From NCBI GenBank assembly GCA_900315095.1, contig OMXS01000012.1, forward strand, positions 1 through 64,000: DNA of 64,000 nt, given 5' to 3'. Source of the stretch: an uncultured Prevotellaceae bacterium. Lineage in GTDB: Bacteria; Bacteroidota; Bacteroidia; Bacteroidales; Bacteroidaceae. Positions within the stretch are counted from its first letter, which is position 1; each line of letters opens with the position of its first letter. Shown in pieces: positions 1 to 64,000 of the stretch. The translations under genes were made by a program, and so were the position numbers. The notes beneath the pieces were generated by a model. The model did not search any database and was not told the DNA's origin. It was given only the letters and a program-made list of their open reading frames with translations.

Positions 1-93
<93 letters not shown>

Positions 94-102
94 CTTTTAT
101 CA

Positions 103-143
103 GGGTGCCCTTGTTCCTATAACGGAGCAAGGGCACTCCTTTT
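103..143 (+). terminator. Rho-independent terminator of the rRNA operon
   Basis: GTGCCCTTG (105-113) pairs with CAAGGGCAC (128-136), with further pairing of TCC/GGA inside, and the stem is followed by CCTTTT. It lies about 10 bp after the 5S gene. Confidence 0.88.
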
Positions 144-309
144 GTTTATATCGATTGTATTGGGTTCAGATGCGGTTGTAATTTCGCTTATGCTTGTTGT
201 AATGAGTAAACTCATTGTTATCTCATTGTTTTCTAGTATTGTATAATTGTCTTTGTTAATCGTTGATATTCAGCTCAATTATAGTCATTTATAAAAAATA
301 TATTCAAAA

Positions 310-341
310 TTTGGAGTTTCCATAGAAATACACTATATTTG
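310..341 (+). promoter_or_regulatory. Bacteroidales-type promoter of the 474 gene
   Basis: TTTG at 310-313 (-33) and TATATTTG at 334-341 (-7) are separated by 20 bp, the spacing of the Bacteroides primary sigma factor promoter. Transcription would start near 348, giving a leader of about 125 nt. The rest of the 144-449 spacer shows nothing else that I can support. Confidence 0.7.
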
Positions 342-473
342 CGGTGTGAACGAGCAGGTTATATTTTGACGTCCTGTTATGTCTTCATAAGAATAACCAA
401 TTTGAAAACCAAATTCTATATATAATTTAATATTATATGGTCCTGTGTAATGTCAAACTTTAAACTTTATATT

Positions 474-1397
474 ATGAATAGATTGGTATTATCTGCTGCG
501 TTATTGACGGCAACGATATTTGCCCAGGCGCAAAACTACACGCTTAATGGAGTTGAGCATCAAACAGAAATCGTTCCCGTAGTTGTGTCCAACTTCAATG
601 GACAGACGCTTGCTGCCGCCCCTGCTGGCAAGAGCAAGACTATCACCCTTGCAAAAACCTCGTTTTCGAAAGATTTGGATGACTACAAATCTCTTGCGCT
701 CCCGGAACTTAAAGTAGGAAATATCATTGGGCATCCTACACTCGGCTGGGACGACACCGATTACAGCATACCTGACATAGTGCCAGAAATATATGACGGC
801 GAGTGGGTGCTGAACGATGTATTCTATGATGGCGACTATCCTGTGGCAACTTATGGAAGGGCGCCGAAGACAGAATTACTGCCGTGGGGAGAATCGGAGA
901 AGGACATATCCCGCCGAGGCAGAGACCCACACTTGATTATGCTCGTTGACCCGTCGAGAGATGTGAAGAAGGTTTATAACACTTCATCTATGACTTTCCC
1001 GCCGAAGAATCGCCGTGCCGACATAGATAGGCAGTCAGTCAACTGGGCTGTGGTGAAGGATGGTATCCTCTACTTCAGTATTGGTGGCTTGACAGGCTTC
1101 GACAACGGCCAAAACGAATACATCGTAGCTATCAACACGACTACTGATAAGACGCTATGGGTAAGCAAACCCAAGACCTGCAATTCGCAGAACTTCCTGA
1201 TAATAGATAATTCCATTGTATGTGGATACGGCGGCACAGGAGTGACTGACTATGTTAATGTTCTGAATAGATTTACAGGTGTGCAGAAGCTACATCTCTG
1301 GGTCCCGACAGCCCCCAGTTGGTTTGCACTTGGTAGCGACGGCAGGCTCTATGTATCCCTCTACGACAAGCATATTTCATATAAGGTAAATCGATAA
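474..1397 (+). CDS. Secreted protein with partial propeller-like repeats, function unknown
   Basis: A 307-residue protein. I chose ATG 474 rather than the upstream in-frame ATG at 450 because it puts a clean signal peptide (MNRL, a hydrophobic run, then AQAQ) at the N-terminus. The second half has short repeats of the kind seen in PQQ-like or Kelch-type beta-propellers ('DGILYFSIGG', 'IDNSIVCGYGG', 'SDGRLYVSLYD'), suggesting two or three blades. No lipobox, membrane anchor or catalytic motif is visible. It is a single-gene unit, with its own promoter at 310-341 and a terminator straight after. I do not recognise the family; it probably acts in the periplasm or at the outer surface. Confidence 0.8.
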   Translation: MNRLVLSAALLTATIFAQAQNYTLNGVEHQTEIVPVVVSNFNGQTLAAAPAGKSKTITLAKTSFSKDLDDYKSLALPELKVGNIIGHPTLGWDDTDYSIPDIVPEIYDGEWVLNDVFYDGDYPVATYGRAPKTELLPWGESEKDISRRGRDPHLIMLVDPSRDVKKVYNTSSMTFPPKNRRADIDRQSVNWAVVKDGILYFSIGGLTGFDNGQNEYIVAINTTTDKTLWVSKPKTCNSQNFLIIDNSIVCGYGGTGVTDYVNVLNRFTGVQKLHLWVPTAPSWFALGSDGRLYVSLYDKHISYKVNR

Positions 1398-1414
1398 AGT
1401 TGATAAACTACTAT

Positions 1415-1465
1415 AACCACCGCAGATTAAGATTCTCATTTGAAATCAATATCTGCGGTGGTTTT
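1415..1465 (+). terminator. Terminator after the 474 gene
   Basis: AACCACCGCAGAT (1415-1427) pairs perfectly with ATCTGCGGTGGTT (1451-1463) and is followed by TTCTT; it sits 18 bp after the stop codon. Confidence 0.85.
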
Positions 1466-1543
1466 CTTATTGCTCCAAGTGTGTGATTAGCTATACAATC
1501 ATATAGCTATGCAATATATTTCGTGTTTGTTCGTTTATTTAAT

Positions 1544-2707
1544 ATGCAATGGACTGACAGAATAAGACAAGTGAAGATTCTTCTTGTAATCGCTGCTATA
1601 GTAATAGCGGTGGTCAGTCTCTTAGTATCACGATACTTGGTTCGGGATCTTGCTTCCGAAGAGCGGAACAAGATGGAGGTGTGGGCGGAAGCTATGCGTG
1701 CTCTGAACCAGGCAGACGAGAACACCGACATGAATCTTGTGCTCAAGGTAATAGACGAAAACCACACTATCCCCGTCGTTGTGCTTGATAACGCAGGCAA
1801 TGCACAGATATTCAGAAACCTCAAGATTAAAGGCAAGACCTACGATGACAGTATAGCGTATGCTACGGTGGAAGGAAAGAAGATGAAAGATGCGGGCAGA
1901 AGCATCAAAATTAATCTTGACGACATTGCTAAGGGTGATTATATTGAGGTGTGCTATGATGAGAGTATCATGCTCCGCAGACTTAATGTCTATCCTTACT
2001 GGGTGCTTGGTTTGGTGATGCTCTTTGTCGTTGTTGCCATATTTGCTTTGCTCACGTCGAAGAAAGCAGAGCAAAATAAGGTCTGGGTGGGGCTTAGCAA
2101 GGAGACCGCTCATCAGTTGGGTACGCCCATCAGCAGTCTTATGGCGTGGACGGAGATACTGAAAGAGGCTTATCCTGACGATGCCTTGATTCCCGAAATG
2201 GATAAAGACGTTAAGCGTTTGCAACTTATTGCCGAGCGCTTTTCTAAGATAGGGTCGCTGCCAGAACCTGTTCCGTCAAGCCTACTCGAGGTTATGACGC
2301 ATGTCATCGACTACATGGACCGCCGTACTTCCAATAAAGTGCAGATGATTCGCAACTTCCCCGAGCAGGACATTATTGTGAAGATAAACCCCTCGTTGTT
2401 TGAGTGGGTTATCGAGAACCTTTGCAAGAATGCCGTAGATGCTATGGAAGGGGAGGGCACAATAACCCTTTTCATGCAGGAACATCAGGACAAGGTGATT
2501 ATAGAAGTAAGCGATACAGGCAAGGGAATATCTCGAAAGAACATCAACAACGTCTTCAAACCTGGTTTCACTACGAAGAAGCGAGGCTGGGGCCTTGGTC
2601 TCTCTCTTGCCAAAAGGATTGTCGAGGAATATCACAAAGGCAAGATTTATGTCCTCAGCAGCGAGGTCGGCAAGGGCACAACATTCCGAATAGAGCTCAA
2701 AAAATAG
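1544..2707 (+). CDS. Membrane sensor histidine kinase
   Basis: A 387-residue two-component sensor kinase of the inner membrane. There are two membrane segments (about 9-28 and 150-171) around a periplasmic sensor of about 120 residues. The dimerisation/phosphoacceptor box is KETAHQLGTP (His about 190). The ATPase domain follows, with an N box (NLCKNAVDAMEGEG), G1 (DTGKGI) and G2 (GWGLGLSLAKRIV). ATG 1544 is preferred over the GTG at 1523, which overlaps a weak -7-like TATATTTC. No response regulator lies next to it, so it is an orphan whose partner is elsewhere. The signal sensed cannot be told from the sequence. Confidence 0.9.
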   Translation: MQWTDRIRQVKILLVIAAIVIAVVSLLVSRYLVRDLASEERNKMEVWAEAMRALNQADENTDMNLVLKVIDENHTIPVVVLDNAGNAQIFRNLKIKGKTYDDSIAYATVEGKKMKDAGRSIKINLDDIAKGDYIEVCYDESIMLRRLNVYPYWVLGLVMLFVVVAIFALLTSKKAEQNKVWVGLSKETAHQLGTPISSLMAWTEILKEAYPDDALIPEMDKDVKRLQLIAERFSKIGSLPEPVPSSLLEVMTHVIDYMDRRTSNKVQMIRNFPEQDIIVKINPSLFEWVIENLCKNAVDAMEGEGTITLFMQEHQDKVIIEVSDTGKGISRKNINNVFKPGFTTKKRGWGLGLSLAKRIVEEYHKGKIYVLSSEVGKGTTFRIELKK

Positions 2708-2753
2708 TGATTTCGGAGGCGTTTTGCAACTGCTTGGTTTTTAATAGGTTGCA

Positions 2754-2925
2754 AGTGGGTGAACAAAGTTAATAACATAGTCGAACAAAGTTAATAAGAT
2801 TGTTGAACAAAGTTAATAACTTTGTCTCCTCATTATGCATGTTTTGCATAGTCATTAGATATCTTTTGCATTCCGTTTGAGCACATTTGGCGAGGTGAAA
2901 GCATGCTTTTTGCATGTCCTTTTAT
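2754..2925. repeat. 22-bp periodic intergenic array (array 1)
   Basis: About eight units at 22-bp spacing fill the first part of the spacer before tRNA-Val. Units 1-3 share GAACAAAGTTAATAA (2761, 2783, 2804). Later units share TTTTGCA at 2842, 2864 and 2908, with a degenerate copy (TTTGGC) at 2886. The consensus drifts along the array while the period holds. It codes for nothing visible. Confidence 0.7.
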
Positions 2926-3051
2926 AATAATATAAGGTGCGGGCAGAGGTAAGCGATGCCTATATAAGTGAGGACTATGGCGGATATCGGGCAAATAATA
3001 GTGCAAAAAGCGTGTACAAAGAGACATTTGAAACAAAAAAGTGAGGAAAAA

Positions 3052-3083
3052 TTTGGTGGTTTCAGGAAATCTATGTACCTTTG
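3052..3083 (+). promoter_or_regulatory. Promoter of tRNA-Val
   Basis: TTTG at 3052-3055 and TACCTTTG at 3076-3083 are 20 bp apart, a perfect match to the Bacteroidales -33/-7 pattern. The start of transcription would fall about 14 bp before the tRNA. Confidence 0.8.
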
Positions 3084-3103
3084 CATCGCTTTTCTTAAAG
3101 CAC

Positions 3104-3181
3104 GGGCGTTTAGCTCAGCTGGTTTAGAGCATCTGCCTTACAAGCAGAGGGTCGGCGGTTCGAATCCGTCAACGCCCACCA
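3104..3181 (+). tRNA. tRNA-Val (anticodon UAC)
   Basis: The acceptor arms GGGCGTT (3104-3110) and AACGCCC (3171-3177) pair fully. The anticodon stem TCTGC/GCAGA encloses the loop CTTACAA, giving anticodon TAC (valine, GUA codons). The T arm contains GGTTCGAATCC and the CCA end is encoded (3179-3181). Confidence 0.97.
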
Positions 3182-3183
3182 GC

Positions 3184-3222
3184 AAGGTCCCGCTTCTCAA
3201 CAGAGAGTTGCGGGACTTTTTG
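3184..3222 (+). terminator. Terminator after tRNA-Val
   Basis: GGTCCCGC (3186-3193) pairs with GCGGGACT (3210-3217) and is followed directly by a run of T. Confidence 0.85.
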
Positions 3223-3360
3223 CCAATAGCAGTATGTGTTGAGAGGATAATTGAAATGACTGACAAATCCTTCTTTTAAAGAAAACAGAAATTCATTTAT
3301 ATAATTAATACGCATTATAGCAACAGTTTTTAGATAGAAATATTGAGATTTACGAGTAAT

Positions 3361-4707
3361 ATGGACCTTAACTTACTGACAGCAATTTCGCCTATCGACG
3401 GCAGATATAGATCAAAGACAGACCAACTGGGAAACTATTTCTCTGAGTATGCGCTTATTCGCTATCGTGTACGCGTTGAGATAGAATATTTCATTGCACT
3501 TTGTGAATTACCGCTTCCTCAGCTTGAGGATTTCAATCATTCGCTTTTCGAGACTCTGCGTGACATCTATCGCAATTTCAGCGAGGATGACGCTCAGCGT
3601 GTGAAGGACATCGAGAAGGTTACAAACCATGATGTCAAGGCTGTGGAGTATTTCATCAAGGAGCAGTTGGACAAGATTGGCGATTTTGAGAAGTATAAGG
3701 AATTCATTCATTTCGGCCTCACTTCGCAGGACATCAACAACACTTCGGTGCCACTTTCAATAAAAGAGGCGCTGGCAGAGGTGATTGTTCCGCAGGTGGA
3801 AGAACTGATTGGTCAGCTCAACGAATATGCTGAAGCATGGGCAGATGTGCCGATGCTTGCCAAGACTCATGGCCAGCCGGCCAGCCCTACACGTCTAGGC
3901 AAGGAAATACGCGTGTTCTCCTACCGTCTGCAGAAGCAGTTGGAGGCTATGCAGAATACAGAGATTACCGCAAAGTTCGGCGGCGCAACGGGTAATTTCA
4001 ATGCCCACCATGTGGCTTATCCCAAGTACGACTGGCGCGAGTTTGGCAACAAGTTCGTTAGCGAGAAACTTGGTCTTGAGCGTGAGCAATACACCACTCA
4101 GATAAGCAACTACGACCAGATGGGTGCCGTTTTCGATGCTCTGCGCCGTATTAATACCATCATTATCGACCTCGATCGTGACTTCTGGATGTACATTTCA
4201 ATGGAGTACTTCAAGCAGAAAATCAAGGCTGGCGAGGTTGGTTCGAGCGCAATGCCTCACAAGGTGAACCCCATCGACTTTGAGAATAGCGAGGGTAACC
4301 TCGGCATTTCAAACGCTATACTGCAGTTCTTGGCACAGAAATTGCCTGTAAGTAGATTGCAGCGCGACCTCACCGACTCAACAGTTCTGCGCAATGTGGG
4401 CGTTCCTCTCGGTCACACAGTTATCGCTATACAAAGCACATTGAAAGGACTGCGCAAGCTGATTCTCAATGAGGAGAAGATAAACGCCGACCTCGACAAC
4501 ACCTGGGCAGTAGTGGCAGAGGCAATACAAACCATACTGCGCCGCGAGGCTTATCCTCATCCATATGAGGCATTGAAGGCTCTGACGCGCACGAACGAGA
4601 AGATGACGCCCGAGACAATTCACAACTTCATCGAGCAACTGAACGTTAGCGAGGAGGTGAAGGCTGAATTACGCGCCATAACTCCACATAGTTACACAGG
4701 TATTTAG
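3361..4707 (+). CDS. purB: Adenylosuccinate lyase
   Basis: A 448-residue cytoplasmic enzyme that cleaves SAICAR and adenylosuccinate, releasing fumarate, in purine synthesis. It follows the enterobacterial PurB type: an N-terminus reading MDLNLLTAISPIDGRY, HFGLTSQDINNT near residue 120, the catalytic-His block KTHGQPA near 170, and the fumarase-superfamily signature GSSAMPHKVNP near 295. ATG 3361 is chosen because it aligns with known PurB starts; the open frame extends to a TTG at 3343. Length is normal. Between it and rluB is a purine-rich stretch of about 45 nt (4711-4758). Confidence 0.96.
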   Translation: MDLNLLTAISPIDGRYRSKTDQLGNYFSEYALIRYRVRVEIEYFIALCELPLPQLEDFNHSLFETLRDIYRNFSEDDAQRVKDIEKVTNHDVKAVEYFIKEQLDKIGDFEKYKEFIHFGLTSQDINNTSVPLSIKEALAEVIVPQVEELIGQLNEYAEAWADVPMLAKTHGQPASPTRLGKEIRVFSYRLQKQLEAMQNTEITAKFGGATGNFNAHHVAYPKYDWREFGNKFVSEKLGLEREQYTTQISNYDQMGAVFDALRRINTIIIDLDRDFWMYISMEYFKQKIKAGEVGSSAMPHKVNPIDFENSEGNLGISNAILQFLAQKLPVSRLQRDLTDSTVLRNVGVPLGHTVIAIQSTLKGLRKLILNEEKINADLDNTWAVVAEAIQTILRREAYPHPYEALKALTRTNEKMTPETIHNFIEQLNVSEEVKAELRAITPHSYTGI

Positions 4708-4838
4708 TTCAAGGGAGAATAGAAGGAGACATAAGAAAGAGAGGGAGACAACAGAGAATACTCATCATCTCTTCTTTAAATAGAGAGTTAAAATAGAATA
4801 TAAACAAAAAGCCGTGAGGCATTAAAAACATTAAGATT

Positions 4839-6287
4839 ATGTCAGAAGATTCATTAAACAAAACTGAAGGAATGTCATCTGAACAGAACGAGAGCCGTGA
4901 GGGCTACCGTCCAGTTGATGGATATTCAAGAGATTATCGTACACCAGGTCGTACTCCAAGGCCTCGTATTCGCACAACACATCCCGTGGAAGCACAAAGT
5001 GAGGAATCTGATGAAGGCGGATTCCGTCCCGATGGCTTCGGGGCTGGATTGCAGGGTGATGGTTCTCAGCGCCCGTATCGTCCTCGTACTCAGCAGGGTG
5101 GTTATCAACCACGCCAGCAAGGAGGTTATCAGCCACGTGGCGCTTACCAGCAGCGCAGCGGCTATCAGCCACGTCAGCAAGGCGGTTATCAGCCACGTCA
5201 GCAAGGTGGTTACCAGCCACGCCAGCAAGGCGGATATCAACCACGCCAGCAAGGCGGTTATCAGCCACGTCCACAAGGTGGTTACCAGCCACGCCAACAG
5301 GGTGGTTATCAACCACGTCAGCAGGGTGGTTATCAGCCACGCCAGGGTTATCAACCACGTCAGCAGGGTGGTTACCAGCCACGTCAGCAAGGAGGTTACC
5401 AGCCACGCGGCGGTTATCAGCCACGCGGCGGTTATCAGCCACGCCAGCAAGGCGGCTTCAACCAGGGTGGTTATGGTTATCGTCCACGCACACAGGGATA
5501 TGATCCTAACGCAAAATATAGCTTGAAGAAGCGTATAGAATATAAGGAGGAAAACATCGATCCAAACGAGCCAATCCGTCTGAACAAGTTCCTTGCTAAT
5601 GCAGGTGTTTGCAGCCGTCGTGAGGCTGACCAGCATATACTGGCAGGTGAGATTACTGTTAACGGACAGGTGATTACCGAATTGGGCACCAAGATACTGC
5701 GTTCAGACGTGGTAGTGTTCAACGAGAAAGAGGTTTCGCCAGAGAAGAAGGTTTACGTTCTGCTCAATAAGCCGAAGGATTATGTCACCACAAGTGACGA
5801 TCCTCAGCAGCGCAAGACTGTTATGGACCTCGTTCAGAACGTATGTCCAGAGCGCATTTATCCTGTAGGACGTCTCGACCGAAACACCACAGGTGTGCTT
5901 CTGCTCACCAACGATGGCGACCTGGCTTCAAAACTTACTCATCCTAAGTTCCTGAAGAAGAAGGTTTACCATGTGTTCCTCGACAAACCAGTTGCACAAG
6001 AGGATATCGACCAGATTAAGGAAGGTATCGAACTGGAAGACGGCGAGGTGCATGCAGACGAGATAGAGTATGCTAACGACGGTGCCGACAAGAAGCAGGT
6101 GGGTATTGAAATCCACAGCGGAAAGAACCGCATTGTGCGCCGCATATTCGAGAAACTCGGTTATCGCGTGATGAAACTCGACCGTGTGCTCTTCGCAGGA
6201 CTCACCAAGAAGAACCTTCGTCGTGGCGATTGGCGCTTCCTCACCGAGCAGGAGGTTGAAATGCTGCGCATGGGTGCGTTTGAGTAG
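4839..6287 (+). CDS. rluB: RluB/RsuA-family pseudouridine synthase with long GYQPR-repeat head
   Basis: A 482-residue enzyme, about twice the usual size. Residues 1-240 are low-complexity and rich in G, Y, Q, P and R, with about 15 GYQPR motifs (roughly 85-212), mostly in GGYQPRQQ units of 24 bp. The normal enzyme follows: an S4 RNA-binding domain (about 245-305, [19 protein letters not shown]) and the catalytic domain with GRLDRNTTG (Asp about 347). By family it isomerises a uridine in the ribosome, probably in the 23S peptidyl-transferase region. The Arg/Tyr-rich head resembles RNA-binding, condensate-prone tails; that role is inference. The 24-bp repeats are near-identical in DNA, so length variation between strains is likely. 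Confidence 0.93.
5094..5465 (+). repeat. Coding tandem repeat (24-bp GGYQPRQQ units) in rluB
   Basis: Near-identical 24-bp units with a few shortened ones (18, 21 bp) encode the GYQPR array. All length changes are multiples of three, so the frame is kept. Confidence 0.9.
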
Positions 6288-6295
6288 AATTATCA

Positions 6296-6334
6296 AGGAG
6301 TCACAGGAAACTACAACTGGTTTTCTTGACTCCT
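6296..6334 (+). other. Hairpin between rluB and asnS (weak terminator or attenuator)
   Basis: AGGAGTCA (6296-6303) pairs with TGACTCCT (6127-equivalent arm at 6327-6334), with more pairing inside (GGAAAC/GGTTTTC-like). No T run follows, so termination is uncertain; it could trim rluB mRNA or partly separate the two genes. Confidence 0.5.
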
Positions 6335-6360
6335 ATATGCTATATTATATAAGGAATAAA

Positions 6361-7812
6361 ATGAATAGGACAAGAATAGTTGACGTCCTGAAAGATACCG
6401 AATACGGCAAGGACGTTTGTGTGAAAGGGTGGGTGAGAACTCACCGCTCGAGCAAGGCAGTTGACTTCATTGCGCTCAACGATGGCTCAACGATCAAGAA
6501 CGTACAGGTGGTCGTTGATGCTGGTACTGTTGATGAGGAAACTCTGAAGCAGATAACCACGGGCGCATGCATTTGCGTTAATGGCAAGCTCGTTGAGAGT
6601 CCAGCACAGGGACAGGCGTCAGAAATCCATTGCGAAAGTATAGAGGTCTATGGTCTCTGCGGTAACGATTACCCCATGCAGAAGAAAGGACAATCGTTCG
6701 AGCAGATGCGTAAGAACGCTCACATGCGCCTGCGTACAAATACCTTTGGGGCAGTTATGCGCATCCGCCACAATATGGCGATGGCAATACACACATATTT
6801 CCATGAGCATGGATTCTTCTATTTCCACACGCCACTCATCACCGCAAGCGATTGCGAGGGTGCCGGCAACATGTTCCAAGTGACAACGAAGAATCTCTAT
6901 GACTTGAAGAAGGACGAGAACGGAAGCATCATCTACGACGATGACTTCTTCGGAGAGCAGACATCGCTTACCGTTAGTGGACAGCTGGAGGGTGAGCTCG
7001 GCGCTACTGCGTTGGGAGCAATCTACACTTTCGGCCCTACGTTCCGTGCCGAGAACAGTAACACTCCGCGTCACCTTGCAGAGTTCTGGATGGTGGAACC
7101 AGAGGTTGCATTCATCGATCAGGAAGAACTGATGGACTTGGAGGAAGACTTCATAAAGTATTGCGTACGCTGGGCACTTGACAACTGCCGTGACGACCTT
7201 GAGTTCTTGAACAAGATGATTGACAAGAGTCTCATCGAGCGTCTTGAGGGTGTGTTGAAGGAGACTTTCGTTCGTTTGCCATACACCGAGGGAATCAACA
7301 TTCTTCAGCAGGCAATCAAGGATGGTCATAAGTTCGAGTTCCCATGCAACTGGGGCGACGACCTTGCTTCTGAGCACGAGCGTTACCTTGTAGAGGAGCA
7401 CTTCAAGAAACCTGTCATCATGACCGACTATCCACGCGCATTCAAATCGTTCTATATGAAGCAGAACGCAGGCATATCTGATGCTACCGGTGAAGCGGGT
7501 TCTGTAGGTTATAAGGGTGCTGTTGCTCCTGGTCCAACCATGCAGGGCACCGACGTTTTGTTCCCTCAGATCGGCGAAATCATTGGCGGTTCTGTTCGTG
7601 AGGAGAGTTATGACAAGTTGATGGCTGAGATAAAGCGCCGTGATATGGACATGACACACCTTTGGTGGTATCTTGACACACGCCGTTGGGGCTCATGCCC
7701 GCATGCAGGTTTCGGTCTTGGCTTCGAGCGCCTGATTCTCTTCGTGACAGGTATGCAGAACATCCGCGACGTCATTCCGTTCCCAAGAACGCCGAAGTCA
7801 GCAGAGTTCTAA
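6361..7812 (+). CDS. asnS: Asparaginyl-tRNA synthetase
   Basis: A 483-residue class II synthetase that charges tRNA-Asn. The N-terminal OB-fold domain ([11 protein letters not shown], about 20-30) binds the anticodon. The catalytic core carries [21 protein letters not shown] (motif 2 region, split here: [11 protein letters not shown] then [10 protein letters not shown]) and the C-terminal motif 3 GFGLGFERL. Start ATG 6361 follows AAGGAATAAA and matches the family's N-terminus; the frame runs open back to 6184 inside rluB, which is not meaningful. It is slightly longer than the E. coli enzyme (466 aa). It ends at a large hairpin shared with the convergent ABC gene. Confidence 0.97.
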
Positions 7813-7837
7813 TCTGAACTGGTTACAATCCAAATAT

Positions 7838-7912
7838 AAATAACACGAATTCCGCGAATTGTCATACAGGTGAATCCTGCACAAACAATAATTCGCGGAA
7901 TTCGTGTTATTT
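7838..7912. terminator. Long inverted repeat, bidirectional terminator
   Basis: Two 23-nt arms, 7838-7860 and 7890-7912, are perfect reverse complements (left arm AAATAACACGAATTCCGCGA and on) around a 29-nt loop. It lies exactly between the convergent asnS and ABC-transporter genes. The arm contains GAATTC-type sub-palindromes, as in dispersed Bacteroidales repeats. Confidence 0.75.
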
Positions 7913-7923
7913 GTAGTTTGTTA

Positions 7924-8628
7924 TTATATCTCGGCCTTTTCTGCTATAGAATCAGAAGGAGTTTCTTGTTGTGGCTCTATTTCCAGCAGTCCGTCTCGCA
8001 TCTTTATAGTGCGGTCGGTAATTGAAGCAAGTGTTTCGTCGTGGGTCACTATGACAAAGGTTTGCCCGAACTTGTCGCGCAGGTCAAAGAAGAGTTGGTG
8101 CAGTTCAGCCTTGTTTTTTGAGTCAAGACTGCCCGAAGGTTCGTCAGCAAGGATAACTGCTGGGTTGTTTATCAACGCTCTTGCCACCGCCACTCGTTGT
8201 TTCTCACCACCCGATAATTCTGCAGGCTTGTGACTTGCACGGTCTGCAAGTCCCATGAAGTCAAGCAATTCCTTTGCGCGTTTCTTTGCCTCGCTCTTGC
8301 TTGCACCACCAATGTATGCGGGAATCATTATGTTTTCGATGGCCGTGAACTCAGGAAGCAGTTGATGGAATTGGAACACAAAGCCGATATGCTTGTTGCG
8401 GAAGTCGGACAACTTGGCAGAAGAGAGCGACGAAACATCAACGCCGTCTACTTTGATGGTGCCGCTATCTGGTTTGTCGAGAGTGCCAATTATCTGCAGC
8501 AGGGTGGTTTTGCCTGCTCCACTTGGACCAACGATGCTTACAATCTCGCCTTTGTCAATATGAAGATCGATGCCTTTCAGCACCTGTAATGAGCCGAAAC
8601 TCTTCTTAATTCCTTTGATGTCTATCAT
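7924..8628 (-). CDS. ABC transporter ATP-binding protein, LolD/MacB-like
   Basis: A 234-residue ATPase. Walker A is GPSGAGKTT (34-42), the Q-loop is [15 protein letters not shown] (about 85), the signature is LSGGEKQR (138-145) and Walker B is [12 protein letters not shown] (158-169). The Q-loop wording and 'DEPSGSLD' are typical of the LolD/MacB group, which extracts lipoproteins or drives export from the inner membrane. No permease lies beside it, so the membrane partner is elsewhere and the substrate is unknown. It starts 55 bp after the antiporter gene on the same strand and may share its transcript. The C-terminal 20 residues are acidic and not conserved in the family as far as I recall. 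Confidence 0.88.
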
Positions 8629-8683
8629 TGTTTTTTGTCTTTTTCCTATTTTATTTGTAGCGCGGAGGGTACAACTTGCATAC

Positions 8684-10810
8684 CTATAATCTATGCCTTA
8701 GTCTTGTAAGCCAGCCTGCCAGTTGCTCGTATGCACTCTTCTCCTCGGTGTGTTGTGGTTGTGCGAATGTCATTTCGTCCATCGAGTCACCATGCTGGTC
8801 AGGGAAGAGAATCATGATGTTTTTGCCCGTGAAGTATTGTTCAATTTCATCGGGCAATCTTTCAAGCGCGTTCTTGTATGACACCGTGCCCTTTCGTGCA
8901 GCCACAACGACAAACAAATGGTCATCGTTTATCGAGGCGGCAAGTTTTGGCAATCCCACCCAATGCTCCATTTCGGCATAGTCGGCGCGCGCTTCATGGT
9001 GTCGGTTGTTCACATATTGCTTTATCAGTTGCAGCGTGTCGCCACGTCCGTGGAACTGAATTCTGCACTCAAGGTTTACCGCCATGCGCGTCAGTCGTTC
9101 CAACCAACGATAGAATCCTGGTTCAAACTGTGCCCTTGAGGGTACTGCCACTTGTATGCGTCGTATGGTATTGAGCGGCTGCACCAGCCTTACCATCATT
9201 ATTTGTCGGTTCAGTCCGTTGTAAAGACTTTGGTGGAACTGTCCCCAGAACTTTGTTGACACCTCCTGATGCATGTGCATGCCGAGAATGATCTCGCTTG
9301 CCTGAAACTCCTTGAAAGCATGTTTTATGCCGTTGGCGATGTTTGCCGCCACGCGTACTTGTGTCTGCATCCTCACGTCAGCGGCAGCAGCCACCTTTGC
9401 CATCTTCTCCAATAGACGTTGGCCTGCTTCCTGATTCTTCGGCATGTTAGCATCATCGTAAACCACATTGAGTCCCACTATGCCACGATTAAGTTTCGGG
9501 TTGCGCATCAGAATGGCCATGTTCACTAGATATTCTGCATACTCTGGATATTTCATCGGTATGAGAATCTTCTCATCGTCGTCCTGTATATCTTCGTTTG
9601 CCACGTCTTTATCACGCAAGATAATGCCTTGTGCAGATTTCTCGGTGATAATAGTGGAAATGACACAAGTGAAGAGTATCATTATGATAACGCCGTTCAG
9701 CATGTCATCATTTACAAGTTTCACACCCGGAGCTGTCTCCAGTCTCATTGCCACCAAAAGTATAGCAATGGCTCCTGCGGCATGAGCTGAAGTGAGTCCG
9801 AACATCATGTGGCCTGACGAAAGCGGCAACTTGCACAGAAAACACGACACATAGGCGGCTATGGCCTTGCCGAAGGTGCCGAAGAACACAATCGCTGCCA
9901 CCACCGCAAATATCTCTCCACCCTGGAAAAGCACTCTCACGTTGATGAGCATTCCCACTCCGATGAGGAAATATGGTATGAAAATGGCGTTGCCAATGAA
10001 CTCAATGCGGTTCATCAACGGTGAAAGATGTGGTATGTAACGGTTGAGAATGAGTCCCGAAAGGAATGCTCCGAAGATGCCGTCAAACCCCACTCCTTCG
10101 GTAACAGCAGCACTCATGAAGAGTATCGACATGATGAAGATGAACTGCATCACGGCATCGCTATATCGGCGAAGGAACCATCGAGTAAGGCGAGGGATTA
10201 TGATGGTGAGCAAGGTGCATACCAATACGATTTTCACTATAAACCATGTCCAGAACATTATGCCGCCGCTACCATTGTGTGCAGATGCCACAGCCGACAT
10301 CACCACGATGGCAAGGAACAGCGCAATCATTGTTGAGCCCACGCTGAGTGTCACACTTGGCTTGCGTTGAAGTCCGTAGCGACTCACGATAGGATAAGCA
10401 ATGAGAGTGTTAGAAGCCATGATGCACCCTAGCGTAAGTGCTGCAATGGGCGCATATCCAAGCAGAGAAGTGCCCATGAAATAGGTAAGTGCAAAAGGCA
10501 CAGCAAACGTTAGCAGTCCGAAAGTGATGAAATCCTTTCGCCGTTTCTTCACTCCCTCGAAGTCCATCTCAAGCGCAGCGAGGAACATAATGTAGTAAAG
10601 TCCCACCTTACCGAACAACTCGAAAGAGTCGTCGCGCACCAAAATGTCCAGTCCGTACTGCCCAAGAAGTACGCCGGCGAGCACCATTCCGATGATATGT
10701 GGAATCCTCAGTTTTCCCATAATGATAGGAGCAAAAAGGATAATCAGCAACACCACAAAGAATATCAGAGTGGGGTCGGTGATTGGGAAATACTGACTAA
10801 GGTTGAACAT
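8684..10810 (-). CDS. CPA2-family cation/proton antiporter with C-terminal cytosolic domain
   Basis: A 708-residue inner-membrane protein. The first 420 residues or so hold about 12 membrane segments with the sodium/hydrogen exchanger pattern ([18 protein letters not shown] near 30; [18 protein letters not shown] near 245). The last 280 residues form a soluble domain resembling two universal-stress-protein folds. By family it exchanges Na+ or K+ for protons. ATG 10810 is chosen over the frame start at 10954 because the latter overlaps the divergent asd gene and adds no membrane or signal sequence. A -7-like element for this strand (TAATTTTG) sits at 10831-10838. Confidence 0.9.
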
Positions 10811-10830
10811 TTTGCTTCTTATTTTGCTTA

Positions 10831-10838
10831 CAAAATTA
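10831..10838 (-). promoter_or_regulatory. -7 element for the antiporter gene
   Basis: CAAAATTA on the plus strand reads TAATTTTG on the minus strand, matching TAnnTTTG, 21 bp before the chosen start. No clear -33 TTTG is seen, so this is only a partial promoter call. It also argues against the upstream start. Confidence 0.45.
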
Positions 10839-10880
10839 CAAAAAATAACCGAAACGTGCATATAATACGACGAAAAGTTG

Positions 10881-10888
10881 TAATTTTG
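10881..10888 (+). promoter_or_regulatory. -7 element for asd
   Basis: TAATTTTG lies 24 bp before the asd start codon. The -33 region has no clean TTTG. With 10831-10838 it forms a compact divergent promoter region. Confidence 0.5.
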
Positions 10889-10912
10889 CACCGATTTTAA
10901 ACATTTATAGAG

Positions 10913-11926
10913 ATGAAAGTGGCAATTGTAGGCGCCAGTGGCGCCGTAGGACAAGAGTTTTTGCGTATCCTCGACGAGCGCAATTTCCCCATCGACGAGT
11001 TAGTGTTGTTCGGTTCCCAGCGTTCGGCAGGCATCAAGTACACCTTCCGTGGTAAGGAGATTGAGGTGAAACTGCTGCAACATAACGATGATTTCCGCGA
11101 CATCGACATCGCGTTTACGTCGGCAGGTGCTGGTACAAGCAAGGAATTTGCAGAGGATATCACGAAATATGGCGCTGTCATGATTGACAATTCTAGTGCG
11201 TTCCGCATGGATGAGGATGTGCCATTGGTGGTTCCCGAGTGTAATGCAGAGGATGCTTTGAAGCGTCCGCGCGGTATTATCGCCAATCCTAACTGCACCA
11301 CTATAATGATGGTTGTTTGTTTGCAACCGCTTGAGAACATTTCTCACATCAAGCGTATCCACGTTGCTTCTTACCAGAGTGCTTCTGGAGCAGGTGCTGC
11401 AGCGATGGCAGAACTGCAGCAGCAGTATAAGGAGATGGTTGAGGAAGGTGAGGTAAAGACCATTAAGAAGTTTGCTCACCAATTGGCATATAATGTAATT
11501 CCTCAGATAGATGTGTTCCAGCCGAACGGCTACACCAAGGAGGAGATGAAGATGTTCAACGAGACTCAGAAAATAATGCACACCGATGCACGTTGCTCGG
11601 CAATGTGCGTCAGGGTTAGTTCGCTGCGCTCTCATTCTGAGAGTGTGTGGATAGAAACCGAGAAACCTATATCTGTTGAAGAGGCACAGAAGGCATTTGC
11701 CGCCGCACCAGGTGTGACATTAAAGGACGACCCGTCAAATCTCGTCTATCCGATGCCGCTTGAGACAGCTGGACATGATGATGTCTTTGTAGGCAGAGTG
11801 CGTAAAGACCTCGCCGATGACTGTGGTCTTACCTTCTGGCTTTCAGGCGACCAGATTCGCAAGGGCGCTGCTCTGAATGCTGTGCAGATTGCAGAATATC
11901 TTGTGAAAGTGGGTGATGTGAAGTAG
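10913..11926 (+). CDS. asd: Aspartate-semialdehyde dehydrogenase
   Basis: A 337-residue NADPH enzyme that reduces aspartyl phosphate to the semialdehyde, feeding lysine/diaminopimelate, threonine and methionine synthesis. It has the N-terminal Rossmann loop VGASGAVGQ (6-14), the catalytic cysteine in NPNCTT (Cys128), and the substrate-binding block SYQSASGAG near 160. Length and N-terminus fit the family. It is transcribed alone, with its own -7 element and a strong terminator. Confidence 0.97.
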
Positions 11927-11934
11927 ATTTTACT

Positions 11935-11962
11935 GCTGCGATGGCATCGCAGCATACTGGAC
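11935..11962. repeat. Dispersed palindromic repeat, copy 1
   Basis: A 28-nt element beginning GCTGCGATGGCATCGCAGC (palindromic) and ending ATACTGGAC. It is matched by 61499-61526 with one mismatch, and a diverged relative lies near 59750. It sits between the asd stop and its terminator. Confidence 0.65.
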
Positions 11963-11968
11963 AATAAG

Positions 11969-12016
11969 AAAGATGGGCAGTTTTGGAAAACCAAAATCGC
12001 CCATCTTCCTTTTTAG
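11969..12016. terminator. Strong bidirectional terminator between asd and the COG0523 gene
   Basis: AAGATGGGC...TTTTGG (11970-11986) pairs with CCAAAA...GCCCATCTT (11991-12007) around an AAAA loop, followed by CCTTTTTAG. Confidence 0.85.
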
Positions 12017-12033
12017 TTATATTCATCTCGCTT

Positions 12034-12143
12034 GCAAAAGGGCATCAATCGTATTATGAAAAGCCATCTTTTACCTTGCGAAAAGCCATCTTTCATCGTG
12101 CAAAACGGCATCTTTCATCATGCGAAAAGCCATCCTTCACAAT
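12034..12143. repeat. 22-bp periodic intergenic array (array 2)
   Basis: Five units with an exact 22-bp period. The core [GC][GC]CATC recurs at 12041, 12063, 12085, 12107 and 12129, usually within GCGAAAAGCCATCTTTCAT-like units. It lies between the terminator and the 3' end of the COG0523 gene, and no ORF is seen in it. Confidence 0.8.
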
Positions 12144-12163
12144 CTCGTTGATGGTGAAACGGA

Positions 12164-13432
12164 TTATTCCTCAAGGCAAGCGTCAAGTTCACGGGTGAGT
12201 GCTTCCTTGTCAAGATGCTGTCCGATGAACACCAACTTTATCATTCTGTCGCCGTAGGTGTCGTCCCAATCACGCAGCATATCGGGGTTCTGCTTCATTA
12301 GTTGCATCAGCTCCTCCTCGCTGGCGGTGGCATACCACAGTCCGCTTTCGCGAATTGTCTTTTGTACTCCAGCCTGCTCGAAAAGGAAAGACATGTCGCG
12401 CTGGTGAGCAAAGTAGCACACTCCCTTAGTGCGAATCACGTTGTTAGGCCACTTTCTTGCCACAAACTGGTCGAAGTTGTTTATGTTGAACGGTTGTCGG
12501 CGGTAGTAAACGAAGGTTCCAATGCCATACTCTTCAGCCTCGCCTTCATCGTGGTGGTGATGGTGGTGATGATGATGCTCGTGTTCATCGTCTTCGTCAT
12601 CATGGTGGTGGTGATGCTCATGCTCATCGTGGTCGTCATCATCGTCATCTTCATGGTGATGGTGTTCATGATGATGCTTTGCCTCGTGCTCTTCCTCCTC
12701 AGTCACTGGGCGTTCCAGTTCCTCCACCCATCGTGCTGATGTGATAACACGCTCGAAGTCGAACATATGGGTGTCAAGGAGTGCCTCCAAATCCACATCA
12801 GCATAGTCGCATTCAATAATCTGCGCCTTCGATTGCAGAGTGCGGATGATGGCTTTAACACGCTCCAGTTCTTCGGGTTTCACTTCTGAAGCCTTGTTCA
12901 GCAAAATGATGTTGCAGAACTCTATCTGCTGAATAATAAGGTTTTCTATGTCTTCTTCTTCAATGTTTGGTCGTGTAAGTTGGTCTCCGCAGTTGAACTC
13001 GCTCTGCATGCGGAGTGCGTCAACAACGGTTACGATGCAGTCAAGGCGTGGGATGCCGTGCTCGATGAACTCCGGTCCCATCTGCGGAATTGAGCAGATG
13101 GTCTGTGCGATAGGTTCCGGCTCGCAGATACCGCTTGCCTCTATCACGATATAATCAAACTTTTCTGTCTTTATTATATCGTTGAGCTGAGCCACGAGGT
13201 CCATTTTCAGCGTGCAGCATATACATCCGTTCTGCAGCGCCACAAGACTGTCGTCGCCCTGAGTCACCACTCCGCCTTTTTGAATGAGATCTGCGTCGAT
13301 GTTCACTTCGCCGATGTCGTTAACTATTACGGCGAATTTGATGTTGCGTTTGTTAGCCAGAATACGGTTTACCAATGTTGTCTTTCCGCTGCCAAGATAA
13401 CCAGTCAGCAGCAAAACAGGTGTCTGTTTCAT
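12164..13432 (-). CDS. COG0523 (CobW/ZNG1-like) metal-chaperone GTPase with His/Asp-rich loop
   Basis: A 422-residue G3E-family GTPase. Walker A is GYLGSGKTT (11-19), the metal-binding GCICC motif is at 69-73, and the G4-like element is LLNKAS (177-182). Residues 249-300 are an uninterrupted His, Asp and Glu tract, and a CobW C-terminal domain follows. By family it hands a metal (zinc most often, otherwise cobalt or nickel) to a client enzyme. The exceptional His tract suggests metal storage or buffering. It lies 40 bp downstream of the DHHW gene on the same strand and may be co-transcribed, but the functional link is unclear. No zinc-responsive operator was recognised. Confidence 0.9.
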   Translation of the reverse strand: MKQTPVLLLTGYLGSGKTTLVNRILANKRNIKFAVIVNDIGEVNIDADLIQKGGVVTQGDDSLVALQNGCICCTLKMDLVAQLNDIIKTEKFDYIVIEASGICEPEPIAQTICSIPQMGPEFIEHGIPRLDCIVTVVDALRMQSEFNCGDQLTRPNIEEEDIENLIIQQIEFCNIILLNKASEVKPEELERVKAIIRTLQSKAQIIECDYADVDLEALLDTHMFDFERVITSARWVEELERPVTEEEEHEAKHHHEHHHHEDDDDDDHDEHEHHHHHDDEDDEHEHHHHHHHHHDEGEAEEYGIGTFVYYRRQPFNINNFDQFVARKWPNNVIRTKGVCYFAHQRDMSFLFEQAGVQKTIRESGLWYATASEEELMQLMKQNPDMLRDWDDTYGDRMIKLVFIGQHLDKEALTRELDACLEE

Positions 13433-13472
13433 TTCTTTTGTATTTATTGTTCTTAATAACTCCTAACTCTTC

Positions 13473-14801
13473 TTACTGCGTAAGGAATGCAGAATACTTG
13501 TTGCAAATCTTCGGTGAGTAAGCGCTGAAGATGTTGTTTGCGAACAGGATGTCTGTAATCTTGTTTTCACGTACATAGTTTACCATGTTCTTTGTGAAGT
13601 AACGGTTGTCTATTACATGAATTTCCTCGAACGAGAAGAATAGATAACCAGGTATCGCATTGCCGAAACTGTCCTTTAGAATGATAACCCTTCTACCATT
13701 TTTAGTCGATGTTCGCACCTGTGTTATTTTGCTGTCGCCACCCATGAAAGTGCAATATGCACCGCCGCTACCGTCCTTGTATTTCACGAAGAAGTTGCTC
13801 TGGTAAGGCTTTCCCATACCAGTCACTTGGTAGTCTTTGTTAATGGTGTAGTTGGTGTAGGTCGTGGTGTATTCCACTCCTTGCGGAACATAATATACGA
13901 AGTCCTCTGGCGACTGCTTCACGGCAATGTCCTTAGAGTAGCTGTACATAGTTCCCACGAAGCCATGAACCACCTCGCGCTTGTAGCTTGACAAGTCGCG
14001 GAAAGGCACTCCGGCCACTTCAGCGAACTTCTTTGCGGCATAATAGGCGCCGAGAGGTGACCAATGGTGGTCTGTTCTAAGATAAATGTCCTCTGCAGCA
14101 TGCTCTCCCAGAGTCTGATGTATGTTCACCGCCTTCACGCCTGGTGCCAGGTGGCTCATAATATTATTTATTGTCAGAGACTGAGGCTTGCTTGCTTTCT
14201 TCATCTTTTCAGGACAATAATACTCTATAGCGGTAGGAATCACCATACAGTAAACATTTACCTCGCTGCCGAACTTCTCCTTATACTTGTTGGCAGCTTG
14301 TGCATATGCCGTGCCGCCTTCAGCCCCTCCGCCGTATGCCATCAAAGCTCTGGCATTGGGAGCGTTGCCCACCACGATGATGCCTGAGTGCGCTATCTTT
14401 GCGTTCTCGTCAGCTGTCACCTTGTTCTGGTATTCGTAGTTCGGGTCGTCTGTGCTCTTCTCAGCCTTCGTCTCCTCCTTTTCCTCACCCTCCTGCGGTG
14501 TCGGTTCGGCGGCATGGAACGTCACCGCATCGTCTCCTTCGACGTTAAGTTTCAACTTCTTGCTGAACTCCATGCTCAGCGACATGAAATTGTCACGATA
14601 TGGTTCGCTGTCGCTGAACCACGTTGACACCTCTTCTGTGAATTTGCCACTTGCCAGTTTGTCCCACGAAAACTCCGGGAATGTGGCGAGGTCGCGCTTT
14701 TCCAGTTCCGAGAATGTGCTTCGCGGAAAAGTGAGGAACACTACTGTCAGCACGGCAAAAACGCCAGCCAAGAGTCCTAAGTATATGTAATTGCGTCTCA
14801 T
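13473..14801 (-). CDS. DHHW-family protein, putative polymer O-acetylation factor (paralogue 2)
   Basis: A 442-residue protein with one N-terminal membrane segment (about 5-25) and a periplasmic body. The RTDHHWSPLGAYYAA block marks the DHHW family, which is related to AlgJ/AlgX, the SGNH-like acetyltransferases of alginate acetylation. A 'KDSFGNAIPGYLF' block carries the likely nucleophilic Ser in the DSFG context. Residues 90-120 form a Glu/Lys-rich linker absent from the neighbour. Its ATG overlaps the stop of the upstream paralogue by 4 bp (14798-14801), so the two are translationally coupled. By context it transfers acetyl groups supplied by the MBOAT protein. The polymer is unknown. Confidence 0.85.
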   Translation of the reverse strand: MRRNYIYLGLLAGVFAVLTVVFLTFPRSTFSELEKRDLATFPEFSWDKLASGKFTEEVSTWFSDSEPYRDNFMSLSMEFSKKLKLNVEGDDAVTFHAAEPTPQEGEEKEETKAEKSTDDPNYEYQNKVTADENAKIAHSGIIVVGNAPNARALMAYGGGAEGGTAYAQAANKYKEKFGSEVNVYCMVIPTAIEYYCPEKMKKASKPQSLTINNIMSHLAPGVKAVNIHQTLGEHAAEDIYLRTDHHWSPLGAYYAAKKFAEVAGVPFRDLSSYKREVVHGFVGTMYSYSKDIAVKQSPEDFVYYVPQGVEYTTTYTNYTINKDYQVTGMGKPYQSNFFVKYKDGSGGAYCTFMGGDSKITQVRTSTKNGRRVIILKDSFGNAIPGYLFFSFEEIHVIDNRYFTKNMVNYVRENKITDILFANNIFSAYSPKICNKYSAFLTQ

Positions 14802-15847
14802 TGTTCAAGATATTTTAAGTACATTTCCCATGTTGCGCTGTTCGAAGCATGCCCCATGTTGTTCGCAAACAGTATGTCGGTTATTTTGTTTCCTTTCACA
14901 TAGTCAATCATGTTGCGGTTGAAGTAGCGGCAGTCGATGACGTGTATCTCCTCGAAAGAGTAGAACAGATAGCCTGGAAGGGCGTTCCCGAAACTGTCTT
15001 TCAGTATCATCAGCCGTCGGTGATTGCGTGTAGAGGTCTCCACTTTCACAATTTTCGCATCGCCACCCATGAACGTGCTATATGCCGCTGCACTGCCATC
15101 CTTATACTTCATGAAGAAATCGTGAACCATAGGTTCCGTTTCTCCAATGATGTTCTTGCGTGCACCGTCGAGCGTGTAGTTAATATATGTTGTGGTGAAG
15201 CGTACGCCTCGCGGAACGTAATACACGAAGTCTTCGGGGAAACGGCGAATGGCGTTGTCCTTAGAGAACTTCGGCATTGTTCCCACAAAGTCGTGAACGA
15301 CATAGGCATCGTAGTTGTTGAGTTTCTTGAACGGCACTTTTGCCACTCTCGCAAATTTCTCTGCGGCGTAATAGGCGCCAAGAGGCAGCCAATGGTGGTC
15401 GGTGCGTGAGTAGATGCGTTCATCCGAGTGCTCGCTCAGAGTGGGGTAAATGTCCACCGCTTTCACACCTTCGAGGCAGTCGAACATGTGCATCATCACG
15501 GGCAGTTGTTCCCTGCTCCATTCGTAAGCAGTAGGAGGACAATAGAACTCCACCGCCAGCGGTATGGGCATCAGATAGACATTGACGTTGCGTCCGAATG
15601 TCTTCTTGTATGTGTTAGCCGTCTGTGCGTAAGCCTCTCCATTGTCCGGGCATCCTCCGTAGCAACTCATGTAGCGCATTTCCGAGCCCTTGCCCAGTAT
15701 CATAATGCCGTTGGTGCGTCTTACAGGCATTTCCGTCTCGTGCCAGTCGTCGTCATCGTAGTAGTAACCCTGCGCATGAGACGTGGCGGGAAGTATGGTC
15801 ATAGCCGTTACGGTCAGCGCCGTCATTATTCTTCTTGTTACTTTCAT
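14798..15847 (-). CDS. DHHW-family protein, putative polymer O-acetylation factor (paralogue 1)
   Basis: A 349-residue exported protein with a signal peptide ending SHAQ. It shares long blocks with the downstream gene: RTDHHWLPLGAYYAAEKFA, PEDFVYYVPRGV, KDSFGNALPGYLFYSFEEI and NKITDILFANN. It lacks the N-terminal membrane anchor and linker of the paralogue, so it may be the soluble periplasmic partner, as AlgX is to AlgJ. Start ATG 15847 lies 20 bp after the MBOAT stop. The two genes look like a tandem duplication that then diverged in the N-terminal part. Confidence 0.85.
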   Translation of the reverse strand: MKVTRRIMTALTVTAMTILPATSHAQGYYYDDDDWHETEMPVRRTNGIMILGKGSEMRYMSCYGGCPDNGEAYAQTANTYKKTFGRNVNVYLMPIPLAVEFYCPPTAYEWSREQLPVMMHMFDCLEGVKAVDIYPTLSEHSDERIYSRTDHHWLPLGAYYAAEKFARVAKVPFKKLNNYDAYVVHDFVGTMPKFSKDNAIRRFPEDFVYYVPRGVRFTTTYINYTLDGARKNIIGETEPMVHDFFMKYKDGSAAAYSTFMGGDAKIVKVETSTRNHRRLMILKDSFGNALPGYLFYSFEEIHVIDCRYFNRNMIDYVKGNKITDILFANNMGHASNSATWEMYLKYLEQ

Positions 15848-15867
15848 TATTATCCTTTAATACATTC

Positions 15868-17313
15868 TTAGAAGCGGGTGTATAGGAATGCGTTGTTCGT
15901 CGCACCCACAAGGAGCGCCACACTAAGCACAAGCACCGCCAGCGACAGTACCGTGCGACCTACGAGTATTGCCCCATTGAGCATTATGCTGTGGTTCTTG
16001 AGTATCCTTTCGGTGGTGTCTGCTATTAACTTGCGCACCGGCATGCAGAGTACAAGGGCAAAGAGGAACAGCCAGAACTTGTCCATTACCGCTGCCTGTG
16101 ATGCGAAGTCGGTGAATGTCTCGCCAAGTCCGAAGAACGAATGGAAGAACACGGTCATCTGCGAGAAGTCCTCGAAGTAGAATATTCCCCATCCGATGAC
16201 CACAAGAATGAGGCTGTACAGGTGTAGCAGGGGAGTGAACATGCGGTTCTTCAGGCGAAGAATTGTGTATTTCTCCACCGCTACGATGAAGCCGAAATAC
16301 ACACCCCAGATGATGAAGTTCCAGCTTGCGCCGTGCCACATTCCCGTAAGGAACCACACCACAAAGATGTTCCAGGCCTGATGGCGACGGTTTCCGCCAA
16401 GCGGAATATATACATAGTCGCGGAAGAAACTTCCCAACGACATGTGCCAGCGGCGCCAGAAGTCGGTGATACTGTTGCAACAATAGGGATGGTTGAAGTT
16501 CTCTTTGAAGTGGAAACCGAGACAACGGCCGATGCCGATAGCCATATCGCTGTATCCCGAGAAGTCGAAGTATATCTGCAAGGTGAATGCAAGTATTCCC
16601 ACCCATGCGCCTGTTGTAGAGAGGTTTCCTATGCCTCCAACGAGGAACTGGTCTGCAACCTCAGATAGTTGGTTGGCTATGATTACCTTCTTTCCAAGTC
16701 CTACGAGGAAGCGGAACGCGCCGTCGGCAACATCGTTGGCGGTGACGTGTCGGTCGGTAATTTCTGTTGCCACCGTGTCATAACGCACAATAGGACCTGC
16801 AATGAGCTGCGGGAACATCGAGATGTAAAGCAGCAAGTCGGCGTATCGCTTCTGTGCGGGTGACTCGCGGCGATAAACATCGATGAGATATGATATCGAC
16901 TGGAAAGTGTAGAAACTGATTCCGATGGGCAATGCCAATGTGGGCAATGCCACGCTGATGCCGAGGTCGGCGAGGATTGAACCAAAGAAGCCCAAATACT
17001 TGAACACTCCCAGTATCAGGATGTTGCAGATGAGTCCGATGACAAGTGCCATCTTGCGGTGTCGGTCGGAGCGGTCGATGATGCGGCCGGCGATGAAGTT
17101 CACCAGCACACTGAACAGCATGAGGAACACGTAGATGGGTTCGCCCCATGCGTAGAACAACAGTGAGAACAACACCAGCACCCAGTTCTTGGTGCGGTTG
17201 TATGGGGTGTCGGGCGATGTCTGCATCTTCTTGTCTATCAGCGATGCCAGAATATACAGCAGCGCAAACGAAGGGATGAACGCGAAGATGAAGAACAGGT
17301 CTGAAAATACCAT
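15868..17313 (-). CDS. MBOAT O-acyltransferase (AlgI/DltB-like)
   Basis: A 481-residue polytopic inner-membrane protein with about 10-12 membrane segments. The MBOAT core includes FWRRWHMSLGSFFRDYVYIPLGG (shown in part: FWRRWHMSLGSFF, then RDYVYIPLGG) and the invariant catalytic His in GMWHGASWNFI (about residue 325). By family it moves acetyl groups from cytosolic acetyl-CoA across the membrane to a periplasmic acceptor. It sits between an SGNH hydrolase and two DHHW proteins, the same logic as alginate or cellulose acetylation sets. No glycosyltransferase is nearby, so the polymer must be made elsewhere. Confidence 0.92.
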   Translation of the reverse strand: MVFSDLFFIFAFIPSFALLYILASLIDKKMQTSPDTPYNRTKNWVLVLFSLLFYAWGEPIYVFLMLFSVLVNFIAGRIIDRSDRHRKMALVIGLICNILILGVFKYLGFFGSILADLGISVALPTLALPIGISFYTFQSISYLIDVYRRESPAQKRYADLLLYISMFPQLIAGPIVRYDTVATEITDRHVTANDVADGAFRFLVGLGKKVIIANQLSEVADQFLVGGIGNLSTTGAWVGILAFTLQIYFDFSGYSDMAIGIGRCLGFHFKENFNHPYCCNSITDFWRRWHMSLGSFFRDYVYIPLGGNRRHQAWNIFVVWFLTGMWHGASWNFIIWGVYFGFIVAVEKYTILRLKNRMFTPLLHLYSLILVVIGWGIFYFEDFSQMTVFFHSFFGLGETFTDFASQAAVMDKFWLFLFALVLCMPVRKLIADTTERILKNHSIMLNGAILVGRTVLSLAVLVLSVALLVGATNNAFLYTRF

Positions 17314-17330
17314 TTATTTTTCTTGTTTGT

Positions 17331-18137
17331 TTATCTTATTTGTAATAATGAGGCAATCTGGTTGGCTATCAAGCGTCCGTTGCGGCACGCTCCTTCGGCA
17401 TTGGTGTGGGTGCCGTCAGAGGTGAACCGCTTGGCACGCAATTCCTGTGTGCGGTTAACACACCCCAGATGGTCTTGGCGTATGACGCTGATGCTCATCT
17501 GGCGACCGCACTCCTCGATGATGTCTCCTGCCTGATGGATGTACTCAAGTTTCGTGGCGGTGCATTGCAGCGGCGTGAGCAATACTATCTGTGCGTCGGG
17601 GAACGACTCCATGAGCAGTTCGCAGCCATAGCGCACCGACATGGCAAGCGACTTCACTTTGCTCACCTCCTTGCCCGTTATGGGCTTGTCTGCCCATAGA
17701 AATGCCTCTTCGCCAGTTTCGCTGAACACAAACGGGCGTTTGTTCTGAAACCATGCGTCGTTTGTCCCGGCAGCGATGATGATGAGGTTGGGCGTCGTCT
17801 GACTGCCGTTCTTCACCGCTTGGCGTAGGCGCATTATCTGATTATAAATAACGTTGTCGTCACCAAGCACGGCAATGTTCTCCTCTGTGTTCAGCCTTGT
17901 GCGTGATGTGTTTGTCCATGTGGCTCCGCTGCGCGCGTAACTCTTGCACGAAGCGGGCTGGAAAAAGTCCTTGAACCACTTGTTCCAGCCTTTCTCGTTG
18001 TCGCAGTCGTCGCCTCCTATCCATGTGTTCGAGTCGCCCAGAATAACGACATTTATATTCTTGTGCTCCTGGGTCTGAGCCATTGCACCGCAAAGAGCCA
18101 CGAGGCACAGCGCAATGACCGCCAATGTCTTCTTCAT
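17331..18137 (-). CDS. Secreted SGNH/GDSL hydrolase
   Basis: A 268-residue exported protein with a signal peptide ending AMAQ. SGNH blocks are clear: GDSNTWIGG (nucleophile Ser36), IAAGTNDAWF (block III Asn near 125) and SDGTHTNAEG (Asp/His pair near 240). By family it is an esterase or acetyltransferase. In this operon it probably adds, removes or edits O-acetyl groups on an extracytoplasmic polymer. Its ATG shares one base with the upstream stop (TAATG at 18139-18135), so it is coupled to the DUF3298 gene. The MBOAT gene follows after 17 bp. Confidence 0.88.
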   Translation of the reverse strand: MKKTLAVIALCLVALCGAMAQTQEHKNINVVILGDSNTWIGGDDCDNEKGWNKWFKDFFQPASCKSYARSGATWTNTSRTRLNTEENIAVLGDDNVIYNQIMRLRQAVKNGSQTTPNLIIIAAGTNDAWFQNKRPFVFSETGEEAFLWADKPITGKEVSKVKSLAMSVRYGCELLMESFPDAQIVLLTPLQCTATKLEYIHQAGDIIEECGRQMSISVIRQDHLGCVNRTQELRAKRFTSDGTHTNAEGACRNGRLIANQIASLLQIR

Positions 18138-19426
18138 TATCCTTTCTTTCTCAGATTGCTGTCGGTTGTCTTGTCACTTTCCTCCTTGATGGTGTAAGAG
18201 CCAAATTCGCTCTTCTCCAGCACCAAGTAGGCTTCATAGTCGGTCTGTCTGCCGTCGATGGTGACGCGCTTCAGATAGTCGCAACGGATGCTCTTGTCGT
18301 CCAGTTTTGTCACTTTGGGGTAGATGCTCAACTGTTCGTAGTCGGCGAACTTCTTTCTTTGGTCGCCAATCGACTTCAGTGCCTTTTCCTTGCTCATCGG
18401 CGAACCGAATATCTTCACCTGGTCGCTGTAGAAGATGTCCAGATTTTCAAAGTCTTCCTTGTTCATGTTGTTGTCCAACTCGCTCAAGAAGTCCTGCATC
18501 TTGCCAGCCACAACGCCATCCTGCTTTCTTGCCTTGGGCTTGCCGCCGCCCAGTCCGAGGTATTGCTTAGCCTCGTCGGTGAGCAAGTTCAGCATGTCCT
18601 TGTATGCAATGGCGCAGTAGGGGAAACTGCCGTTCTCCTCATAATAGTGCGGTTCAACGATGGTATAGTCGCTATAGTCGAAGCGGACGCTGTCCTGCAT
18701 GAACAGAGGTGCCTTGGGCATGGGAATGCCGTTGCCGTAAAGGTCGGCTCCCTCGGCACCATATTTCGCTATGAGAGCCTTGTCGATGAGTTCCTTCACA
18801 GCATTCTTCGACGTGAACATCTCCCAACCCAGCGCGCTGCCGTCAATCTTGCTGAACGTGCAGTCCTTGATTGAGGCGTTTGAGGTGGCATTGCCCACAT
18901 GGAATCCTGACCATTGATAGGTGTACGAAACGATATACTTGCCGTCGTACTCCTTAACTATCTTAATGTCATCGTACCACTCGAAACTTTCCTCGTCACC
19001 CTTCGCGTTTTTGTCTTCGCTCATTTCGGCGACGTATTTCTTTATGTCTTCCGTAGAGTTTCCTTCCTCGAACTCCTTCGCATATTGCTCAAACAGAGCG
19101 TTACCGTCGGTTAAATCGCCTGTATATCCGCTGCCAACAGAGTATCCGGCAATCCATCTTGTCACCGCCTGTGCCACAACGCTGTTGCCCACAGGATAGT
19201 CGGCCTTCACAATGACACCAGAACTGTAGCCGTTAGACTCGCCACATTTCTTCACAATAGACAACTGCTTCGTTTCAAAAGCCTTGTCTGTGCCGTCGGC
19301 ATCAGCGTTTGCTTCTGCGTTCTCTGAACTGAAGAGTCCGGACACCTTAGTCTTCAACTCCGTGCAACTTATGCAAGAGCAACCCAGCGAAAGTGCTAAT
19401 GCATAAACAAACAATCCCTTTCTCAT
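18137..19426 (-). CDS. DUF3298/RsiV-like lipoprotein
   Basis: A 429-residue protein with a lipoprotein signal (LSLGC, Cys about 16), so probably anchored in a membrane and facing the periplasm. The middle part (about 70-290) resembles the DUF3298/DUF4163 pair: an antiparallel beta/alpha unit with a 'YGAEGADLYGNGIPMPKAPL' type loop before the last helix. A C-terminal 110-residue part resembles a SnoaL/NTF2-like or similar fold, but I am not sure. It is the first gene of the five-gene acetylation operon and has a near-perfect promoter. A ligand-binding or peptidoglycan-related role is known for relatives, and its role here is unknown. Confidence 0.75.
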   Translation of the reverse strand: MRKGLFVYALALSLGCSCISCTELKTKVSGLFSSENAEANADADGTDKAFETKQLSIVKKCGESNGYSSGVIVKADYPVGNSVVAQAVTRWIAGYSVGSGYTGDLTDGNALFEQYAKEFEEGNSTEDIKKYVAEMSEDKNAKGDEESFEWYDDIKIVKEYDGKYIVSYTYQWSGFHVGNATSNASIKDCTFSKIDGSALGWEMFTSKNAVKELIDKALIAKYGAEGADLYGNGIPMPKAPLFMQDSVRFDYSDYTIVEPHYYEENGSFPYCAIAYKDMLNLLTDEAKQYLGLGGGKPKARKQDGVVAGKMQDFLSELDNNMNKEDFENLDIFYSDQVKIFGSPMSKEKALKSIGDQRKKFADYEQLSIYPKVTKLDDKSIRCDYLKRVTIDGRQTDYEAYLVLEKSEFGSYTIKEESDKTTDSNLRKKG

Positions 19427-19457
19427 AAGTCAAAATCATTGGTGTTGTTACAATTTG

Positions 19458-19488
19458 CAAAGGTACTAATTTATTCCGACACCACAAA
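19458..19488 (-). promoter_or_regulatory. Promoter of the acetylation operon
   Basis: On the minus strand TTTG (19488-19485) and TACCTTTG (19465-19458) are 19 bp apart, matching the Bacteroidales promoter. The start of transcription would be about 25 bp before the DUF3298 start codon. Confidence 0.8.
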
Positions 19489-19576
19489 ACTTGCCCCCGC
19501 CTTTAACCTTTTGTAGCACTAAAAACGCTCACTTTCTCTCCCGCTTGTGACCATTCAAATGTCAACAGTATATAAG

Positions 19577-19693
19577 TGAGGTTGTCAGGAGGCACATCTG
19601 AGGTTGTCAGATATATACAAGTGAGATGCTCAGATGTATACAAGTGAGGTTGTCAGGAGGCACAAGTGATGAGACAAAGTTAATAACATAGTC
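19577..19693. repeat. 22-23-bp periodic intergenic array (array 3)
   Basis: Five units begin TGAG/TGAT at 19577, 19599, 19622, 19645 and 19667. The fullest unit reads GTGAGGTTGTCAGGAGGCAC. The array runs into ACAAAGTTAATAACATAGTC (19674-19693), which is identical to 2763-2782 in array 1. The reverse complement of the GTCAGGAGGCAC word recurs in array 4. Confidence 0.75.
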
Positions 19694-19914
19694 TTGCCAC
19701 TAGATACTTCTTGCACAATCGTTTGTTATAGGACAAATAACTACCGCAATCATTAGGTAGGAAGAGAAACCGCGAACTGTCGCTAAAATTCATATAATTC
19801 ATGTCCTTCTCCATTAGAATACTTTCTGATAAATGTTATTTTACTCGATTTTGTAAAGAATTAGTAATAAATCAAACGATTTCTTCTTAATTTGTGCAAA
19901 AATAATAATAAATA

Positions 19915-19945
19915 TTCGTGGAATTAAGAATTTTTAGTAACTTTG
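19915..19945 (+). promoter_or_regulatory. Promoter of the 20019 secreted-protein unit
   Basis: TAACTTTG at 19938-19945 fits the -7 element, and TTCG at 19915-19918 is a one-mismatch -33 with 19-bp spacing. The leader would be about 65 nt. Confidence 0.6.
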
Positions 19946-20018
19946 CATCGATAATGCGCATAAGTGCGTGTTTGTTAAGTAAGGTGTGTTGAAAGTCAAC
20001 TATTTCCTATAAGCTTAT

Positions 20019-22592
20019 ATGATAAGAATTATGATGATGGATAATTATTCAGAAAACAAGACCAACCAAGCAATATTTGGGGTGACAAAATCAATAAGCC
20101 AGTTCTTATTTAAACTGACAGCGATACCCTTGAGCGTAATCCTTATGCTCATGCTGTCGCCTGTTGTTTGTACTTCTGCCTTTGCTCAAGGCGAGGAACA
20201 GCAGGAGGATACGCATGCCCATGCCTCAAGTTTCAAGTGGAAAGGAATCAATAAGGATGATGTGATTGGTAATAGCCAATATGATCCCCTGCCTGGTACT
20301 TTTACCAATCCTATAGATAATTATCCTTTTGAAAGAGGTAAAACCATCTTTCTGTATAACGTTGGTACAGGAAGATTTATCATCGAGGGTGGTAACTATG
20401 GAATGGAGGGTAGGCTATTTCATGAAACTTTTGGACGCCCTTTATATTTATTCTCAGATGGATACATATTAAGTGGTGTTAGAGAAAATACGAATAAAAT
20501 TATATTCGGCTGTAACGTCCCAGGACCGTTCCATGATAAAGGATGGGGTCTTTGGGATCAATACAGCTTCACAATTATGATGGATGCTGATAAATCCAAA
20601 CGTACGAAAGGATGGTTGTTTGAACGAGTGGAAACTGATCCCAACGCAGACACATATACTTACTACATGTATGAAGATAGATACGGAAAACAATATTATC
20701 TCGGTGCTGCATACGGAGAATGTCATGCTTCTGCTTGGAAAGGCGATGGAAAACTTGTACATATGGATGATGACCGCGCAACATGGACAAGCTATGACCC
20801 GCGTGGCAAACAAGATAAGTATGAGGTAAATGGCGACATGGTTACCTTGGATGAGCTTTACCAATGGCGTTTAGTGGACGAGGATGAATTCAGAAGAATG
20901 CTTAAATATGAGGATATCGGACTTAATCCCAGTGTTTCCATATTTATTACCGACCGTGATTTCACGCGTAATTCACAGGTCTTCAATAACTCATGGTTGG
21001 TAGAAGAAAAAGCTAGCGCTGATTATTCTGTAAAGCATCGTTTAGGATATACTTATGGTTCATCAGATAATAGTAATGGTAAAACAAAACAAAAACTGTA
21101 CAATAACAATGAAGCATGGAACAAACCTATAAGACTGAAACATGTCTTTGATGGTGAGCATCTGTCTGACGGCACCGAAAAGGCTCGATATGGATGGAAG
21201 AATGCCAAATTTGGTTTTCTTACCTTCGAGGGTGTAGGACGCACATATACTGAGGTGGAAGTGCCTGAACCAGGATGGTATCTTGTTCAATGTTACGGAT
21301 TCGTGCAAAGTGAAGTGGGGCATAATGCTTATATCTTTGCCAGAGTAAAGGGTAGTAACGAGACATCCTCGACTGGAGGTGAGGCGAAAACCAACCTCAA
21401 AACGGTGGATGCAGGAACATACATTGACAAGAATAAAAAAGACAGTTGTCTTAATGTGGGCAAGGAACTTACATATAACGGTGAGAACTATAAGAACACC
21501 GTTTGGATATGTGTGACGGAAGACCAGTTTTATTCAGGCGTTAAAACGTTGCAGATAGGTGTTGGCAAGGACGAGGCAACACAAAGTACAGTTACAAGTA
21601 ATGGTGGAAATAACTACTATTACGATACCGATTGGGTATGTGTTGACGACTTCCGTATGTCGTATCTTGGACTTCGCCCCGCATTCTTCTACGAAGATGA
21701 GGAGAGTCTTGACTACCTGAAACCAAGTGAAAACAAACAGTATCTTGGAGCTTCACCCACAGGACAGTATGGTGGCGCGATATGTATTGAGCGTTCGTTG
21801 AAGACCGACCAGTGGAACTCATTCTCTTTCCCAATGCCGCTTACAGGAGAGCAGATTCGCAATGCATTTGGTGAAGATGCAAAGCTGGCTAAGATTCATA
21901 GCGTAGGAAAGATGTCGCAGAATCCGGATGTCCTTGACTTCCAGTTAGTGTCTCTGCGTACAACTGACGATGTGGTGAAACCAGGGAACTTCTATCTCTT
22001 GAAACCTACAAAGTCGCCAGCATTTGGAGTTGACCCGAAAGGAAATGAGAAAGAATACTACGAGCTGGGACGCAAATTCTTCTCAATAAATGATGAGCCT
22101 GATACTTATACACATGACCGCTTGGTAGTCGCAACGAAGATGTTGGACACTCTTAAAATAGCGTCACTCGACGGAAAACATGACGGAAAAGCTGGAGTTA
22201 ACTATGTACAGACTCCTGGATATGCTAACTTCCGTGTTAGTGGCGGAATTTGCACTAATCCTGAAATGGCGGAGGGAATATATGCTCCTAAGGGTTCGTA
22301 TGTGGTGAGCAAAAACACTATCGTGCATTTGAACAAGGACACCCCCCTTAAAGGCTTCCGTGGTTGGATAAACCTTTCTGAGGCTGTTGACTCCGATTCG
22401 AAGGAATACAACGTGTTTGGTATGTTCGAGGAAGAGCCAGGAGGTGGAAGCACCTCAGGTCTGCCAAGAATAGTGCTGTTTGGTGAGGACGAGGCCGTTT
22501 ACGACATTAGCGGACGCAAGGTGGGAACACTGGGCGACCAGCTGAAGAAGGGGCTGTATATTGTAAAAGGAAAGAAATATTTGGTGAAATAG
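20019..22592 (+). CDS. Large secreted protein with Bacteroidales C-terminal tail
   Basis: An 857-residue exported protein. The signal sequence is unusually long: the hydrophobic stretch is near residues 33-52 and ends SAFAQ, so one of the later ATGs (20031-20037) may be the true start. The body is rich in aromatic, Asp and Gly residues with beta-sandwich character and no catalytic motif that I recognise. The C-terminus reads VYDISGRKVGTL then KKGLYIVKGKKYLVK, a tail seen on many exported Prevotella proteins and reminiscent of type IX secretion (Por) tails. A 63-aa acidic protein begins 10 bp after the stop. The same pairing recurs twice at 49-58 kb. Function unknown. Confidence 0.8.
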   Translation: MIRIMMMDNYSENKTNQAIFGVTKSISQFLFKLTAIPLSVILMLMLSPVVCTSAFAQGEEQQEDTHAHASSFKWKGINKDDVIGNSQYDPLPGTFTNPIDNYPFERGKTIFLYNVGTGRFIIEGGNYGMEGRLFHETFGRPLYLFSDGYILSGVRENTNKIIFGCNVPGPFHDKGWGLWDQYSFTIMMDADKSKRTKGWLFERVETDPNADTYTYYMYEDRYGKQYYLGAAYGECHASAWKGDGKLVHMDDDRATWTSYDPRGKQDKYEVNGDMVTLDELYQWRLVDEDEFRRMLKYEDIGLNPSVSIFITDRDFTRNSQVFNNSWLVEEKASADYSVKHRLGYTYGSSDNSNGKTKQKLYNNNEAWNKPIRLKHVFDGEHLSDGTEKARYGWKNAKFGFLTFEGVGRTYTEVEVPEPGWYLVQCYGFVQSEVGHNAYIFARVKGSNETSSTGGEAKTNLKTVDAGTYIDKNKKDSCLNVGKELTYNGENYKNTVWICVTEDQFYSGVKTLQIGVGKDEATQSTVTSNGGNNYYYDTDWVCVDDFRMSYLGLRPAFFYEDEESLDYLKPSENKQYLGASPTGQYGGAICIERSLKTDQWNSFSFPMPLTGEQIRNAFGEDAKLAKIHSVGKMSQNPDVLDFQLVSLRTTDDVVKPGNFYLLKPTKSPAFGVDPKGNEKEYYELGRKFFSINDEPDTYTHDRLVVATKMLDTLKIASLDGKHDGKAGVNYVQTPGYANFRVSGGICTNPEMAEGIYAPKGSYVVSKNTIVHLNKDTPLKGFRGWINLSEAVDSDSKEYNVFGMFEEEPGGGSTSGLPRIVLFGEDEAVYDISGRKVGTLGDQLKKGLYIVKGKKYLVK

Positions 22593-22602
22593 TATCTACG
22601 TC

Positions 22603-22794
22603 ATGAAGAAAAAAGAATATCTGCAACCGCAAGTGCAACTTCTCGTTGGTGGACTTCACACAACGCTAATGGTAACTAGTTATGCCATCGGTAGTGAGGG
22701 GGGGGATCCTAGCGACCATTTTAAGATAGAGGATGATTGGACAGAACCAGGCGGAACTGGAGACGATGAAGGTGATTTCATAGACGTCGACTAA
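22603..22794 (+). CDS. Small acidic protein paired with the upstream secreted protein
   Basis: A 63-residue protein with no signal peptide. It begins MKKKEYLQPQVQLLVGG, continues with a hydrophobic stretch (LHTTLMVTSYAIG), and ends in an Asp/Glu/Gly-rich tail. Its pattern (MKK, an aromatic, Pro near residue 9, V-rich strand, Gly-rich middle, acidic C-terminus) resembles the 66-aa proteins at 49364 and 55148, although direct identity is low. All three sit 9-10 bp downstream of a large secreted protein. It is followed by a terminator, closing a two-gene unit. Function unknown; it could be a secretion partner, inhibitor or peptide precursor. Confidence 0.7.
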   Translation: MKKKEYLQPQVQLLVGGLHTTLMVTSYAIGSEGGDPSDHFKIEDDWTEPGGTGDDEGDFIDVD

Positions 22795-22833
22795 GCAGGT
22801 TGCTGTAGGATATCCCGTATCAAAGGGATAAAG

Positions 22834-22868
22834 AAAACGCCCAAGGTCAGTTGACTTTGGGCGCTTTT
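22834..22868. terminator. Bidirectional terminator between the 22603 gene and fadL-like gene
   Basis: CGCCCAAGGTC (22838-22848) pairs with GACTTTGGGCG (22853-22863) around AGTT. A-rich and T-rich flanks are present on both sides, suiting the convergent genes. Confidence 0.82.
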
Positions 22869-22907
22869 ATGTTTTAAAAGTTTACGCTTGGTGTGTAGGC
22901 GTTTCCT

Positions 22908-24254
22908 TTAGAACTTATAGTCGAAGCCAATGCCGAGAACGCCGTTGGTGCGTGAGAATACATCGGTACCCGCCATTGTGGTGTTGCAATAACCAGGGTT
23001 GCCTGCTGGCACTTCCTTCTTATAATCGCTGTACATCGTCCAGAAATAACCTACGTTGAGGCGCAGATGCTCGTTGATGTTGGCAGCGCCGCCGAGACCG
23101 ACAGAATAACTGTCGCATGCGAATGAGGTGTGTGTCTGGTAGTCGTCGCTAAGTCCGTAGTCGGTGCGTTGTGCTCCTGCGCTCACGGTGAATATCTTGT
23201 TGATGTCGTATTCCGCTCCGATGAGGAACTCGTGAGTGCCGCGTTCCAGAGTCTTCTGACGGTCGTTAGCCATCTTTGCATTCTTGTCGTCAAAGAAATG
23301 ATATTCTGCTGTTGCGCGGAACTTGTCGGTGAAGTCGTAACCGACGGCAACCATCAGCATTGAAGGCATGTCGTAGCGTGTGCGTGCTCCGTCTTGGTAA
23401 GCGCTGAGCATCGGAGCCAACGCACTCATGTCAACATTTGGCACAGCCACGTTGGCACTTAGTTCGTTAGTCTTGTTCTTGGTGTTTATCTTTGTGCGGA
23501 ACTCATACTTGGCAGCCACCGTCAGACGGTCCATGTGGAAGTCAAGGCCGATGATAGGGCTGAATCCCCATGCTGTCTGGTCACAGTCGAGTTGTACGTT
23601 AAGCAGTTCCGTGCCTACTTGGTTCACGTTTGTGATGATGTGGCCGCGATAATACCCGTCGTAGTAAACCGCGCGAAGTCCCACGGATGCAGCGAGATAG
23701 TCGGTAATCTTGTGTGTCACGCTGACCTGACCGCCATATACGTATTGCTTTCCTTTCATCTTGGCGTCTATGGTGTATTTGTCCGGGGTCATGGTGCCGC
23801 CTGAATAGCTGTATAGCAAAGCCATGAGCGGGGCTGTGAACATAGGCACTCCCTCATCGTATTTAACGAATCCTCCGCTGCCTACGATGCCGAGCATAGC
23901 CGATACAGCCCATTTGCCTTTCTTGTAAGCCGCGAAAATGCCTGGCACGAAAGGTGCCGAAGCCTTTCCCTTGTATTTATGTGTGTGGTTCTCGTCGATG
24001 AACATCGGGAATGTGGTTGTGATGTCGCGGTTCTGGTGAGGAATCTGCCAGTTAAACGAGAACTGCCATCCCTCTCGTGTCCATACCATTCCGGCAGGGT
24101 TGCTGTAGGCACCGTCAATCTCGAAGGTTGTTCCTCGTGCCATCATACGGTCGAAAGCGATGTGGTAGTTGGTGTTGGTCATCAGTCCTCCTGCCGTTGC
24201 AGGTACTATCATTACTGCCATTAAGACACAGATAAAAATAAGTTTACGTTTCAT
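22908..24254 (-). CDS. FadL/OmpP1-family outer-membrane transporter
   Basis: A 448-residue outer-membrane beta-barrel with a signal peptide ending ATAGG. The early block 'AYSNPAGMVWTREGWQFSF' is the NPAG signature of FadL/TodX porins, and the C-terminus ends in an aromatic residue (GIGFDYKF), as barrel proteins do. By family it lets long-chain fatty acids or other hydrophobic compounds cross the outer membrane; the substrate here is not evident. It has its own promoter and is not in an operon. Confidence 0.88.
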   Translation of the reverse strand: MKRKLIFICVLMAVMIVPATAGGLMTNTNYHIAFDRMMARGTTFEIDGAYSNPAGMVWTREGWQFSFNWQIPHQNRDITTTFPMFIDENHTHKYKGKASAPFVPGIFAAYKKGKWAVSAMLGIVGSGGFVKYDEGVPMFTAPLMALLYSYSGGTMTPDKYTIDAKMKGKQYVYGGQVSVTHKITDYLAASVGLRAVYYDGYYRGHIITNVNQVGTELLNVQLDCDQTAWGFSPIIGLDFHMDRLTVAAKYEFRTKINTKNKTNELSANVAVPNVDMSALAPMLSAYQDGARTRYDMPSMLMVAVGYDFTDKFRATAEYHFFDDKNAKMANDRQKTLERGTHEFLIGAEYDINKIFTVSAGAQRTDYGLSDDYQTHTSFACDSYSVGLGGAANINEHLRLNVGYFWTMYSDYKKEVPAGNPGYCNTTMAGTDVFSRTNGVLGIGFDYKF

Positions 24255-24283
24255 ATAATTCGCCTTTTGTTCTTAAATTGATG

Positions 24284-24315
24284 CAAAAATACGAATAATT
24301 GAACACTTATCCAAA
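24284..24315 (-). promoter_or_regulatory. Promoter of the FadL-like gene
   Basis: On the minus strand TTTG (24315-24312) and TATTTTTG (24291-24284) are 20 bp apart. Confidence 0.75.
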
Positions 24316-24403
24316 TGTTTGACAATATATTTGTAAACAGGTGGGAAATAATGCAACAGACAGCCAGGCCAACACATGTTTTCTACATGGAGTATGAAAC
24401 ATG

Positions 24404-24946
24404 CTAATCTATTTCTTCCAACGCGCCTGTTTCTGAGTCGATAATGAATCCGCGAACAACGATGTCCGTTGGCACAAGCGGGTGGGTCTTGATTGTTTCT
24501 ACGGTCTTGCGGACTGATTCGGGCGTGTCTTTGAATCCCTCCAGCCAGTGGTGCAGGTTGATGCCACATTTCTGGATGGTGTCGAGAGTCTCGTCTTTTA
24601 TGCCGCGCGCAATCATTTCGTGATGGAAGTGGTCAAAGCTCATGTGGCACGCTCCACAATGCGTGTGTGCTACGACCATGATTTCCTCCACGCCCAGTTC
24701 GTAGATGGCAACAATCAGGCTACGCATGGCCGAGTCGAATGCGGAAATGACAAGTCCCCCAGCATTCTTGATAATCTTGGCGTCGCCGTTCTTCAGACCG
24801 AGAGCGGCGGGCAGCAGCTCTGTCAGTCGGGTGTCCATGCACGAAAGCACAGCCAGCTTCTTGTCTGGATACTTGTCTGTGATGTACTTCTCGTAGCTTT
24901 TTTGTTCTACGAATGTCTTGTTGTAGTCAATAATCTGGTCAATCAT
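24404..24946 (-). CDS. Beta-class carbonic anhydrase
   Basis: A 180-residue cytoplasmic zinc enzyme that interconverts CO2 and bicarbonate. Zinc ligands and the Asp-Arg dyad are in place: CMDTR (Cys36, Asp38, Arg40) and HTHCGAC (His94, Cys97). NAGG (61-64) is also typical. At this length, with a short N-terminus, it belongs to the smaller beta-CA group common in anaerobes. It has its own promoter and no operon partner. Bicarbonate supply for carboxylation would suit a succinate-forming Prevotella; that is inference. Confidence 0.93.
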   Translation of the reverse strand: MIDQIIDYNKTFVEQKSYEKYITDKYPDKKLAVLSCMDTRLTELLPAALGLKNGDAKIIKNAGGLVISAFDSAMRSLIVAIYELGVEEIMVVAHTHCGACHMSFDHFHHEMIARGIKDETLDTIQKCGINLHHWLEGFKDTPESVRKTVETIKTHPLVPTDIVVRGFIIDSETGALEEID

Positions 24947-25034
24947 ATTGTGCTTTTTTCAGTTGGATTGGTTTTGAGAAACCGAGTTTGCGTGTGGATG
25001 TTCGAGTGGTGCGGGGTGGTGTGGATTACTGATG

Positions 25035-25066
25035 CAAAGATACAAAAGAAATATCAATTCGCCAAA
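25035..25066 (-). promoter_or_regulatory. Promoter of the carbonic anhydrase gene
   Basis: On the minus strand TTTG (25066-25063) and TATCTTTG (25042-25035) are 20 bp apart. The leader is about 80 nt. Confidence 0.78.
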
Positions 25067-25308
25067 TATCAGGCATTCATAACTCACAAAAATATGCTAT
25101 TATTCCACATGCAATACGTTTAAATGTATGCAAAGATGGGACATAAGAGTGTGTCAGAGATGCTTGGTGGGGCGTCGGTTAGGCATTGTTCGCTATGTCG
25201 GATATATACTGCAGGTGTGCAGAAAGGTATATCAAACGCCGTGTGAGATGGCAGGAAACGCGGGGCGGTTCAAAAGTGAGCGCTGTCTGCAGCGAGTGTA
25301 GTCTGCGC

Positions 25309-25369
25309 GACAAAATGTCAGTGCCTGTGTCAGTCGCTTTTCCCTTTGACGTTTTGGCACACTGTTTGT
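25309..25369 (+). promoter_or_regulatory. Putative sigma-54 promoter and upstream repeats for dnaK
   Basis: TGGCAC (25355-25360), five bases, then TTGT (25366-25369) fits the -24/-12 pattern TGGCAC-N5-TTGC with one mismatch. Upstream are GACAAAATGTC (25309-25319, inverted GACA/TGTC) and a TGTCAGT direct repeat at 25316 and 25328, 12 bp apart, possible activator sites. No TAnnTTTG promoter and no CIRCE element are seen in the 497-bp spacer. The remainder (25070-25300) shows nothing I can name. Confidence 0.45.
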
Positions 25370-25443
25370 TTTCTTGGTTAGCGGATTGCGATAGTGCAAG
25401 TCCATTACATTAAAGAAATAACAAATAAAAAACAAATAAGATT

Positions 25444-27363
25444 ATGGGAAAGATTATTGGAATTGACTTAGGAACTACAAACAGCTGCGTTGCCGTTTTC
25501 GAGGGCAACGAGCCGGTAGTAATCGCTAACAGCGAGGGAAAGCGCACCACACCATCTGTGGTTGGTTTCGTACAGGGCGGCGAGCGCAAGATTGGTGACC
25601 CAGCAAAGCGTCAGGCTATCACCAACCCGAAGAACACCGTTTACTCTATCAAGCGCTTCATGGGTGAGAACTGGCAGCAGACAGAGAAGGAAATCTCTCG
25701 CGTGCCTTATACAGTAGTGAATGAGAACGGTTATCCTCGTGTTGACATCGAGGGACGTAAATACACTCCGCAGGAAATCTCGGCCATGATACTTCAGAAG
25801 ATGAAGAAGACAGCTGAGGACTATCTGGGACAGGAGGTGACCGACGCCGTGATCACCGTGCCGGCATACTTCTCCGACTCTCAGCGTCAGGCTACAAAGG
25901 AGGCAGGACAGATTGCAGGACTCAACGTGCGCCGTATCGTGAACGAGCCTACAGCCGCTGCGCTGGCTTATGGTGTTGACAAGACCAACAAGGACATGAA
26001 GATTGCGGTGTTCGACCTTGGTGGCGGTACATTCGATATCTCTATTCTTGACTTCGGCGGCGGTGTGTTCGAGGTGCTCTCTACCAATGGCGACACTCAC
26101 CTCGGTGGTGACGATTTCGACCAGGTAATCATCGACTGGCTGGTACAGGAGTTCAAGAACGACGAGGGTGCTGACCTCAAGAGCGACCCAATGGCAATGC
26201 AGCGACTGAAAGAGGCTGCAGAGAAGGCTAAAATTGAACTGTCTTCTTCTACTAGCACCGAGATAAACCTGCCTTACATTATGCCTGTAGGCGGTGTTCC
26301 AAAGCACTTGGTGAAGACTCTTACCCGTGCTAAGTTCGAGCAGCTGGCACACTCGCTCATCCAGGCTTGTTTGGAGCCTTGCCAGAAGGCAATGAAGGAC
26401 GCAGGCCTCTCTACATCAGATATCAATGAGGTGATTCTCGTGGGCGGTTCAAGCCGTATCCCTGCAGTTCAGACACTCGTGAAGAACTACTTCGGCAAGG
26501 AGCCTTCAAAGGGTGTTAACCCCGACGAGGTGGTGGCTGTGGGTGCTGCAATCCAGGGTGCCATCCTCAATCAGGAGACAGGTCAGGACATCGTGCTCCT
26601 CGACGTTACTCCGCTTACATTGGGTATTGAGACTCTCGGCGGCGTGATGACAAAGCTCATCGAGGCAAACACCACCATTCCTTGCAAGAAAACCGAGACA
26701 TTCTCTACAGCCGTTGACAACCAGACAGCCGTGACAATACACGTGCTGCAGGGCGAGCGCCCAATGGCTTCACAGAACAAGAGCATCGGACAATTCAACC
26801 TCGACGGTATCGCACCGGCTCGCCGTGGTGTTCCACAGATTGAGGTAAGCTTCGACATCGATGCTAACGGTATCCTCAACGTATCTGCAAAGGACAAGGC
26901 AACAGGCAAGGAGCAGAAGATCCGCATCGAGGCAAGCAGCGGCCTGAGCCAGGAGGAGATAGACCGCATGAAGGCAGAGGCAGAGGCTAATGCTGAGGCT
27001 GACAAGAAGGAGCGCGAGAAGATTGACAAGATGAATCAGGCAGACTCTATGATTTTCACCACCGAGAATTTCCTCAACGAGAATGGTGACAAGCTCGGCG
27101 ACGAGAAGGCTAACGTAGAGGCAGCAGTTCAGAAACTGAAGGACGCTCACAAGAGCGGCGACGTGGCAGCTATCGACACCGCCATGAACGAACTGAACCA
27201 GGTTATGCAGGCAGCCAGCGCCAAAATGTACAGCCAGGCAGGCGGTGCACAGCCAGGTACTGGTGCCGGATTCCAGGGTGGCCAGCAGGCAGGTGGTCAG
27301 CAGTCACAAGGCGGTAACTCAGACGACACCATCCAAGACGCCGACTTCGAGGAGGTGAAGTAA
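25444..27363 (+). CDS. dnaK: Chaperone DnaK (Hsp70)
   Basis: A 639-residue ATP-dependent chaperone of full length. The N-terminal ATPase domain starts [17 protein letters not shown] and contains the phosphate-2 motif [11 protein letters not shown] (near 196). The substrate-binding domain starts near 390. The tail is Gly/Gln-rich and ends DADFEEVK, matching the EEVD-like acidic end of bacterial DnaK. No grpE or dnaJ follows, and a strong terminator closes the gene, so it is monocistronic. Its promoter appears to be of the sigma-54 type rather than the housekeeping type. Confidence 0.98.
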
Positions 27364-27394
27364 TTTGCGATAAGCAACGAAATATCAATAAGTT

Positions 27395-27432
27395 AAAATT
27401 AGCGCACAACCTATTGGCTGTGCGCTAATTTT
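27395..27432 (+). terminator. Terminator after dnaK
   Basis: A perfect 14-bp stem, AAAATTAGCGCACA (27395-27408) with TGTGCGCTAATTTT (27419-27432), around a 10-nt loop. It marks the left edge of the defence island. Confidence 0.9.
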
Positions 27433-27525
27433 GTCTATGCAGCGCTTAAAAACTGTCAATATTACAAGTTCTTAGCCTTATCTAAAACAAAAGTACGCGT
27501 TTTACCAAAATGAAATTGAAAAATA

Positions 27526-27557
27526 TTTGGTAGAATAAATTAAAAATACTAAATTTG
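27526..27557 (+). promoter_or_regulatory. Promoter of the type I restriction/defence operon
   Basis: TTTG at 27526-27529 and TAAATTTG at 27550-27557 are 20 bp apart. The first start codon is at 27562, so the transcript should begin at or next to the ATG (near-leaderless). No other convincing promoter is seen until the end of the operon. Confidence 0.72.
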
Positions 27558-27561
27558 CAGC

Positions 27562-28176
27562 ATGAACATATATAGTAATGAATATACTAAGAAAAAAGTT
27601 CGACTGCAAGCTATTGCAGAATTATCATCTGGCATATATCTAAAAGGTTCGCCAGCGGGTAAAATTGCCTATTTGCAGGTCAAGGACCTTTTGATGTCTT
27701 CTCCTGAAACAACTGCCACTCGCATCGAATACACTCCCAAACTGGACAATTATATGCTAAAGAAAGGGGATTTGCTATTCGCTGGCAAAGGTACAACCTA
27801 TTTATGTAAAGTGTTCGACCTAAACATTCCTGCAGTCCCTTCTACCACCTTATATTCTATAAGGCTTCGCTCGAACTTAATCAGTCCAGAATACCTGTGT
27901 TGGTACCTAAATCACCCCAGTGTAGTAGCTGCTGTCAAGACCGTGCAAGCAGGAACGGGGACACCGCTCATACACAAACCTACATTAGAAAATTTGGAGA
28001 TTATCATTCCCGATCATGAGACACAGCAGCGAATAGTAGAACTTTCTTTTTTGCAGAAGCGGGAAAAAGAGATTTTAGAAGCAATTGCCGAAAAGCGAAT
28101 GCAAGTCACAAACCAGATACTTATTAACGAATTAAAAAATAACAGATATGGAGATCAAGAAGATTACCCAAGATGA
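27562..28176 (+). CDS. Half-size HsdS-like specificity protein (one target-recognition domain)
   Basis: A 204-residue protein, about half a normal HsdS. Residues 10-150 look like one target-recognition domain ('GKIAYLQVKDL', 'LKKGDLLFAGKGT', 'LISPEYLCWYLNHP'), followed by the conserved 'IPDHETQQRIVELSFLQKREK' type segment (split: IPDHETQQRIVEL and QKREKEIL) leading into one helix. A full HsdS has two such halves. It lies upstream of hsdM and overlaps it by 29 bp. It could act as a homodimer, or swap in as an alternative subunit. No inverted repeats shared with the full hsdS and no recombinase were seen. The operon promoter puts the message start almost at its ATG. Confidence 0.75.
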   Translation: MNIYSNEYTKKKVRLQAIAELSSGIYLKGSPAGKIAYLQVKDLLMSSPETTATRIEYTPKLDNYMLKKGDLLFAGKGTTYLCKVFDLNIPAVPSTTLYSIRLRSNLISPEYLCWYLNHPSVVAAVKTVQAGTGTPLIHKPTLENLEIIIPDHETQQRIVELSFLQKREKEILEAIAEKRMQVTNQILINELKNNRYGDQEDYPR

Positions 28177-29677
28177 CATTAACCGCACGGTGTGGAAAGC
28201 CTGTGATACTTTCCGTGGTGTGATAGATCCGAGTCAGTACAAGGATTACATCCTCACCATGCTTTTCTTGAAGTATGTAAGCGATGTGTACAAGTCCAAG
28301 TTGAGCGAATACCTTATTAAATATAATAGTGATAAAGAACGGGCAGAGCGAGCTATGCGACACGAACGTTTTGTAGTTCCCCAACGAAGTTCATTTGATT
28401 TCCTTTACGATAACAGAAATGCCACGAATATTGGCGAACTGATAGACGAGGCTTTAGCCGATCTTGAAGATGCCAACCGCGAGAAGATGAGCAGCGAAGA
28501 CGGTAGCAGTATTTTCCGCAATATAAGCTTTAATAGTGCCAACTTGGGTGAGCCCAAAGAAAAGAATGCCCGTCTAAAGAATTTGTTACAAGATTTCCGC
28601 GATTTGGATTTGGATGAGTCGCATTTAGAGAACAACGACATCATTGGTGATGCCTACATGTATCTTGTTTCTACCTTTGCTGGAGAGGCAGGTAAGAAAG
28701 CTGGTGACTTCTTTACACCAGCAGAAGTCTCCACCCTACTCGCCAAACTCACTAAGAGTAAGCCTGGTGCTCGCATCTGTGATGTCACTTGTGGTTCTGG
28801 CTCTTTACTGATTAAGGCAGGCAAGGAAGTGGGAAACAACAACTTCTCGCTCTATGGCCAGGAAGTCAATGGTAGTACGTGGGCATTGGCAATGATGAAC
28901 ATGTTCCTGCATGGCTTTGACAATGCTGTCATCAGATGGGGCGATACGCTACGTAATCCCAAGTTAAAGGTCAATGACAAACTGATGAAGTTCGATACTG
29001 TTGTGGCCAATCCTCCTTTCAGCCTTGACAAGTGGGGAGCAGAGGAAGCAGCCAGCGACCCATACAACCGTTTCTGGCGAGGCATTCCACCTAAGAGCAA
29101 GGGTGACTGGGCTTTTATCAGTCACATGCTAGAAGTTGCCGACGATAACGAAGGTAAGGTTGGTGTCATTATTCCTCATGGTGTTCTCTTCCGTGGTGGC
29201 AGTGAAGGCAAGATTCGCCAGTATATCTTGGAGAATGAGCATATTCTGGAAGCAGTCATTGGCTTACCAGCCAACCTTTTCTATGGTACTGGCATTCCTG
29301 CAGCTATTGCCATTTTCCGTAAAGGTCGCAACTCAGATAACGTACTTTTCATTGATGCCAGTCGAGAGTATGAAAACGGTAAGAATCAGAACAAACTCCG
29401 TGAAAAGGATATTGAGCACATCGTCACGACTTATCAGAAGTTCGTCCGTGGTGAGTTTGCTCCAGGTGTAGCCGAAGACAAGTATGCCTTTGTCGCTACT
29501 CCTGATGACATACGTGAGAATGATTTCAACCTCAACATCCCCCGCTATGTTGATACCTACGAGGAAGAAGCCGAAATCGACATCCCTGCTGTGCAGAAAG
29601 AAATCGAGCAATTAGAAGAAGAATTGGTCGAGGTTCAAGCCAAGATGAAAGAGTATTTGAAACAGTTAGGTTATTAA
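28148..29677 (+). CDS. hsdM: Type I restriction-modification methyltransferase subunit
   Basis: A 509-residue adenine-N6 methyltransferase subunit. An N-terminal helical domain (about 1-150) is followed by the SAM-binding motif I DVTCGSGSL (212-220) and catalytic motif IV NPPF (288-291). With HsdS it methylates the host's own sites, and with HsdR it forms the restriction complex. The C-terminal end is a coiled coil (EIEQLEEELVEVQAKMKEYL) that should contact HsdS. Length is normal. The start overlaps the half-HsdS gene, and a membrane-protein gene follows after 24 bp. Confidence 0.95.
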   Translation: MEIKKITQDDINRTVWKACDTFRGVIDPSQYKDYILTMLFLKYVSDVYKSKLSEYLIKYNSDKERAERAMRHERFVVPQRSSFDFLYDNRNATNIGELIDEALADLEDANREKMSSEDGSSIFRNISFNSANLGEPKEKNARLKNLLQDFRDLDLDESHLENNDIIGDAYMYLVSTFAGEAGKKAGDFFTPAEVSTLLAKLTKSKPGARICDVTCGSGSLLIKAGKEVGNNNFSLYGQEVNGSTWALAMMNMFLHGFDNAVIRWGDTLRNPKLKVNDKLMKFDTVVANPPFSLDKWGAEEAASDPYNRFWRGIPPKSKGDWAFISHMLEVADDNEGKVGVIIPHGVLFRGGSEGKIRQYILENEHILEAVIGLPANLFYGTGIPAAIAIFRKGRNSDNVLFIDASREYENGKNQNKLREKDIEHIVTTYQKFVRGEFAPGVAEDKYAFVATPDDIRENDFNLNIPRYVDTYEEEAEIDIPAVQKEIEQLEEELVEVQAKMKEYLKQLGY

Positions 29678-29701
29678 GTTCAGTTTTCTAATAAAAAAAA
29701 T

Positions 29702-30703
29702 ATGTGCAATTTATTGGGCAATTTCTTATCCGATTACAATTGGAACATAGGGATAATCCATTCCCTTGCAGCCATTGGACTTTTTTGCATAGTTAATTGG
29801 TTGGGCAAACACTCTATTTCTATAGGATACATGCAAATATCTGTTTCTACAGAAGAAGAATCCTCACCTGCATTTAATTTTATCTTTAGGGTTATTTCTC
29901 CTATTGTGTATTTTATTTTCTTCATAGTAGTTGTGCAAAATCTTGGTTTTAAGGAGTATACCAAGAACGCTTATATGATTGTAATCTTCTACTGGGCTTT
30001 TCGAACAGTAATAAGAGGTTTGTGGGGGCGAATGGCGTTAACAAACAAAGTAGGTTATTTCACATGTGCTATCATATGTATTTGTATAACTTATTGGCTA
30101 TATTTTACTGTCTCCAAAGTTGATAATATTCTTCCTGATCCAAAGTCCTTATTGAATGAAATGTGGATACTAATGATTCTGTTCATTTATAATGTTATAA
30201 ATAGATTACAACCTTCAGACAATAATGCAATAAACAGAAAAGAGCACTACATCAAAAAAAAGTATCTAAAATATAAAAAAGAATACAATTATATTATTAA
30301 AAACATATGCCATAATCAGTTCTATGAAGCAACTACATATGCCATTATGATATATGAAAATTTTAATCGTCCCAAGTTCGTACGCTTTATCGAAAAGATA
30401 TATTTTCATATAACAAAAAAGCCAATTACGTTAGGCATTATGCAGGTTCGAACGAAGAAATTAATAGATGATGAGACTTCTATTGTTATGGCTATTGATA
30501 TTATCAAAAAAGCCACGTTAAAGCACAAACACAGAATAAAAGATTCGAGTGAGTATGAATATGACAATCCCCATATTGCTGTATATGAAATTGCTGGAAC
30601 ATATAATTGCAATAACGGTAAGTATCAAAGCGAAGTAAGTGATATTTATGATATTATTGAGAAAAAATACAACAATATAAATAAACATTATAACAAGATA
30701 TGA
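29702..30703 (+). CDS. Unrecognised membrane protein with possible lysozyme/transglycosylase-like domain
   Basis: A 333-residue protein, noticeably AT-rich compared with hsdM. Residues 1-165 contain four or five membrane segments. A Lys/Tyr-rich linker (about 180-200) leads to a soluble C-terminal domain. That domain has the blocks AIMIYENFNRP (an acidic residue before NRP), PITLGIMQVRTKK and LIDDETSI. Their order loosely recalls glycosidase/transglycosylase folds, in which a catalytic Glu is followed by a G-[IL]-[MT]-Q motif. This is a weak inference. It overlaps the Fic gene by 4 bp and is therefore part of the restriction operon. It may be an effector, or a phage-entry or cell-wall factor; no known family is assigned. 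Confidence 0.65.
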   Translation: MCNLLGNFLSDYNWNIGIIHSLAAIGLFCIVNWLGKHSISIGYMQISVSTEEESSPAFNFIFRVISPIVYFIFFIVVVQNLGFKEYTKNAYMIVIFYWAFRTVIRGLWGRMALTNKVGYFTCAIICICITYWLYFTVSKVDNILPDPKSLLNEMWILMILFIYNVINRLQPSDNNAINRKEHYIKKKYLKYKKEYNYIIKNICHNQFYEATTYAIMIYENFNRPKFVRFIEKIYFHITKKPITLGIMQVRTKKLIDDETSIVMAIDIIKKATLKHKHRIKDSSEYEYDNPHIAVYEIAGTYNCNNGKYQSEVSDIYDIIEKKYNNINKHYNKI

Positions 30704-32028
30704 TTATGAATAAAATAGAATCATTATACAAAGAGTGGCAATCACTTCAGCCACTGAAAGAACAAGACCAAAACCGTCTTGACCAAAAATTTATGTTAGA
30801 GTTTAACTACAACTCTAATCACATTGAAGGTAACACTTTGACGTATGGCCAAACAGAAATGTTGCTTATGTTCGGTAAGGTCGTTGATGAGGCCAACATG
30901 AAAGACTTGGAGGAAATGAAGGCTTCCAACGTTGGTTTGAAAATGGTCAAAGAAGCTGCCTTAGATAAAGAGCAGCCTCTTACCGAGTACTTTATCCGTA
31001 CCTTACACCAGACATTGCTTCGCGAAGACTATACCGTATATCGCCAACTTCCTGATGGCACTAATACGTCGTATGTAGTCCATGCAGGGCAATATAAAAC
31101 CCGCCCCAATTCTGTTATCACCGCTACTGGCGAGCGTTTTGAATATGCCTCGCCAGAAGAAACGCCTGCACTCATGACAGACCTGCTTCAATGGTACAAT
31201 CAAGCTGAATCAGAAAGAGTAATGTCACCAATAGAATTAGCTTCGTTGTTCCACTATCGCTATATCCGTATCCATCCTTTTGAAGACGGGAATGGCAGAA
31301 TATCACGTTTGATAGTCAATTACATCCTTTACCGTAATGGTTATCCTATGATAGTAGTTAAGAGTGCCGATAAGAATAATTACCTGACAGCTCTTAATCG
31401 CTGTGATGTAGCAATAGGCCCGATTCCTTCTGACGGTGCTCATGCAGAACTGTCCCAGATCACTCCGTTTATTGACTACATGTCTTCATGCTTAGAAAGA
31501 GCCTTAATCATCAGTATCAAGGGAGCTAAGGGTGAGAGCATAGAAGATGCTGACGATTGGAGAAAGAATCTTAAATTAAAGTATCGTGACCAGATAAACA
31601 AGCCAGAGATTACCGAGGAGGTCATGAAAAAAATATGTGAAGAGGACTTTTTATCATTAGTCAAGCAGGTAGACCATGATTTGTCAGAGTTCTATTCAGT
31701 ATTTACATCTGTGCGCTGGAACCCTTCTAATGGAGCTTTTCAAAGAGTTGCAACAGGTGTTTTTCAGGCCGATATCGCCTTCTGTAAAGAGTTTAATGTC
31801 ATAAAATCCTCTATTACTATCCGTCTTTGTCTTACTTTCCAACAATTCCTATATAGAATAAGCATTTCATCCATTAATAGCATGTCACATGAGCACACTC
31901 TATACAAGAAAGAATATTCATACTCTGAATTTATGACAGAGCAAGATCAAGTTGATATTATTAACGCAATAGGCAACTATCTTAATCTGTTTATCGAAAC
32001 TCATGGTTTCACAAATAAAAGGCTCTAA
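30700..32028 (+). CDS. Fic-domain protein (self-inhibited type)
   Basis: A 442-residue protein. The Fic core motif HPFEDGNGR is at 192-200, complete for AMP transfer. The N-terminal inhibitory helix motif NSNHIEGN (38-45, Glu43) belongs to the class in which one chain carries its own inhibitor, so no separate antitoxin is needed. The C-terminal 170 residues are helical and unassigned. It may modify (usually AMPylate) a host or phage protein. Fic genes are often found inside Bacteroidetes type I loci. The start overlaps the membrane-protein gene (ATGA at 30700-30703). A second ATG two codons in (30706) is possible. Confidence 0.9.
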   Translation: MIMNKIESLYKEWQSLQPLKEQDQNRLDQKFMLEFNYNSNHIEGNTLTYGQTEMLLMFGKVVDEANMKDLEEMKASNVGLKMVKEAALDKEQPLTEYFIRTLHQTLLREDYTVYRQLPDGTNTSYVVHAGQYKTRPNSVITATGERFEYASPEETPALMTDLLQWYNQAESERVMSPIELASLFHYRYIRIHPFEDGNGRISRLIVNYILYRNGYPMIVVKSADKNNYLTALNRCDVAIGPIPSDGAHAELSQITPFIDYMSSCLERALIISIKGAKGESIEDADDWRKNLKLKYRDQINKPEITEEVMKKICEEDFLSLVKQVDHDLSEFYSVFTSVRWNPSNGAFQRVATGVFQADIAFCKEFNVIKSSITIRLCLTFQQFLYRISISSINSMSHEHTLYKKEYSYSEFMTEQDQVDIINAIGNYLNLFIETHGFTNKRL

Positions 32029-32029
32029 T

Positions 32030-32263
32030 ATGATTACTGTACAAGACTTATACAATATTGTAGGCAATAAGATTGCCAATGAGGCTCAGAAATCAATAAT
32101 TCGATACGACTTACCTCCGCAAACAGCGGAACAGATGTGTAATGCTATAGACCATCATGAGGCTGCTGATCTTTTTCAGCGTTTCTTGACTGAATGGATA
32201 GAAGCTCAACAGAGACAACAGCAGGCTATACAATCGTTCCTACAATTGTACTACAACAGATGA
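32030..32263 (+). CDS. 77-aa protein between fic and hsdS, unknown
   Basis: A small helical protein beginning MITVQDLYNIVGNKI with a Gln-rich C-terminus (EAQQRQQQAIQSF). ATG 32030 is chosen because it follows the Fic stop by one base; the frame is open back to 32003. Its stop overlaps the hsdS start (ATGA, 32260-32263), so it is almost certainly translated. It has no signal peptide or membrane segment. It could be a Fic regulator or an HsdS accessory protein. I do not recognise it. Confidence 0.65.
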   Translation: MITVQDLYNIVGNKIANEAQKSIIRYDLPPQTAEQMCNAIDHHEAADLFQRFLTEWIEAQQRQQQAIQSFLQLYYNR

Positions 32264-33486
32264 CTAACAAAGAAAAACATATACCACAAGGATATAAGGA
32301 CTCTCCACTTGGTATCATCCCTAAGGAATGGGAAGTGAAGAGGTTAGGAGACATATGCGATTATGTTGATTATAGAGGAAAAAGCCCTAATAAATCTTCT
32401 AAAGGTATATTCCTCGTTACTGCAAAAAACATTCGTGAAGGATATATTGATTATGAGGTTTCACAAGAATTTATTCCAATAGATGAATTCGAAGATACAA
32501 TGCGCAGAGGAAAAGCACAGATTGGGGATGTCTTAATTACTACCGAGGCACCTTTAGGACATGTGGCCCAAATTGACAAATCTAATATTGCACTCGCTCA
32601 ACGAGTAATCAAATACAGAGCCAAAAATGGACTTCTTAATACATACCTGAAATATTATCTTATGTCCGAAAAGTTCCAGACCATATTGACTGCGAATGCT
32701 ACTGGAAGTACTGCTTTGGGCATAAAAGGTAGCAGATTACATCAGTTGCCAATTGCCTTTCCGTGCATAGTAGAACAGAAAAAAATACTTAATATTTTGA
32801 ATCTTTGGGACACCGCCATAGAGAAGCAATCAGAATTGATTGAAAAACTCAAATTGCGCAAACGCGCATTGATGCAGCAACTCCTTACAGGCAAGAAGCG
32901 CCTGCCAGGATTTAGTGGGGAGTGGAAAGAGGTTAAATTAGGAGATGTCTTTGATGAGCGTAATGAAACAAACCGTGATGATTTGCCCCTGCTGTCAATA
33001 ACAGGTGACAAAGGGGTTATATATCAATCTGATTCAGATAAAAGAGATATTTCTAATGACGACAAATCAAAGTATAAGCGAATTTGTCCCAACGACATCG
33101 GTTATAATACCATGAGAATGTGGCAAGGCAGAAGTGCATTGTCAAGCATAGAAGGTATTGTAAGCCCAGCTTATACTATTGTCACTCCACACAAGAATGT
33201 TGACGTTAGATTCATGGCAATGCTCATTCAGCAGCCACGTGTAGTATATGATTTCTGGACACACTCGCAAGGTTTAGTTAGTGATACGCTTAACTGCAAA
33301 TATCCAGACTTCTGCCAAGTGAAAGTCCGAATACCTTCTAAAGAAGAGCAAACAGCCATAGCTGATTTGCTGTACGAATTCGACAAAGAAATAAATCTTG
33401 CCAACGAGAAATTAGCAAACCTGCAATCTCAAAAGCGAGGCTTAATGCAGCAATTATTAACTGGTAAAAAAAGAATAAAATTATGA
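32260..33486 (+). CDS. hsdS: Type I restriction specificity subunit (full length)
   Basis: A 408-residue protein with two target-recognition domains. TRD1 (about 15-150) and TRD2 (about 205-350) are each followed by a conserved helix ending in the internal repeat RALMQQLLTGKKRLPGF (about 205-220) and RGLMQQLLTGKKRIKL (C-terminus). The 'YKDSPLGIIPKEWEVKRLGD' type opening (split: SPLGIIPKEW, EVKRLGD) is standard. It sets the bipartite DNA site for methylation and cleavage. ATG 32260 is preferred over the frame start 32194 because it removes 22 non-homologous residues and gives a 4-bp overlap with the 77-aa gene. Its own stop overlaps the cyclase start by 4 bp. Confidence 0.94.
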   Translation: MTNKEKHIPQGYKDSPLGIIPKEWEVKRLGDICDYVDYRGKSPNKSSKGIFLVTAKNIREGYIDYEVSQEFIPIDEFEDTMRRGKAQIGDVLITTEAPLGHVAQIDKSNIALAQRVIKYRAKNGLLNTYLKYYLMSEKFQTILTANATGSTALGIKGSRLHQLPIAFPCIVEQKKILNILNLWDTAIEKQSELIEKLKLRKRALMQQLLTGKKRLPGFSGEWKEVKLGDVFDERNETNRDDLPLLSITGDKGVIYQSDSDKRDISNDDKSKYKRICPNDIGYNTMRMWQGRSALSSIEGIVSPAYTIVTPHKNVDVRFMAMLIQQPRVVYDFWTHSQGLVSDTLNCKYPDFCQVKVRIPSKEEQTAIADLLYEFDKEINLANEKLANLQSQKRGLMQQLLTGKKRIKL

Positions 33487-34217
33487 GTTTAAGAGATGAT
33501 ATTATAAAAAAGGCAAAAGAAATTGAATCAGAGACCTTCTTAGTAGAAGATGTTTCTTACGTTCCAACAATTTCTAACAGCAAACTCACTTTTGGTTGCA
33601 AAGGATTAGAGTTTGAGGCTACTGTTCTATATATAGACATGAGAGGGTCAACTGCTATTTTGAATTCACACAGAAAAAGAGTCGTGGCAAAGATACACAT
33701 GCTATACTATCACGCCATTGTCAAGATTGCAAAAGCTACAGGAGGTGAAATACGTAGCTTTAATGGCGATAGTTTGTTAGTATTTTATCAAGGAACAACA
33801 AAACAATCGTTGTCAAACGCCGTAAAAGCTGCAATGCAAATGAAATATGCAATTAAAACTTTGCTAAATGACAATTTGAAAAATTATACTGATATAGATT
33901 TTGGAATTGGCATAGATGATGGGAAAATTTTAGCAACAAAAGTAGGTGTCGGTGGTACTGATGAAACCAAAGATTTAATATGGATTGGTAATGCTGTAAA
34001 TAAATCCACTAAAATTAGCGATAATTGTAAATCATCTTTTAACATCGGCATTTCTAAACGAGTATATGACAATCTTCTTGACAACGTAAAGTATCATGAG
34101 AAAGACAATGGTGTTTTTGGTAAACAGAAAATAAATATGTGGAACCAAAACTATTTTACATATAATGGAGCAAACGAAATGTTCTATAAAACGAGTTATT
34201 ATTGGACGATTGAATAA
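33483..34217 (+). CDS. pycC: Pyrimidine/nucleotide cyclase, PycC-like (Pycsar)
   Basis: A 244-residue single-domain class III-type cyclase, with no membrane or sensor domain. The two metal-binding aspartates are in YIDMRGST (Asp52) and SFNGDSLLV (Asp96). The C-terminal motif is IGNAVNKSTK (Asn173, with Lys177 where adenylate cyclases usually have Arg). Stand-alone cyclases of this size next to a small membrane protein are the mark of Pycsar, in which PycC makes cCMP or cUMP on phage infection. The product cannot be told from sequence. Its ATG overlaps the hsdS stop (ATGA 33483-33486), placing it inside the restriction operon. The gene is AT-rich like its partner, which suggests later insertion. 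Confidence 0.82.
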   Translation: MSLRDDIIKKAKEIESETFLVEDVSYVPTISNSKLTFGCKGLEFEATVLYIDMRGSTAILNSHRKRVVAKIHMLYYHAIVKIAKATGGEIRSFNGDSLLVFYQGTTKQSLSNAVKAAMQMKYAIKTLLNDNLKNYTDIDFGIGIDDGKILATKVGVGGTDETKDLIWIGNAVNKSTKISDNCKSSFNIGISKRVYDNLLDNVKYHEKDNGVFGKQKINMWNQNYFTYNGANEMFYKTSYYWTIE

Positions 34218-34241
34218 TTCAAATAAAGATAAAGAACAATT

Positions 34242-34784
34242 ATGGAAAAAAAAGATTATTGTACTGAATTACACAACCAAATAATTGGTTGGACAAGTAA
34301 TTGCGACACAAAGGCATCAATTGTACTTGCCTTTATTGGAATACTTGTTTCCATTACATTTACCAGCGAATATCTCTTAGTAGGTGTTCAAACAGAAATT
34401 GAAAACATCATAAACTATTGGAAAAACGGCATCGGTGGCTTCAGTTTATTGTCTACATTTATGTTTCTTTCACTATTCGGCTTCGTTATTTCCACGCTGT
34501 TATGCTGTTATTATGTAATATCATCGTTAAAGGCTAATCTCGAATGTCCTAATGATTCCATTATCTTCTTTAGAAAGATAGCGGAATTGTCCAAAGAAAA
34601 ATATATCGAAAGAGTAAATAGTTTATCAGAAGAGGAATTCGATCAAGACAAACTTTCTCAAATACATATTTGTGCAAAAATATGTGATGAAAAATTCAAG
34701 TTTTACAATAAGAGCACCAAGTATCTAAAATGGGGCTTATTGTTGTTTGTTTGTTTAGTGTTTTTTGTAGTTTTATTGAAATAA
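34242..34784 (+). CDS. pycTM: Pycsar membrane effector, PycTM-like
   Basis: A 180-residue protein with three membrane segments (about 26-43, 68-95, 161-178) and a cytosolic, charged region between the second and third. The N-terminus has the WTSNCDTKAS motif just before the first segment; a [D]-T-K-A motif there is characteristic of the Pycsar effector family (DUF5706). By family, the cyclic pyrimidine nucleotide opens or assembles the protein and damages the inner membrane, ending phage growth with the cell. It starts 24 bp after the cyclase. A SLATT-type 2TM effector is an alternative reading, but the cyclase neighbour favours Pycsar. Confidence 0.8.
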   Translation: MEKKDYCTELHNQIIGWTSNCDTKASIVLAFIGILVSITFTSEYLLVGVQTEIENIINYWKNGIGGFSLLSTFMFLSLFGFVISTLLCCYYVISSLKANLECPNDSIIFFRKIAELSKEKYIERVNSLSEEEFDQDKLSQIHICAKICDEKFKFYNKSTKYLKWGLLLFVCLVFFVVLLK

Positions 34785-34807
34785 ACTAATGCCGAAAAGC
34801 ATTTGAA

Positions 34808-35155
34808 ATGTTTAATCAGGGAATCAGGCGTGTACAAGAAATGCTTCGAGAAAATAATAACGAGGAAGCTGTTTTTGATGTTTCTAAGTTAACCGTTTTT
34901 GAAGTGAATGTTTTCTCAACTGTTGATGATGTCACTCAAGATGTCACTCAAGATGTCACTCAAGGTGATACCCAAGGTGATACCCTTGATGCTTGGATAG
35001 AGACTCAGATAAAGAAAAATCCCAAAGTGACAACTGAGGAATTGGCAAGTTTGAGTAATAAAGGGGTTGCTACAATTAAACGTCATCTTGCGAAATTGCC
35101 TCATATTAAATATGTAGGAAGTGGTTATAGTGGGCACTGGGAAATAGAAAAATAG
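34808..35155 (+). pseudogene. Remnant of an AlbA_2/AAA_4-type regulator (C-terminal part)
   Basis: The 115 residues match only the end of the Bacteroidetes AlbA_2-domain ATP-binding regulators as I recall them: 'FNQGIRRVQEML', 'FDVSKLTVFEVNVF', a DVTQ-repeat linker (in intact proteins often QVTPQVT), then a winged-helix segment (VTTEELASLSNKGVATIKRHL). The N-terminal DNA-binding and ATPase parts are missing. It may be a broken passenger, or it may survive as a small HTH protein. It lies between the Pycsar pair and hsdR, 7 bp before hsdR. Confidence 0.55.
34928..34987 (+). repeat. 12-bp coding tandem repeat
   Basis: Five 12-bp units: GATGTCACTCAA three times, then two GGTGATACCC-type units. 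They encode DVTQ/GDTQ in the linker of the 34808 gene. Confidence 0.85.
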
Positions 35156-35162
35156 GGCAAAT

Positions 35163-38100
35163 ATGGATAGAATATCATTCAAGGAAAACGATATAAGCCA
35201 AAAGCCGGCTTTGGAATTGTTGCAGAAGTTGGGCTATCAGTATCTTTCGCCAGAGGAAGCGTTGATGATGCGAGGCGGAAAGACTTCCAATGTGTTGTTG
35301 GAAGAGGTGCTGAGACGGCAGTTGCGAGAATTGAACTCCATACGGGTGGGCAGTCGCAAGGAGGAACGTTTCTCGGAACAGAACATTGAGAACGGCGTGA
35401 TAGCCATGCGGAATGTGCCAATGGAAGGCGGTTATCTAAGTGGCAATGAGGCTGTTTATAACATGCTAACGCTTGGAAAGGCTTTTGAGCAGAGTATTGA
35501 TGGGGACAAGAAAACCTATACGATGCGCTATATTGACTGGGAACACCCTGAAAACAATGTTTATCACGTAACAGAAGAGTTTGCAGTTACCCGTACCGGC
35601 ATTGCTGACACCTACCGTCCTGACATCGTGCTGTTCGTGAACGGTATTCCATTGGTGGTGATAGAGTGTAAACGACCAGATATCAAGGGGGCTGAAGAAC
35701 AGGCTATTTCTCAGCATCTGCGTAATCAGCAGGATGACGGCATCAGGGGACTTTATGTATATAGTGCCCTACTATTGGCTATCGGCAATAACTTCGGAAG
35801 TTACGCCACCACTGGTTCAGCTCAGAAGTTCTGGTGTAAATGGCGCGAGATGCATATCAACAAAGATGAGGAATTGGAGTATGAGAAAAGACTATTAGAT
35901 ATCGTAAACAGAGATGAGGATGAAGTACGGACCGCCACAGAGCAAGACAGATATATCTACAACCTATGTCGTCCAGAGCGTTTACTGGAACTGATCTACC
36001 ATTTTACAATCTATGATGCTGGTATCAAGAAGTTAGCTCGCTATCAGCAATTCTTCACGGTGAAAGAGATTGTTGAGCGAGTGAAACGAATTGAAGCAGG
36101 CAAACGCAATGGTGGTGTAGTGTGGCACACTCAAGGAAGCGGTAAGTCACTGACAATGGTGATGCTGGCACAAAAGATTGCTACTGTTGTGCAGAATCCA
36201 AGGATTGTCTTGGTGACAGACCGTACCGACTTGGATGCACAAATCACCAAGACATTCCGTAAATGTGGTAAGGATGTGGAGAATGCGACAACTGGCATCA
36301 AACTGGTGGAGTTATTGGAAGGTAATACAGATTCCGTCATTACAACCATTATCAATAAGTTTGCAACCGCCATTAAGAAAATCAAGCAGCCATTGACTGA
36401 CCCGAATATCTTTATTTTAATCGATGAGGCCCATCGAAGTCAATATAAGGAAATGGCCATACAGATGAATCGCGTTCTGCCCAATGCATGTAAAATTGCC
36501 TTTACGGGTACGCCTCTGATGAAAAAAGACAAAAATACAGCTCGCACTTTCGGAGGTATCATCAAACCTGTCTATACTGTGAAGCAGGCTGTAGAAGACC
36601 ATGCTGTGGTGCCACTTCTCTATGAAGGGCGCATTGTGCCCCAATTCGTCACGGAAGGACCTATCGACAGTTTCTTTGATCGTGTGTGTGAGGACTTGAC
36701 GGAAGAACAGTCTGTGGATTTGAAAAAGAAATTTTCTAGAACGGACATCCTGAATCAGACTGAGCAACGCATCTTTTCAATTGCAACAGACATTTCAGAG
36801 CATTACGCAGACAACTGGAAGGGAACTGGCTTTAAGGCCATGTTGGTGACACCCAAGAAACGAGTTGCCATCCTATACAAGAAATATCTGGATGAGATTG
36901 GCAAAGTTACATCAGAAGTGCTGATTACGGCACCAGACGATCGTGAGGGTGAAGAAACAGCTTACGGAGGGACACCTGAGGAGGTAAAAGTCTTCTGGAA
37001 AAAGATGATGGATGAGCATGGAGCCCCACATAAATATCAGGAGAATCTGATTGCCAGATTCAAGGGACAGGAGGATCCGGAAATTATGATTGTCGTTGAT
37101 AAATTGCTGACTGGATTTGACGAGCCAAAAGTAACAGTCATGTATATTGACCGTCATCTGACAGGACATACACTACTGCAGGCTGTGGCTCGTGTCAATC
37201 GTAATTGTGACGGAAAAGACTATGGCTATATCATTGACTACTATGGCGTGCTGGCAGAATTGGATGATGCGTTAAGCATCTACTCTGAGTATGACGAAGA
37301 AGACAAAGAAGTATTCCGTGAGACACTGGCCCCTGTTAGTGACAAGATTGCAGAACTTCCTCAAAAGAATGCCGACTTATGGGATTTGTTCAAGACAATT
37401 CCCAACAAACGTGACTTAGAGGCATACGCCCAATCATTGCGACTGGAAGACAGGCGTCATGAGTTCTATGACCGTCTGACAGCTTTCTCATCAGTGCTTC
37501 AACTGGCTCTTTCTACTAAGGAGTTTCATGAGAATACAGATGAAAAGACGATTGAACGATACAAAGAAGATTTACGTATGTTTGCCAAACTGCGCACTTC
37601 TGTTCAATTGCGCTATTCCGATGCCGTTGACTATAAGAAGTACGAGGCAAGGATTGAAAAACTCATTAATCGTCATGTGGAGAGCGATGAGGTAAAGGTC
37701 ATCACAAAGTTGGTTAACATCTTCGATACAGAGAATTTCCAGAAGGAGGTTGACAGTATTGTTGGAACGGCAGCCAAAGCAGATACCATTGCTTCGCGTA
37801 CCTCTAAATATATCAAGGAGAATATGGATTCTGATCCTGCCTTCTACAAGAAATTCTCTCAACTGATTCGTGAGGCTATTGAAGCATACGAGCAGGGACG
37901 TCTTAGCGATAACGAGTATCTGGAAAAGATGATGCAGTATAAGGAAGATGTACTGAATCATACGGACAGTGAACTACCAGCAGAGTTAGAGCATAACAAT
38001 GCTGGTAAAGCCTATTATGGTATCGCATTGGAGAATTATAAACGACTTTTCTCAGATCAGCCCATCAAAGAAATGGCTCTTGCTACAACCAAAGCTTTCG

Positions 38101-38309
38101 ATGAGATTATCCGTAAAGCAGTAATTGTTGACAATGCGATCTTAGTTGATTGGCAGTCAAAGAGTGATATCATCGGAAAAATGAAGATTGATCTGGAAGA
38201 CGAGTTGATAGATAATATCAAGCGGAAGTACGAACTTGAATTCTCATTCGACGACATGGATGTGATTATTGACGGTTGTGTAGATGTGGCTAAGATATGG
38301 CTCAAATAA
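35163..38309 (+). CDS. hsdR: Type I restriction endonuclease motor subunit
   Basis: A 1048-residue subunit that translocates and cuts unmodified DNA. The N-terminal nuclease has PDIVLFVNG ... VVIECK (Asp154, Glu168, Lys170, the PD-ExK site). The SF2 motor has Walker A TQGSGKS (near 323-329), DEAH (LIDEAHRSQ near 420) and motif VI-like VARVNRNCDGKDYGYIIDY (split: VARVNRNC, DYGYIIDY). A helical C-terminus docks on HsdM/HsdS. All key residues are intact, so the system is probably active. It is the last large gene of the operon; a YgjP-type gene overlaps its end by 13 bp. Confidence 0.96.
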   Translation: MDRISFKENDISQKPALELLQKLGYQYLSPEEALMMRGGKTSNVLLEEVLRRQLRELNSIRVGSRKEERFSEQNIENGVIAMRNVPMEGGYLSGNEAVYNMLTLGKAFEQSIDGDKKTYTMRYIDWEHPENNVYHVTEEFAVTRTGIADTYRPDIVLFVNGIPLVVIECKRPDIKGAEEQAISQHLRNQQDDGIRGLYVYSALLLAIGNNFGSYATTGSAQKFWCKWREMHINKDEELEYEKRLLDIVNRDEDEVRTATEQDRYIYNLCRPERLLELIYHFTIYDAGIKKLARYQQFFTVKEIVERVKRIEAGKRNGGVVWHTQGSGKSLTMVMLAQKIATVVQNPRIVLVTDRTDLDAQITKTFRKCGKDVENATTGIKLVELLEGNTDSVITTIINKFATAIKKIKQPLTDPNIFILIDEAHRSQYKEMAIQMNRVLPNACKIAFTGTPLMKKDKNTARTFGGIIKPVYTVKQAVEDHAVVPLLYEGRIVPQFVTEGPIDSFFDRVCEDLTEEQSVDLKKKFSRTDILNQTEQRIFSIATDISEHYADNWKGTGFKAMLVTPKKRVAILYKKYLDEIGKVTSEVLITAPDDREGEETAYGGTPEEVKVFWKKMMDEHGAPHKYQENLIARFKGQEDPEIMIVVDKLLTGFDEPKVTVMYIDRHLTGHTLLQAVARVNRNCDGKDYGYIIDYYGVLAELDDALSIYSEYDEEDKEVFRETLAPVSDKIAELPQKNADLWDLFKTIPNKRDLEAYAQSLRLEDRRHEFYDRLTAFSSVLQLALSTKEFHENTDEKTIERYKEDLRMFAKLRTSVQLRYSDAVDYKKYEARIEKLINRHVESDEVKVITKLVNIFDTENFQKEVDSIVGTAAKADTIASRTSKYIKENMDSDPAFYKKFSQLIREAIEAYEQGRLSDNEYLEKMMQYKEDVLNHTDSELPAELEHNNAGKAYYGIALENYKRLFSDQPIKEMALATTKAFDEIIRKAVIVDNAILVDWQSKSDIIGKMKIDLEDELIDNIKRKYELEFSFDDMDVIIDGCVDVAKIWLK

Positions 38310-39004
38310 CAAGAGACCATATACAATATGGAGCAACTATTATCGATTATGATATAGAGTTCTCCCCAAGAAAGACACTGAGCATTTGTGTCAATCCTGA
38401 TAGTACCGTCTGTCTGAAGGCGCCTTTAGATGCGACCTTAGAACAGGTTCAACAGAAAGTGCACAAAAGGGCCAGTTGGATTCTCAAACAAAAGCGGTTT
38501 TTTGAGTCATTCGGCACACCTACAACGAAGCGCCAGTATATCAGTGGAGAATCGCATCTATATTTGGGACGCCAGTATATGCTCAAGGTAAGGGAAAGTA
38601 ATGTGAATGCGGTCCATTATCAGAATAACATCATTGAGATAGAGTGTCGTCACAGAAAGGATGCCGGTGTGCTGTTACAAACTTGGTATCGCCAACGGGC
38701 CAACATCAAATTCCTGGAATATGCGAAGCCTATCATTGAACAATTCTCTGCTTATGGTGTAAAGCCCCAAAGTCTTTCTATTAAGAAGATGGATAAACGA
38801 TGGGGGTATTGTACCATTGATGGACATATCACGTTAAACCCTCGGTTGATTTGTGCCCCCAGATGTTGTATTGAGTATGTCATCACACACGAATTATGCC
38901 ACCTCATCCATCGCAGCCATAATAAGGATTTCTACGCACTTCTTACCAAGGAAATGCCACATTGGGAGAAGTGGAAAAACAAACTTGAGCGAATAATGTC
39001 ATAA
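38297..39004 (+). CDS. YgjP-type (DUF45) zinc metalloprotease
   Basis: A 235-residue cytoplasmic protein with the zinc-binding HELCHLIHRSH (near 198-208) and the upstream KRWGYCT block of the family. YgjP-like proteins often follow hsdR in type I operons; their role there is unknown, and a proteolytic check on HsdR or SprT-like DNA-protein repair has been suggested. It overlaps hsdR by 13 bp and is followed by the operon terminator, so it is the last gene of the island. Confidence 0.88.
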   Translation: MAQITRDHIQYGATIIDYDIEFSPRKTLSICVNPDSTVCLKAPLDATLEQVQQKVHKRASWILKQKRFFESFGTPTTKRQYISGESHLYLGRQYMLKVRESNVNAVHYQNNIIEIECRHRKDAGVLLQTWYRQRANIKFLEYAKPIIEQFSAYGVKPQSLSIKKMDKRWGYCTIDGHITLNPRLICAPRCCIEYVITHELCHLIHRSHNKDFYALLTKEMPHWEKWKNKLERIMS

Positions 39005-39165
39005 ATAGAAATTTTTTTAGGACAGATTTAGATTTTTACAAAAAATGATGACAATTTAATATTTAGTTATCGATTATATGTATGCGATATACCGCCGTAT
39101 CTCACAAATCAATATATTATTTGAATAAGTAAAAGAAGGAAATATAACGATAACAACTAATAATT

Positions 39166-39200
39166 TGGCGCATGGTCTTAGTGACTGTGCGCCATTTTTT
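39166..39200 (+). terminator. Terminator of the defence operon
   Basis: GGCGCA (39167-39172) pairs with TGCGCC (39188-39193) and GTC with GAC inside, followed by ATTTTTT. The rest of the 221-bp spacer is AT-rich with no feature. Confidence 0.8.
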
Positions 39201-39225
39201 ATAATATATATATGTAGTGGCTGCT

Positions 39226-40221
39226 TTATTGTTCCTTTGAACTTGCATCTCTCTTTGCTTCGCGCTCCATGTCGCGGCGAGACTTGGACTTGGTGACTTG
39301 CCACACTCCAACAAATACGAGGATTACGGCGAGGGCTTGCGACCACCGGAAGATGCCTATGCCGGTAATTATGCTGACTGTGACGGAGACGATGGGTTGA
39401 ACGTAGTTGTAGATTGAGACAACGGTAGGACGCAGGGTGCGCTGGCCAATCATCGTGAGGATGTAACCGATGAAAGTGCCGAAGACAACGACGTAGGCTG
39501 CTTCCCACCATGCAGAGACGGTGACTGCCGACCATTGCAAACTGAGAAGGTGCGGCATGGTTAGCGGTATGACGATAATCGTTGCCCAAAGGAACATCCA
39601 GCGGTTTATGGTGAACACCGAGTAACGGCGAATGAGCGGGTTGAAGAGCGAGAGGTAGAGCGCAAACGAGAACTGAGCCCCGAGGCAGAGTAGGTCGCCG
39701 CGAATGTCACCCACCTTGTCGGTAGTGGCGGCAGCACTCGTGAGTATCAGAATCAACGCTCCCGAGCATCCCATCAAAACGCCCAACGCCTTCTTCCCAG
39801 TAATGGGTTCCTTCAAAATGACGGCTGCTAGAATCATGGCGAAGATGGGCATGGAGGTTGTCACGATGCTGGCGTTGATGGGGGAGGTGAGCGAAAGGCC
39901 GATGGTATAACAGCATTGGTTGAACACCAGGCCGAACAATGCCGCTCCGCAGAACATCAGGCGGTCGCGCACAGGCACATGCTCTTTGACAGGTGACAGA
40001 TTATTAGTGTTGGGTGTTCGTGACTTGAAAAGTTGCATAAGCAGCGACGTAACCCAAAAGAGAAACATTCCGCCGGCAACACGCATAGACACCATAGTGA
40101 GGCCGTCAAGCCCGTGAGTCATGGCGTCTTTTCCCAACGGTGCCATAAGTCCCCAGATGGCACAAGCGTCGAACATGCTGAGATGTGCTATCAGCGGTCG
40201 CGAGTTGCGTTTCTTTTCCAT
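39226..40221 (-). CDS. DMT-superfamily (EamA) transporter
   Basis: A 331-residue inner-membrane protein with ten predicted membrane segments in two EamA repeats ('MAPLGKDAMTHGLDGLTMVSMRVAGG' region near 30, shown only in part; second repeat near 170). By family it exports small metabolites such as amino acids; the substrate is unknown. The last 20 residues are charged and cytosolic. It lies between the restriction island and the ATPase/DUF4435 pair, and transcribes divergently from the latter with overlapping promoters. Confidence 0.88.
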   Translation of the reverse strand: MEKKRNSRPLIAHLSMFDACAIWGLMAPLGKDAMTHGLDGLTMVSMRVAGGMFLFWVTSLLMQLFKSRTPNTNNLSPVKEHVPVRDRLMFCGAALFGLVFNQCCYTIGLSLTSPINASIVTTSMPIFAMILAAVILKEPITGKKALGVLMGCSGALILILTSAAATTDKVGDIRGDLLCLGAQFSFALYLSLFNPLIRRYSVFTINRWMFLWATIIVIPLTMPHLLSLQWSAVTVSAWWEAAYVVVFGTFIGYILTMIGQRTLRPTVVSIYNYVQPIVSVTVSIITGIGIFRWSQALAVILVFVGVWQVTKSKSRRDMEREAKRDASSKEQ

Positions 40222-40240
40222 TGATTTCTCTTTTCGGCTG

Positions 40241-40299
40241 CAAAATTAGAAAATAATAATGACGTAGCATTGCGGAATGGAAAAGATTTTATATATTTG
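40241..40299. promoter_or_regulatory. Divergent promoter region, DMT transporter / ATPase-DUF4435 pair
   Basis: For the plus strand, ATTG (40269-40272) and TATATTTG (40292-40299) are 19 bp apart. For the minus strand, TAATTTTG is at 40248-40241 and its -33 would fall on 40268-40271, so the two -33 boxes overlap. The plus-strand -7 lies inside the longer reading frame from 40277, which fixes the ATPase start at 40319. Confidence 0.6.
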
Positions 40300-40318
40300 C
40301 AACAAAAATTACCGGCTT

Positions 40319-41122
40319 ATGAAATACGCAGAATACATTGAACAGATAGAGATTGACTCGCTTTGGAGCGGCAAGCGTCATGTGGTGTGGAATCTCGACC
40401 GGCGTGTGAACGTGCTGAGCGGTATCAACGGAGTGGGCAAGAGCACGATATTAAACAAGGTGGTGAAGAGTGTAGAGGTGAATGGCGACATTCTGAACCA
40501 TCTGCTCAAGGGAGTGCATATAAAGACCAACCCTGCCGATGCTACTCACCTGCGCTTTGATGTTATACGCTCGTTCGACCGCCCTGTGGTGAACGGCGAT
40601 GTTATAAGCCGTATGGACATCAGGCTTGCCACAGAACTCGACTGGCAGTTGTATAAACTTCAGCGCAAGTACCTTGACTATCAGGTGAACATGGGCAACC
40701 GCATCATTGAGTCTCTGCAACAAGGCAACCCTCAGGAGGCGCAGCAGTTGAGTGAGCCGAAGAAGCGTTTCCAAGACCTTATCGACGACCTCTTCAAGGA
40801 CACGGGCAAGAAGATTGTGCGCACGGAAAACGAGATAAGGTTCTCGCAGATAGGTGAGACGCTGGTGCCTTACCAATTGTCATCGGGCGAGAAGCAGATG
40901 CTCGTAATCCTGCTCACGGTACTTGTTGAAGACCAGCAACCCTATGTCCTTTTCATGGACGAACCGGAGGTCAGTCTGCATGTTGACTGGCAGGAACGTC
41001 TCATAGATATTATTTTGCAGATGAACCCTAATGTGCAGATTATCCTTACAACGCACTCGCCAGCGGTGATTATGAACGGATGGATGGACAGAGTGACAGA
41101 GGTGAGCGACATTACGACATGA
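40319..41122 (+). CDS. AAA/ABC-type ATPase, AriA-like
   Basis: A 268-residue ATPase. Walker A is SGINGVGKST (34-43), an ABC-type signature is QLSSGEKQML (near 190), and Walker B is YVLFMDEPEVSLH (near 215), followed by an ILTTHSPAVI switch His. It is of the AAA_21/RecF-like kind. Start ATG 40319 is chosen because the promoter -7 box overlaps the upstream start. It is followed 68 bp later by a DUF4435 gene, the pairing seen in PARIS (AriA ATPase + AriB effector). It is smaller than typical AriA as I recall, so it may be a relative rather than PARIS proper. Confidence 0.78.
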   Translation: MKYAEYIEQIEIDSLWSGKRHVVWNLDRRVNVLSGINGVGKSTILNKVVKSVEVNGDILNHLLKGVHIKTNPADATHLRFDVIRSFDRPVVNGDVISRMDIRLATELDWQLYKLQRKYLDYQVNMGNRIIESLQQGNPQEAQQLSEPKKRFQDLIDDLFKDTGKKIVRTENEIRFSQIGETLVPYQLSSGEKQMLVILLTVLVEDQQPYVLFMDEPEVSLHVDWQERLIDIILQMNPNVQIILTTHSPAVIMNGWMDRVTEVSDITT

Positions 41123-41190
41123 TAACGTGGAATGTTGATTTCGAAAGTTGAGTTTTATCGTTAATCAACCTTCTTAATTCGTAATTCAAA

Positions 41191-42189
41191 ATGGGTAAGC
41201 GACTAAAAGACAGCATCTCATCAAAATATATCGAGGCAGCCAACAAGTTGCGCTCGAAGACTTCACGTCGCCGCATTGTGGCGTATGTGGAGAGTTATGA
41301 TGATGTTTTCTTTTGGCGCACGGTATTGTCGAAGTTTGAGGACGATACTCGTTATTTCGAGGTGTTGCTGCCATCGAACCATACTTTGGAGCGAGGGAAA
41401 AAATCGGCGATGATGAGAATTCTTGAAGACAAGGTGGGACGCGACATGATAGCGTGTGTAGATGCCGATTACGACTATCTAATAAACGGCGCCACCGAGA
41501 CGAGCAAAAGGATGATAAACAACCCTTATGTGTTCCATACCTTTGCCTATTCTATAGAGAACTTGCAATGCTATGCTCCTTCGTTGCATAACGTTTGCGT
41601 CGCCGTGACGCTCAACGACCATCAGTTGATTGACGTTGAGGAGTTTATGAAGCAATACAGCATTGCTATTTTCCCGCTCTTCGTATGGAGCATCTGGCAC
41701 TATCGCCGACCTATTTATACTGAGTTTACTATTACCGACTTCAACCGCATCATAGAACTGGGCGGTTTCAATCTAAACCAACCTTTCGCTGCAATTGCCA
41801 ACCTGCGGCATAAAGTTGGCAGCCGTATTGCTATGCTTCAAAAGAAGAATCCCGATGCGAAGGAGAGTTACTTGGAACTGAAGCGCGAACTGATTGAGGA
41901 TTATGGTATAAATCCAGAAGATACCTATCTATACATTCAAGGGCATCATCTTTTCGACAAGGTGGTGGTGCAGGTTCTAGACAAGATTTGCTCGCAACTC
42001 ATTCGTGAGCGTGAGAACGAGATACGTCGTCAGGCAAGGCATCAGACGCAGATGCGTAACGAACTCTCATGCTATTCGCATAGCACTCAAGACATTGCGC
42101 AAATGTTGAAGAAAAATCTCGCTTATGTTATGTCCGAACCGTTTAGGAGAATTCAGGATTCGGTGGAAAGGTTCCTTAATTCTACTTAG
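41191..42189 (+). CDS. DUF4435 / TOPRIM-like protein, AriB-like
   Basis: A 332-residue protein. The N-terminal part has the TOPRIM-like residues AYVESYDD (Glu34, Asp37/Asp38) and [10 protein letters not shown] (Asp91, Asp93), consistent with metal-dependent nuclease chemistry. In PARIS, the DUF4435 partner is released by the ATPase when a phage anti-restriction protein appears, and it then stops growth, for example by cutting tRNA. Here it lies about 2 kb from a complete type I restriction operon. Its 3' end overlaps the convergent trmB by 8 bp. A housekeeping role in Bacteroidales cannot be excluded. Confidence 0.75.
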
Positions 42190-42958
42190 CTTTTTCCTTT
42201 CCGCTTCTTTTATCCCTTTTGTAACTACGATACTCGTCGAGAGGGATTTCTATCTCGCTTTCAGTTAATTCTCCGTCACGCGGAAGCAGGAATTTAAGGT
42301 ATTTGATGTTCAGGCCGCGGTCTATCCACATTTGCTCGTAATAGGTGTGGATAGAGAGTATGCTCTTGGTTCCCTCATCCATTGCTGAGTTGTTATCGGC
42401 ATAAAGGTCTTCCGTACACATCAGTACTGGCAGGTTGTTGTGTTCAACCATCAGTCGGGTGTATGTGAATAGGAAGTTGGAGTCGGTTTTCAAGTGAATT
42501 ATGCCGCGGTCAACGAGGAAGCGGCGATAGCGTTCCATGAAATATGTTGATGTTAGTCGCTTGCGTGGGTTCTTCATCTGCGGGTCGCTGAAGGTTAACC
42601 ATATTTCCTGCACCTCATCTGGTGCGAAGAAACGGTCGATAATCTCGATATTGGTGCGCAGGAATGCCACGTTCTTCAGACCTTCATTGATAGCCTGTGT
42701 GGCGCCTGTCCACATTCTCGCGCCTTTGATGTCAACCCCAATAAAGTTTATGCCGGGGAACATGCGAGCAAGTCCCACGGCATATTCTCCCTTTCCACAT
42801 CCCAGTTCCACTACGATGGGATTGTCGTTATGGAAATACATCTCGCGCCAGTGACCTTTCATGTCGAAAGGTACGTCGTCAATCACCGAATAAGGATACT
42901 GAAACACGTTCTCGTAGCGTTCCATGTCAGCGAATTTTGCCAGTTTGCCTTTTCCCAT
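42182..42958 (-). CDS. trmB: tRNA (guanine-N7)-methyltransferase
   Basis: A 258-residue SAM enzyme that makes m7G46 in tRNA. The SAM motif is [14 protein letters not shown] (near 50) and the TrmB signature [14 protein letters not shown] is in place (family usually PDPWPKKRH). ATG 42958 gives [12 protein letters not shown]; the frame start at 43045 adds 29 residues and runs through a probable promoter (-7 TATCTTTG on the minus strand at 42984-42977), so it is not used. It ends convergently, overlapping the DUF4435 gene. Confidence 0.93.
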
Positions 42959-42976
42959 ATATGCTGTTTTTGCATG

Positions 42977-43010
42977 CAAAGATAAGAAATTATTTCCTGA
43001 CAATGCCAAT
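42977..43010 (-). promoter_or_regulatory. Probable trmB promoter
   Basis: TATCTTTG on the minus strand at 42984-42977, with a weak ATTG at 43010-43007 as -33 (22-bp spacing). It lies 19 bp before the chosen start. Confidence 0.5.
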
Positions 43011-43080
43011 TTCGGCGACAAAAATCTGCGAACACATATCACCAATGATTATTATATGAATTGATGCAGCGCATCAAGTG

Positions 43081-43161
43081 TCATAATGCTATTCCAATAA
43101 ACATTGCTGCGGTAAGGATACTTATAAGCATCATCTTAACCAAATCCGTCATTATCTTCAT
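43081..43161 (-). CDS. Possible 26-aa membrane peptide
   Basis: A short frame reading MKIMTDLVKMMLISILTAAM then FIGIAL and a stop: one positively charged head and one membrane helix. A promoter-like pair on the same strand lies 60 bp upstream (TATCTTTG at 43229-43222; GTTG at 43254-43251, 21 bp apart), and AGAAG precedes the ATG. Such single-helix peptides regulate larger membrane proteins in other bacteria. It could equally be chance. Confidence 0.4.
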   Translation of the reverse strand: MKIMTDLVKMMLISILTAAMFIGIAL

Positions 43162-43221
43162 AATCTTCTGTTTTTTAAAGTATAATGTTTTATTTCGTCT
43201 GACTTTCGTCATTTGACATTG

Positions 43222-43254
43222 CAAAGATATGCTTAGAATACGCTCTGTTCCAAC
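43222..43254 (-). promoter_or_regulatory. Promoter-like pair upstream of the 26-aa frame
   Basis: TATCTTTG (-7) at 43229-43222 and GTTG (weak -33) at 43254-43251 on the minus strand. Confidence 0.45.
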
Positions 43255-43281
43255 AGTTTACTAAAATTTCTTCTTGGTTTG

Positions 43282-43340
43282 TTGCGACATATATTGGTTA
43301 TTGCGACAAAAACTGAAAAACTATCTCATTCTTGTCGCAA
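43282..43340. promoter_or_regulatory. TTGCGACA repeats upstream of dxs
   Basis: TTGCGACA occurs at 43282-43289 and 43301-43308 and inverted as TGTCGCAA at 43333-43340. The arms could bind a regulator or form a hairpin. They lie 110-170 bp before the dxs promoter. The rest of the spacer (43341-43448) shows nothing else. Confidence 0.4.
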
Positions 43341-43448
43341 GAAAGGCTGTTCTACATAGCAAATTACTATATAATGATTGAAGCGATAGTGTCATAGTGC
43401 TGATTTAAAATGTAAAAACGAGTCGTTTTTACCGAAAATGTGATAAAT

Positions 43449-43481
43449 ATTGTGCTTAATCTGAAAAATTTATTAACTTTG
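43449..43481 (+). promoter_or_regulatory. Promoter of dxs
   Basis: ATTG (43449-43452) and TAACTTTG (43474-43481) are 21 bp apart. Transcription should start about 18 bp before the GTG. Confidence 0.6.
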
Positions 43482-43505
43482 CCCCAAATTTAGATATAAT
43501 ACTAA

Positions 43506-45383
43506 GTGGAACAAAGCGAATATAAACTGCTGAACAAGATAAATGGCGTCGAGGACTTGCGCAAGTTAAGCATCGACCAGTTGCCATTGCTATGTAAGGA
43601 ATTGCGAAGCGACATCGTTAACGAGTTGTCTGTCAATCCTGGTCATTTGGCATCAAGTCTTGGTGTGGTGGAGATTACCGTTGCGCTACACTATGTGATG
43701 AACACTCCTGAGGACAGGATTGTGTGGGATGTGGGTCATCAGGCATACGGACATAAGATTCTTACTGGCCGTCGCGAGTCTTTCTGCACAAACCGCAAAC
43801 TCGGCGGTCTGCGCCCGTTCCCGTCACCACTTGAGAGTCCTTTCGATACCTTCACCTGCGGACACGCTTCAAACAGCATTTCTGCTGCTTTGGGTATGGC
43901 TGTTGCCGCAAAGGGAACCAAGAGGCATGTTGTGGCTGTGATTGGTGACGGTGCTATGAGTGGCGGTCTTGCATATGAAGGACTCAACAACGTGTCGAGT
44001 TCGCCCAATAATCTGCTAATCATTCTTAACGACAATAATATGTCCATCGATCGTTCGGTGGGTGGAATGAAACAGTTGTTGCTCTCGCTGAACACCAACG
44101 AGACCTATAACCGCTGGCGTTTCAAGGCTTCCAACTGGCTGAAAGGCAAGGGCTATCTGCGTGATGACCGCCGCAACGGGCTTATACGTCTGGGCAATGC
44201 GGCAAAGAGTGCCATCAGCGGTCAACAGAACATCTTTGAGGGAATGAATATTAGGTATTTCGGTCCCTTTGATGGTCATGATGTAAAGGAAATAGTGCGT
44301 CTCCTAAGACAACTGAAAGATATGGAGGGACCTAAACTGCTGCACTTGCACACGCAGAAAGGTCACGGATATAAACCGGCAGAGAAGCAGGCAACAATAT
44401 GGCACGCGCCAGGAAAGTTCAATCCTGACACAGGTGAGCGTCTGACCGCTGACACCTCTGATATGCCTCCGAAGTTCCAGGATGTGTTCGGAGAGACATT
44501 GCTTGAACTTGCAAAGCAAAACCCGCGCATCGTGGGAGTGACGCCAGCAATGCCTAGCGGATGCTCTATGAACATTATGATGAAGCAGATGCCCGACCGT
44601 GTTTTTGACGTAGGTATCGCCGAAGGTCATGCTGTGACATTCTCAGGCGGTATGGCTAAGGATGGACTCCAGCCATTCTGCAACATTTACAGCGCTTTCT
44701 CACAACGTGCTTACGATAACATTATACATGATGTGGCGTTGCTTAACCTTCCGGTAGTGATTTGTCTCGACCGTGCCGGTCTTGTCGGCGAGGATGGCCC
44801 CACACATCACGGCGCTTTTGACATTGCCGCATTGCGTCCCATTCCAAATCTAACGATTGCCTCGCCGATGGACGAGACAGAGTTGCGCAAGATGATGTTC
44901 ACGGCTCAATTGCCCGACAAGGGAACATTCGTTATACGTTATCCGCGCGGTCGTGGCTCGGTGGTTGATTGGCGCTGCCCTCTTGAAGAGATTGCCGTTG
45001 GCAAGGGACGTTGTCTGCACGAGGGTACTGATGTGGCTGTCCTCAGCTTCGGTCCTCTCGGTGTTGAGGTTGAGAAGGTCATTGATGATGTCTCGCTGAG
45101 TGTTGCTCATTATGACATGCGCTTCGCAAAGCCTCTTGATGAGGAAATACTTGACGAGGTGGGACGCAAGTTCAAGCGTATTGTGACAATAGAAGATGGT
45201 TCGCGTGAAGGCGGTTTCGGTTCGGCTGTCCTCGAGTGGATGTCCGATCACGGTTACACACCACAGATAAAGCGTCTCGGTCTGCCAGACAAGTTTGTTG
45301 AACACGGAACTGTGGCAGAGTTGCAAAAGATAACTGGAATAGATGCAGAGAGCATAAAGAAGGCTGTGGAAGGCACTCTATAA
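43506..45383 (+). CDS. dxs: 1-deoxy-D-xylulose-5-phosphate synthase
   Basis: A 625-residue thiamine-diphosphate enzyme that joins pyruvate and glyceraldehyde 3-phosphate, the first step of the non-mevalonate isoprenoid pathway. The TPP/Mg motif [16 protein letters not shown] (near 150) and the transketolase-type [19 protein letters not shown] (near 420) are intact. It begins with GTG at 43506; no ATG fits better, and the N-terminus matches the family. It is followed after 48 bp by trkA and may be read through into the potassium-uptake genes. Confidence 0.96.
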
Positions 45384-45431
45384 TCAAGAGAGAAAGACTA
45401 CCCACTCCTGTTTTCCTAAACTCCTGATATA

Positions 45432-46781
45432 ATGAATATAATCATTGTTGGCGCTTACGCCATAGGAACACATTTGGCAAAGTTGCTGTCGAGAAGCAAC
45501 AACGACACGGTGCTGATAGACGACAGCGAGGTGCGCCTCGCTGGTGTCAGTGGCGATTATGACCTGATGACATACCTTGCCCCGCCGGCCAGTTTCAAGA
45601 CTTTGAAGGAGGCAGGCGTCAGCAATGCCGACCTGTTCATTGCCGTCACTCCCGACCATTTCCTGAATATCACGTGTTGCATGATGGCTCATTCGCTTGG
45701 CGCGAAGAAAACTGTTGCCAAAGTTGACGAGAATGAATATCTTGAAGAGAACCACCAGGCGTTCTTCAAGGAGGTGGGTATCGACTCGCTTATTTATCCT
45801 GAGCATTTGGCGGCAATAGACATCTGTAACGGACTGAAGATGAGTTGGGTGCGCCAGCGTTGGGATGTACATAACAGCGCTCTTGTGATGCTTGGTATCA
45901 AGATGCGCGAGACAGCAGAGATACTTAACCAACCGTTGAAAGAACTCAGCAAGCCTGACACTCCATATCATGTGGTTGCCGTGAAGCGTGGTGACGACAC
46001 AATCATACCGCGTGGTGATGACGAACTGAAACTGCACGACATGGTTTATTTCATGACCAAGCGAGACACCATCCCTTATGTCCGCAAGATTGTGGGCAAG
46101 GAGCATTATGTTGACGTAAAGAACGTAATGATAATGGGTGGCGGTACTACGGCGGTGAGAGCGATAAGTCTGCTGCCTGAATATATGAATGCCAAGATTA
46201 TCGAGATGGATGAGGCGCGATGTGAAGAACTTAACGAACTCATCGATAATGACCGCGTGATGATTATTAATGGCGACGGTCGTGACCTCACGTTGCTACG
46301 CGATGAAGGCATCGGCAACACTCAGGCATTCGTGGCCCTGACAAGTAATGCAGAGACTAACATTCTCGCCTGTCTCACCGCTAAACGCATGGGAGTGCGT
46401 AAGACGGTGGCCGTGGTTGAGAACATGGACTATGTCAGCATGGCCGAGAGTCTTGACATCGGAACAATCATCAATAAAAAAGCACTTGCTGCAAGTCGTA
46501 TCTATCAGATGATGCTTGACGAAGATGTCAGCGTGAGCAATATTAAATTTCTCACAACGGCAAATGCCGATGTGGCGGAGTTCACCGCCCAGCAGGGGTC
46601 TAAGGTGACACGCAAGAGGGTGTTCGAACTCGGACTCCCCAACGGAGTGACCATTGGTGGACTAGTACGTAATGGGGTAGGGCAGCTCGTTAGCGGTGGC
46701 ACGCAGATAGAGGCGGGCGATAACGTGGTGGTGTTCTGCCATAATATAAACATGAGTAAGGTGGAGAAATTCTTCAAATGA
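45432..46781 (+). CDS. trkA: Trk potassium-uptake regulatory subunit TrkA
   Basis: A 449-residue cytoplasmic ring protein that gates TrkH in response to nucleotides. It has two RCK-N plus RCK-C repeats: the first Rossmann loop is GAYAIGTHLA (8-17; the second Gly of GxGxxG is Tyr), the second is GGGTTAVRA near 237. Length matches two-repeat TrkA proteins. Its stop overlaps the trkH start by 4 bp (ATGA 46778-46781). Confidence 0.93.
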   Translation: MNIIIVGAYAIGTHLAKLLSRSNNDTVLIDDSEVRLAGVSGDYDLMTYLAPPASFKTLKEAGVSNADLFIAVTPDHFLNITCCMMAHSLGAKKTVAKVDENEYLEENHQAFFKEVGIDSLIYPEHLAAIDICNGLKMSWVRQRWDVHNSALVMLGIKMRETAEILNQPLKELSKPDTPYHVVAVKRGDDTIIPRGDDELKLHDMVYFMTKRDTIPYVRKIVGKEHYVDVKNVMIMGGGTTAVRAISLLPEYMNAKIIEMDEARCEELNELIDNDRVMIINGDGRDLTLLRDEGIGNTQAFVALTSNAETNILACLTAKRMGVRKTVAVVENMDYVSMAESLDIGTIINKKALAASRIYQMMLDEDVSVSNIKFLTTANADVAEFTAQQGSKVTRKRVFELGLPNGVTIGGLVRNGVGQLVSGGTQIEAGDNVVVFCHNINMSKVEKFFK

Positions 46782-48235
46782 TAAACCTGAAGATCATATA
46801 TAAAATCATTGGGCAACTGCTTTACATCGAGGCGTTCCTCATGGCAGTATGTGTTGCTATGGCATTTGCTTATGGCGAGACCGACTCAATGGGTTTTCTC
46901 TTCTCTACAATCATTACTGTTGGTGCGGCTCTGATATTCCGCTATTTGGGACTTAACGCCAACAACTCCCTTGGTCGTCGCGATGCTTATCTGCTGGTGA
47001 CGCTGGTGTGGGTGGTGTTCAGTTTCTTCGGCGCATTGCCTTTCTACATCACGGGATATCTGCCACATTTCACCGATGCATATTTCGAGACGATGTCAGG
47101 GTTCTCAACAACTGGTGCCAGCGTCATCGATAACGTGGAGCGACTGCCTCATGCCTTGAAGTTCTGGCGCTCGCTGACACAATGGATAGGCGGATTAGGA
47201 ATAGTGTTCTTCACCATAGCCATTATTCCTTCGCTTGTGGGAGGCAACATGCGAGTGTTCTCGGCCGAGGCCACGGGACCGATACGTGCCAAGATGCACC
47301 CGCGGCTGAAGACAACGGCAAAGTGGATTTGGAGCATGTACACGCTGCTTACTATCGGTTGTGCCCTTTGCTTCTTCTTCTCAGGAATGGATGTATTTGA
47401 CAGCGTTAACTATTCCATGACCATAACTGCCACGGGAGGTTTCGCCACTCACGACGCCTCTACGGGTTATTTCCATTCCGCAGCGATAGACTATACCGCC
47501 ATAACGTTCATGTTCCTTTCGGGAATCAGTTTCGCCTTGCTCTACGCATTGTTCTTCAAAGGCAAGATAAAGGCGTTTTTCAAGAATCTTGAACTACGGT
47601 TGTTTATCATACTTATCGTTATTGCCACAATTGCAATAACAATAATATTGCTTCATAATAACAACTATGGGTTCCATGATGCCTTCCGCTATTCGTTGTT
47701 CCAAGTGGTTTCTTTCATTACCACCACAGGAATTTTCAACGACGATGCAGGCAAGTGGCCGCATATCACATGGGTGATACTATCTGTTTGCATGTTCTTT
47801 GGAGGATGTGCAGGCAGTACCAGCGGCGGTTTCAAGTGCGTGCGCGGAGTGATGGTTCTCAAGGTGCTTTTTAACGAACTAAAACGTGTCATTCATCCTC
47901 GCGCCGTACTGCCGGTAAAGGTGAACGACCGGATAATACCATACGGGGCGCAGGTATCGGTGCTCACATTCTTCGTGCTGTACATGTTGCTGTGCCTCTT
48001 GTCTTATTTCATAATGATTATTGCAGGTGTCGATAGCACCAACTCGATAACAATTGCACTCAGCTGTGCAAGCAACGTCGGTCCTACCCTCGGACTCGAG
48101 ATAGGTCCCACCATGTCGTGGAGCATATTGCCCGACGTCGTGAAATGGCTGTTGTCTGGTCTCATGCTGATGGGACGTCTCGAGATTACTACTGTTGTGG
48201 TTCTCTTCACCAGCGCGTTCTGGAAAGACAACTAA
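46778..48235 (+). CDS. trkH: Trk potassium-uptake channel TrkH
   Basis: A 485-residue inner-membrane K+ transporter with about ten membrane segments. Selectivity-filter pore loops are visible: SGFSTTGASV (near 107), TATGGFATHD (near 218), FITTTGIFND (near 315) and SNVGPTLGLE (near 432). It is translationally coupled to trkA. Together they import K+ with protons or sodium. Confidence 0.95.
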   Translation: MINLKIIYKIIGQLLYIEAFLMAVCVAMAFAYGETDSMGFLFSTIITVGAALIFRYLGLNANNSLGRRDAYLLVTLVWVVFSFFGALPFYITGYLPHFTDAYFETMSGFSTTGASVIDNVERLPHALKFWRSLTQWIGGLGIVFFTIAIIPSLVGGNMRVFSAEATGPIRAKMHPRLKTTAKWIWSMYTLLTIGCALCFFFSGMDVFDSVNYSMTITATGGFATHDASTGYFHSAAIDYTAITFMFLSGISFALLYALFFKGKIKAFFKNLELRLFIILIVIATIAITIILLHNNNYGFHDAFRYSLFQVVSFITTTGIFNDDAGKWPHITWVILSVCMFFGGCAGSTSGGFKCVRGVMVLKVLFNELKRVIHPRAVLPVKVNDRIIPYGAQVSVLTFFVLYMLLCLLSYFIMIIAGVDSTNSITIALSCASNVGPTLGLEIGPTMSWSILPDVVKWLLSGLMLMGRLEITTVVVLFTSAFWKDN

Positions 48236-48304
48236 CCCAATTAATAAATGATAAATGCGTAAATAACAACTTGAAAATTGTAACTCTAAATTTGTAATTC
48301 GAAT

Positions 48305-49267
48305 ATGCTGCTAATAAAGTTTGAACCGCTATTAAAACAAACTCTGTGGGGAGGAGACAAGATAATTCCCTTCCAGAGAATGACATGTAACTTGGAAAAT
48401 GTAGGTGAGAGTTGGGAAATATCTGGCGTAAAGGACAACGAGACTGTTGTCTGTGCAGGACCGATGAAAGGCAAACGACTCAACGAGTTGGTTGCAGAGA
48501 TGAAGGAAACACTCGTGGGAAAGGAAAACTATGAGCGTTTTGGTAATGAGTTCCCTCTGCTCGTAAAGTTCATCGATGCACGTCAGGACCTTTCCATTCA
48601 GGTGCATCCTAATGACGAAATAGCCCGCCGACATGGCAAACCTCACGGAAAAACAGAGATGTGGTATGTACTCCCTTCCGAGCCAGGTGCAAAACTCTAT
48701 TGTGGACTGAAGAAGCAGATAACGCCCGAGCAATACACAGAAATGGTGGAGAACGACACTATATGCGACGCTCTTGCGCAATATGAGGTGCATGAGGATG
48801 ATGTGTTCTTTCTGCCTGCAGGTCGCATCCATGCTATAGGTGCGGGAAGTTTCGTGGCAGAGATACAGCAGACAAGTGATGTAACATATCGCATCTACGA
48901 CTACAAGCGAAAGGACAAGGATGGCAACTACCGAGAGTTGCACACTCGAGAGGCTGCAGAGAGCATCAACTACACCGTGGAAAAGAACTACCGCACGGAG
49001 TATCATCCGCGCAAGAATCAGGGGGTGCCACTCGTCACATGCCCGTATTTCAGCACCGCCGTCTATGACCTCGACGAACCAATGACGCTAGATTACTCAG
49101 AACTCGACTCCTTCGTTATTCTCATTGCCGTCAAGGGAGAAGGCAGCATTACTGATGAACAGGGCAACAAATACACGTTCATAGCCGGAGAGACAGTTCT
49201 TGTTCCTGCCAACGTAAACACCGTTAGGGTAGAGGGCACCGTAAAATTCCTTGAGACATACGTATAA
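48305..49267 (+). CDS. manA: Mannose-6-phosphate isomerase, class I
   Basis: A 320-residue zinc cupin enzyme that interconverts fructose 6-phosphate and mannose 6-phosphate, feeding GDP-mannose and polysaccharide synthesis. The metal site is visible as QVHPNDEIA (near 99), the HGKTEMWYV block, and PAGRIHAIGAG (near 176). It is the short, Bacillus-like type. A -7-like TAAATTTG at 48287-48294 precedes the ATG by 10 bp with no clear -33. It ends at a terminator shared with the convergent small-protein gene. Confidence 0.93.
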   Translation: MLLIKFEPLLKQTLWGGDKIIPFQRMTCNLENVGESWEISGVKDNETVVCAGPMKGKRLNELVAEMKETLVGKENYERFGNEFPLLVKFIDARQDLSIQVHPNDEIARRHGKPHGKTEMWYVLPSEPGAKLYCGLKKQITPEQYTEMVENDTICDALAQYEVHEDDVFFLPAGRIHAIGAGSFVAEIQQTSDVTYRIYDYKRKDKDGNYRELHTREAAESINYTVEKNYRTEYHPRKNQGVPLVTCPYFSTAVYDLDEPMTLDYSELDSFVILIAVKGEGSITDEQGNKYTFIAGETVLVPANVNTVRVEGTVKFLETYV

Positions 49268-49293
49268 TCTCCACACAAAATGTTCCTAAAAAA

Positions 49294-49333
49294 GAAGAAG
49301 GGCACCGAGACTCAATCCCGATGCCCTTCTTTT
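49294..49333. terminator. Bidirectional terminator, manA / 49364 gene
   Basis: AAGAAGGGCA (49295-49304) pairs with TGCCCTTCTT (49322-49331), with A-run and T-run on either side. A nearly identical copy stands at 55077-55116. Confidence 0.85.
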
Positions 49334-49363
49334 AAATTATGGTATTACGATTAATCGTCATCA

Positions 49364-49564
49364 CTATTCTGTGCTCCAGTCTGTGTGCATAGGTGAATAA
49401 CTAAGATCGTCGTCGTCTTCTACAACCTCGTCATTATCCTTGGCAAAACCGTCTTCCACTTCGTAACTTACACCTCCTAATCCTATGTCTGGGTTGTCAA
49501 GTAACGAACCGAAGAGTTTTACGTCTACAACTGTAACAGAAGGCTTGCTATATACTTTTTTCAT
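49364..49564 (-). CDS. 66-aa acidic protein, unit 2
   Basis: A small protein with no signal peptide. It begins MKKVYSKPSVTVVDVKLFG, passes a Gly-rich middle (GLGGVSY), and ends in an acidic tail (EVVEDDDDLSYSPM). 55 of 66 residues match the 55148 protein, and the last 23 are identical. It starts 9 bp after the giant secreted protein's stop, preceded by AAAAGAG as ribosome site, so it is surely co-transcribed. The conserved acidic tail suggests binding to a basic or metal-dependent partner. Family not recognised. Confidence 0.82.
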   Translation of the reverse strand: MKKVYSKPSVTVVDVKLFGSLLDNPDIGLGGVSYEVEDGFAKDNDEVVEDDDDLSYSPMHTDWSTE

Positions 49565-49573
49565 CTCTTTTGC

Positions 49574-52500
49574 TTATTTAATGATTATTTTTTTGCCATT
49601 CTTGATATAAATACCGCTCTTTGTCGGATGGTCAACCTTTATTCCACTCAGCGTGTAGTAAGAGTCCTCCTCAGCAGCGTCGTTGACTTCAATACCTGTC
49701 ACAGCGGTAACCGTGGTGTTGTCTTCCACATCATTTTCATCAACAAATACGATGTGCATCTTGGCTCCTCCCAGGTTTCCTGTGGATGGCTGAACTGCAG
49801 ATGTCAAGATAGGCAGGTATGCCTTGTTCGGTCCTAACTTCGCAGTCTTTGAAGCACGGTAGAATGCTATGCCTTCAACAGTCTTGCCTGTTACCGGATT
49901 TGTGCCTTTTGCGTTGAGCAGGTAGTTGGTGTATTCGCCAGGATTTGCTCCTATGCTGTTGTTTTGCTCGAGGTTAGCGCAAAGCATGTTTGTCTCGCTC
50001 AACTTCAAGTCGGCATTGCTCTTGTCGTGCATGTCTGGAACAAACAGATGGAAGTCTGAAGACTTGTCCTCTCCTTCCTTAGTGTTATAAATAATCACAC
50101 CAAGACCTTCTTCACCGTTTGCGCTTGCAGCAGGAAGAATCTTATTAACCTCTGCCAGTTCAATCTTGCTCTCGTTATAGTTAACATCGCTCACACGATA
50201 AGCCTTGATATTGTCTGCGCTGAAATATGGTGTCAGTCTATGGTCGATGTCGCGTGCGCGGCATTCTGTAGAATAACCATAACTGTTCACACTCTTCGGG
50301 TCAGTTGAAACTGCAATCTTCTTCAGTACCCATCCGCCCAGCGCAAGTGTCAGATTTGCCTTTGAGCCAGTGTTCTTTATGGCCACGATATAGTCACCAG
50401 AGTTGTCATTAGCCTCATAGTAGCTGCAGTTAGTGGCATTGATATCTGCAAATGAGCCAGTTCCAAGCTTATATTTCTTGACAGCAGCGGAAGTACCCTT
50501 CATACGCAGATATACTGCACCGCCTGCCGGAACGTCAGGAACAACCATCTTGTTGCACCAGTCATTTTCTCCAGCATCCAGAGTGAGACCTTCTGACGTA
50601 ATCTGCATCTTGCCATTGTTCTCAGGATCGTTGTTGTCCATATAGAACCATAGACCTTGTGTCTCAGGAATAACGATACCGGTAGCCTCGTCGCCTGTCC
50701 CGTGCTTTGCCCACAACTGGTTAGCGCTCTGCTCGCTGTTGGACTCGAATATGTTGTCTTGTCCTTTTGTGTCAATTGCCTGACTGTTCACGCGCATAGA
50801 ACCATCCTCATCCCAAAGGGCGAGGTTGTAATGAGTATCAACAGGGATGCTATTCTGCACCTTATTATTATTAACAGTCCACTCGTTAGCAACATCTGGG
50901 CCTGAGTACGGATTGACATCTGTGAAGTCCCAAGTGTATGGATAAGACTGTGCCTCCTGATATGCGATGGTGACGTTATGCTCTGCATAGTCGGCCACGA
51001 AGTTCAGATTCTTCTCCATATCTTTGCCACGAACGCGGATAGTACCGATGTCACCCTTTGTACCGGTGTAAGAGAATGACACCACCTTGCCGTCCTCGCT
51101 GGTGTTGTTCGTCAGAACAGGGTATGATGCGAATTTACCTGTAGAGGCAGAGATGTCGTTCATCTGATAGTACCTGCCAGAATAGTTGGCCAACTGTTCA
51201 TCCTTACCTAAATGTTTCAACGTCCAGGTATTGGTCTTGCTGGCGTTATCATTCTCCGTAGTTACCTGATAGAAAGCGTCACCTTCAATTTCGTTGGTAT
51301 AGATACGGTCACCGCGGTAGATTTGTATGCTGTAAATCTTGCACATGCTTCCGCCAGTCATCTTGAATACAATGTCGGCTGGACCACCGTCATGTCCTTT
51401 AGCAAAGAAGTGGTAGCAGCCACGGTAGTTATTATCGCCATCAGCACCATCCCAATGAGAACCGCCAACGATGTAGTCGTCGCTCTCGCTGATATCGTTA
51501 TACACGGCATCGTACGCACCTCTGATGTTGAATACAGCCTGGTCGTTGAAAGCGCCCTTGCCAGTACCCATGTAAATAATCACGCGGTCGCCGGGCATCA
51601 ACCAAGGAATACGGAATTCTCCGCCCTTCAAGATGCCCACGTAGCGGTCGGGATCTACAGTTGACTGATGGATGTCTTGTCCTTTAAACTCGTTGAACAT
51701 AACGCTCGCGTTGGCGCTGGTTCTCAACACCATGCCCTCGGTATTCCAAATCAAATCGGCGTTGTCACCTTCCAAGTCATATTTGTTAGTGAACAGGGGG
51801 TCGTACAACTTGCCGGCATTCACCAGATTGTAGTTGAACATCCAGTCGGATGCGTCACCACTAATCTCATCATAGAGCAGTCCCGTTCCGGATTTTGGCA
51901 GAGCCTCCAACACCTCATCATTGCTACTGTAATTACTAATATCTGCACCAAAGTAATCAGCGAAATATTGGCCGTAGGATATAGGATTTGCTGCATTATG
52001 AGTGTAAACTGCTGCATGGCCGTTGTGACCGGGTTGTTCGGGCGATTCTAATTTCGGTTCATACTTCAGACCATTCAGAGCATTGGACGAGTAGTCCCAA
52101 ATATGTCCTCTGGTACCTGTTCCTGAATTTCCGTCAAATGTAGGATCTGCACTATAAGCGATGGTAAGGGCATATACAGGATTGCCCTTTATTCTTGCAT
52201 CACCAATCTTTATAAGGATGGTACCACCCTTGTCCCCATCACCATATTGGATGCCGTCAATCATCAGTTTGTAATGATTCTCATGTCCTGGTCCACCTCC
52301 TCCATTTACATGTTTTAAATACGGGTGGCAAGCCGTGATATTGCCGGACATCTTTTTGATAGTGAGCGAGGTTTTATCATTATAACCATATAAATCAGCC
52401 AGTTCATACTCTGTCTCAAAAGTATCAGGATTAGGCACACCAATTTTCCCGTCTTTATCGTCTTTTACTGCTGTAGTGCCGTTGGGCACCCATTTAGCCA

Positions 52501-54496
52501 ACGGATAAATCTTCTTGTTAGGATTGAACACTACCTGCAAAAGCTTTGCCACACCGCAGGCTTTCTGTGCACCTCCATTGCCACTACCATAAGGAAGGTA
52601 CTCAAGATTATTCTGGCCCTGTCCGCTACCGTTGAAACTTAAACCTGTGGCATTCCATCCACCATACAGGTAATATGTCTCTTCTGCTTTTACTTCTCCA
52701 GGGATTTCATAGGTAACTTCTTCTCCATTCGAATAGTCGCCGATTTTGGTAAACGTTTTATTTCCTCCCGCATCAACTTTCACCAAATAATATGGACAAG
52801 TAACATCTACTGTCTGTTCGTTTGGACGGTCAAACAGCTTGCTCCAATTATCGTCACCGTAACTGCCATTGTCTCCATAATAAACTTCATCGCCGTCAAT
52901 GGCATAACTATAATAGTTCATGCTGGCAGCTTGGAACGTCAGGCTCATCTTACCGTCTTCCAAAGGCATGAACTTATAGAACGTACCCGTCTCAGGAATG
53001 TTGTGAGCCAAGTCGAACTCAAACTGGGGATTTCCATTCTCATCGAGGCTCATTCCTGGAAGTTTATAGCCGTTGACGCCATTGACAATCGACACTGGGC
53101 CATGTGGTGAAGTGACGACATGAGCATGCTGAGAGGCATCATTGTCACCCACATGCACCTCCAAGCCGCCAGGAACGATGTGCTCCATAGCCTGCAACTC
53201 ACCTGTGATGTCGAATTTTGCAGTGTACTTATCTGCGTCATACTCATCCACCATCGATGCTTGGTGGTCGCTGAAAATCTTGATTTTCACGATACGGGTA
53301 TCGGGAGCAATGGCAATGTCCAGATGCCCGTCTTCAGTAATCACGTAGCGTGTGTATCTAAGCGGATTGACATCGGGAGAATCATTATAAGTGCCATTGT
53401 TGTCTTCTGCATATATATTACCCTCGCCTCGATACCAGTCTGTCTCCGGAGTAGCACCTGACGTTATGTAAACGTCTTCGCCTTCATCGAAAGTACCGTC
53501 GTTGTATTTGTCAAAAAACGCTTTACTGCCCATATACGAGCCGTTTTCTCCTGCACTAGAGAATTTGGGTGCCGTTCCGGTATAAGAGAATACCACACGG
53601 TCACCTTCTCTCAGGTTACAGATACTGAAGGTTCCCCATGTACCCGATGGCGAACGAAGTCCATAGTTAAAACGCCAATCTCCAGCATTCGGGTCAATCG
53701 CAATTCTGTTATTCGCCGTGTTTTTCGAGCCGGAAAGTATAATATATTGAGCCGAATTCCCATTTAGAGTAAAACCTGTTTCTTCCGTAGAAAGAGTATA
53801 CGAGGTATGGTATGGCTGACCATTGTTATTATATTTCTTAGGGTCATTCTCGCTAAAATCATCATACAAGTCATACTCCTCGTAGCCAGGGTCGTAGTCA
53901 AAGTGGGGAGTTTCTCTTTCCACAGTCTGAATGGTTATCCTTTCGACTCCAGAATATTGGCCAGTGAATAGAAGCTGAAGTGTTCCATCACTATTCATCG
54001 TAATTACTTGGCCAGCGTTTCCTAAATCCCATTCTAAACGTATAGTTGTGTTTGGGTCGTAGCGGTCATTGTTATCAGACATAACTCTGAATCCACCGTT
54101 GTTAGCATCATTGCCATTATCTCCCCAAACTGTCACAATATCGCCCTTTTTCAGGTTGGCGATGTTGAAATTGTCATTGTTGGCGTCGCCTTTCTGCAGG
54201 TAAGTTATACTATTGGAACCTTTCCACAGATGCCAATAACTACTATTTCCAACTGAAATTGGATGTTCGGAGAATGTTCTCAGTGTTTGACCATTAGAAG
54301 AGATACTTGAGATGGCATTGCCATTCCAAACGACATTTGCATTTGGTTGCTGATTAATTCCGTCAGGCGCGGGAAGTCCCGTAAAGTCGATGGTCTCGGT
54401 AACAGGCTTCATGATAACACGCCTCTGCGCTAGGGCACCATTCCCCAGCAAACATGTTAGTACAAATAGTACTGCTAAGGATAATACTTTTTTCAT
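49574..54496 (-). CDS. Giant secreted protein (1640 aa), unit 2
   Basis: A 1640-residue exported protein. ATG 54496 gives a standard signal peptide (MKKVLSLAVLFVL ... ALAQ); the frame start at 54553 adds 19 residues in front of it and is not used. The body consists of repeated beta-rich modules of 150-250 residues that share motifs such as 'VVSFSYTGTKGDIG' and 'GDRVIIYMGTG'. These resemble carbohydrate-binding or adhesin-like sandwiches, but no catalytic motif is recognised. The C-terminal 270 residues are closely related to those of the 55358 protein, ending YYTLSGIKVDHPTKSGIYI and KNGKKIIIK. The predicted leader is about 100 nt (-7 at 54614-54607). Confidence 0.82.
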   Translation of the reverse strand: MKKVLSLAVLFVLTCLLGNGALAQRRVIMKPVTETIDFTGLPAPDGINQQPNANVVWNGNAISSISSNGQTLRTFSEHPISVGNSSYWHLWKGSNSITYLQKGDANNDNFNIANLKKGDIVTVWGDNGNDANNGGFRVMSDNNDRYDPNTTIRLEWDLGNAGQVITMNSDGTLQLLFTGQYSGVERITIQTVERETPHFDYDPGYEEYDLYDDFSENDPKKYNNNGQPYHTSYTLSTEETGFTLNGNSAQYIILSGSKNTANNRIAIDPNAGDWRFNYGLRSPSGTWGTFSICNLREGDRVVFSYTGTAPKFSSAGENGSYMGSKAFFDKYNDGTFDEGEDVYITSGATPETDWYRGEGNIYAEDNNGTYNDSPDVNPLRYTRYVITEDGHLDIAIAPDTRIVKIKIFSDHQASMVDEYDADKYTAKFDITGELQAMEHIVPGGLEVHVGDNDASQHAHVVTSPHGPVSIVNGVNGYKLPGMSLDENGNPQFEFDLAHNIPETGTFYKFMPLEDGKMSLTFQAASMNYYSYAIDGDEVYYGDNGSYGDDNWSKLFDRPNEQTVDVTCPYYLVKVDAGGNKTFTKIGDYSNGEEVTYEIPGEVKAEETYYLYGGWNATGLSFNGSGQGQNNLEYLPYGSGNGGAQKACGVAKLLQVVFNPNKKIYPLAKWVPNGTTAVKDDKDGKIGVPNPDTFETEYELADLYGYNDKTSLTIKKMSGNITACHPYLKHVNGGGGPGHENHYKLMIDGIQYGDGDKGGTILIKIGDARIKGNPVYALTIAYSADPTFDGNSGTGTRGHIWDYSSNALNGLKYEPKLESPEQPGHNGHAAVYTHNAANPISYGQYFADYFGADISNYSSNDEVLEALPKSGTGLLYDEISGDASDWMFNYNLVNAGKLYDPLFTNKYDLEGDNADLIWNTEGMVLRTSANASVMFNEFKGQDIHQSTVDPDRYVGILKGGEFRIPWLMPGDRVIIYMGTGKGAFNDQAVFNIRGAYDAVYNDISESDDYIVGGSHWDGADGDNNYRGCYHFFAKGHDGGPADIVFKMTGGSMCKIYSIQIYRGDRIYTNEIEGDAFYQVTTENDNASKTNTWTLKHLGKDEQLANYSGRYYQMNDISASTGKFASYPVLTNNTSEDGKVVSFSYTGTKGDIGTIRVRGKDMEKNLNFVADYAEHNVTIAYQEAQSYPYTWDFTDVNPYSGPDVANEWTVNNNKVQNSIPVDTHYNLALWDEDGSMRVNSQAIDTKGQDNIFESNSEQSANQLWAKHGTGDEATGIVIPETQGLWFYMDNNDPENNGKMQITSEGLTLDAGENDWCNKMVVPDVPAGGAVYLRMKGTSAAVKKYKLGTGSFADINATNCSYYEANDNSGDYIVAIKNTGSKANLTLALGGWVLKKIAVSTDPKSVNSYGYSTECRARDIDHRLTPYFSADNIKAYRVSDVNYNESKIELAEVNKILPAASANGEEGLGVIIYNTKEGEDKSSDFHLFVPDMHDKSNADLKLSETNMLCANLEQNNSIGANPGEYTNYLLNAKGTNPVTGKTVEGIAFYRASKTAKLGPNKAYLPILTSAVQPSTGNLGGAKMHIVFVDENDVEDNTTVTAVTGIEVNDAAEEDSYYTLSGIKVDHPTKSGIYIKNGKKIIIK

Positions 54497-54606
54497 TAGT
54501 GTTTGTGATTTGATTATTTGGATTATTTTTATATTATTATATAAGTTATGCAAGACTGTTCATTTTAAATGCATAGAATAATGCGGTGTTTATTTGTCAT
54601 CTGTTA

Positions 54607-54614
54607 CAAAATTA
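54607..54614 (-). promoter_or_regulatory. -7 element of unit 2
   Basis: TAATTTTG on the minus strand, about 111 bp before the start codon. The -33 position lacks TTTG. Confidence 0.45.
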
Positions 54615-54842
54615 ATAAAATTCGTTTGAATATGTAAGATAACGATGTAAAATACATATATGCATTAAACTTTATTAAGAGTTCATTCTCTTGTTTTAAC
54701 GTACATTGACAAATGTTCGTATATATATGCAGTTGTAAAAGAGAAGGATAATAGCAATGGATAATGTGCCGAAAGGTGCGGTGTCAAAAGATTTTACGCC
54801 TATATAGGATGGTCGTTGACAGTAGAATATAATAGTGTGTTT

Positions 54843-54962
54843 ATGAATAAATATTTACAAATCCGCAAGGCAAGCACCTTGGGACAACAAACCGACTGTG
54901 CATCAGATATTCTACAAGTTGTTGTCAATGGTGAAAGCGAGGAAGTAATGCAATTGGGGTGA
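54843..54962 (+). CDS. Possible 39-aa ORF in the spacer between the two secreted-protein units
   Basis: A frame reading MNKYLQIRKASTLGQQTDCA, continuing to a TGA at 54960. There is no recognised family and no convincing promoter or ribosome site. It is antisense to the direction of both neighbours. Listed because the 580-bp spacer otherwise has no gene; it may be decayed sequence. Confidence 0.2.
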   Translation: MNKYLQIRKASTLGQQTDCASDILQVVVNGESEEVMQLG

Positions 54963-55076
54963 GGTGTGGGGACTGCGTTTTCCTCTTCATCGCTTGTCTT
55001 CCTCTCTACCAGACCATCAAGTGCACAGATGAGTTTTTTGCTTGCAGATAGGGCATAGGGCTCGACTCAGAAGAAA

Positions 55077-55116
55077 AGAAGAAGGGCGCCGAGACTCAAT
55101 CCCGATGCCCTTCTTT
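55077..55116. terminator. Terminator of unit 3 (copy of 49294 terminator)
   Basis: AGAAGGGC (55079-55086) pairs with GCCCTTCT (55107-55114). The loop and flanks are almost identical to 49294-49333, so it was duplicated together with the downstream part of the unit. Confidence 0.8.
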
Positions 55117-55147
55117 TAAATTATGGTATTACGATTAATCGTAATCA

Positions 55148-55348
55148 CTATTCTGTGCTCCAGTCGGTGTGCATAGGTGAATAACTAAGATCGTCATCGT
55201 CTTCTACAACCTCGTCATTGGTCTTTGCAAAACCATCTTCTGTCTCGTAACTATTACCTCCCACCCCAATGTTAGGGTCGTCAAGTATTGAACCGAAGAG
55301 TCTAACATTAACAACAGAAACAGAAGGTTTGCTATATATCTTTTTCAT
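55148..55348 (-). CDS. 66-aa acidic protein, unit 3
   Basis: Paralogue of the 49364 protein (11 differences in 66 residues, mostly conservative). It begins MKKIYSKPSVSVVNVRLFG and ends in the same 23-residue acidic tail. It starts 9 bp after its secreted-protein gene. DNA identity extends from the terminator through the gene and into the last codons of the upstream gene, which marks a segmental duplication. The variable positions lie in the strand and Gly-rich parts and not in the tail, so the tail is under constraint or the duplication there is recent. Confidence 0.82.
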   Translation of the reverse strand: MKKIYSKPSVSVVNVRLFGSILDDPNIGVGGNSYETEDGFAKTNDEVVEDDDDLSYSPMHTDWSTE

Positions 55349-55357
55349 CTCTTTTGC

Positions 55358-57802
55358 TTATTTAATAATTATCTTTTTACCATTCTTGATATAAATGCCG
55401 CTCTTGGTCGGGCAATCCACCTTCACACCGCTAAGGGTGTAGTATGTGTTGTCTTCGCCACGCTTGGTGTTCACCACCGCAATACCTGTTGTCTCGCCGC
55501 TTTCACCATCATCTTCGACGGCAAAAACCATGCTCATCTTTGAGCCAGCAGATGCACTCATCGGCAGATAAGCCTTGTTAGGTCCTAACTTCGCTGTCTT
55601 TGAAGCACGGTAGAATGCAATGCCTGTAACTTCCTGGCCTGTCACCACATTTGTGCCTTTGGCGTTGAGCAGGTAGTTGACGGTGCTGCCATCATTATTC
55701 TTACCTATCTCGTTGTTCTGTGTGAGGTTTGCGCAAAGCATGTTCGAGCCGCTCAGGGTTTTTGTGTCATGTATGTCGGCCACGAAGAGTCCGAAATCGT
55801 AAGATGTTTCTTCGTTGTTATAGAGTATCACGCCAAGCCCTGCATCGCCGTTTGCACTTGCTGCAGGAAGGATCTTGTCAACCTGTGACAGAACAATCTT
55901 GCTGTTGTCATAATCAACATTGCTCACGCTATAAGCCTTGACCTTTCCAGCCGTGAAATATGGTGTCAGGTTATGGTCGATGGCACGAGTGCGGCTCTCT
56001 GTAGAATAACCGTAACTATTCACACTCTTAAAGTCCTTGGTAACGGCAATCTTCTTAACCACACACCCGTTAAGCCAAAGCACCACGTTGTCGTTGGAGG
56101 TTATCTGAGGAGTTCTGTAAACAAGCTCAGAGGTTTCAGCGTCTGTTCCTACAAGTTCCATATCTGTAGCACCGGCAGAACCTTTTTGATATTTGAAGCA
56201 TGCTTTTGAAGCGTCAATTTGCTTCACTCTCACATATACAGCAGCTGGCTCACTATTATTGCCACCAATTTCAGGAATGTGGAACTTGAAAGGAGTGTTT
56301 TGATTTACACCGTTTATTACTGCTTCAGAATTGATTTCTATGCCTTCAATAGTAACCTTCAACTGGTCATTATAAAGATGACCTCCCCAATTGTATGCCG
56401 AAACACCAAGACCTTTCAGTTCAGGGAATGCATAATCGCCAAGATGCAGTTCTCCGCCGTTAACGTATTGGGCATTGTGTCCTGCACCTTCTCCTATCTT
56501 ATTAACTCCCATTTGGAAACAATATGGGTCACGTTGATAATCGCCATATACTTTCCAGAAAGCGAGATCTCCATCTTGTAGATTGGCGGGATTCTCTTTC
56601 CCTGCTACAGCTTTAAAATAATCATGCAAATCTGTAAAGTCCCAAGTGCAAGGATAGTTCACCTTGTTAAGATAGGTCTGACTGCAGATACGGTCAGCAT
56701 AGTCTGTAGCGTAGTTCCCAAAATGATCCATACTTGCCATACGAATTTTGAAGATACCCCACTTACCGGCAATTGATTGCAGATAGTATTTATACTGTTT
56801 ATCGTCAGTTGTGAAATCATTTATTGTATAAGGGAGATTTCCACTTGTTAAAACACTTACAACCTTTGACTTCTCTGCCTTTCCACGGAAGTGTAACGAA
56901 TAGTTTCCTTTCTTGTCAGCACCAGAGTTGGTATCATCCTTATAATAATAGAATGTCTGTCCATAGTGTCTTTCACAAACGATACTATTCTCCGAAGGAT
57001 AAACATTATAATCCCGATATACTTTTATATTATATAATTTCAGCATCTGGCCACTATAAGCGGTGTTGTTGACAAATGTAAATGTCATACTGTTGCCTGT
57101 AGCTTTGAAGTGATATTCTCCTCTCCATGACGGAAGTGTATTCGCGCCATTATTAAACCACTGGCAACCACCGATTCCATAATTGGTATTGGGGTCTATG
57201 GATTTGCCTAAAGCATCCTGTGCGCCATTGATATGCAGAATTGCAGTTCCGGCATTGCGGTCCATCTTGATAACCACCCAGTCGTTAGGCTGCAAGTCGG
57301 GAATTGAAAAAGAAGCTCCAGCCTTAAGTGCAATATATCTATCTTGGCAATCATGACCTACTTCGTCGTATTCCGATTCATTGCAGAATCCGAAGCAGCC
57401 TGCTGGTGCATTGAAATTGATGTTGTCCATACGATGCCCAAACATATAAGTTGTTTCGTTCAGGGGCCAACTATTATCAATCACACTGTTTACTATGTTT
57501 TTTTTGCTAAAAGCGTGAGCCAAGTATACTGTAGATTTTTTAGTTTTTAGTTCATCATTTTCCCAGTAAGCCTCTTCTATTTCTTCATCCCAATCTATTT
57601 TTTCCCAATCATTTGCAGCTGCAGGCATGTTGATAGAACCAGAATGGTCACGATACCTACCAATCTTTTCAAACAATTTGTTGTTGAAGTCCCACTCCCT
57701 CCAAGGTGTAGGTGCTACGTCTTGAGCAAACACATCGATGCTCCCCATTGTTACTGCTGCCAGCAACAACAATAATCTAATACTCTTTAAACTCGGTTTC
57801 AT
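55358..57802 (-). CDS. Large secreted protein (814 aa), unit 3
   Basis: An 814-residue exported protein with a signal peptide (start MKPSLKSIRLLLLLAA, ending DVFAQ). The N-terminal 580 residues differ from unit 2 but have the same beta-rich look ('NDWVVIKMDRNAGTAI', 'LKLYNIKVYRDY'). The last 250 residues align well with unit 2: SVNSYGYSTE, DHNLTPYF, KILPAASANG, NMLCANL, FYRASKTAKLGPNKAYLP, and the YYTLSGVKVD ... GIYIKNGKK tail. It is paired with the 66-aa protein. Probably displayed or released at the outer surface; function unknown. The likely leader is about 130 nt. Confidence 0.82.
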   Translation of the reverse strand: MKPSLKSIRLLLLLAAVTMGSIDVFAQDVAPTPWREWDFNNKLFEKIGRYRDHSGSINMPAAANDWEKIDWDEEIEEAYWENDELKTKKSTVYLAHAFSKKNIVNSVIDNSWPLNETTYMFGHRMDNINFNAPAGCFGFCNESEYDEVGHDCQDRYIALKAGASFSIPDLQPNDWVVIKMDRNAGTAILHINGAQDALGKSIDPNTNYGIGGCQWFNNGANTLPSWRGEYHFKATGNSMTFTFVNNTAYSGQMLKLYNIKVYRDYNVYPSENSIVCERHYGQTFYYYKDDTNSGADKKGNYSLHFRGKAEKSKVVSVLTSGNLPYTINDFTTDDKQYKYYLQSIAGKWGIFKIRMASMDHFGNYATDYADRICSQTYLNKVNYPCTWDFTDLHDYFKAVAGKENPANLQDGDLAFWKVYGDYQRDPYCFQMGVNKIGEGAGHNAQYVNGGELHLGDYAFPELKGLGVSAYNWGGHLYNDQLKVTIEGIEINSEAVINGVNQNTPFKFHIPEIGGNNSEPAAVYVRVKQIDASKACFKYQKGSAGATDMELVGTDAETSELVYRTPQITSNDNVVLWLNGCVVKKIAVTKDFKSVNSYGYSTESRTRAIDHNLTPYFTAGKVKAYSVSNVDYDNSKIVLSQVDKILPAASANGDAGLGVILYNNEETSYDFGLFVADIHDTKTLSGSNMLCANLTQNNEIGKNNDGSTVNYLLNAKGTNVVTGQEVTGIAFYRASKTAKLGPNKAYLPMSASAGSKMSMVFAVEDDGESGETTGIAVVNTKRGEDNTYYTLSGVKVDCPTKSGIYIKNGKKIIIK

Positions 57803-57937
57803 TTTGTTTTTTAAAGAATTTGTTATAAATTTTGTTGTTATATTTGTTATCTATTTCTTTATACCTTGAGCATCTTTTGTTAGTGCTTTGGGCTGTTGCT
57901 ATTTGGCAATTTTGTCATAAACATGTAATTTCGGGTG

Positions 57938-57945
57938 CAAAATTA
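57938..57945 (-). promoter_or_regulatory. -7 element of unit 3
   Basis: TAATTTTG on the minus strand, 136 bp before the start codon; no clear -33. Confidence 0.45.
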
Positions 57946-58166
57946 GTACCTTTTATTAATAAATATATAATATTGTGTCTTTGTTTGTTTGCATTAGGTG
58001 TCAAAATACACCGTTTGATACATAAAATAAAAGAGACGTTACGCAAACAAAAGTAATAATATGTCAGCTAATCGTTCGAAGCGGTGTTGAAGAAACAGAT
58101 AATGTTGTCTGCGCACATATATCAGAAGCCAGTCCCGTTTGTGCCTTCTTGGTGTTGTCCTCTCGC

Positions 58167-58355
58167 TAGATTGCAAGATTGCATATTGCATTCGTTTTTT
58201 TTCAGAGAGAGGAGAAATTATAGTTAATAAAGTATAATTTTATTATATAATATATTGATTATTAATTATTTATATAATATTTACTATACCTTTACTTTAA
58301 TCTCAACTACACGCTTCATAAAAATTTTGAATGCAATATGCAATCTTGCAATCTA
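58167..58355. mobile_element. 189-bp MITE-like element with perfect 27-bp inverted ends
   Basis: The arms 58167-58193 (TAGATTGCAAGATTGCATAT and on) and 58329-58355 are exact reverse complements over 27 bp. The 135-bp interior is very AT-rich and codes for nothing. No clear target-site duplication is seen. It could be a non-autonomous insertion, or a long regulatory hairpin. Confidence 0.5.
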
Positions 58356-58387
58356 ACTCCCCGTCCACTGCCCCGTGGTGGTCAGGA

Positions 58388-58475
58388 GTGCCTCCCAGCA
58401 TGCTCACTTGTGCTTCCTGAGTTGGTTAGGGGTGCCTCCTGACATGCTCACTTGTGCCTTTTCTGGGAGTGTGGA
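58388..58475. repeat. 22-bp periodic intergenic array (array 4)
   Basis: Units start GTGC at exactly 22-bp steps (58388, 58410, 58432, 58454); units 1 and 3 are nearly identical (GTGCCTCC..., ...GCTCACTT). The reverse complement contains GTCAGGAGGCAC and GCACAAGTGAG, the same words as array 3. It lies downstream of cydB. Confidence 0.78.
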
Positions 58476-58561
58476 AACTGGGGTGGTTATGCAGATAAAA
58501 AAGAAGGCAGAAAAAGACTGCACATATCTTCTTCTACCTTCTTATGTCTGTGAGGTGAGTT

Positions 58562-59704
58562 TTAGTATGCTTCTTCCTCTGCAATCTCCTTCTTGGTGAT
58601 TTGCTTGCGGTCGAGTGAGCGCCATACGTAGGCGATGTAGGCAAGCACGAAGGGGATGAGCAGCGAGACATAGAACATCGTGCGCAGAGTGAACTCGCTG
58701 CTTGAAGAGTTCTGTATGCTTAGCGAACTCTGCAGGTCGACGTTAGAAGGGTAGTATGCGGTGTTGTTCCATCCTGCAAGGAGGAAGAGCACAAGTACCG
58801 TGAGGACCGTACCGATGCCTGCCGGCCATATTCCTTTTATATATGTTTGGCTTCGAACGGTACGTATTATACCATAGAGGACGAGTGACACGCCTATTAA
58901 TAAAATAATAAGGAGATACCACATGTCGAAAATGTTGTGCAGGTATTTCATCGGCTCAATAACTATTGCGCCTGTGGCCTCGTCGACAGCATAACCATCC
59001 TTCAGCAATGTGCGCACGAGGAATGCCACGAAGAGGATGAGGAACGGCACGGCATCGCCTATGACCTTCATGCTGCATCGGCTCTCAAGCACGTCGTCCT
59101 TGATGTTGTTCATGAAATAGAGCGAGCCGAGGACGCGTGCAAGGAAGAACACCGCGAGACCGAGGATAAGGTTCCAGGGGTCGAGCAGGGCATCGAGACC
59201 GTGTGAGGCATTTGCCCAACTGCTTATCACGGGCTGCATGCCGTCTGTGAGGTTCTGTTTCTCCACGATGAAATTGGAGCCGTTGAAGAACGTGGCTACG
59301 GCGCCGCCGAGCAACAATGGGCCCACAATGCCGTTGATTACGAGGAACCATTGGAATGTCTTTGTTCCGAGGATGTTGCCCAACTTGTTCTGGAACTCAT
59401 AACTCACCGCCTGCAGTACGAAGGAGAAGAGAATGAGCATCCACAGCCAGTAGGCACCGCCGAAACTGGTGCTGTAAAACAGAGGGAAGGAGGCGAAGAA
59501 CGCTCCGCCGAATGTTACAAGTGTGGTGAATGTTATTTCCCACTTGCGACCGGTGCTGTTTATCATCAGGCGACGTTCCTCTGCGGTTCTGCCTAGAGTG
59601 AAGAGCAACGAGTTGCCGCCCTGCACGAAGAGCAGGAACACGAGTAGTGCGCCAAGAAGCGACACGAGGAACCACCAATAATGTTGCAGAAAATCGTATG
59701 TCAT
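58562..59704 (-). CDS. cydB: Cytochrome bd oxidase subunit II
   Basis: A 380-residue inner-membrane protein with eight or nine membrane segments, the partner of CydA in the quinol oxidase that reduces oxygen with high affinity. The N-terminal block 'WWFLVSLLGALLVFLLFVQGG' (split here: FLVSLLGALL, FVQGGN) is typical of Bacteroidetes CydB. In anaerobes such as Prevotella it allows growth at traces of oxygen. It follows cydA after a 96-bp spacer carrying a repeat element. Confidence 0.94.
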   Translation of the reverse strand: MTYDFLQHYWWFLVSLLGALLVFLLFVQGGNSLLFTLGRTAEERRLMINSTGRKWEITFTTLVTFGGAFFASFPLFYSTSFGGAYWLWMLILFSFVLQAVSYEFQNKLGNILGTKTFQWFLVINGIVGPLLLGGAVATFFNGSNFIVEKQNLTDGMQPVISSWANASHGLDALLDPWNLILGLAVFFLARVLGSLYFMNNIKDDVLESRCSMKVIGDAVPFLILFVAFLVRTLLKDGYAVDEATGAIVIEPMKYLHNIFDMWYLLIILLIGVSLVLYGIIRTVRSQTYIKGIWPAGIGTVLTVLVLFLLAGWNNTAYYPSNVDLQSSLSIQNSSSSEFTLRTMFYVSLLIPFVLAYIAYVWRSLDRKQITKKEIAEEEAY

Positions 59705-59707
59705 GAT

Positions 59708-59790
59708 ACTTTGAACTTTGAATTTTTAACTTTGAACTTTGTTGTGTGGGCTGCGACGGCGTCGCGGCATAGGGGAATATTGGCGCTCAG
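59708..59790. repeat. cydA-cydB spacer: ACTTTGAA repeats and palindromic element (copy 2)
   Basis: ACTTTGAA-type words recur three times (59708-59743). They are followed by GCTGCGACGGCGTCGCGGC (59750-59768), a diverged copy of the palindrome at 11935 and 61499; its CAT-AGGGGAATATTGG tail is related to CATACTGG. The spacer lies inside the operon and could form an mRNA hairpin. Confidence 0.55.
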
Positions 59791-59800
59791 CGCTCAACCC

Positions 59801-61465
59801 TCATCCCTCATATTCCGGGCCTTTCTTTATTTGCTTGAGGAGAATGTTGATTTCAACTGCAAGCATAGTGGTGAAGAGAACGAGGAAGATGAAGAACGTC
59901 AGAGCCACAGAGCCAGAGGAGATGTTGCTGACGGCCACTCCTGTGGGCAGCATGTCCTGAATGGTCCACGGCTGACGGCCGAACTCTGCCACAAGCCATC
60001 CGCTCTCAGACGCGATATATGCCAGCGGCACAAGCGCTATTGCCAGCCAGTAGTGCCACTTCGGCAGTCCTGTGAGTTCGCTGGCGTCGGCATGAGTCTC
60101 TGGAAGTAGTCCGAATGTCGCCAACAGACGGCGAGTTGTTACTGACAGCAATGGCACTCGGAACGAAAGTAACGACATTACGGCAAAGAAGAGAATGAAG
60201 ATGCAGCCCAGTCCCACCATCGTGCGGAACGCCCAGAAGTTGATGGGTACGAAAGGCACCACCTGGCTCTTGTCTTTAATATACCCGTAGCCGAAGTATT
60301 TCATGTTTTCGTTCAGGCAGTCGCTTGCTGCTTTGAGAGCGGCCTTGTCGTTCTCGGGAATCGCAGTTTGTCCTTTATATTTCGTCTTCAACTGCCGATA
60401 GGTGTTGAGTGCGGCGATGGCTTTCTTTCCGCGGTCCATTTTCTCGTCCATAGAAGGTTCGGTCTTGCCGTCAGGTGTGGTGTAACCGTTGAGGATATCG
60501 TTGATTCCTGGTACATATCCGTCTGGTTTGTCTGTTGCCATGATACTTAGTGCGTATGGCATGTCAATCTTCAGTGCCGGCGCCTCGGTGTTGGCGTAGT
60601 CGGGTTGTTCCAAAGGGTTCACCCATGCTACGGCCGTAAGTCCCTGCTCTGTTCCTCCGTTGTAGAGCGCTTCCATTGCTGCCAGTTTCATCGGCTGCGC
60701 CTCAGCCACCTGCTGGCCGGAGATGTGTCCCGTGAAGGCTGCTCCAAGAGAGGCGATAAGTCCTACCACGGAAGCAATCTTGATGCTCTCAATGGCCAGT
60801 CTCTTCTCACGTTTCTTCCATAGATACCAGCATGAAACAGCCACCACGAAGATGGCGCCGATAATCCATGACGAAATGACGGTGTGGCAGAATTTTCCCA
60901 CCGCGAATGGCGAGAAGGCAACAGCAAAGAAATCTACCATCTCATGGCGCATAGTGTCGGGATTGAACTCGCATCCCACGGGGCATTGCATCCAAGAGTT
61001 AGCCACGAGAATCCACCATGCAGAGATGGTGGCGCCAAGTCCTGTAAGCCATGTTGATGCGAGATGGAATCCGCGCGACACTTTCTGCCACCCGAAGTAC
61101 ATCACGGCAACGAATGTGCTCTCCATGAAGAATGCCACGATACCTTCGATAGCGAGCGGCGCGCCGAAGATGTCTCCCACAATCCATGAGTAGTTGCTCC
61201 AGTTGGTTCCGAACTCGAATTCAAGGATGATTCCTGTCGCCACACCCATGGCGAAGTTCACTCCGAAAAGTTTCTGCCAGAAGCGTGCCGCGTCTTTCCA
61301 GAACTGCTCTCCTGTGCGGTAGTAGCGTGTTTCCACGATGCCCATGATTACCGCTAATCCAAGTGTCAGCGGTACGAAGAGCCAGTGGTAGATGGCTGTT
61401 AGAGCGAATTGCGCCCTTGCCCAGTCTACTGCTCCGGCATCGATTGCAAGAAATAGGTTGTTCAT
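59801..61465 (-). CDS. cydA: Cytochrome bd oxidase subunit I
   Basis: A 554-residue subunit carrying the three hemes. A haem-ligand His is in TAIYHWLFVPLTLG (His27), a second candidate is in GKFCHTVISSW (near 190), and GRQPWTIQDMLPTG is the conserved late block. An insertion of about 100 charged residues in the middle forms the quinol-binding loop region and is longer than in E. coli. Together with cydB and DUF4492 it forms the usual Bacteroidetes operon. Confidence 0.95.
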   Translation of the reverse strand: MNNLFLAIDAGAVDWARAQFALTAIYHWLFVPLTLGLAVIMGIVETRYYRTGEQFWKDAARFWQKLFGVNFAMGVATGIILEFEFGTNWSNYSWIVGDIFGAPLAIEGIVAFFMESTFVAVMYFGWQKVSRGFHLASTWLTGLGATISAWWILVANSWMQCPVGCEFNPDTMRHEMVDFFAVAFSPFAVGKFCHTVISSWIIGAIFVVAVSCWYLWKKREKRLAIESIKIASVVGLIASLGAAFTGHISGQQVAEAQPMKLAAMEALYNGGTEQGLTAVAWVNPLEQPDYANTEAPALKIDMPYALSIMATDKPDGYVPGINDILNGYTTPDGKTEPSMDEKMDRGKKAIAALNTYRQLKTKYKGQTAIPENDKAALKAASDCLNENMKYFGYGYIKDKSQVVPFVPINFWAFRTMVGLGCIFILFFAVMSLLSFRVPLLSVTTRRLLATFGLLPETHADASELTGLPKWHYWLAIALVPLAYIASESGWLVAEFGRQPWTIQDMLPTGVAVSNISSGSVALTFFIFLVLFTTMLAVEINILLKQIKKGPEYEG

Positions 61466-61498
61466 GATTTATTATGTTTAGTGTTTTTATTCTTTTTG

Positions 61499-61526
61499 GC
61501 TGTGATGGCATCGCAGCATACTGGAC
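61499..61526. repeat. Dispersed palindromic repeat, copy 3
   Basis: Matches 11935-11962 in 27 of 28 positions (GCTGTGATGGCATCGCAGC then ATACTGGAC). It lies between the DUF4492 gene and cydA within the operon. Confidence 0.65.
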
Positions 61527-61534
61527 TGAGGGGC

Positions 61535-61750
61535 TTATCGGTCAAGCACCTCTGTTGCCACGAAGTCAGCCTCCTCGCCTTTCTCGCTGTGCTGCGAGAT
61601 GAAGTTGGGGAAGAAAAAGAGTTTCAGTATTATGAAGATGATAAACAGTTTTATGCCTATTATAAGCCACAACGTCTTGCCCAGCTTCATGTTGCGGAAG
61701 CCGTCATAATAGAGGTCGAAGACTCTGTAAAGGAAACTGTTTTTCTTCAT
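61535..61750 (-). CDS. DUF4492 small membrane protein of the cytochrome bd operon
   Basis: A 71-residue protein with a single membrane helix (LWLIIGIKLFIIFIILKLFF, about 27-46) after the FLYRVFDLYYDGFRNM block that typifies DUF4492. The family is found just before cydA in Bacteroidetes and is presumed to be a small accessory subunit of the oxidase, like CydX in proteobacteria. ATG 61750 (MKKNS) is preferred over 61759. It has a strong promoter upstream. Confidence 0.85.
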   Translation of the reverse strand: MKKNSFLYRVFDLYYDGFRNMKLGKTLWLIIGIKLFIIFIILKLFFFPNFISQHSEKGEEADFVATEVLDR

Positions 61751-61772
61751 GAATGTCAAAGGTTTGATAAAT

Positions 61773-61819
61773 CAAAGGTAATACTCCGCAAAGATAGCAA
61801 AAAGATTTTATAATCCAAA
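61773..61819 (-). promoter_or_regulatory. Promoter(s) of the DUF4492-cydAB operon
   Basis: On the minus strand TTTG (61819-61816) and TATCTTTG (61796-61789) are 19 bp apart. A second -7 box, TACCTTTG (61780-61773), has TTTG at 61801-61798, 17 bp away. Two overlapping start sites are possible. Confidence 0.7.
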
Positions 61820-61944
61820 TCTTTTACATGCAATTTTACCACATCACACAGCACAAATAATTGCATATTTAATGATAATTTGTTCATTTTTTCCTTAAAA
61901 TTCAACATTTTAAAGTTACTTAATGTTTTATAATTGTAGAAATG

Positions 61945-61975
61945 TTGGTCAATTTGAGAAAATATACTACTTTTG
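61945..61975 (+). promoter_or_regulatory. Promoter of the 62012 gene
   Basis: TACTTTTG (61968-61975) fits the -7 box; TTGG (61945-61948) is a weak -33 with 19-bp spacing. The box overlaps the longer frame start at 61973, which favours ATG 62012. Confidence 0.55.
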
Positions 61976-62011
61976 CATTCGTTATTATTAAACAAAGAGT
62001 GTAGAGTAAAG

Positions 62012-62884
62012 ATGAATAAGAAAATCCTTATCCCGCTTATACTGGTTATCGCATTGCTATTAGGCGGTGTGGCGTGGCTGGGACTAAGCCTGAAAGAACA
62101 GAAGAAGGAAAACAAGGACATGCAAGAACTTGCTGAACTCGACAAGAAAGAGATGGAGAACGAGTATCAGCGTTTTGCCGAGCAGTATACTGAGATGAAG
62201 TCGCGCATCAACAACGACTCTATTGTAGCGCAGTTGACTCGTGAGCAGTTGCGCACGCAACAGTTGCTGAAGGAACTGAAATCAGTCAAGGCCAACGATG
62301 CCCGTGAGATTACACGACTGAAGAAAGAACTTGCTACATGCCGCGCCGTGATACGCAGTTATGTGCTTGAGATAGATTCGCTGAATAGGCTGAACCAGAA
62401 TCTTACCGAGGAAAACACTCGTGTGAAGGGGCAGTACGAGGAGGCGACACGCCAGATAGAAGGACTAAATGCTGACAAGCAGTCGCTTACCGAGAAGGTT
62501 GCCATTGCTGCGCAACTCGATGCCACAGGCATACAGATGCAGATGCTCGACAAGAAAGGCAAGGCAACAGAGAAGATGAAGAAGGCTAAGCAGCTGAAAG
62601 TGTCATTTAAGATAGCAAAGAATGTAACGGCAACCAATGGTATCCGCACCCTGTATGTTCGCATCACGACCCCTGCGGGAACAGTACTCGGTAATGCAGG
62701 CACATTCCAGTATGAGAACCGCCAGTTGCAATGCTCTATGAAGAAAAGCGTGGAGTATGGCGGAAACGAAACGCCAGTCACACTATATTATGACATCAAT
62801 CAGTTCCTCGATGAGGGCAATTACCAGGTGAGCATCTTTGCAGATGGCCAAATGATAGGTTCAAAGAGTGTGAGGTTTGAGTAA
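62012..62884 (+). CDS. Membrane-anchored coiled-coil protein
   Basis: A 290-residue protein with one N-terminal membrane helix (about 5-23), a long charged coiled coil (about 28-185, heptads such as QLTREQLRTQQLLKELKSVK) and a C-terminal beta-rich domain of about 90 residues ('RTLYVRITTPAGTVLG', 'VTLYYDINQFLDEG'). The layout suggests a periplasmic spacer or adaptor. It sits 5 bp upstream of a TolC-family gene, so a part in an export or envelope complex is plausible. Family not named with confidence. Confidence 0.8.
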   Translation: MNKKILIPLILVIALLLGGVAWLGLSLKEQKKENKDMQELAELDKKEMENEYQRFAEQYTEMKSRINNDSIVAQLTREQLRTQQLLKELKSVKANDAREITRLKKELATCRAVIRSYVLEIDSLNRLNQNLTEENTRVKGQYEEATRQIEGLNADKQSLTEKVAIAAQLDATGIQMQMLDKKGKATEKMKKAKQLKVSFKIAKNVTATNGIRTLYVRITTPAGTVLGNAGTFQYENRQLQCSMKKSVEYGGNETPVTLYYDINQFLDEGNYQVSIFADGQMIGSKSVRFE

Positions 62885-62889
62885 AGAAT

Positions 62890-64000
62890 ATGAATAGACT
62901 AACAGTTATATTATTGTTGTTCGCTTGCTGTGGCGTAGCCAATGCGCAGAGGGTACTCACGCTGGAGGAGTGCCGCAGCTTGGCTCTGGAAAACAACAAG
63001 CAACTGAACGTGGCGCGTCTTGGTCAGGAAGTGGCGGAGAACACTCGTAAGGTGGCGCGCACGAAGTATCTCCCGAGAGTGACGGCTCTTGGCGGATATG
63101 AACTGACGAGTCGCGAGGTGTCGCTGCTTAATGATGACCAGAAAACAGCGCTTAACAATCTTGGCACCAATATCGCGGGCAAGGCAGGTAATGCACTTAC
63201 GGAGACTCTGACAGGCTTAGTGCAGAAGGGACTGATAGCACCCGATATGGCACAGCAGATAGGAGGGATGTTCTCTAATCTCTCTGCACCATTGGCACAG
63301 GCGCTTGACGGAGTGGGAAGTAGCGTGAGACAGTCGTTCCGCACTAATAACCGAAACATGATGGGCGCTTCGGTAATGGTGACACAGCCAATATATATGG
63401 GTGGCGCCATCACGGCAGCCAACCGTCTGGCAGACCTTGGCGAGAAGATGTCGGCAACGAAGTATGAACTGGCACGACAGACCACAATTTATGATATCGA
63501 CCAGGCATACTGGCTCGTGGTGTCTGTGAAACACAAGGAGCGCCTGGCTCGCAACTATCTTGAATTGGTGAAGAAATTTGATAGCGATGTTGACAAGATG
63601 TTCAATGAGGGAGTGGCAACACGTGCCGATGCTCTTCAGGTGGATGTAAAGGTGAACGAGGCTGAGATGCAGGTGATGCAGGCAGAAGACGGTGTGGCTC
63701 TCGCAAAGATGTTGCTTTGTCAGTTGTGTGGAATGCCATGCGAGGAGAATATCACTCTTGCCGATGAGGACACCGAGAACCTCGCTCTGCCGATGTACGA
63801 TGAGGGTAGGGAAGTGACAAACTACGACAACCGTCCAGAGGTTCAGATGTTGCAGACGGCAGTTGACATGACGAAAGCATCTACAAAACTCGCCCGCGCC
63901 ACTTACCTTCCGCAGGTGATGGCGACAGGCGGTTATCTGGTAACAAATCCCAACTTATATAACGGTTTCGAGAAGAAGTTCGCTGGAACATGGAATGTGG
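62890..64000 (+). CDS. TolC-family outer-membrane efflux protein (3' end outside window)
   Basis: The first 370 codons are present. The signal peptide runs MNRLTVILLLFACC to VANAQ. The TolC opening follows (RVLTLEECRSLALENNKQL), with long helical stretches (FDSDVDKMFNEGVATRADAL region, shown in part as NEGVATRADAL, followed by VDVKVNEAEMQ). It forms the outer-membrane duct of a tripartite exporter or type I secretion system. A periplasmic adaptor and an inner-membrane pump would be expected to the right of the window. Confidence 0.93.
   Translation, partial: MNRLTVILLLFACCGVANAQRVLTLEECRSLALENNKQLNVARLGQEVAENTRKVARTKYLPRVTALGGYELTSREVSLLNDDQKTALNNLGTNIAGKAGNALTETLTGLVQKGLIAPDMAQQIGGMFSNLSAPLAQALDGVGSSVRQSFRTNNRNMMGASVMVTQPIYMGGAITAANRLADLGEKMSATKYELARQTTIYDIDQAYWLVVSVKHKERLARNYLELVKKFDSDVDKMFNEGVATRADALQVDVKVNEAEMQVMQAEDGVALAKMLLCQLCGMPCEENITLADEDTENLALPMYDEGREVTNYDNRPEVQMLQTAVDMTKASTKLARATYLPQVMATGGYLVTNPNLYNGFEKKFAGTWNV

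Follow-up and report, generated by a model that had tools for sequence, protein, structure and literature searches.

The window, a stretch of 64,000 nucleotides from an uncultured Prevotellaceae bacterium, carries a cyclase gene and a membrane-protein gene between hsdS and hsdR of a type I restriction operon, and this pair is almost certainly a Pycsar system. The first-pass annotation had proposed the same identity, tying it to the neighbours in homologous loci, and it is borne out by profile matches of both proteins and by a Pycsar-type effector beside the cyclase in all 14 relatives (L003-L016) found in a scan of genome contigs. We regard it as highly probable that a complete Pycsar system rides here as hsdS-hsdR cargo, that it would be expressed together with hsd, that it would act through phage-triggered PycC and PycTM, and that its slot exchanges cargo.

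According to the ORF calls, the pair belongs to a block of 11 genes, all on the + strand, in which neighbouring genes overlap by at most 29 bp or leave gaps of no more than 24 bp. The block opens with hsdS1 (27562..28176), which encodes 204 aa with a single specificity domain, followed by the methylation subunit gene hsdM (28148..29677; PADLOC-type profile MTase_I, 7.4e-132). The hsdM-hsdS interval forms a first cargo slot, which holds mem333 (29702..30703), a membrane protein gene that yielded no match in Pfam, PADLOC or NCBIfam, a gene for a Fic-domain protein (30700..32028; PADLOC PDC-S04) and the small orf86 (32003..32263) between Fic and hsdS2; among relatives the length of this interval varies too, from 5 to 5669 bp. 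The full-length specificity subunit gene hsdS2 (about 32260..33486, the start 32260 being chosen in an ORF that runs from 32194), pycC (33483..34217), pycTM (34242..34784), HTH115 (34808..35155) and the restriction subunit gene hsdR (35163..38309; REase_I, 1.7e-187) follow one another with consecutive gaps of -4, 24, 23 and 7 bp, and thus co-directional, closely packed genes occupy the space between hsdS and hsdR. The last gene of the block, after hsdR, encodes 235 aa (38297..39004) and may be a metallopeptidase gene; its homologue lies 3' of hsdR in all 24 pieces of the L023-L047 set that reach that far, and is not present in L010. As described at first pass, hsdS (ORF 32194-33486) and hsdR flank the pair on either side, the cyclase ATG overlaps the hsdS stop, and the second gene of the pair begins 24 bp past the cyclase gene; the overlap measures four bases (ATGA). 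The pair is separated from hsdR by the 115-aa ORF, which was absent from that annotation.

Among the closer relatives (L003, L006, L007, L024, L028, L029 and L030), HsdS1 is conserved at 54-90% identity, while their full-length HsdS2 is at 32-38%. HsdS1 could serve to regulate the operon as a dedicated DNA-binding protein.

A promoter-like site (TTTG, 20, TAAATTTG), which we take to be of the Bacteroidetes type, lies at 27526..27557 on the + strand just 5' of hsdS1, and the exact pattern occurs nine times in the 64 kb, three of them on the + strand. The site ends 4 bp 5' of the listed hsdS1 start at 27562, so that a leaderless transcript is possible, as is a true start farther downstream. A terminator-like hairpin with a T run (39166..39194, + strand) is present 3' of the last gene; in the scanned region 11 terminator-like sites were found against 8.2 expected in shuffles, and neither these nor the sigma-70-type matches exceed the shuffles more than scarcely. 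A partial promoter-like match at 34746, which lies within the region, was counted against our preferred reading. The promoter-like and terminator-like sites are consensus matches and do not prove a single transcript; co-transcription and translational coupling of the pair with hsd are inferred from gene anatomy, by which the pair is probably expressed with hsd. In five loci the spacing from hsdS to the first cyclase is tight, ranging from a 4-base overlap to a 5-bp gap, which suggests selection for joint expression, while functional coupling is not thereby shown.

The cyclase gene pycC encodes a 244-aa class III pyrimidine cyclase with Asp52, Asp96, Asn173 and Lys177. Its reading as a single-domain class III-type cyclase is supported by a full-length match to the PycC profile (E 9.5e-68), which, like the match of the membrane protein to its own profile at 4e-31, is far beyond chance. 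The two aspartates named as metal ligands, Asp52 and Asp96, are invariant across a 16-row cyclase alignment, and the protein thus belongs to the class III cyclases of the PycC family and keeps both metal-binding residues. The best structure match, by a clear margin, is the cUMP synthase of PDB 7r65. According to an excerpt of a previous study (PMC11224242), Burkholderia cepacia PycC (BcPycC) contacts UTP through Y50, D94 and R97, and the aligned positions in the window PycC are Y50, N94 and S97; these base-contact residues differ, which tempers any prediction of the base. On balance, cUMP would be the probable product, and cCMP a rather unlikely one.

The adjacent gene pycTM encodes a 180-aa protein whose identity as a Pycsar effector, questioned in advance at first pass, was supported by PADLOC PycTM models at 4e-31 and 3e-30; a PycTM effector thus directly adjoins the cyclase. 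The suggested relation to DUF5706 (PF18967) held in part, as a match was obtained at 6.2e-5 with a score of 23.8 bits, under the Pfam cut-off of 27.2. Averaging over 19 residues gave hydrophobic segments at 21-49, 63-96 and 158-180, in agreement with the three membrane helices described earlier, and the D-T-K-A motif was found at residues 22-25, where the first segment starts. All eight aligned rows, that of the window among them, share D22, K24 and S26; the motif is CDTKAS in six rows, CDIKAS in one and CDTKSS in one. The structure predicted from eight sequences is all-helical with a mean pLDDT of 80.0, and among solved structures no relative of the model stands out. PycTM was reported to disrupt membrane integrity in an excerpt of PMC11224242, and by analogy the window protein would very probably do the same.

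The window genome holds a single copy each of pycC and pycTM, and the cassette is sparsely distributed around it. Matches at ≤1e-20 were obtained in one of 400 genomes of its own family, which is the window's own, and in five of 393 genomes of the order, the window included. The PADLOC PycC profile at 1e-15 matched 66 of the 393 order genomes, with near-complete model coverage in four (G000, G563, G598 and G744); G654 and G429 match about model positions 3-193, and the remainder of the 66 match the general cyclase core. The window type of Pycsar is thus rare and scattered. Among the 14 relatives, the effector is a window-type PycTM in L003-L009 and a PycTIR in L010 (PADLOC 2.4e-100; Pfam CAP12-PCTIR_TIR and cNMP_binding); PADLOC also assigns a PycTM to L011, L012, L013 and L015, and a tblastn search with the L012 effector as query matched L014 and L016. 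Four distant order loci have cyclases 25-28% identical to that of the window; an effector match lies beside the cyclase in L048 and L049, and none was found with the queries used in L050 and L051. Carriage of the cassette by phages or plasmids was rejected, because 18 pattern stretches on viral contigs contained no confirmed relative, phages gave a single distant match (28% identity, E 1e-7), and each of 33 plasmid records was below 60% identity. L052 looks like the same contig as L004. As well, L011 (4244-7421), labelled Altiarchaeales, has a DnaK 52% identical to that of the window beside PycTM and PycC, and could be a bacterial contaminant contig.

Embedding of Pycsar in hsd operons recurs. 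The Prevotella MAG locus L003 and locus L005 have hsdS, PycC, PycTM and hsdR ordered as in the window and belong to the same hsd family (HsdR 97% and 84% identical, respectively), with a second cyclase preceding PycC in both and five extra ORFs 3' of PycTM in L005. In L006 and L007 the order is hsdM, hsdS, PycC, PycTM, and the contigs stop short of hsdR; of these two, L007 has a second cyclase. L010 carries hsdM, hsdS, PycC, PycTIR, PycC2, an AlbA_2 protein and hsdR, with a weak hsdS match (27% over 43%) and an HsdR 29% identical to that of the window. L047, whose HsdR is 55% identical and of the window's family, holds a Pycsar system in the hsdS-hsdR slot (5779-8634), of which the PycC belongs to another clade (419 aa; PDLC00761, 1.5e-141) and is accompanied by a 168-aa PycTM. 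Since the window-type loci, L010 and L047 differ, there are at least three distinct pairings of Pycsar type with hsd type. No window-type hsd genes were found within the fetched pieces of L008, L009 and L011-L016, and PycC of G563, G598, G744, G654 and G429 is not beside window-type or L010-type hsd in the fetched pieces, so that among six order genomes with this profile PycC is next to such hsd genes in the window only. Together with L004, these eight relatives' loci and the five order genomes speak against a fixed link between Pycsar and hsd.

The hsdS-hsdR slot itself holds varied cargo. The window HsdR family (E ≤1e-200) was found in six of 301 family genomes and 32 of 393 order genomes, the window being counted in both, and the survey covered 25 loci, namely all five other family matches and 20 of the 31 other order matches. 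Three pieces (L031, L032, L033) contain no hsdS, leaving 22 loci with a measurable hsdS-hsdR interval, which is 38 bp and empty in L034 and 663-6745 bp in the other 21. Slot ORFs of at least 60 aa numbered 57, of which 34 were searched with PADLOC; pAgo-model matches of AlbA_2-like proteins were excluded from the defence count, and PDC names denote PADLOC candidates rather than proven systems. Named defence or candidate families were found at ≤1e-5 in 14 of 22 slots as a raw count. They comprise PDC-S34 (L024, L025, L027 and L039, with PDC-S02 also in L025), a PtuA/AriA-like protein (L026), a defence-type kinase (L029), SLATT 2TM (L027 and L035), AbiTii (L036), pAgo (L037), PDC-S05 (L038), DUF3800_VII (L040, 2e-13), a SAVED-HNH effector (L041), a CBASS cyclase with a phospholipase (L045) and Pycsar (L047). 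A weak short match in L028 (3.6e-6 over 63 residues) was left out of the count, the slots of L023 and L043 hold AlbA_2-like and unassigned proteins only, and PADLOC gave nothing at 1e-5 among the ORFs searched in L030, L042, L044 and L046. Thus the site recurs with Pycsar (L003, L005, L010, L047), with other cargo and empty. Large slot proteins that had no PADLOC match at the thresholds applied lie at 13606-15321 in L030 and 9823-15406 in L044 (571, 1149 and 715 aa), and are candidate defence genes of a new kind.

The sequence of the region is mosaic. In 60-bp blocks compared with L003, 33601-34020 is 93-100% identical, 34021-34500 is 58-85%, 34501-35640 is 90-100% (mostly 97-100%), and identity is then 65-95% up to 36180. 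Synonymous divergence between the same two loci is 0.01 in HTH115, 0.72 in HsdR, 0.54 in PycC and 0.95 in DnaK; between L003 and L007, dS is 0.06 for PycC2 and 1.40 for PycC. The simplest reading of these sequences would be recent homologous recombination with breakpoints within the cassette and hsdR. In the PycC tree, which gave long-branch warnings for L013b and PycC2, L004 and L009 from outside window-type hsd share one fork, of inseparable order, with the five hsd-embedded PycCs of the window group; moves between contexts are therefore likely, and the tree favours neither one nor several hsd origins.

HTH115 is 73% identical to residues 358-482 of a 504-aa AlbA_2/HATPase_c_4/HTH protein of L005, and the corresponding gene is full length in L005, L006 and L024. 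As it aligns to this part of the L005 protein and the gene is whole in L006 and L024, we consider HTH115 (115 aa) a C-terminal remnant of an SLFN_AlbA_2/HATPase_c_4/HTH gene; L029 retains the first 26 and last 58 residues of the AlbA_2 gene. HTH115 carries 12-bp in-frame tandem repeats and differs from the L003 copy by two bases and a 12-bp length difference, with diverging flanks. Because these copies are almost identical, their dN/dS is uninformative; against the full-length L024 gene it is 0.07, to which the full-length branch contributes too. HTH115 was rejected as an independent Pycsar regulator, and possibly still acts as a small DNA-binding protein.

A second cyclase, PycC2 (PADLOC PDLC02368; 1.1e-87 in L003 and 3.6e-97 in L010), was found in the same hsd slot in four of the 14 relatives, L003 (9249-9995), L005 (3650-4399), L007 (9249-9995) and L010 (8981-9703), and is absent from the window; in L013 and L015 the second cyclase is of a different kind and lies outside hsd. 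Position 177 in window numbering, the basic residue after the catalytic Asn, was taken from alignment rows for L003, L005, L010 and PycC of L007 and L013, and read by eye from translations for PycC2 of L007, the second copies of L013 and L015, and PycC of L015. In L003, L005 and L007 it is Lys in PycC and Asn in PycC2, and in L010 Val in PycC and Lys in PycC2, so that exactly one partner keeps the full Asn and basic pair in four of six two-cyclase loci; numbers are small, and L003, L005 and L007 are close kin. L013 is ambiguous (PycC with Asn but Val, partner with Ser but Lys), and L015 counts against complementarity, as both partners keep both residues. In fetched pieces of the one-cyclase loci (window, L004, L006, L008, L009, L011, L012, L014), Lys or Arg is kept in eight of eight, the split L016 being left out of this count. 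It is possible, though unlikely, that some Pycsar systems of this subfamily consist of two unlike cyclases that pair up in a heterodimer with a single good active site; if so, the window system would be their sister with one cyclase, and sensing of infection could fall to the partner.

In the mechanism that we propose, phage infection would switch PycC on, the activated enzyme would make a cyclic mononucleotide of a pyrimidine, cUMP being the likeliest, and this would cause PycTM to break the inner membrane and stop the infected cell ahead of phage release. Weighing against this reading are the PF18967 score under its cut-off, the base-contact residues unlike those of BcPycC and a PycTM model to which no solved structure stands out as related. 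A conventional cyclase for cAMP or cGMP next to a membrane-protein gene could account for the Pfam match to Guanylate_cyc (1.1e-7) and for base-contact residues unlike those of BcPycC. However, the full-length PycC profile match, 7r65 as best structure, the adjacent effector in 14 of 14 relatives and the lack of a fused sensor domain argue against it, and this highly improbable reading was rejected on profile, fold and neighbours. Decay of the pair into a relic is likewise very unlikely: the adjoining AlbA_2 gene is truncated and pycC is shortened or split in L015 and L016, but neither window gene is shortened, the catalytic residues are intact, and dN/dS is 0.07-0.18 in four comparisons.

Whether restriction and Pycsar work together is a different matter. 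The pair may be functionally independent of restriction, a hitch-hiker that gains only expression and transfer, a view slightly favoured in our judgement and compatible with the preferred reading. It agrees with the Coprobacter locus L004 (699-11305), where an 81% identical PycC and PycTM adjoin SspC/SspD, with L008 and L009, whose fetched pieces lack window-type hsd genes, with the varied slot cargo, and with Vibrio cholerae, where, according to an excerpt of PMC11411939, protection by the embedded TgvAB does not depend on restriction by HsdR. The tight hsdS-cyclase spacing in five loci points the other way, though it suggests joint expression only. Pycsar as a functional back-up of restriction is doubtful. 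In the preferred reading, of Pycsar as exchangeable hsdS-hsdR cargo, the slot would be an exchange site for defence genes, probably through recombination via the conserved hsd flanks, so that one transcript would combine DNA restriction with a changing second module.

The window cassette resembles the Pycsar systems of B. cepacia (PycC, 7r65) and Anabaena (PycC/PycTM, PMC11224242) in profile family, single-domain fold, adjacent membrane effector and two-gene organization, and differs in having Y50/N94/S97 instead of Y50/D94/R97 and in lying within a type I restriction operon. L010, whose PycTIR is a relative of PDB 8jsj, shares the PycC subfamily (62%) and the hsdS-hsdR position, and differs by its TIR-type effector, its second cyclase PycC2 and its distant hsd family. 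Other defences embedded between hsdS and hsdR or inside a type I cluster are already published. In the excerpted text of PMC12255303, DarTG2 of EPEC lies between hsdS and hsdR, at a site termed a potential recombination hotspot; it is likewise a second defence in this very slot, and differs in its toxin-antitoxin cargo, in the repressor RptR as first gene of the operon and in the bacterial phylum. The GmrSD-like TgvAB, embedded in a V. cholerae type I operon (PMC11411939, in excerpt), is also a two-gene defence cassette within hsd, but performs modification-dependent restriction instead of second-messenger signalling, and, against several phages, the whole cluster protected 10-100-fold better than tgvAB by itself. 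Among the matches listed in open-licence literature, there was no report of Pycsar inside hsd or of a two-cyclase Pycsar.

The window thus brings together, in Bacteroidales, a restriction operon and a defence based on a second messenger. The results suggest that in this order the hsdS-hsdR slot serves as a docking site for defence genes in general, which makes it a natural search space for new defence systems, and its loci can be used to ask if defences layered within a single operon work jointly or just travel together.
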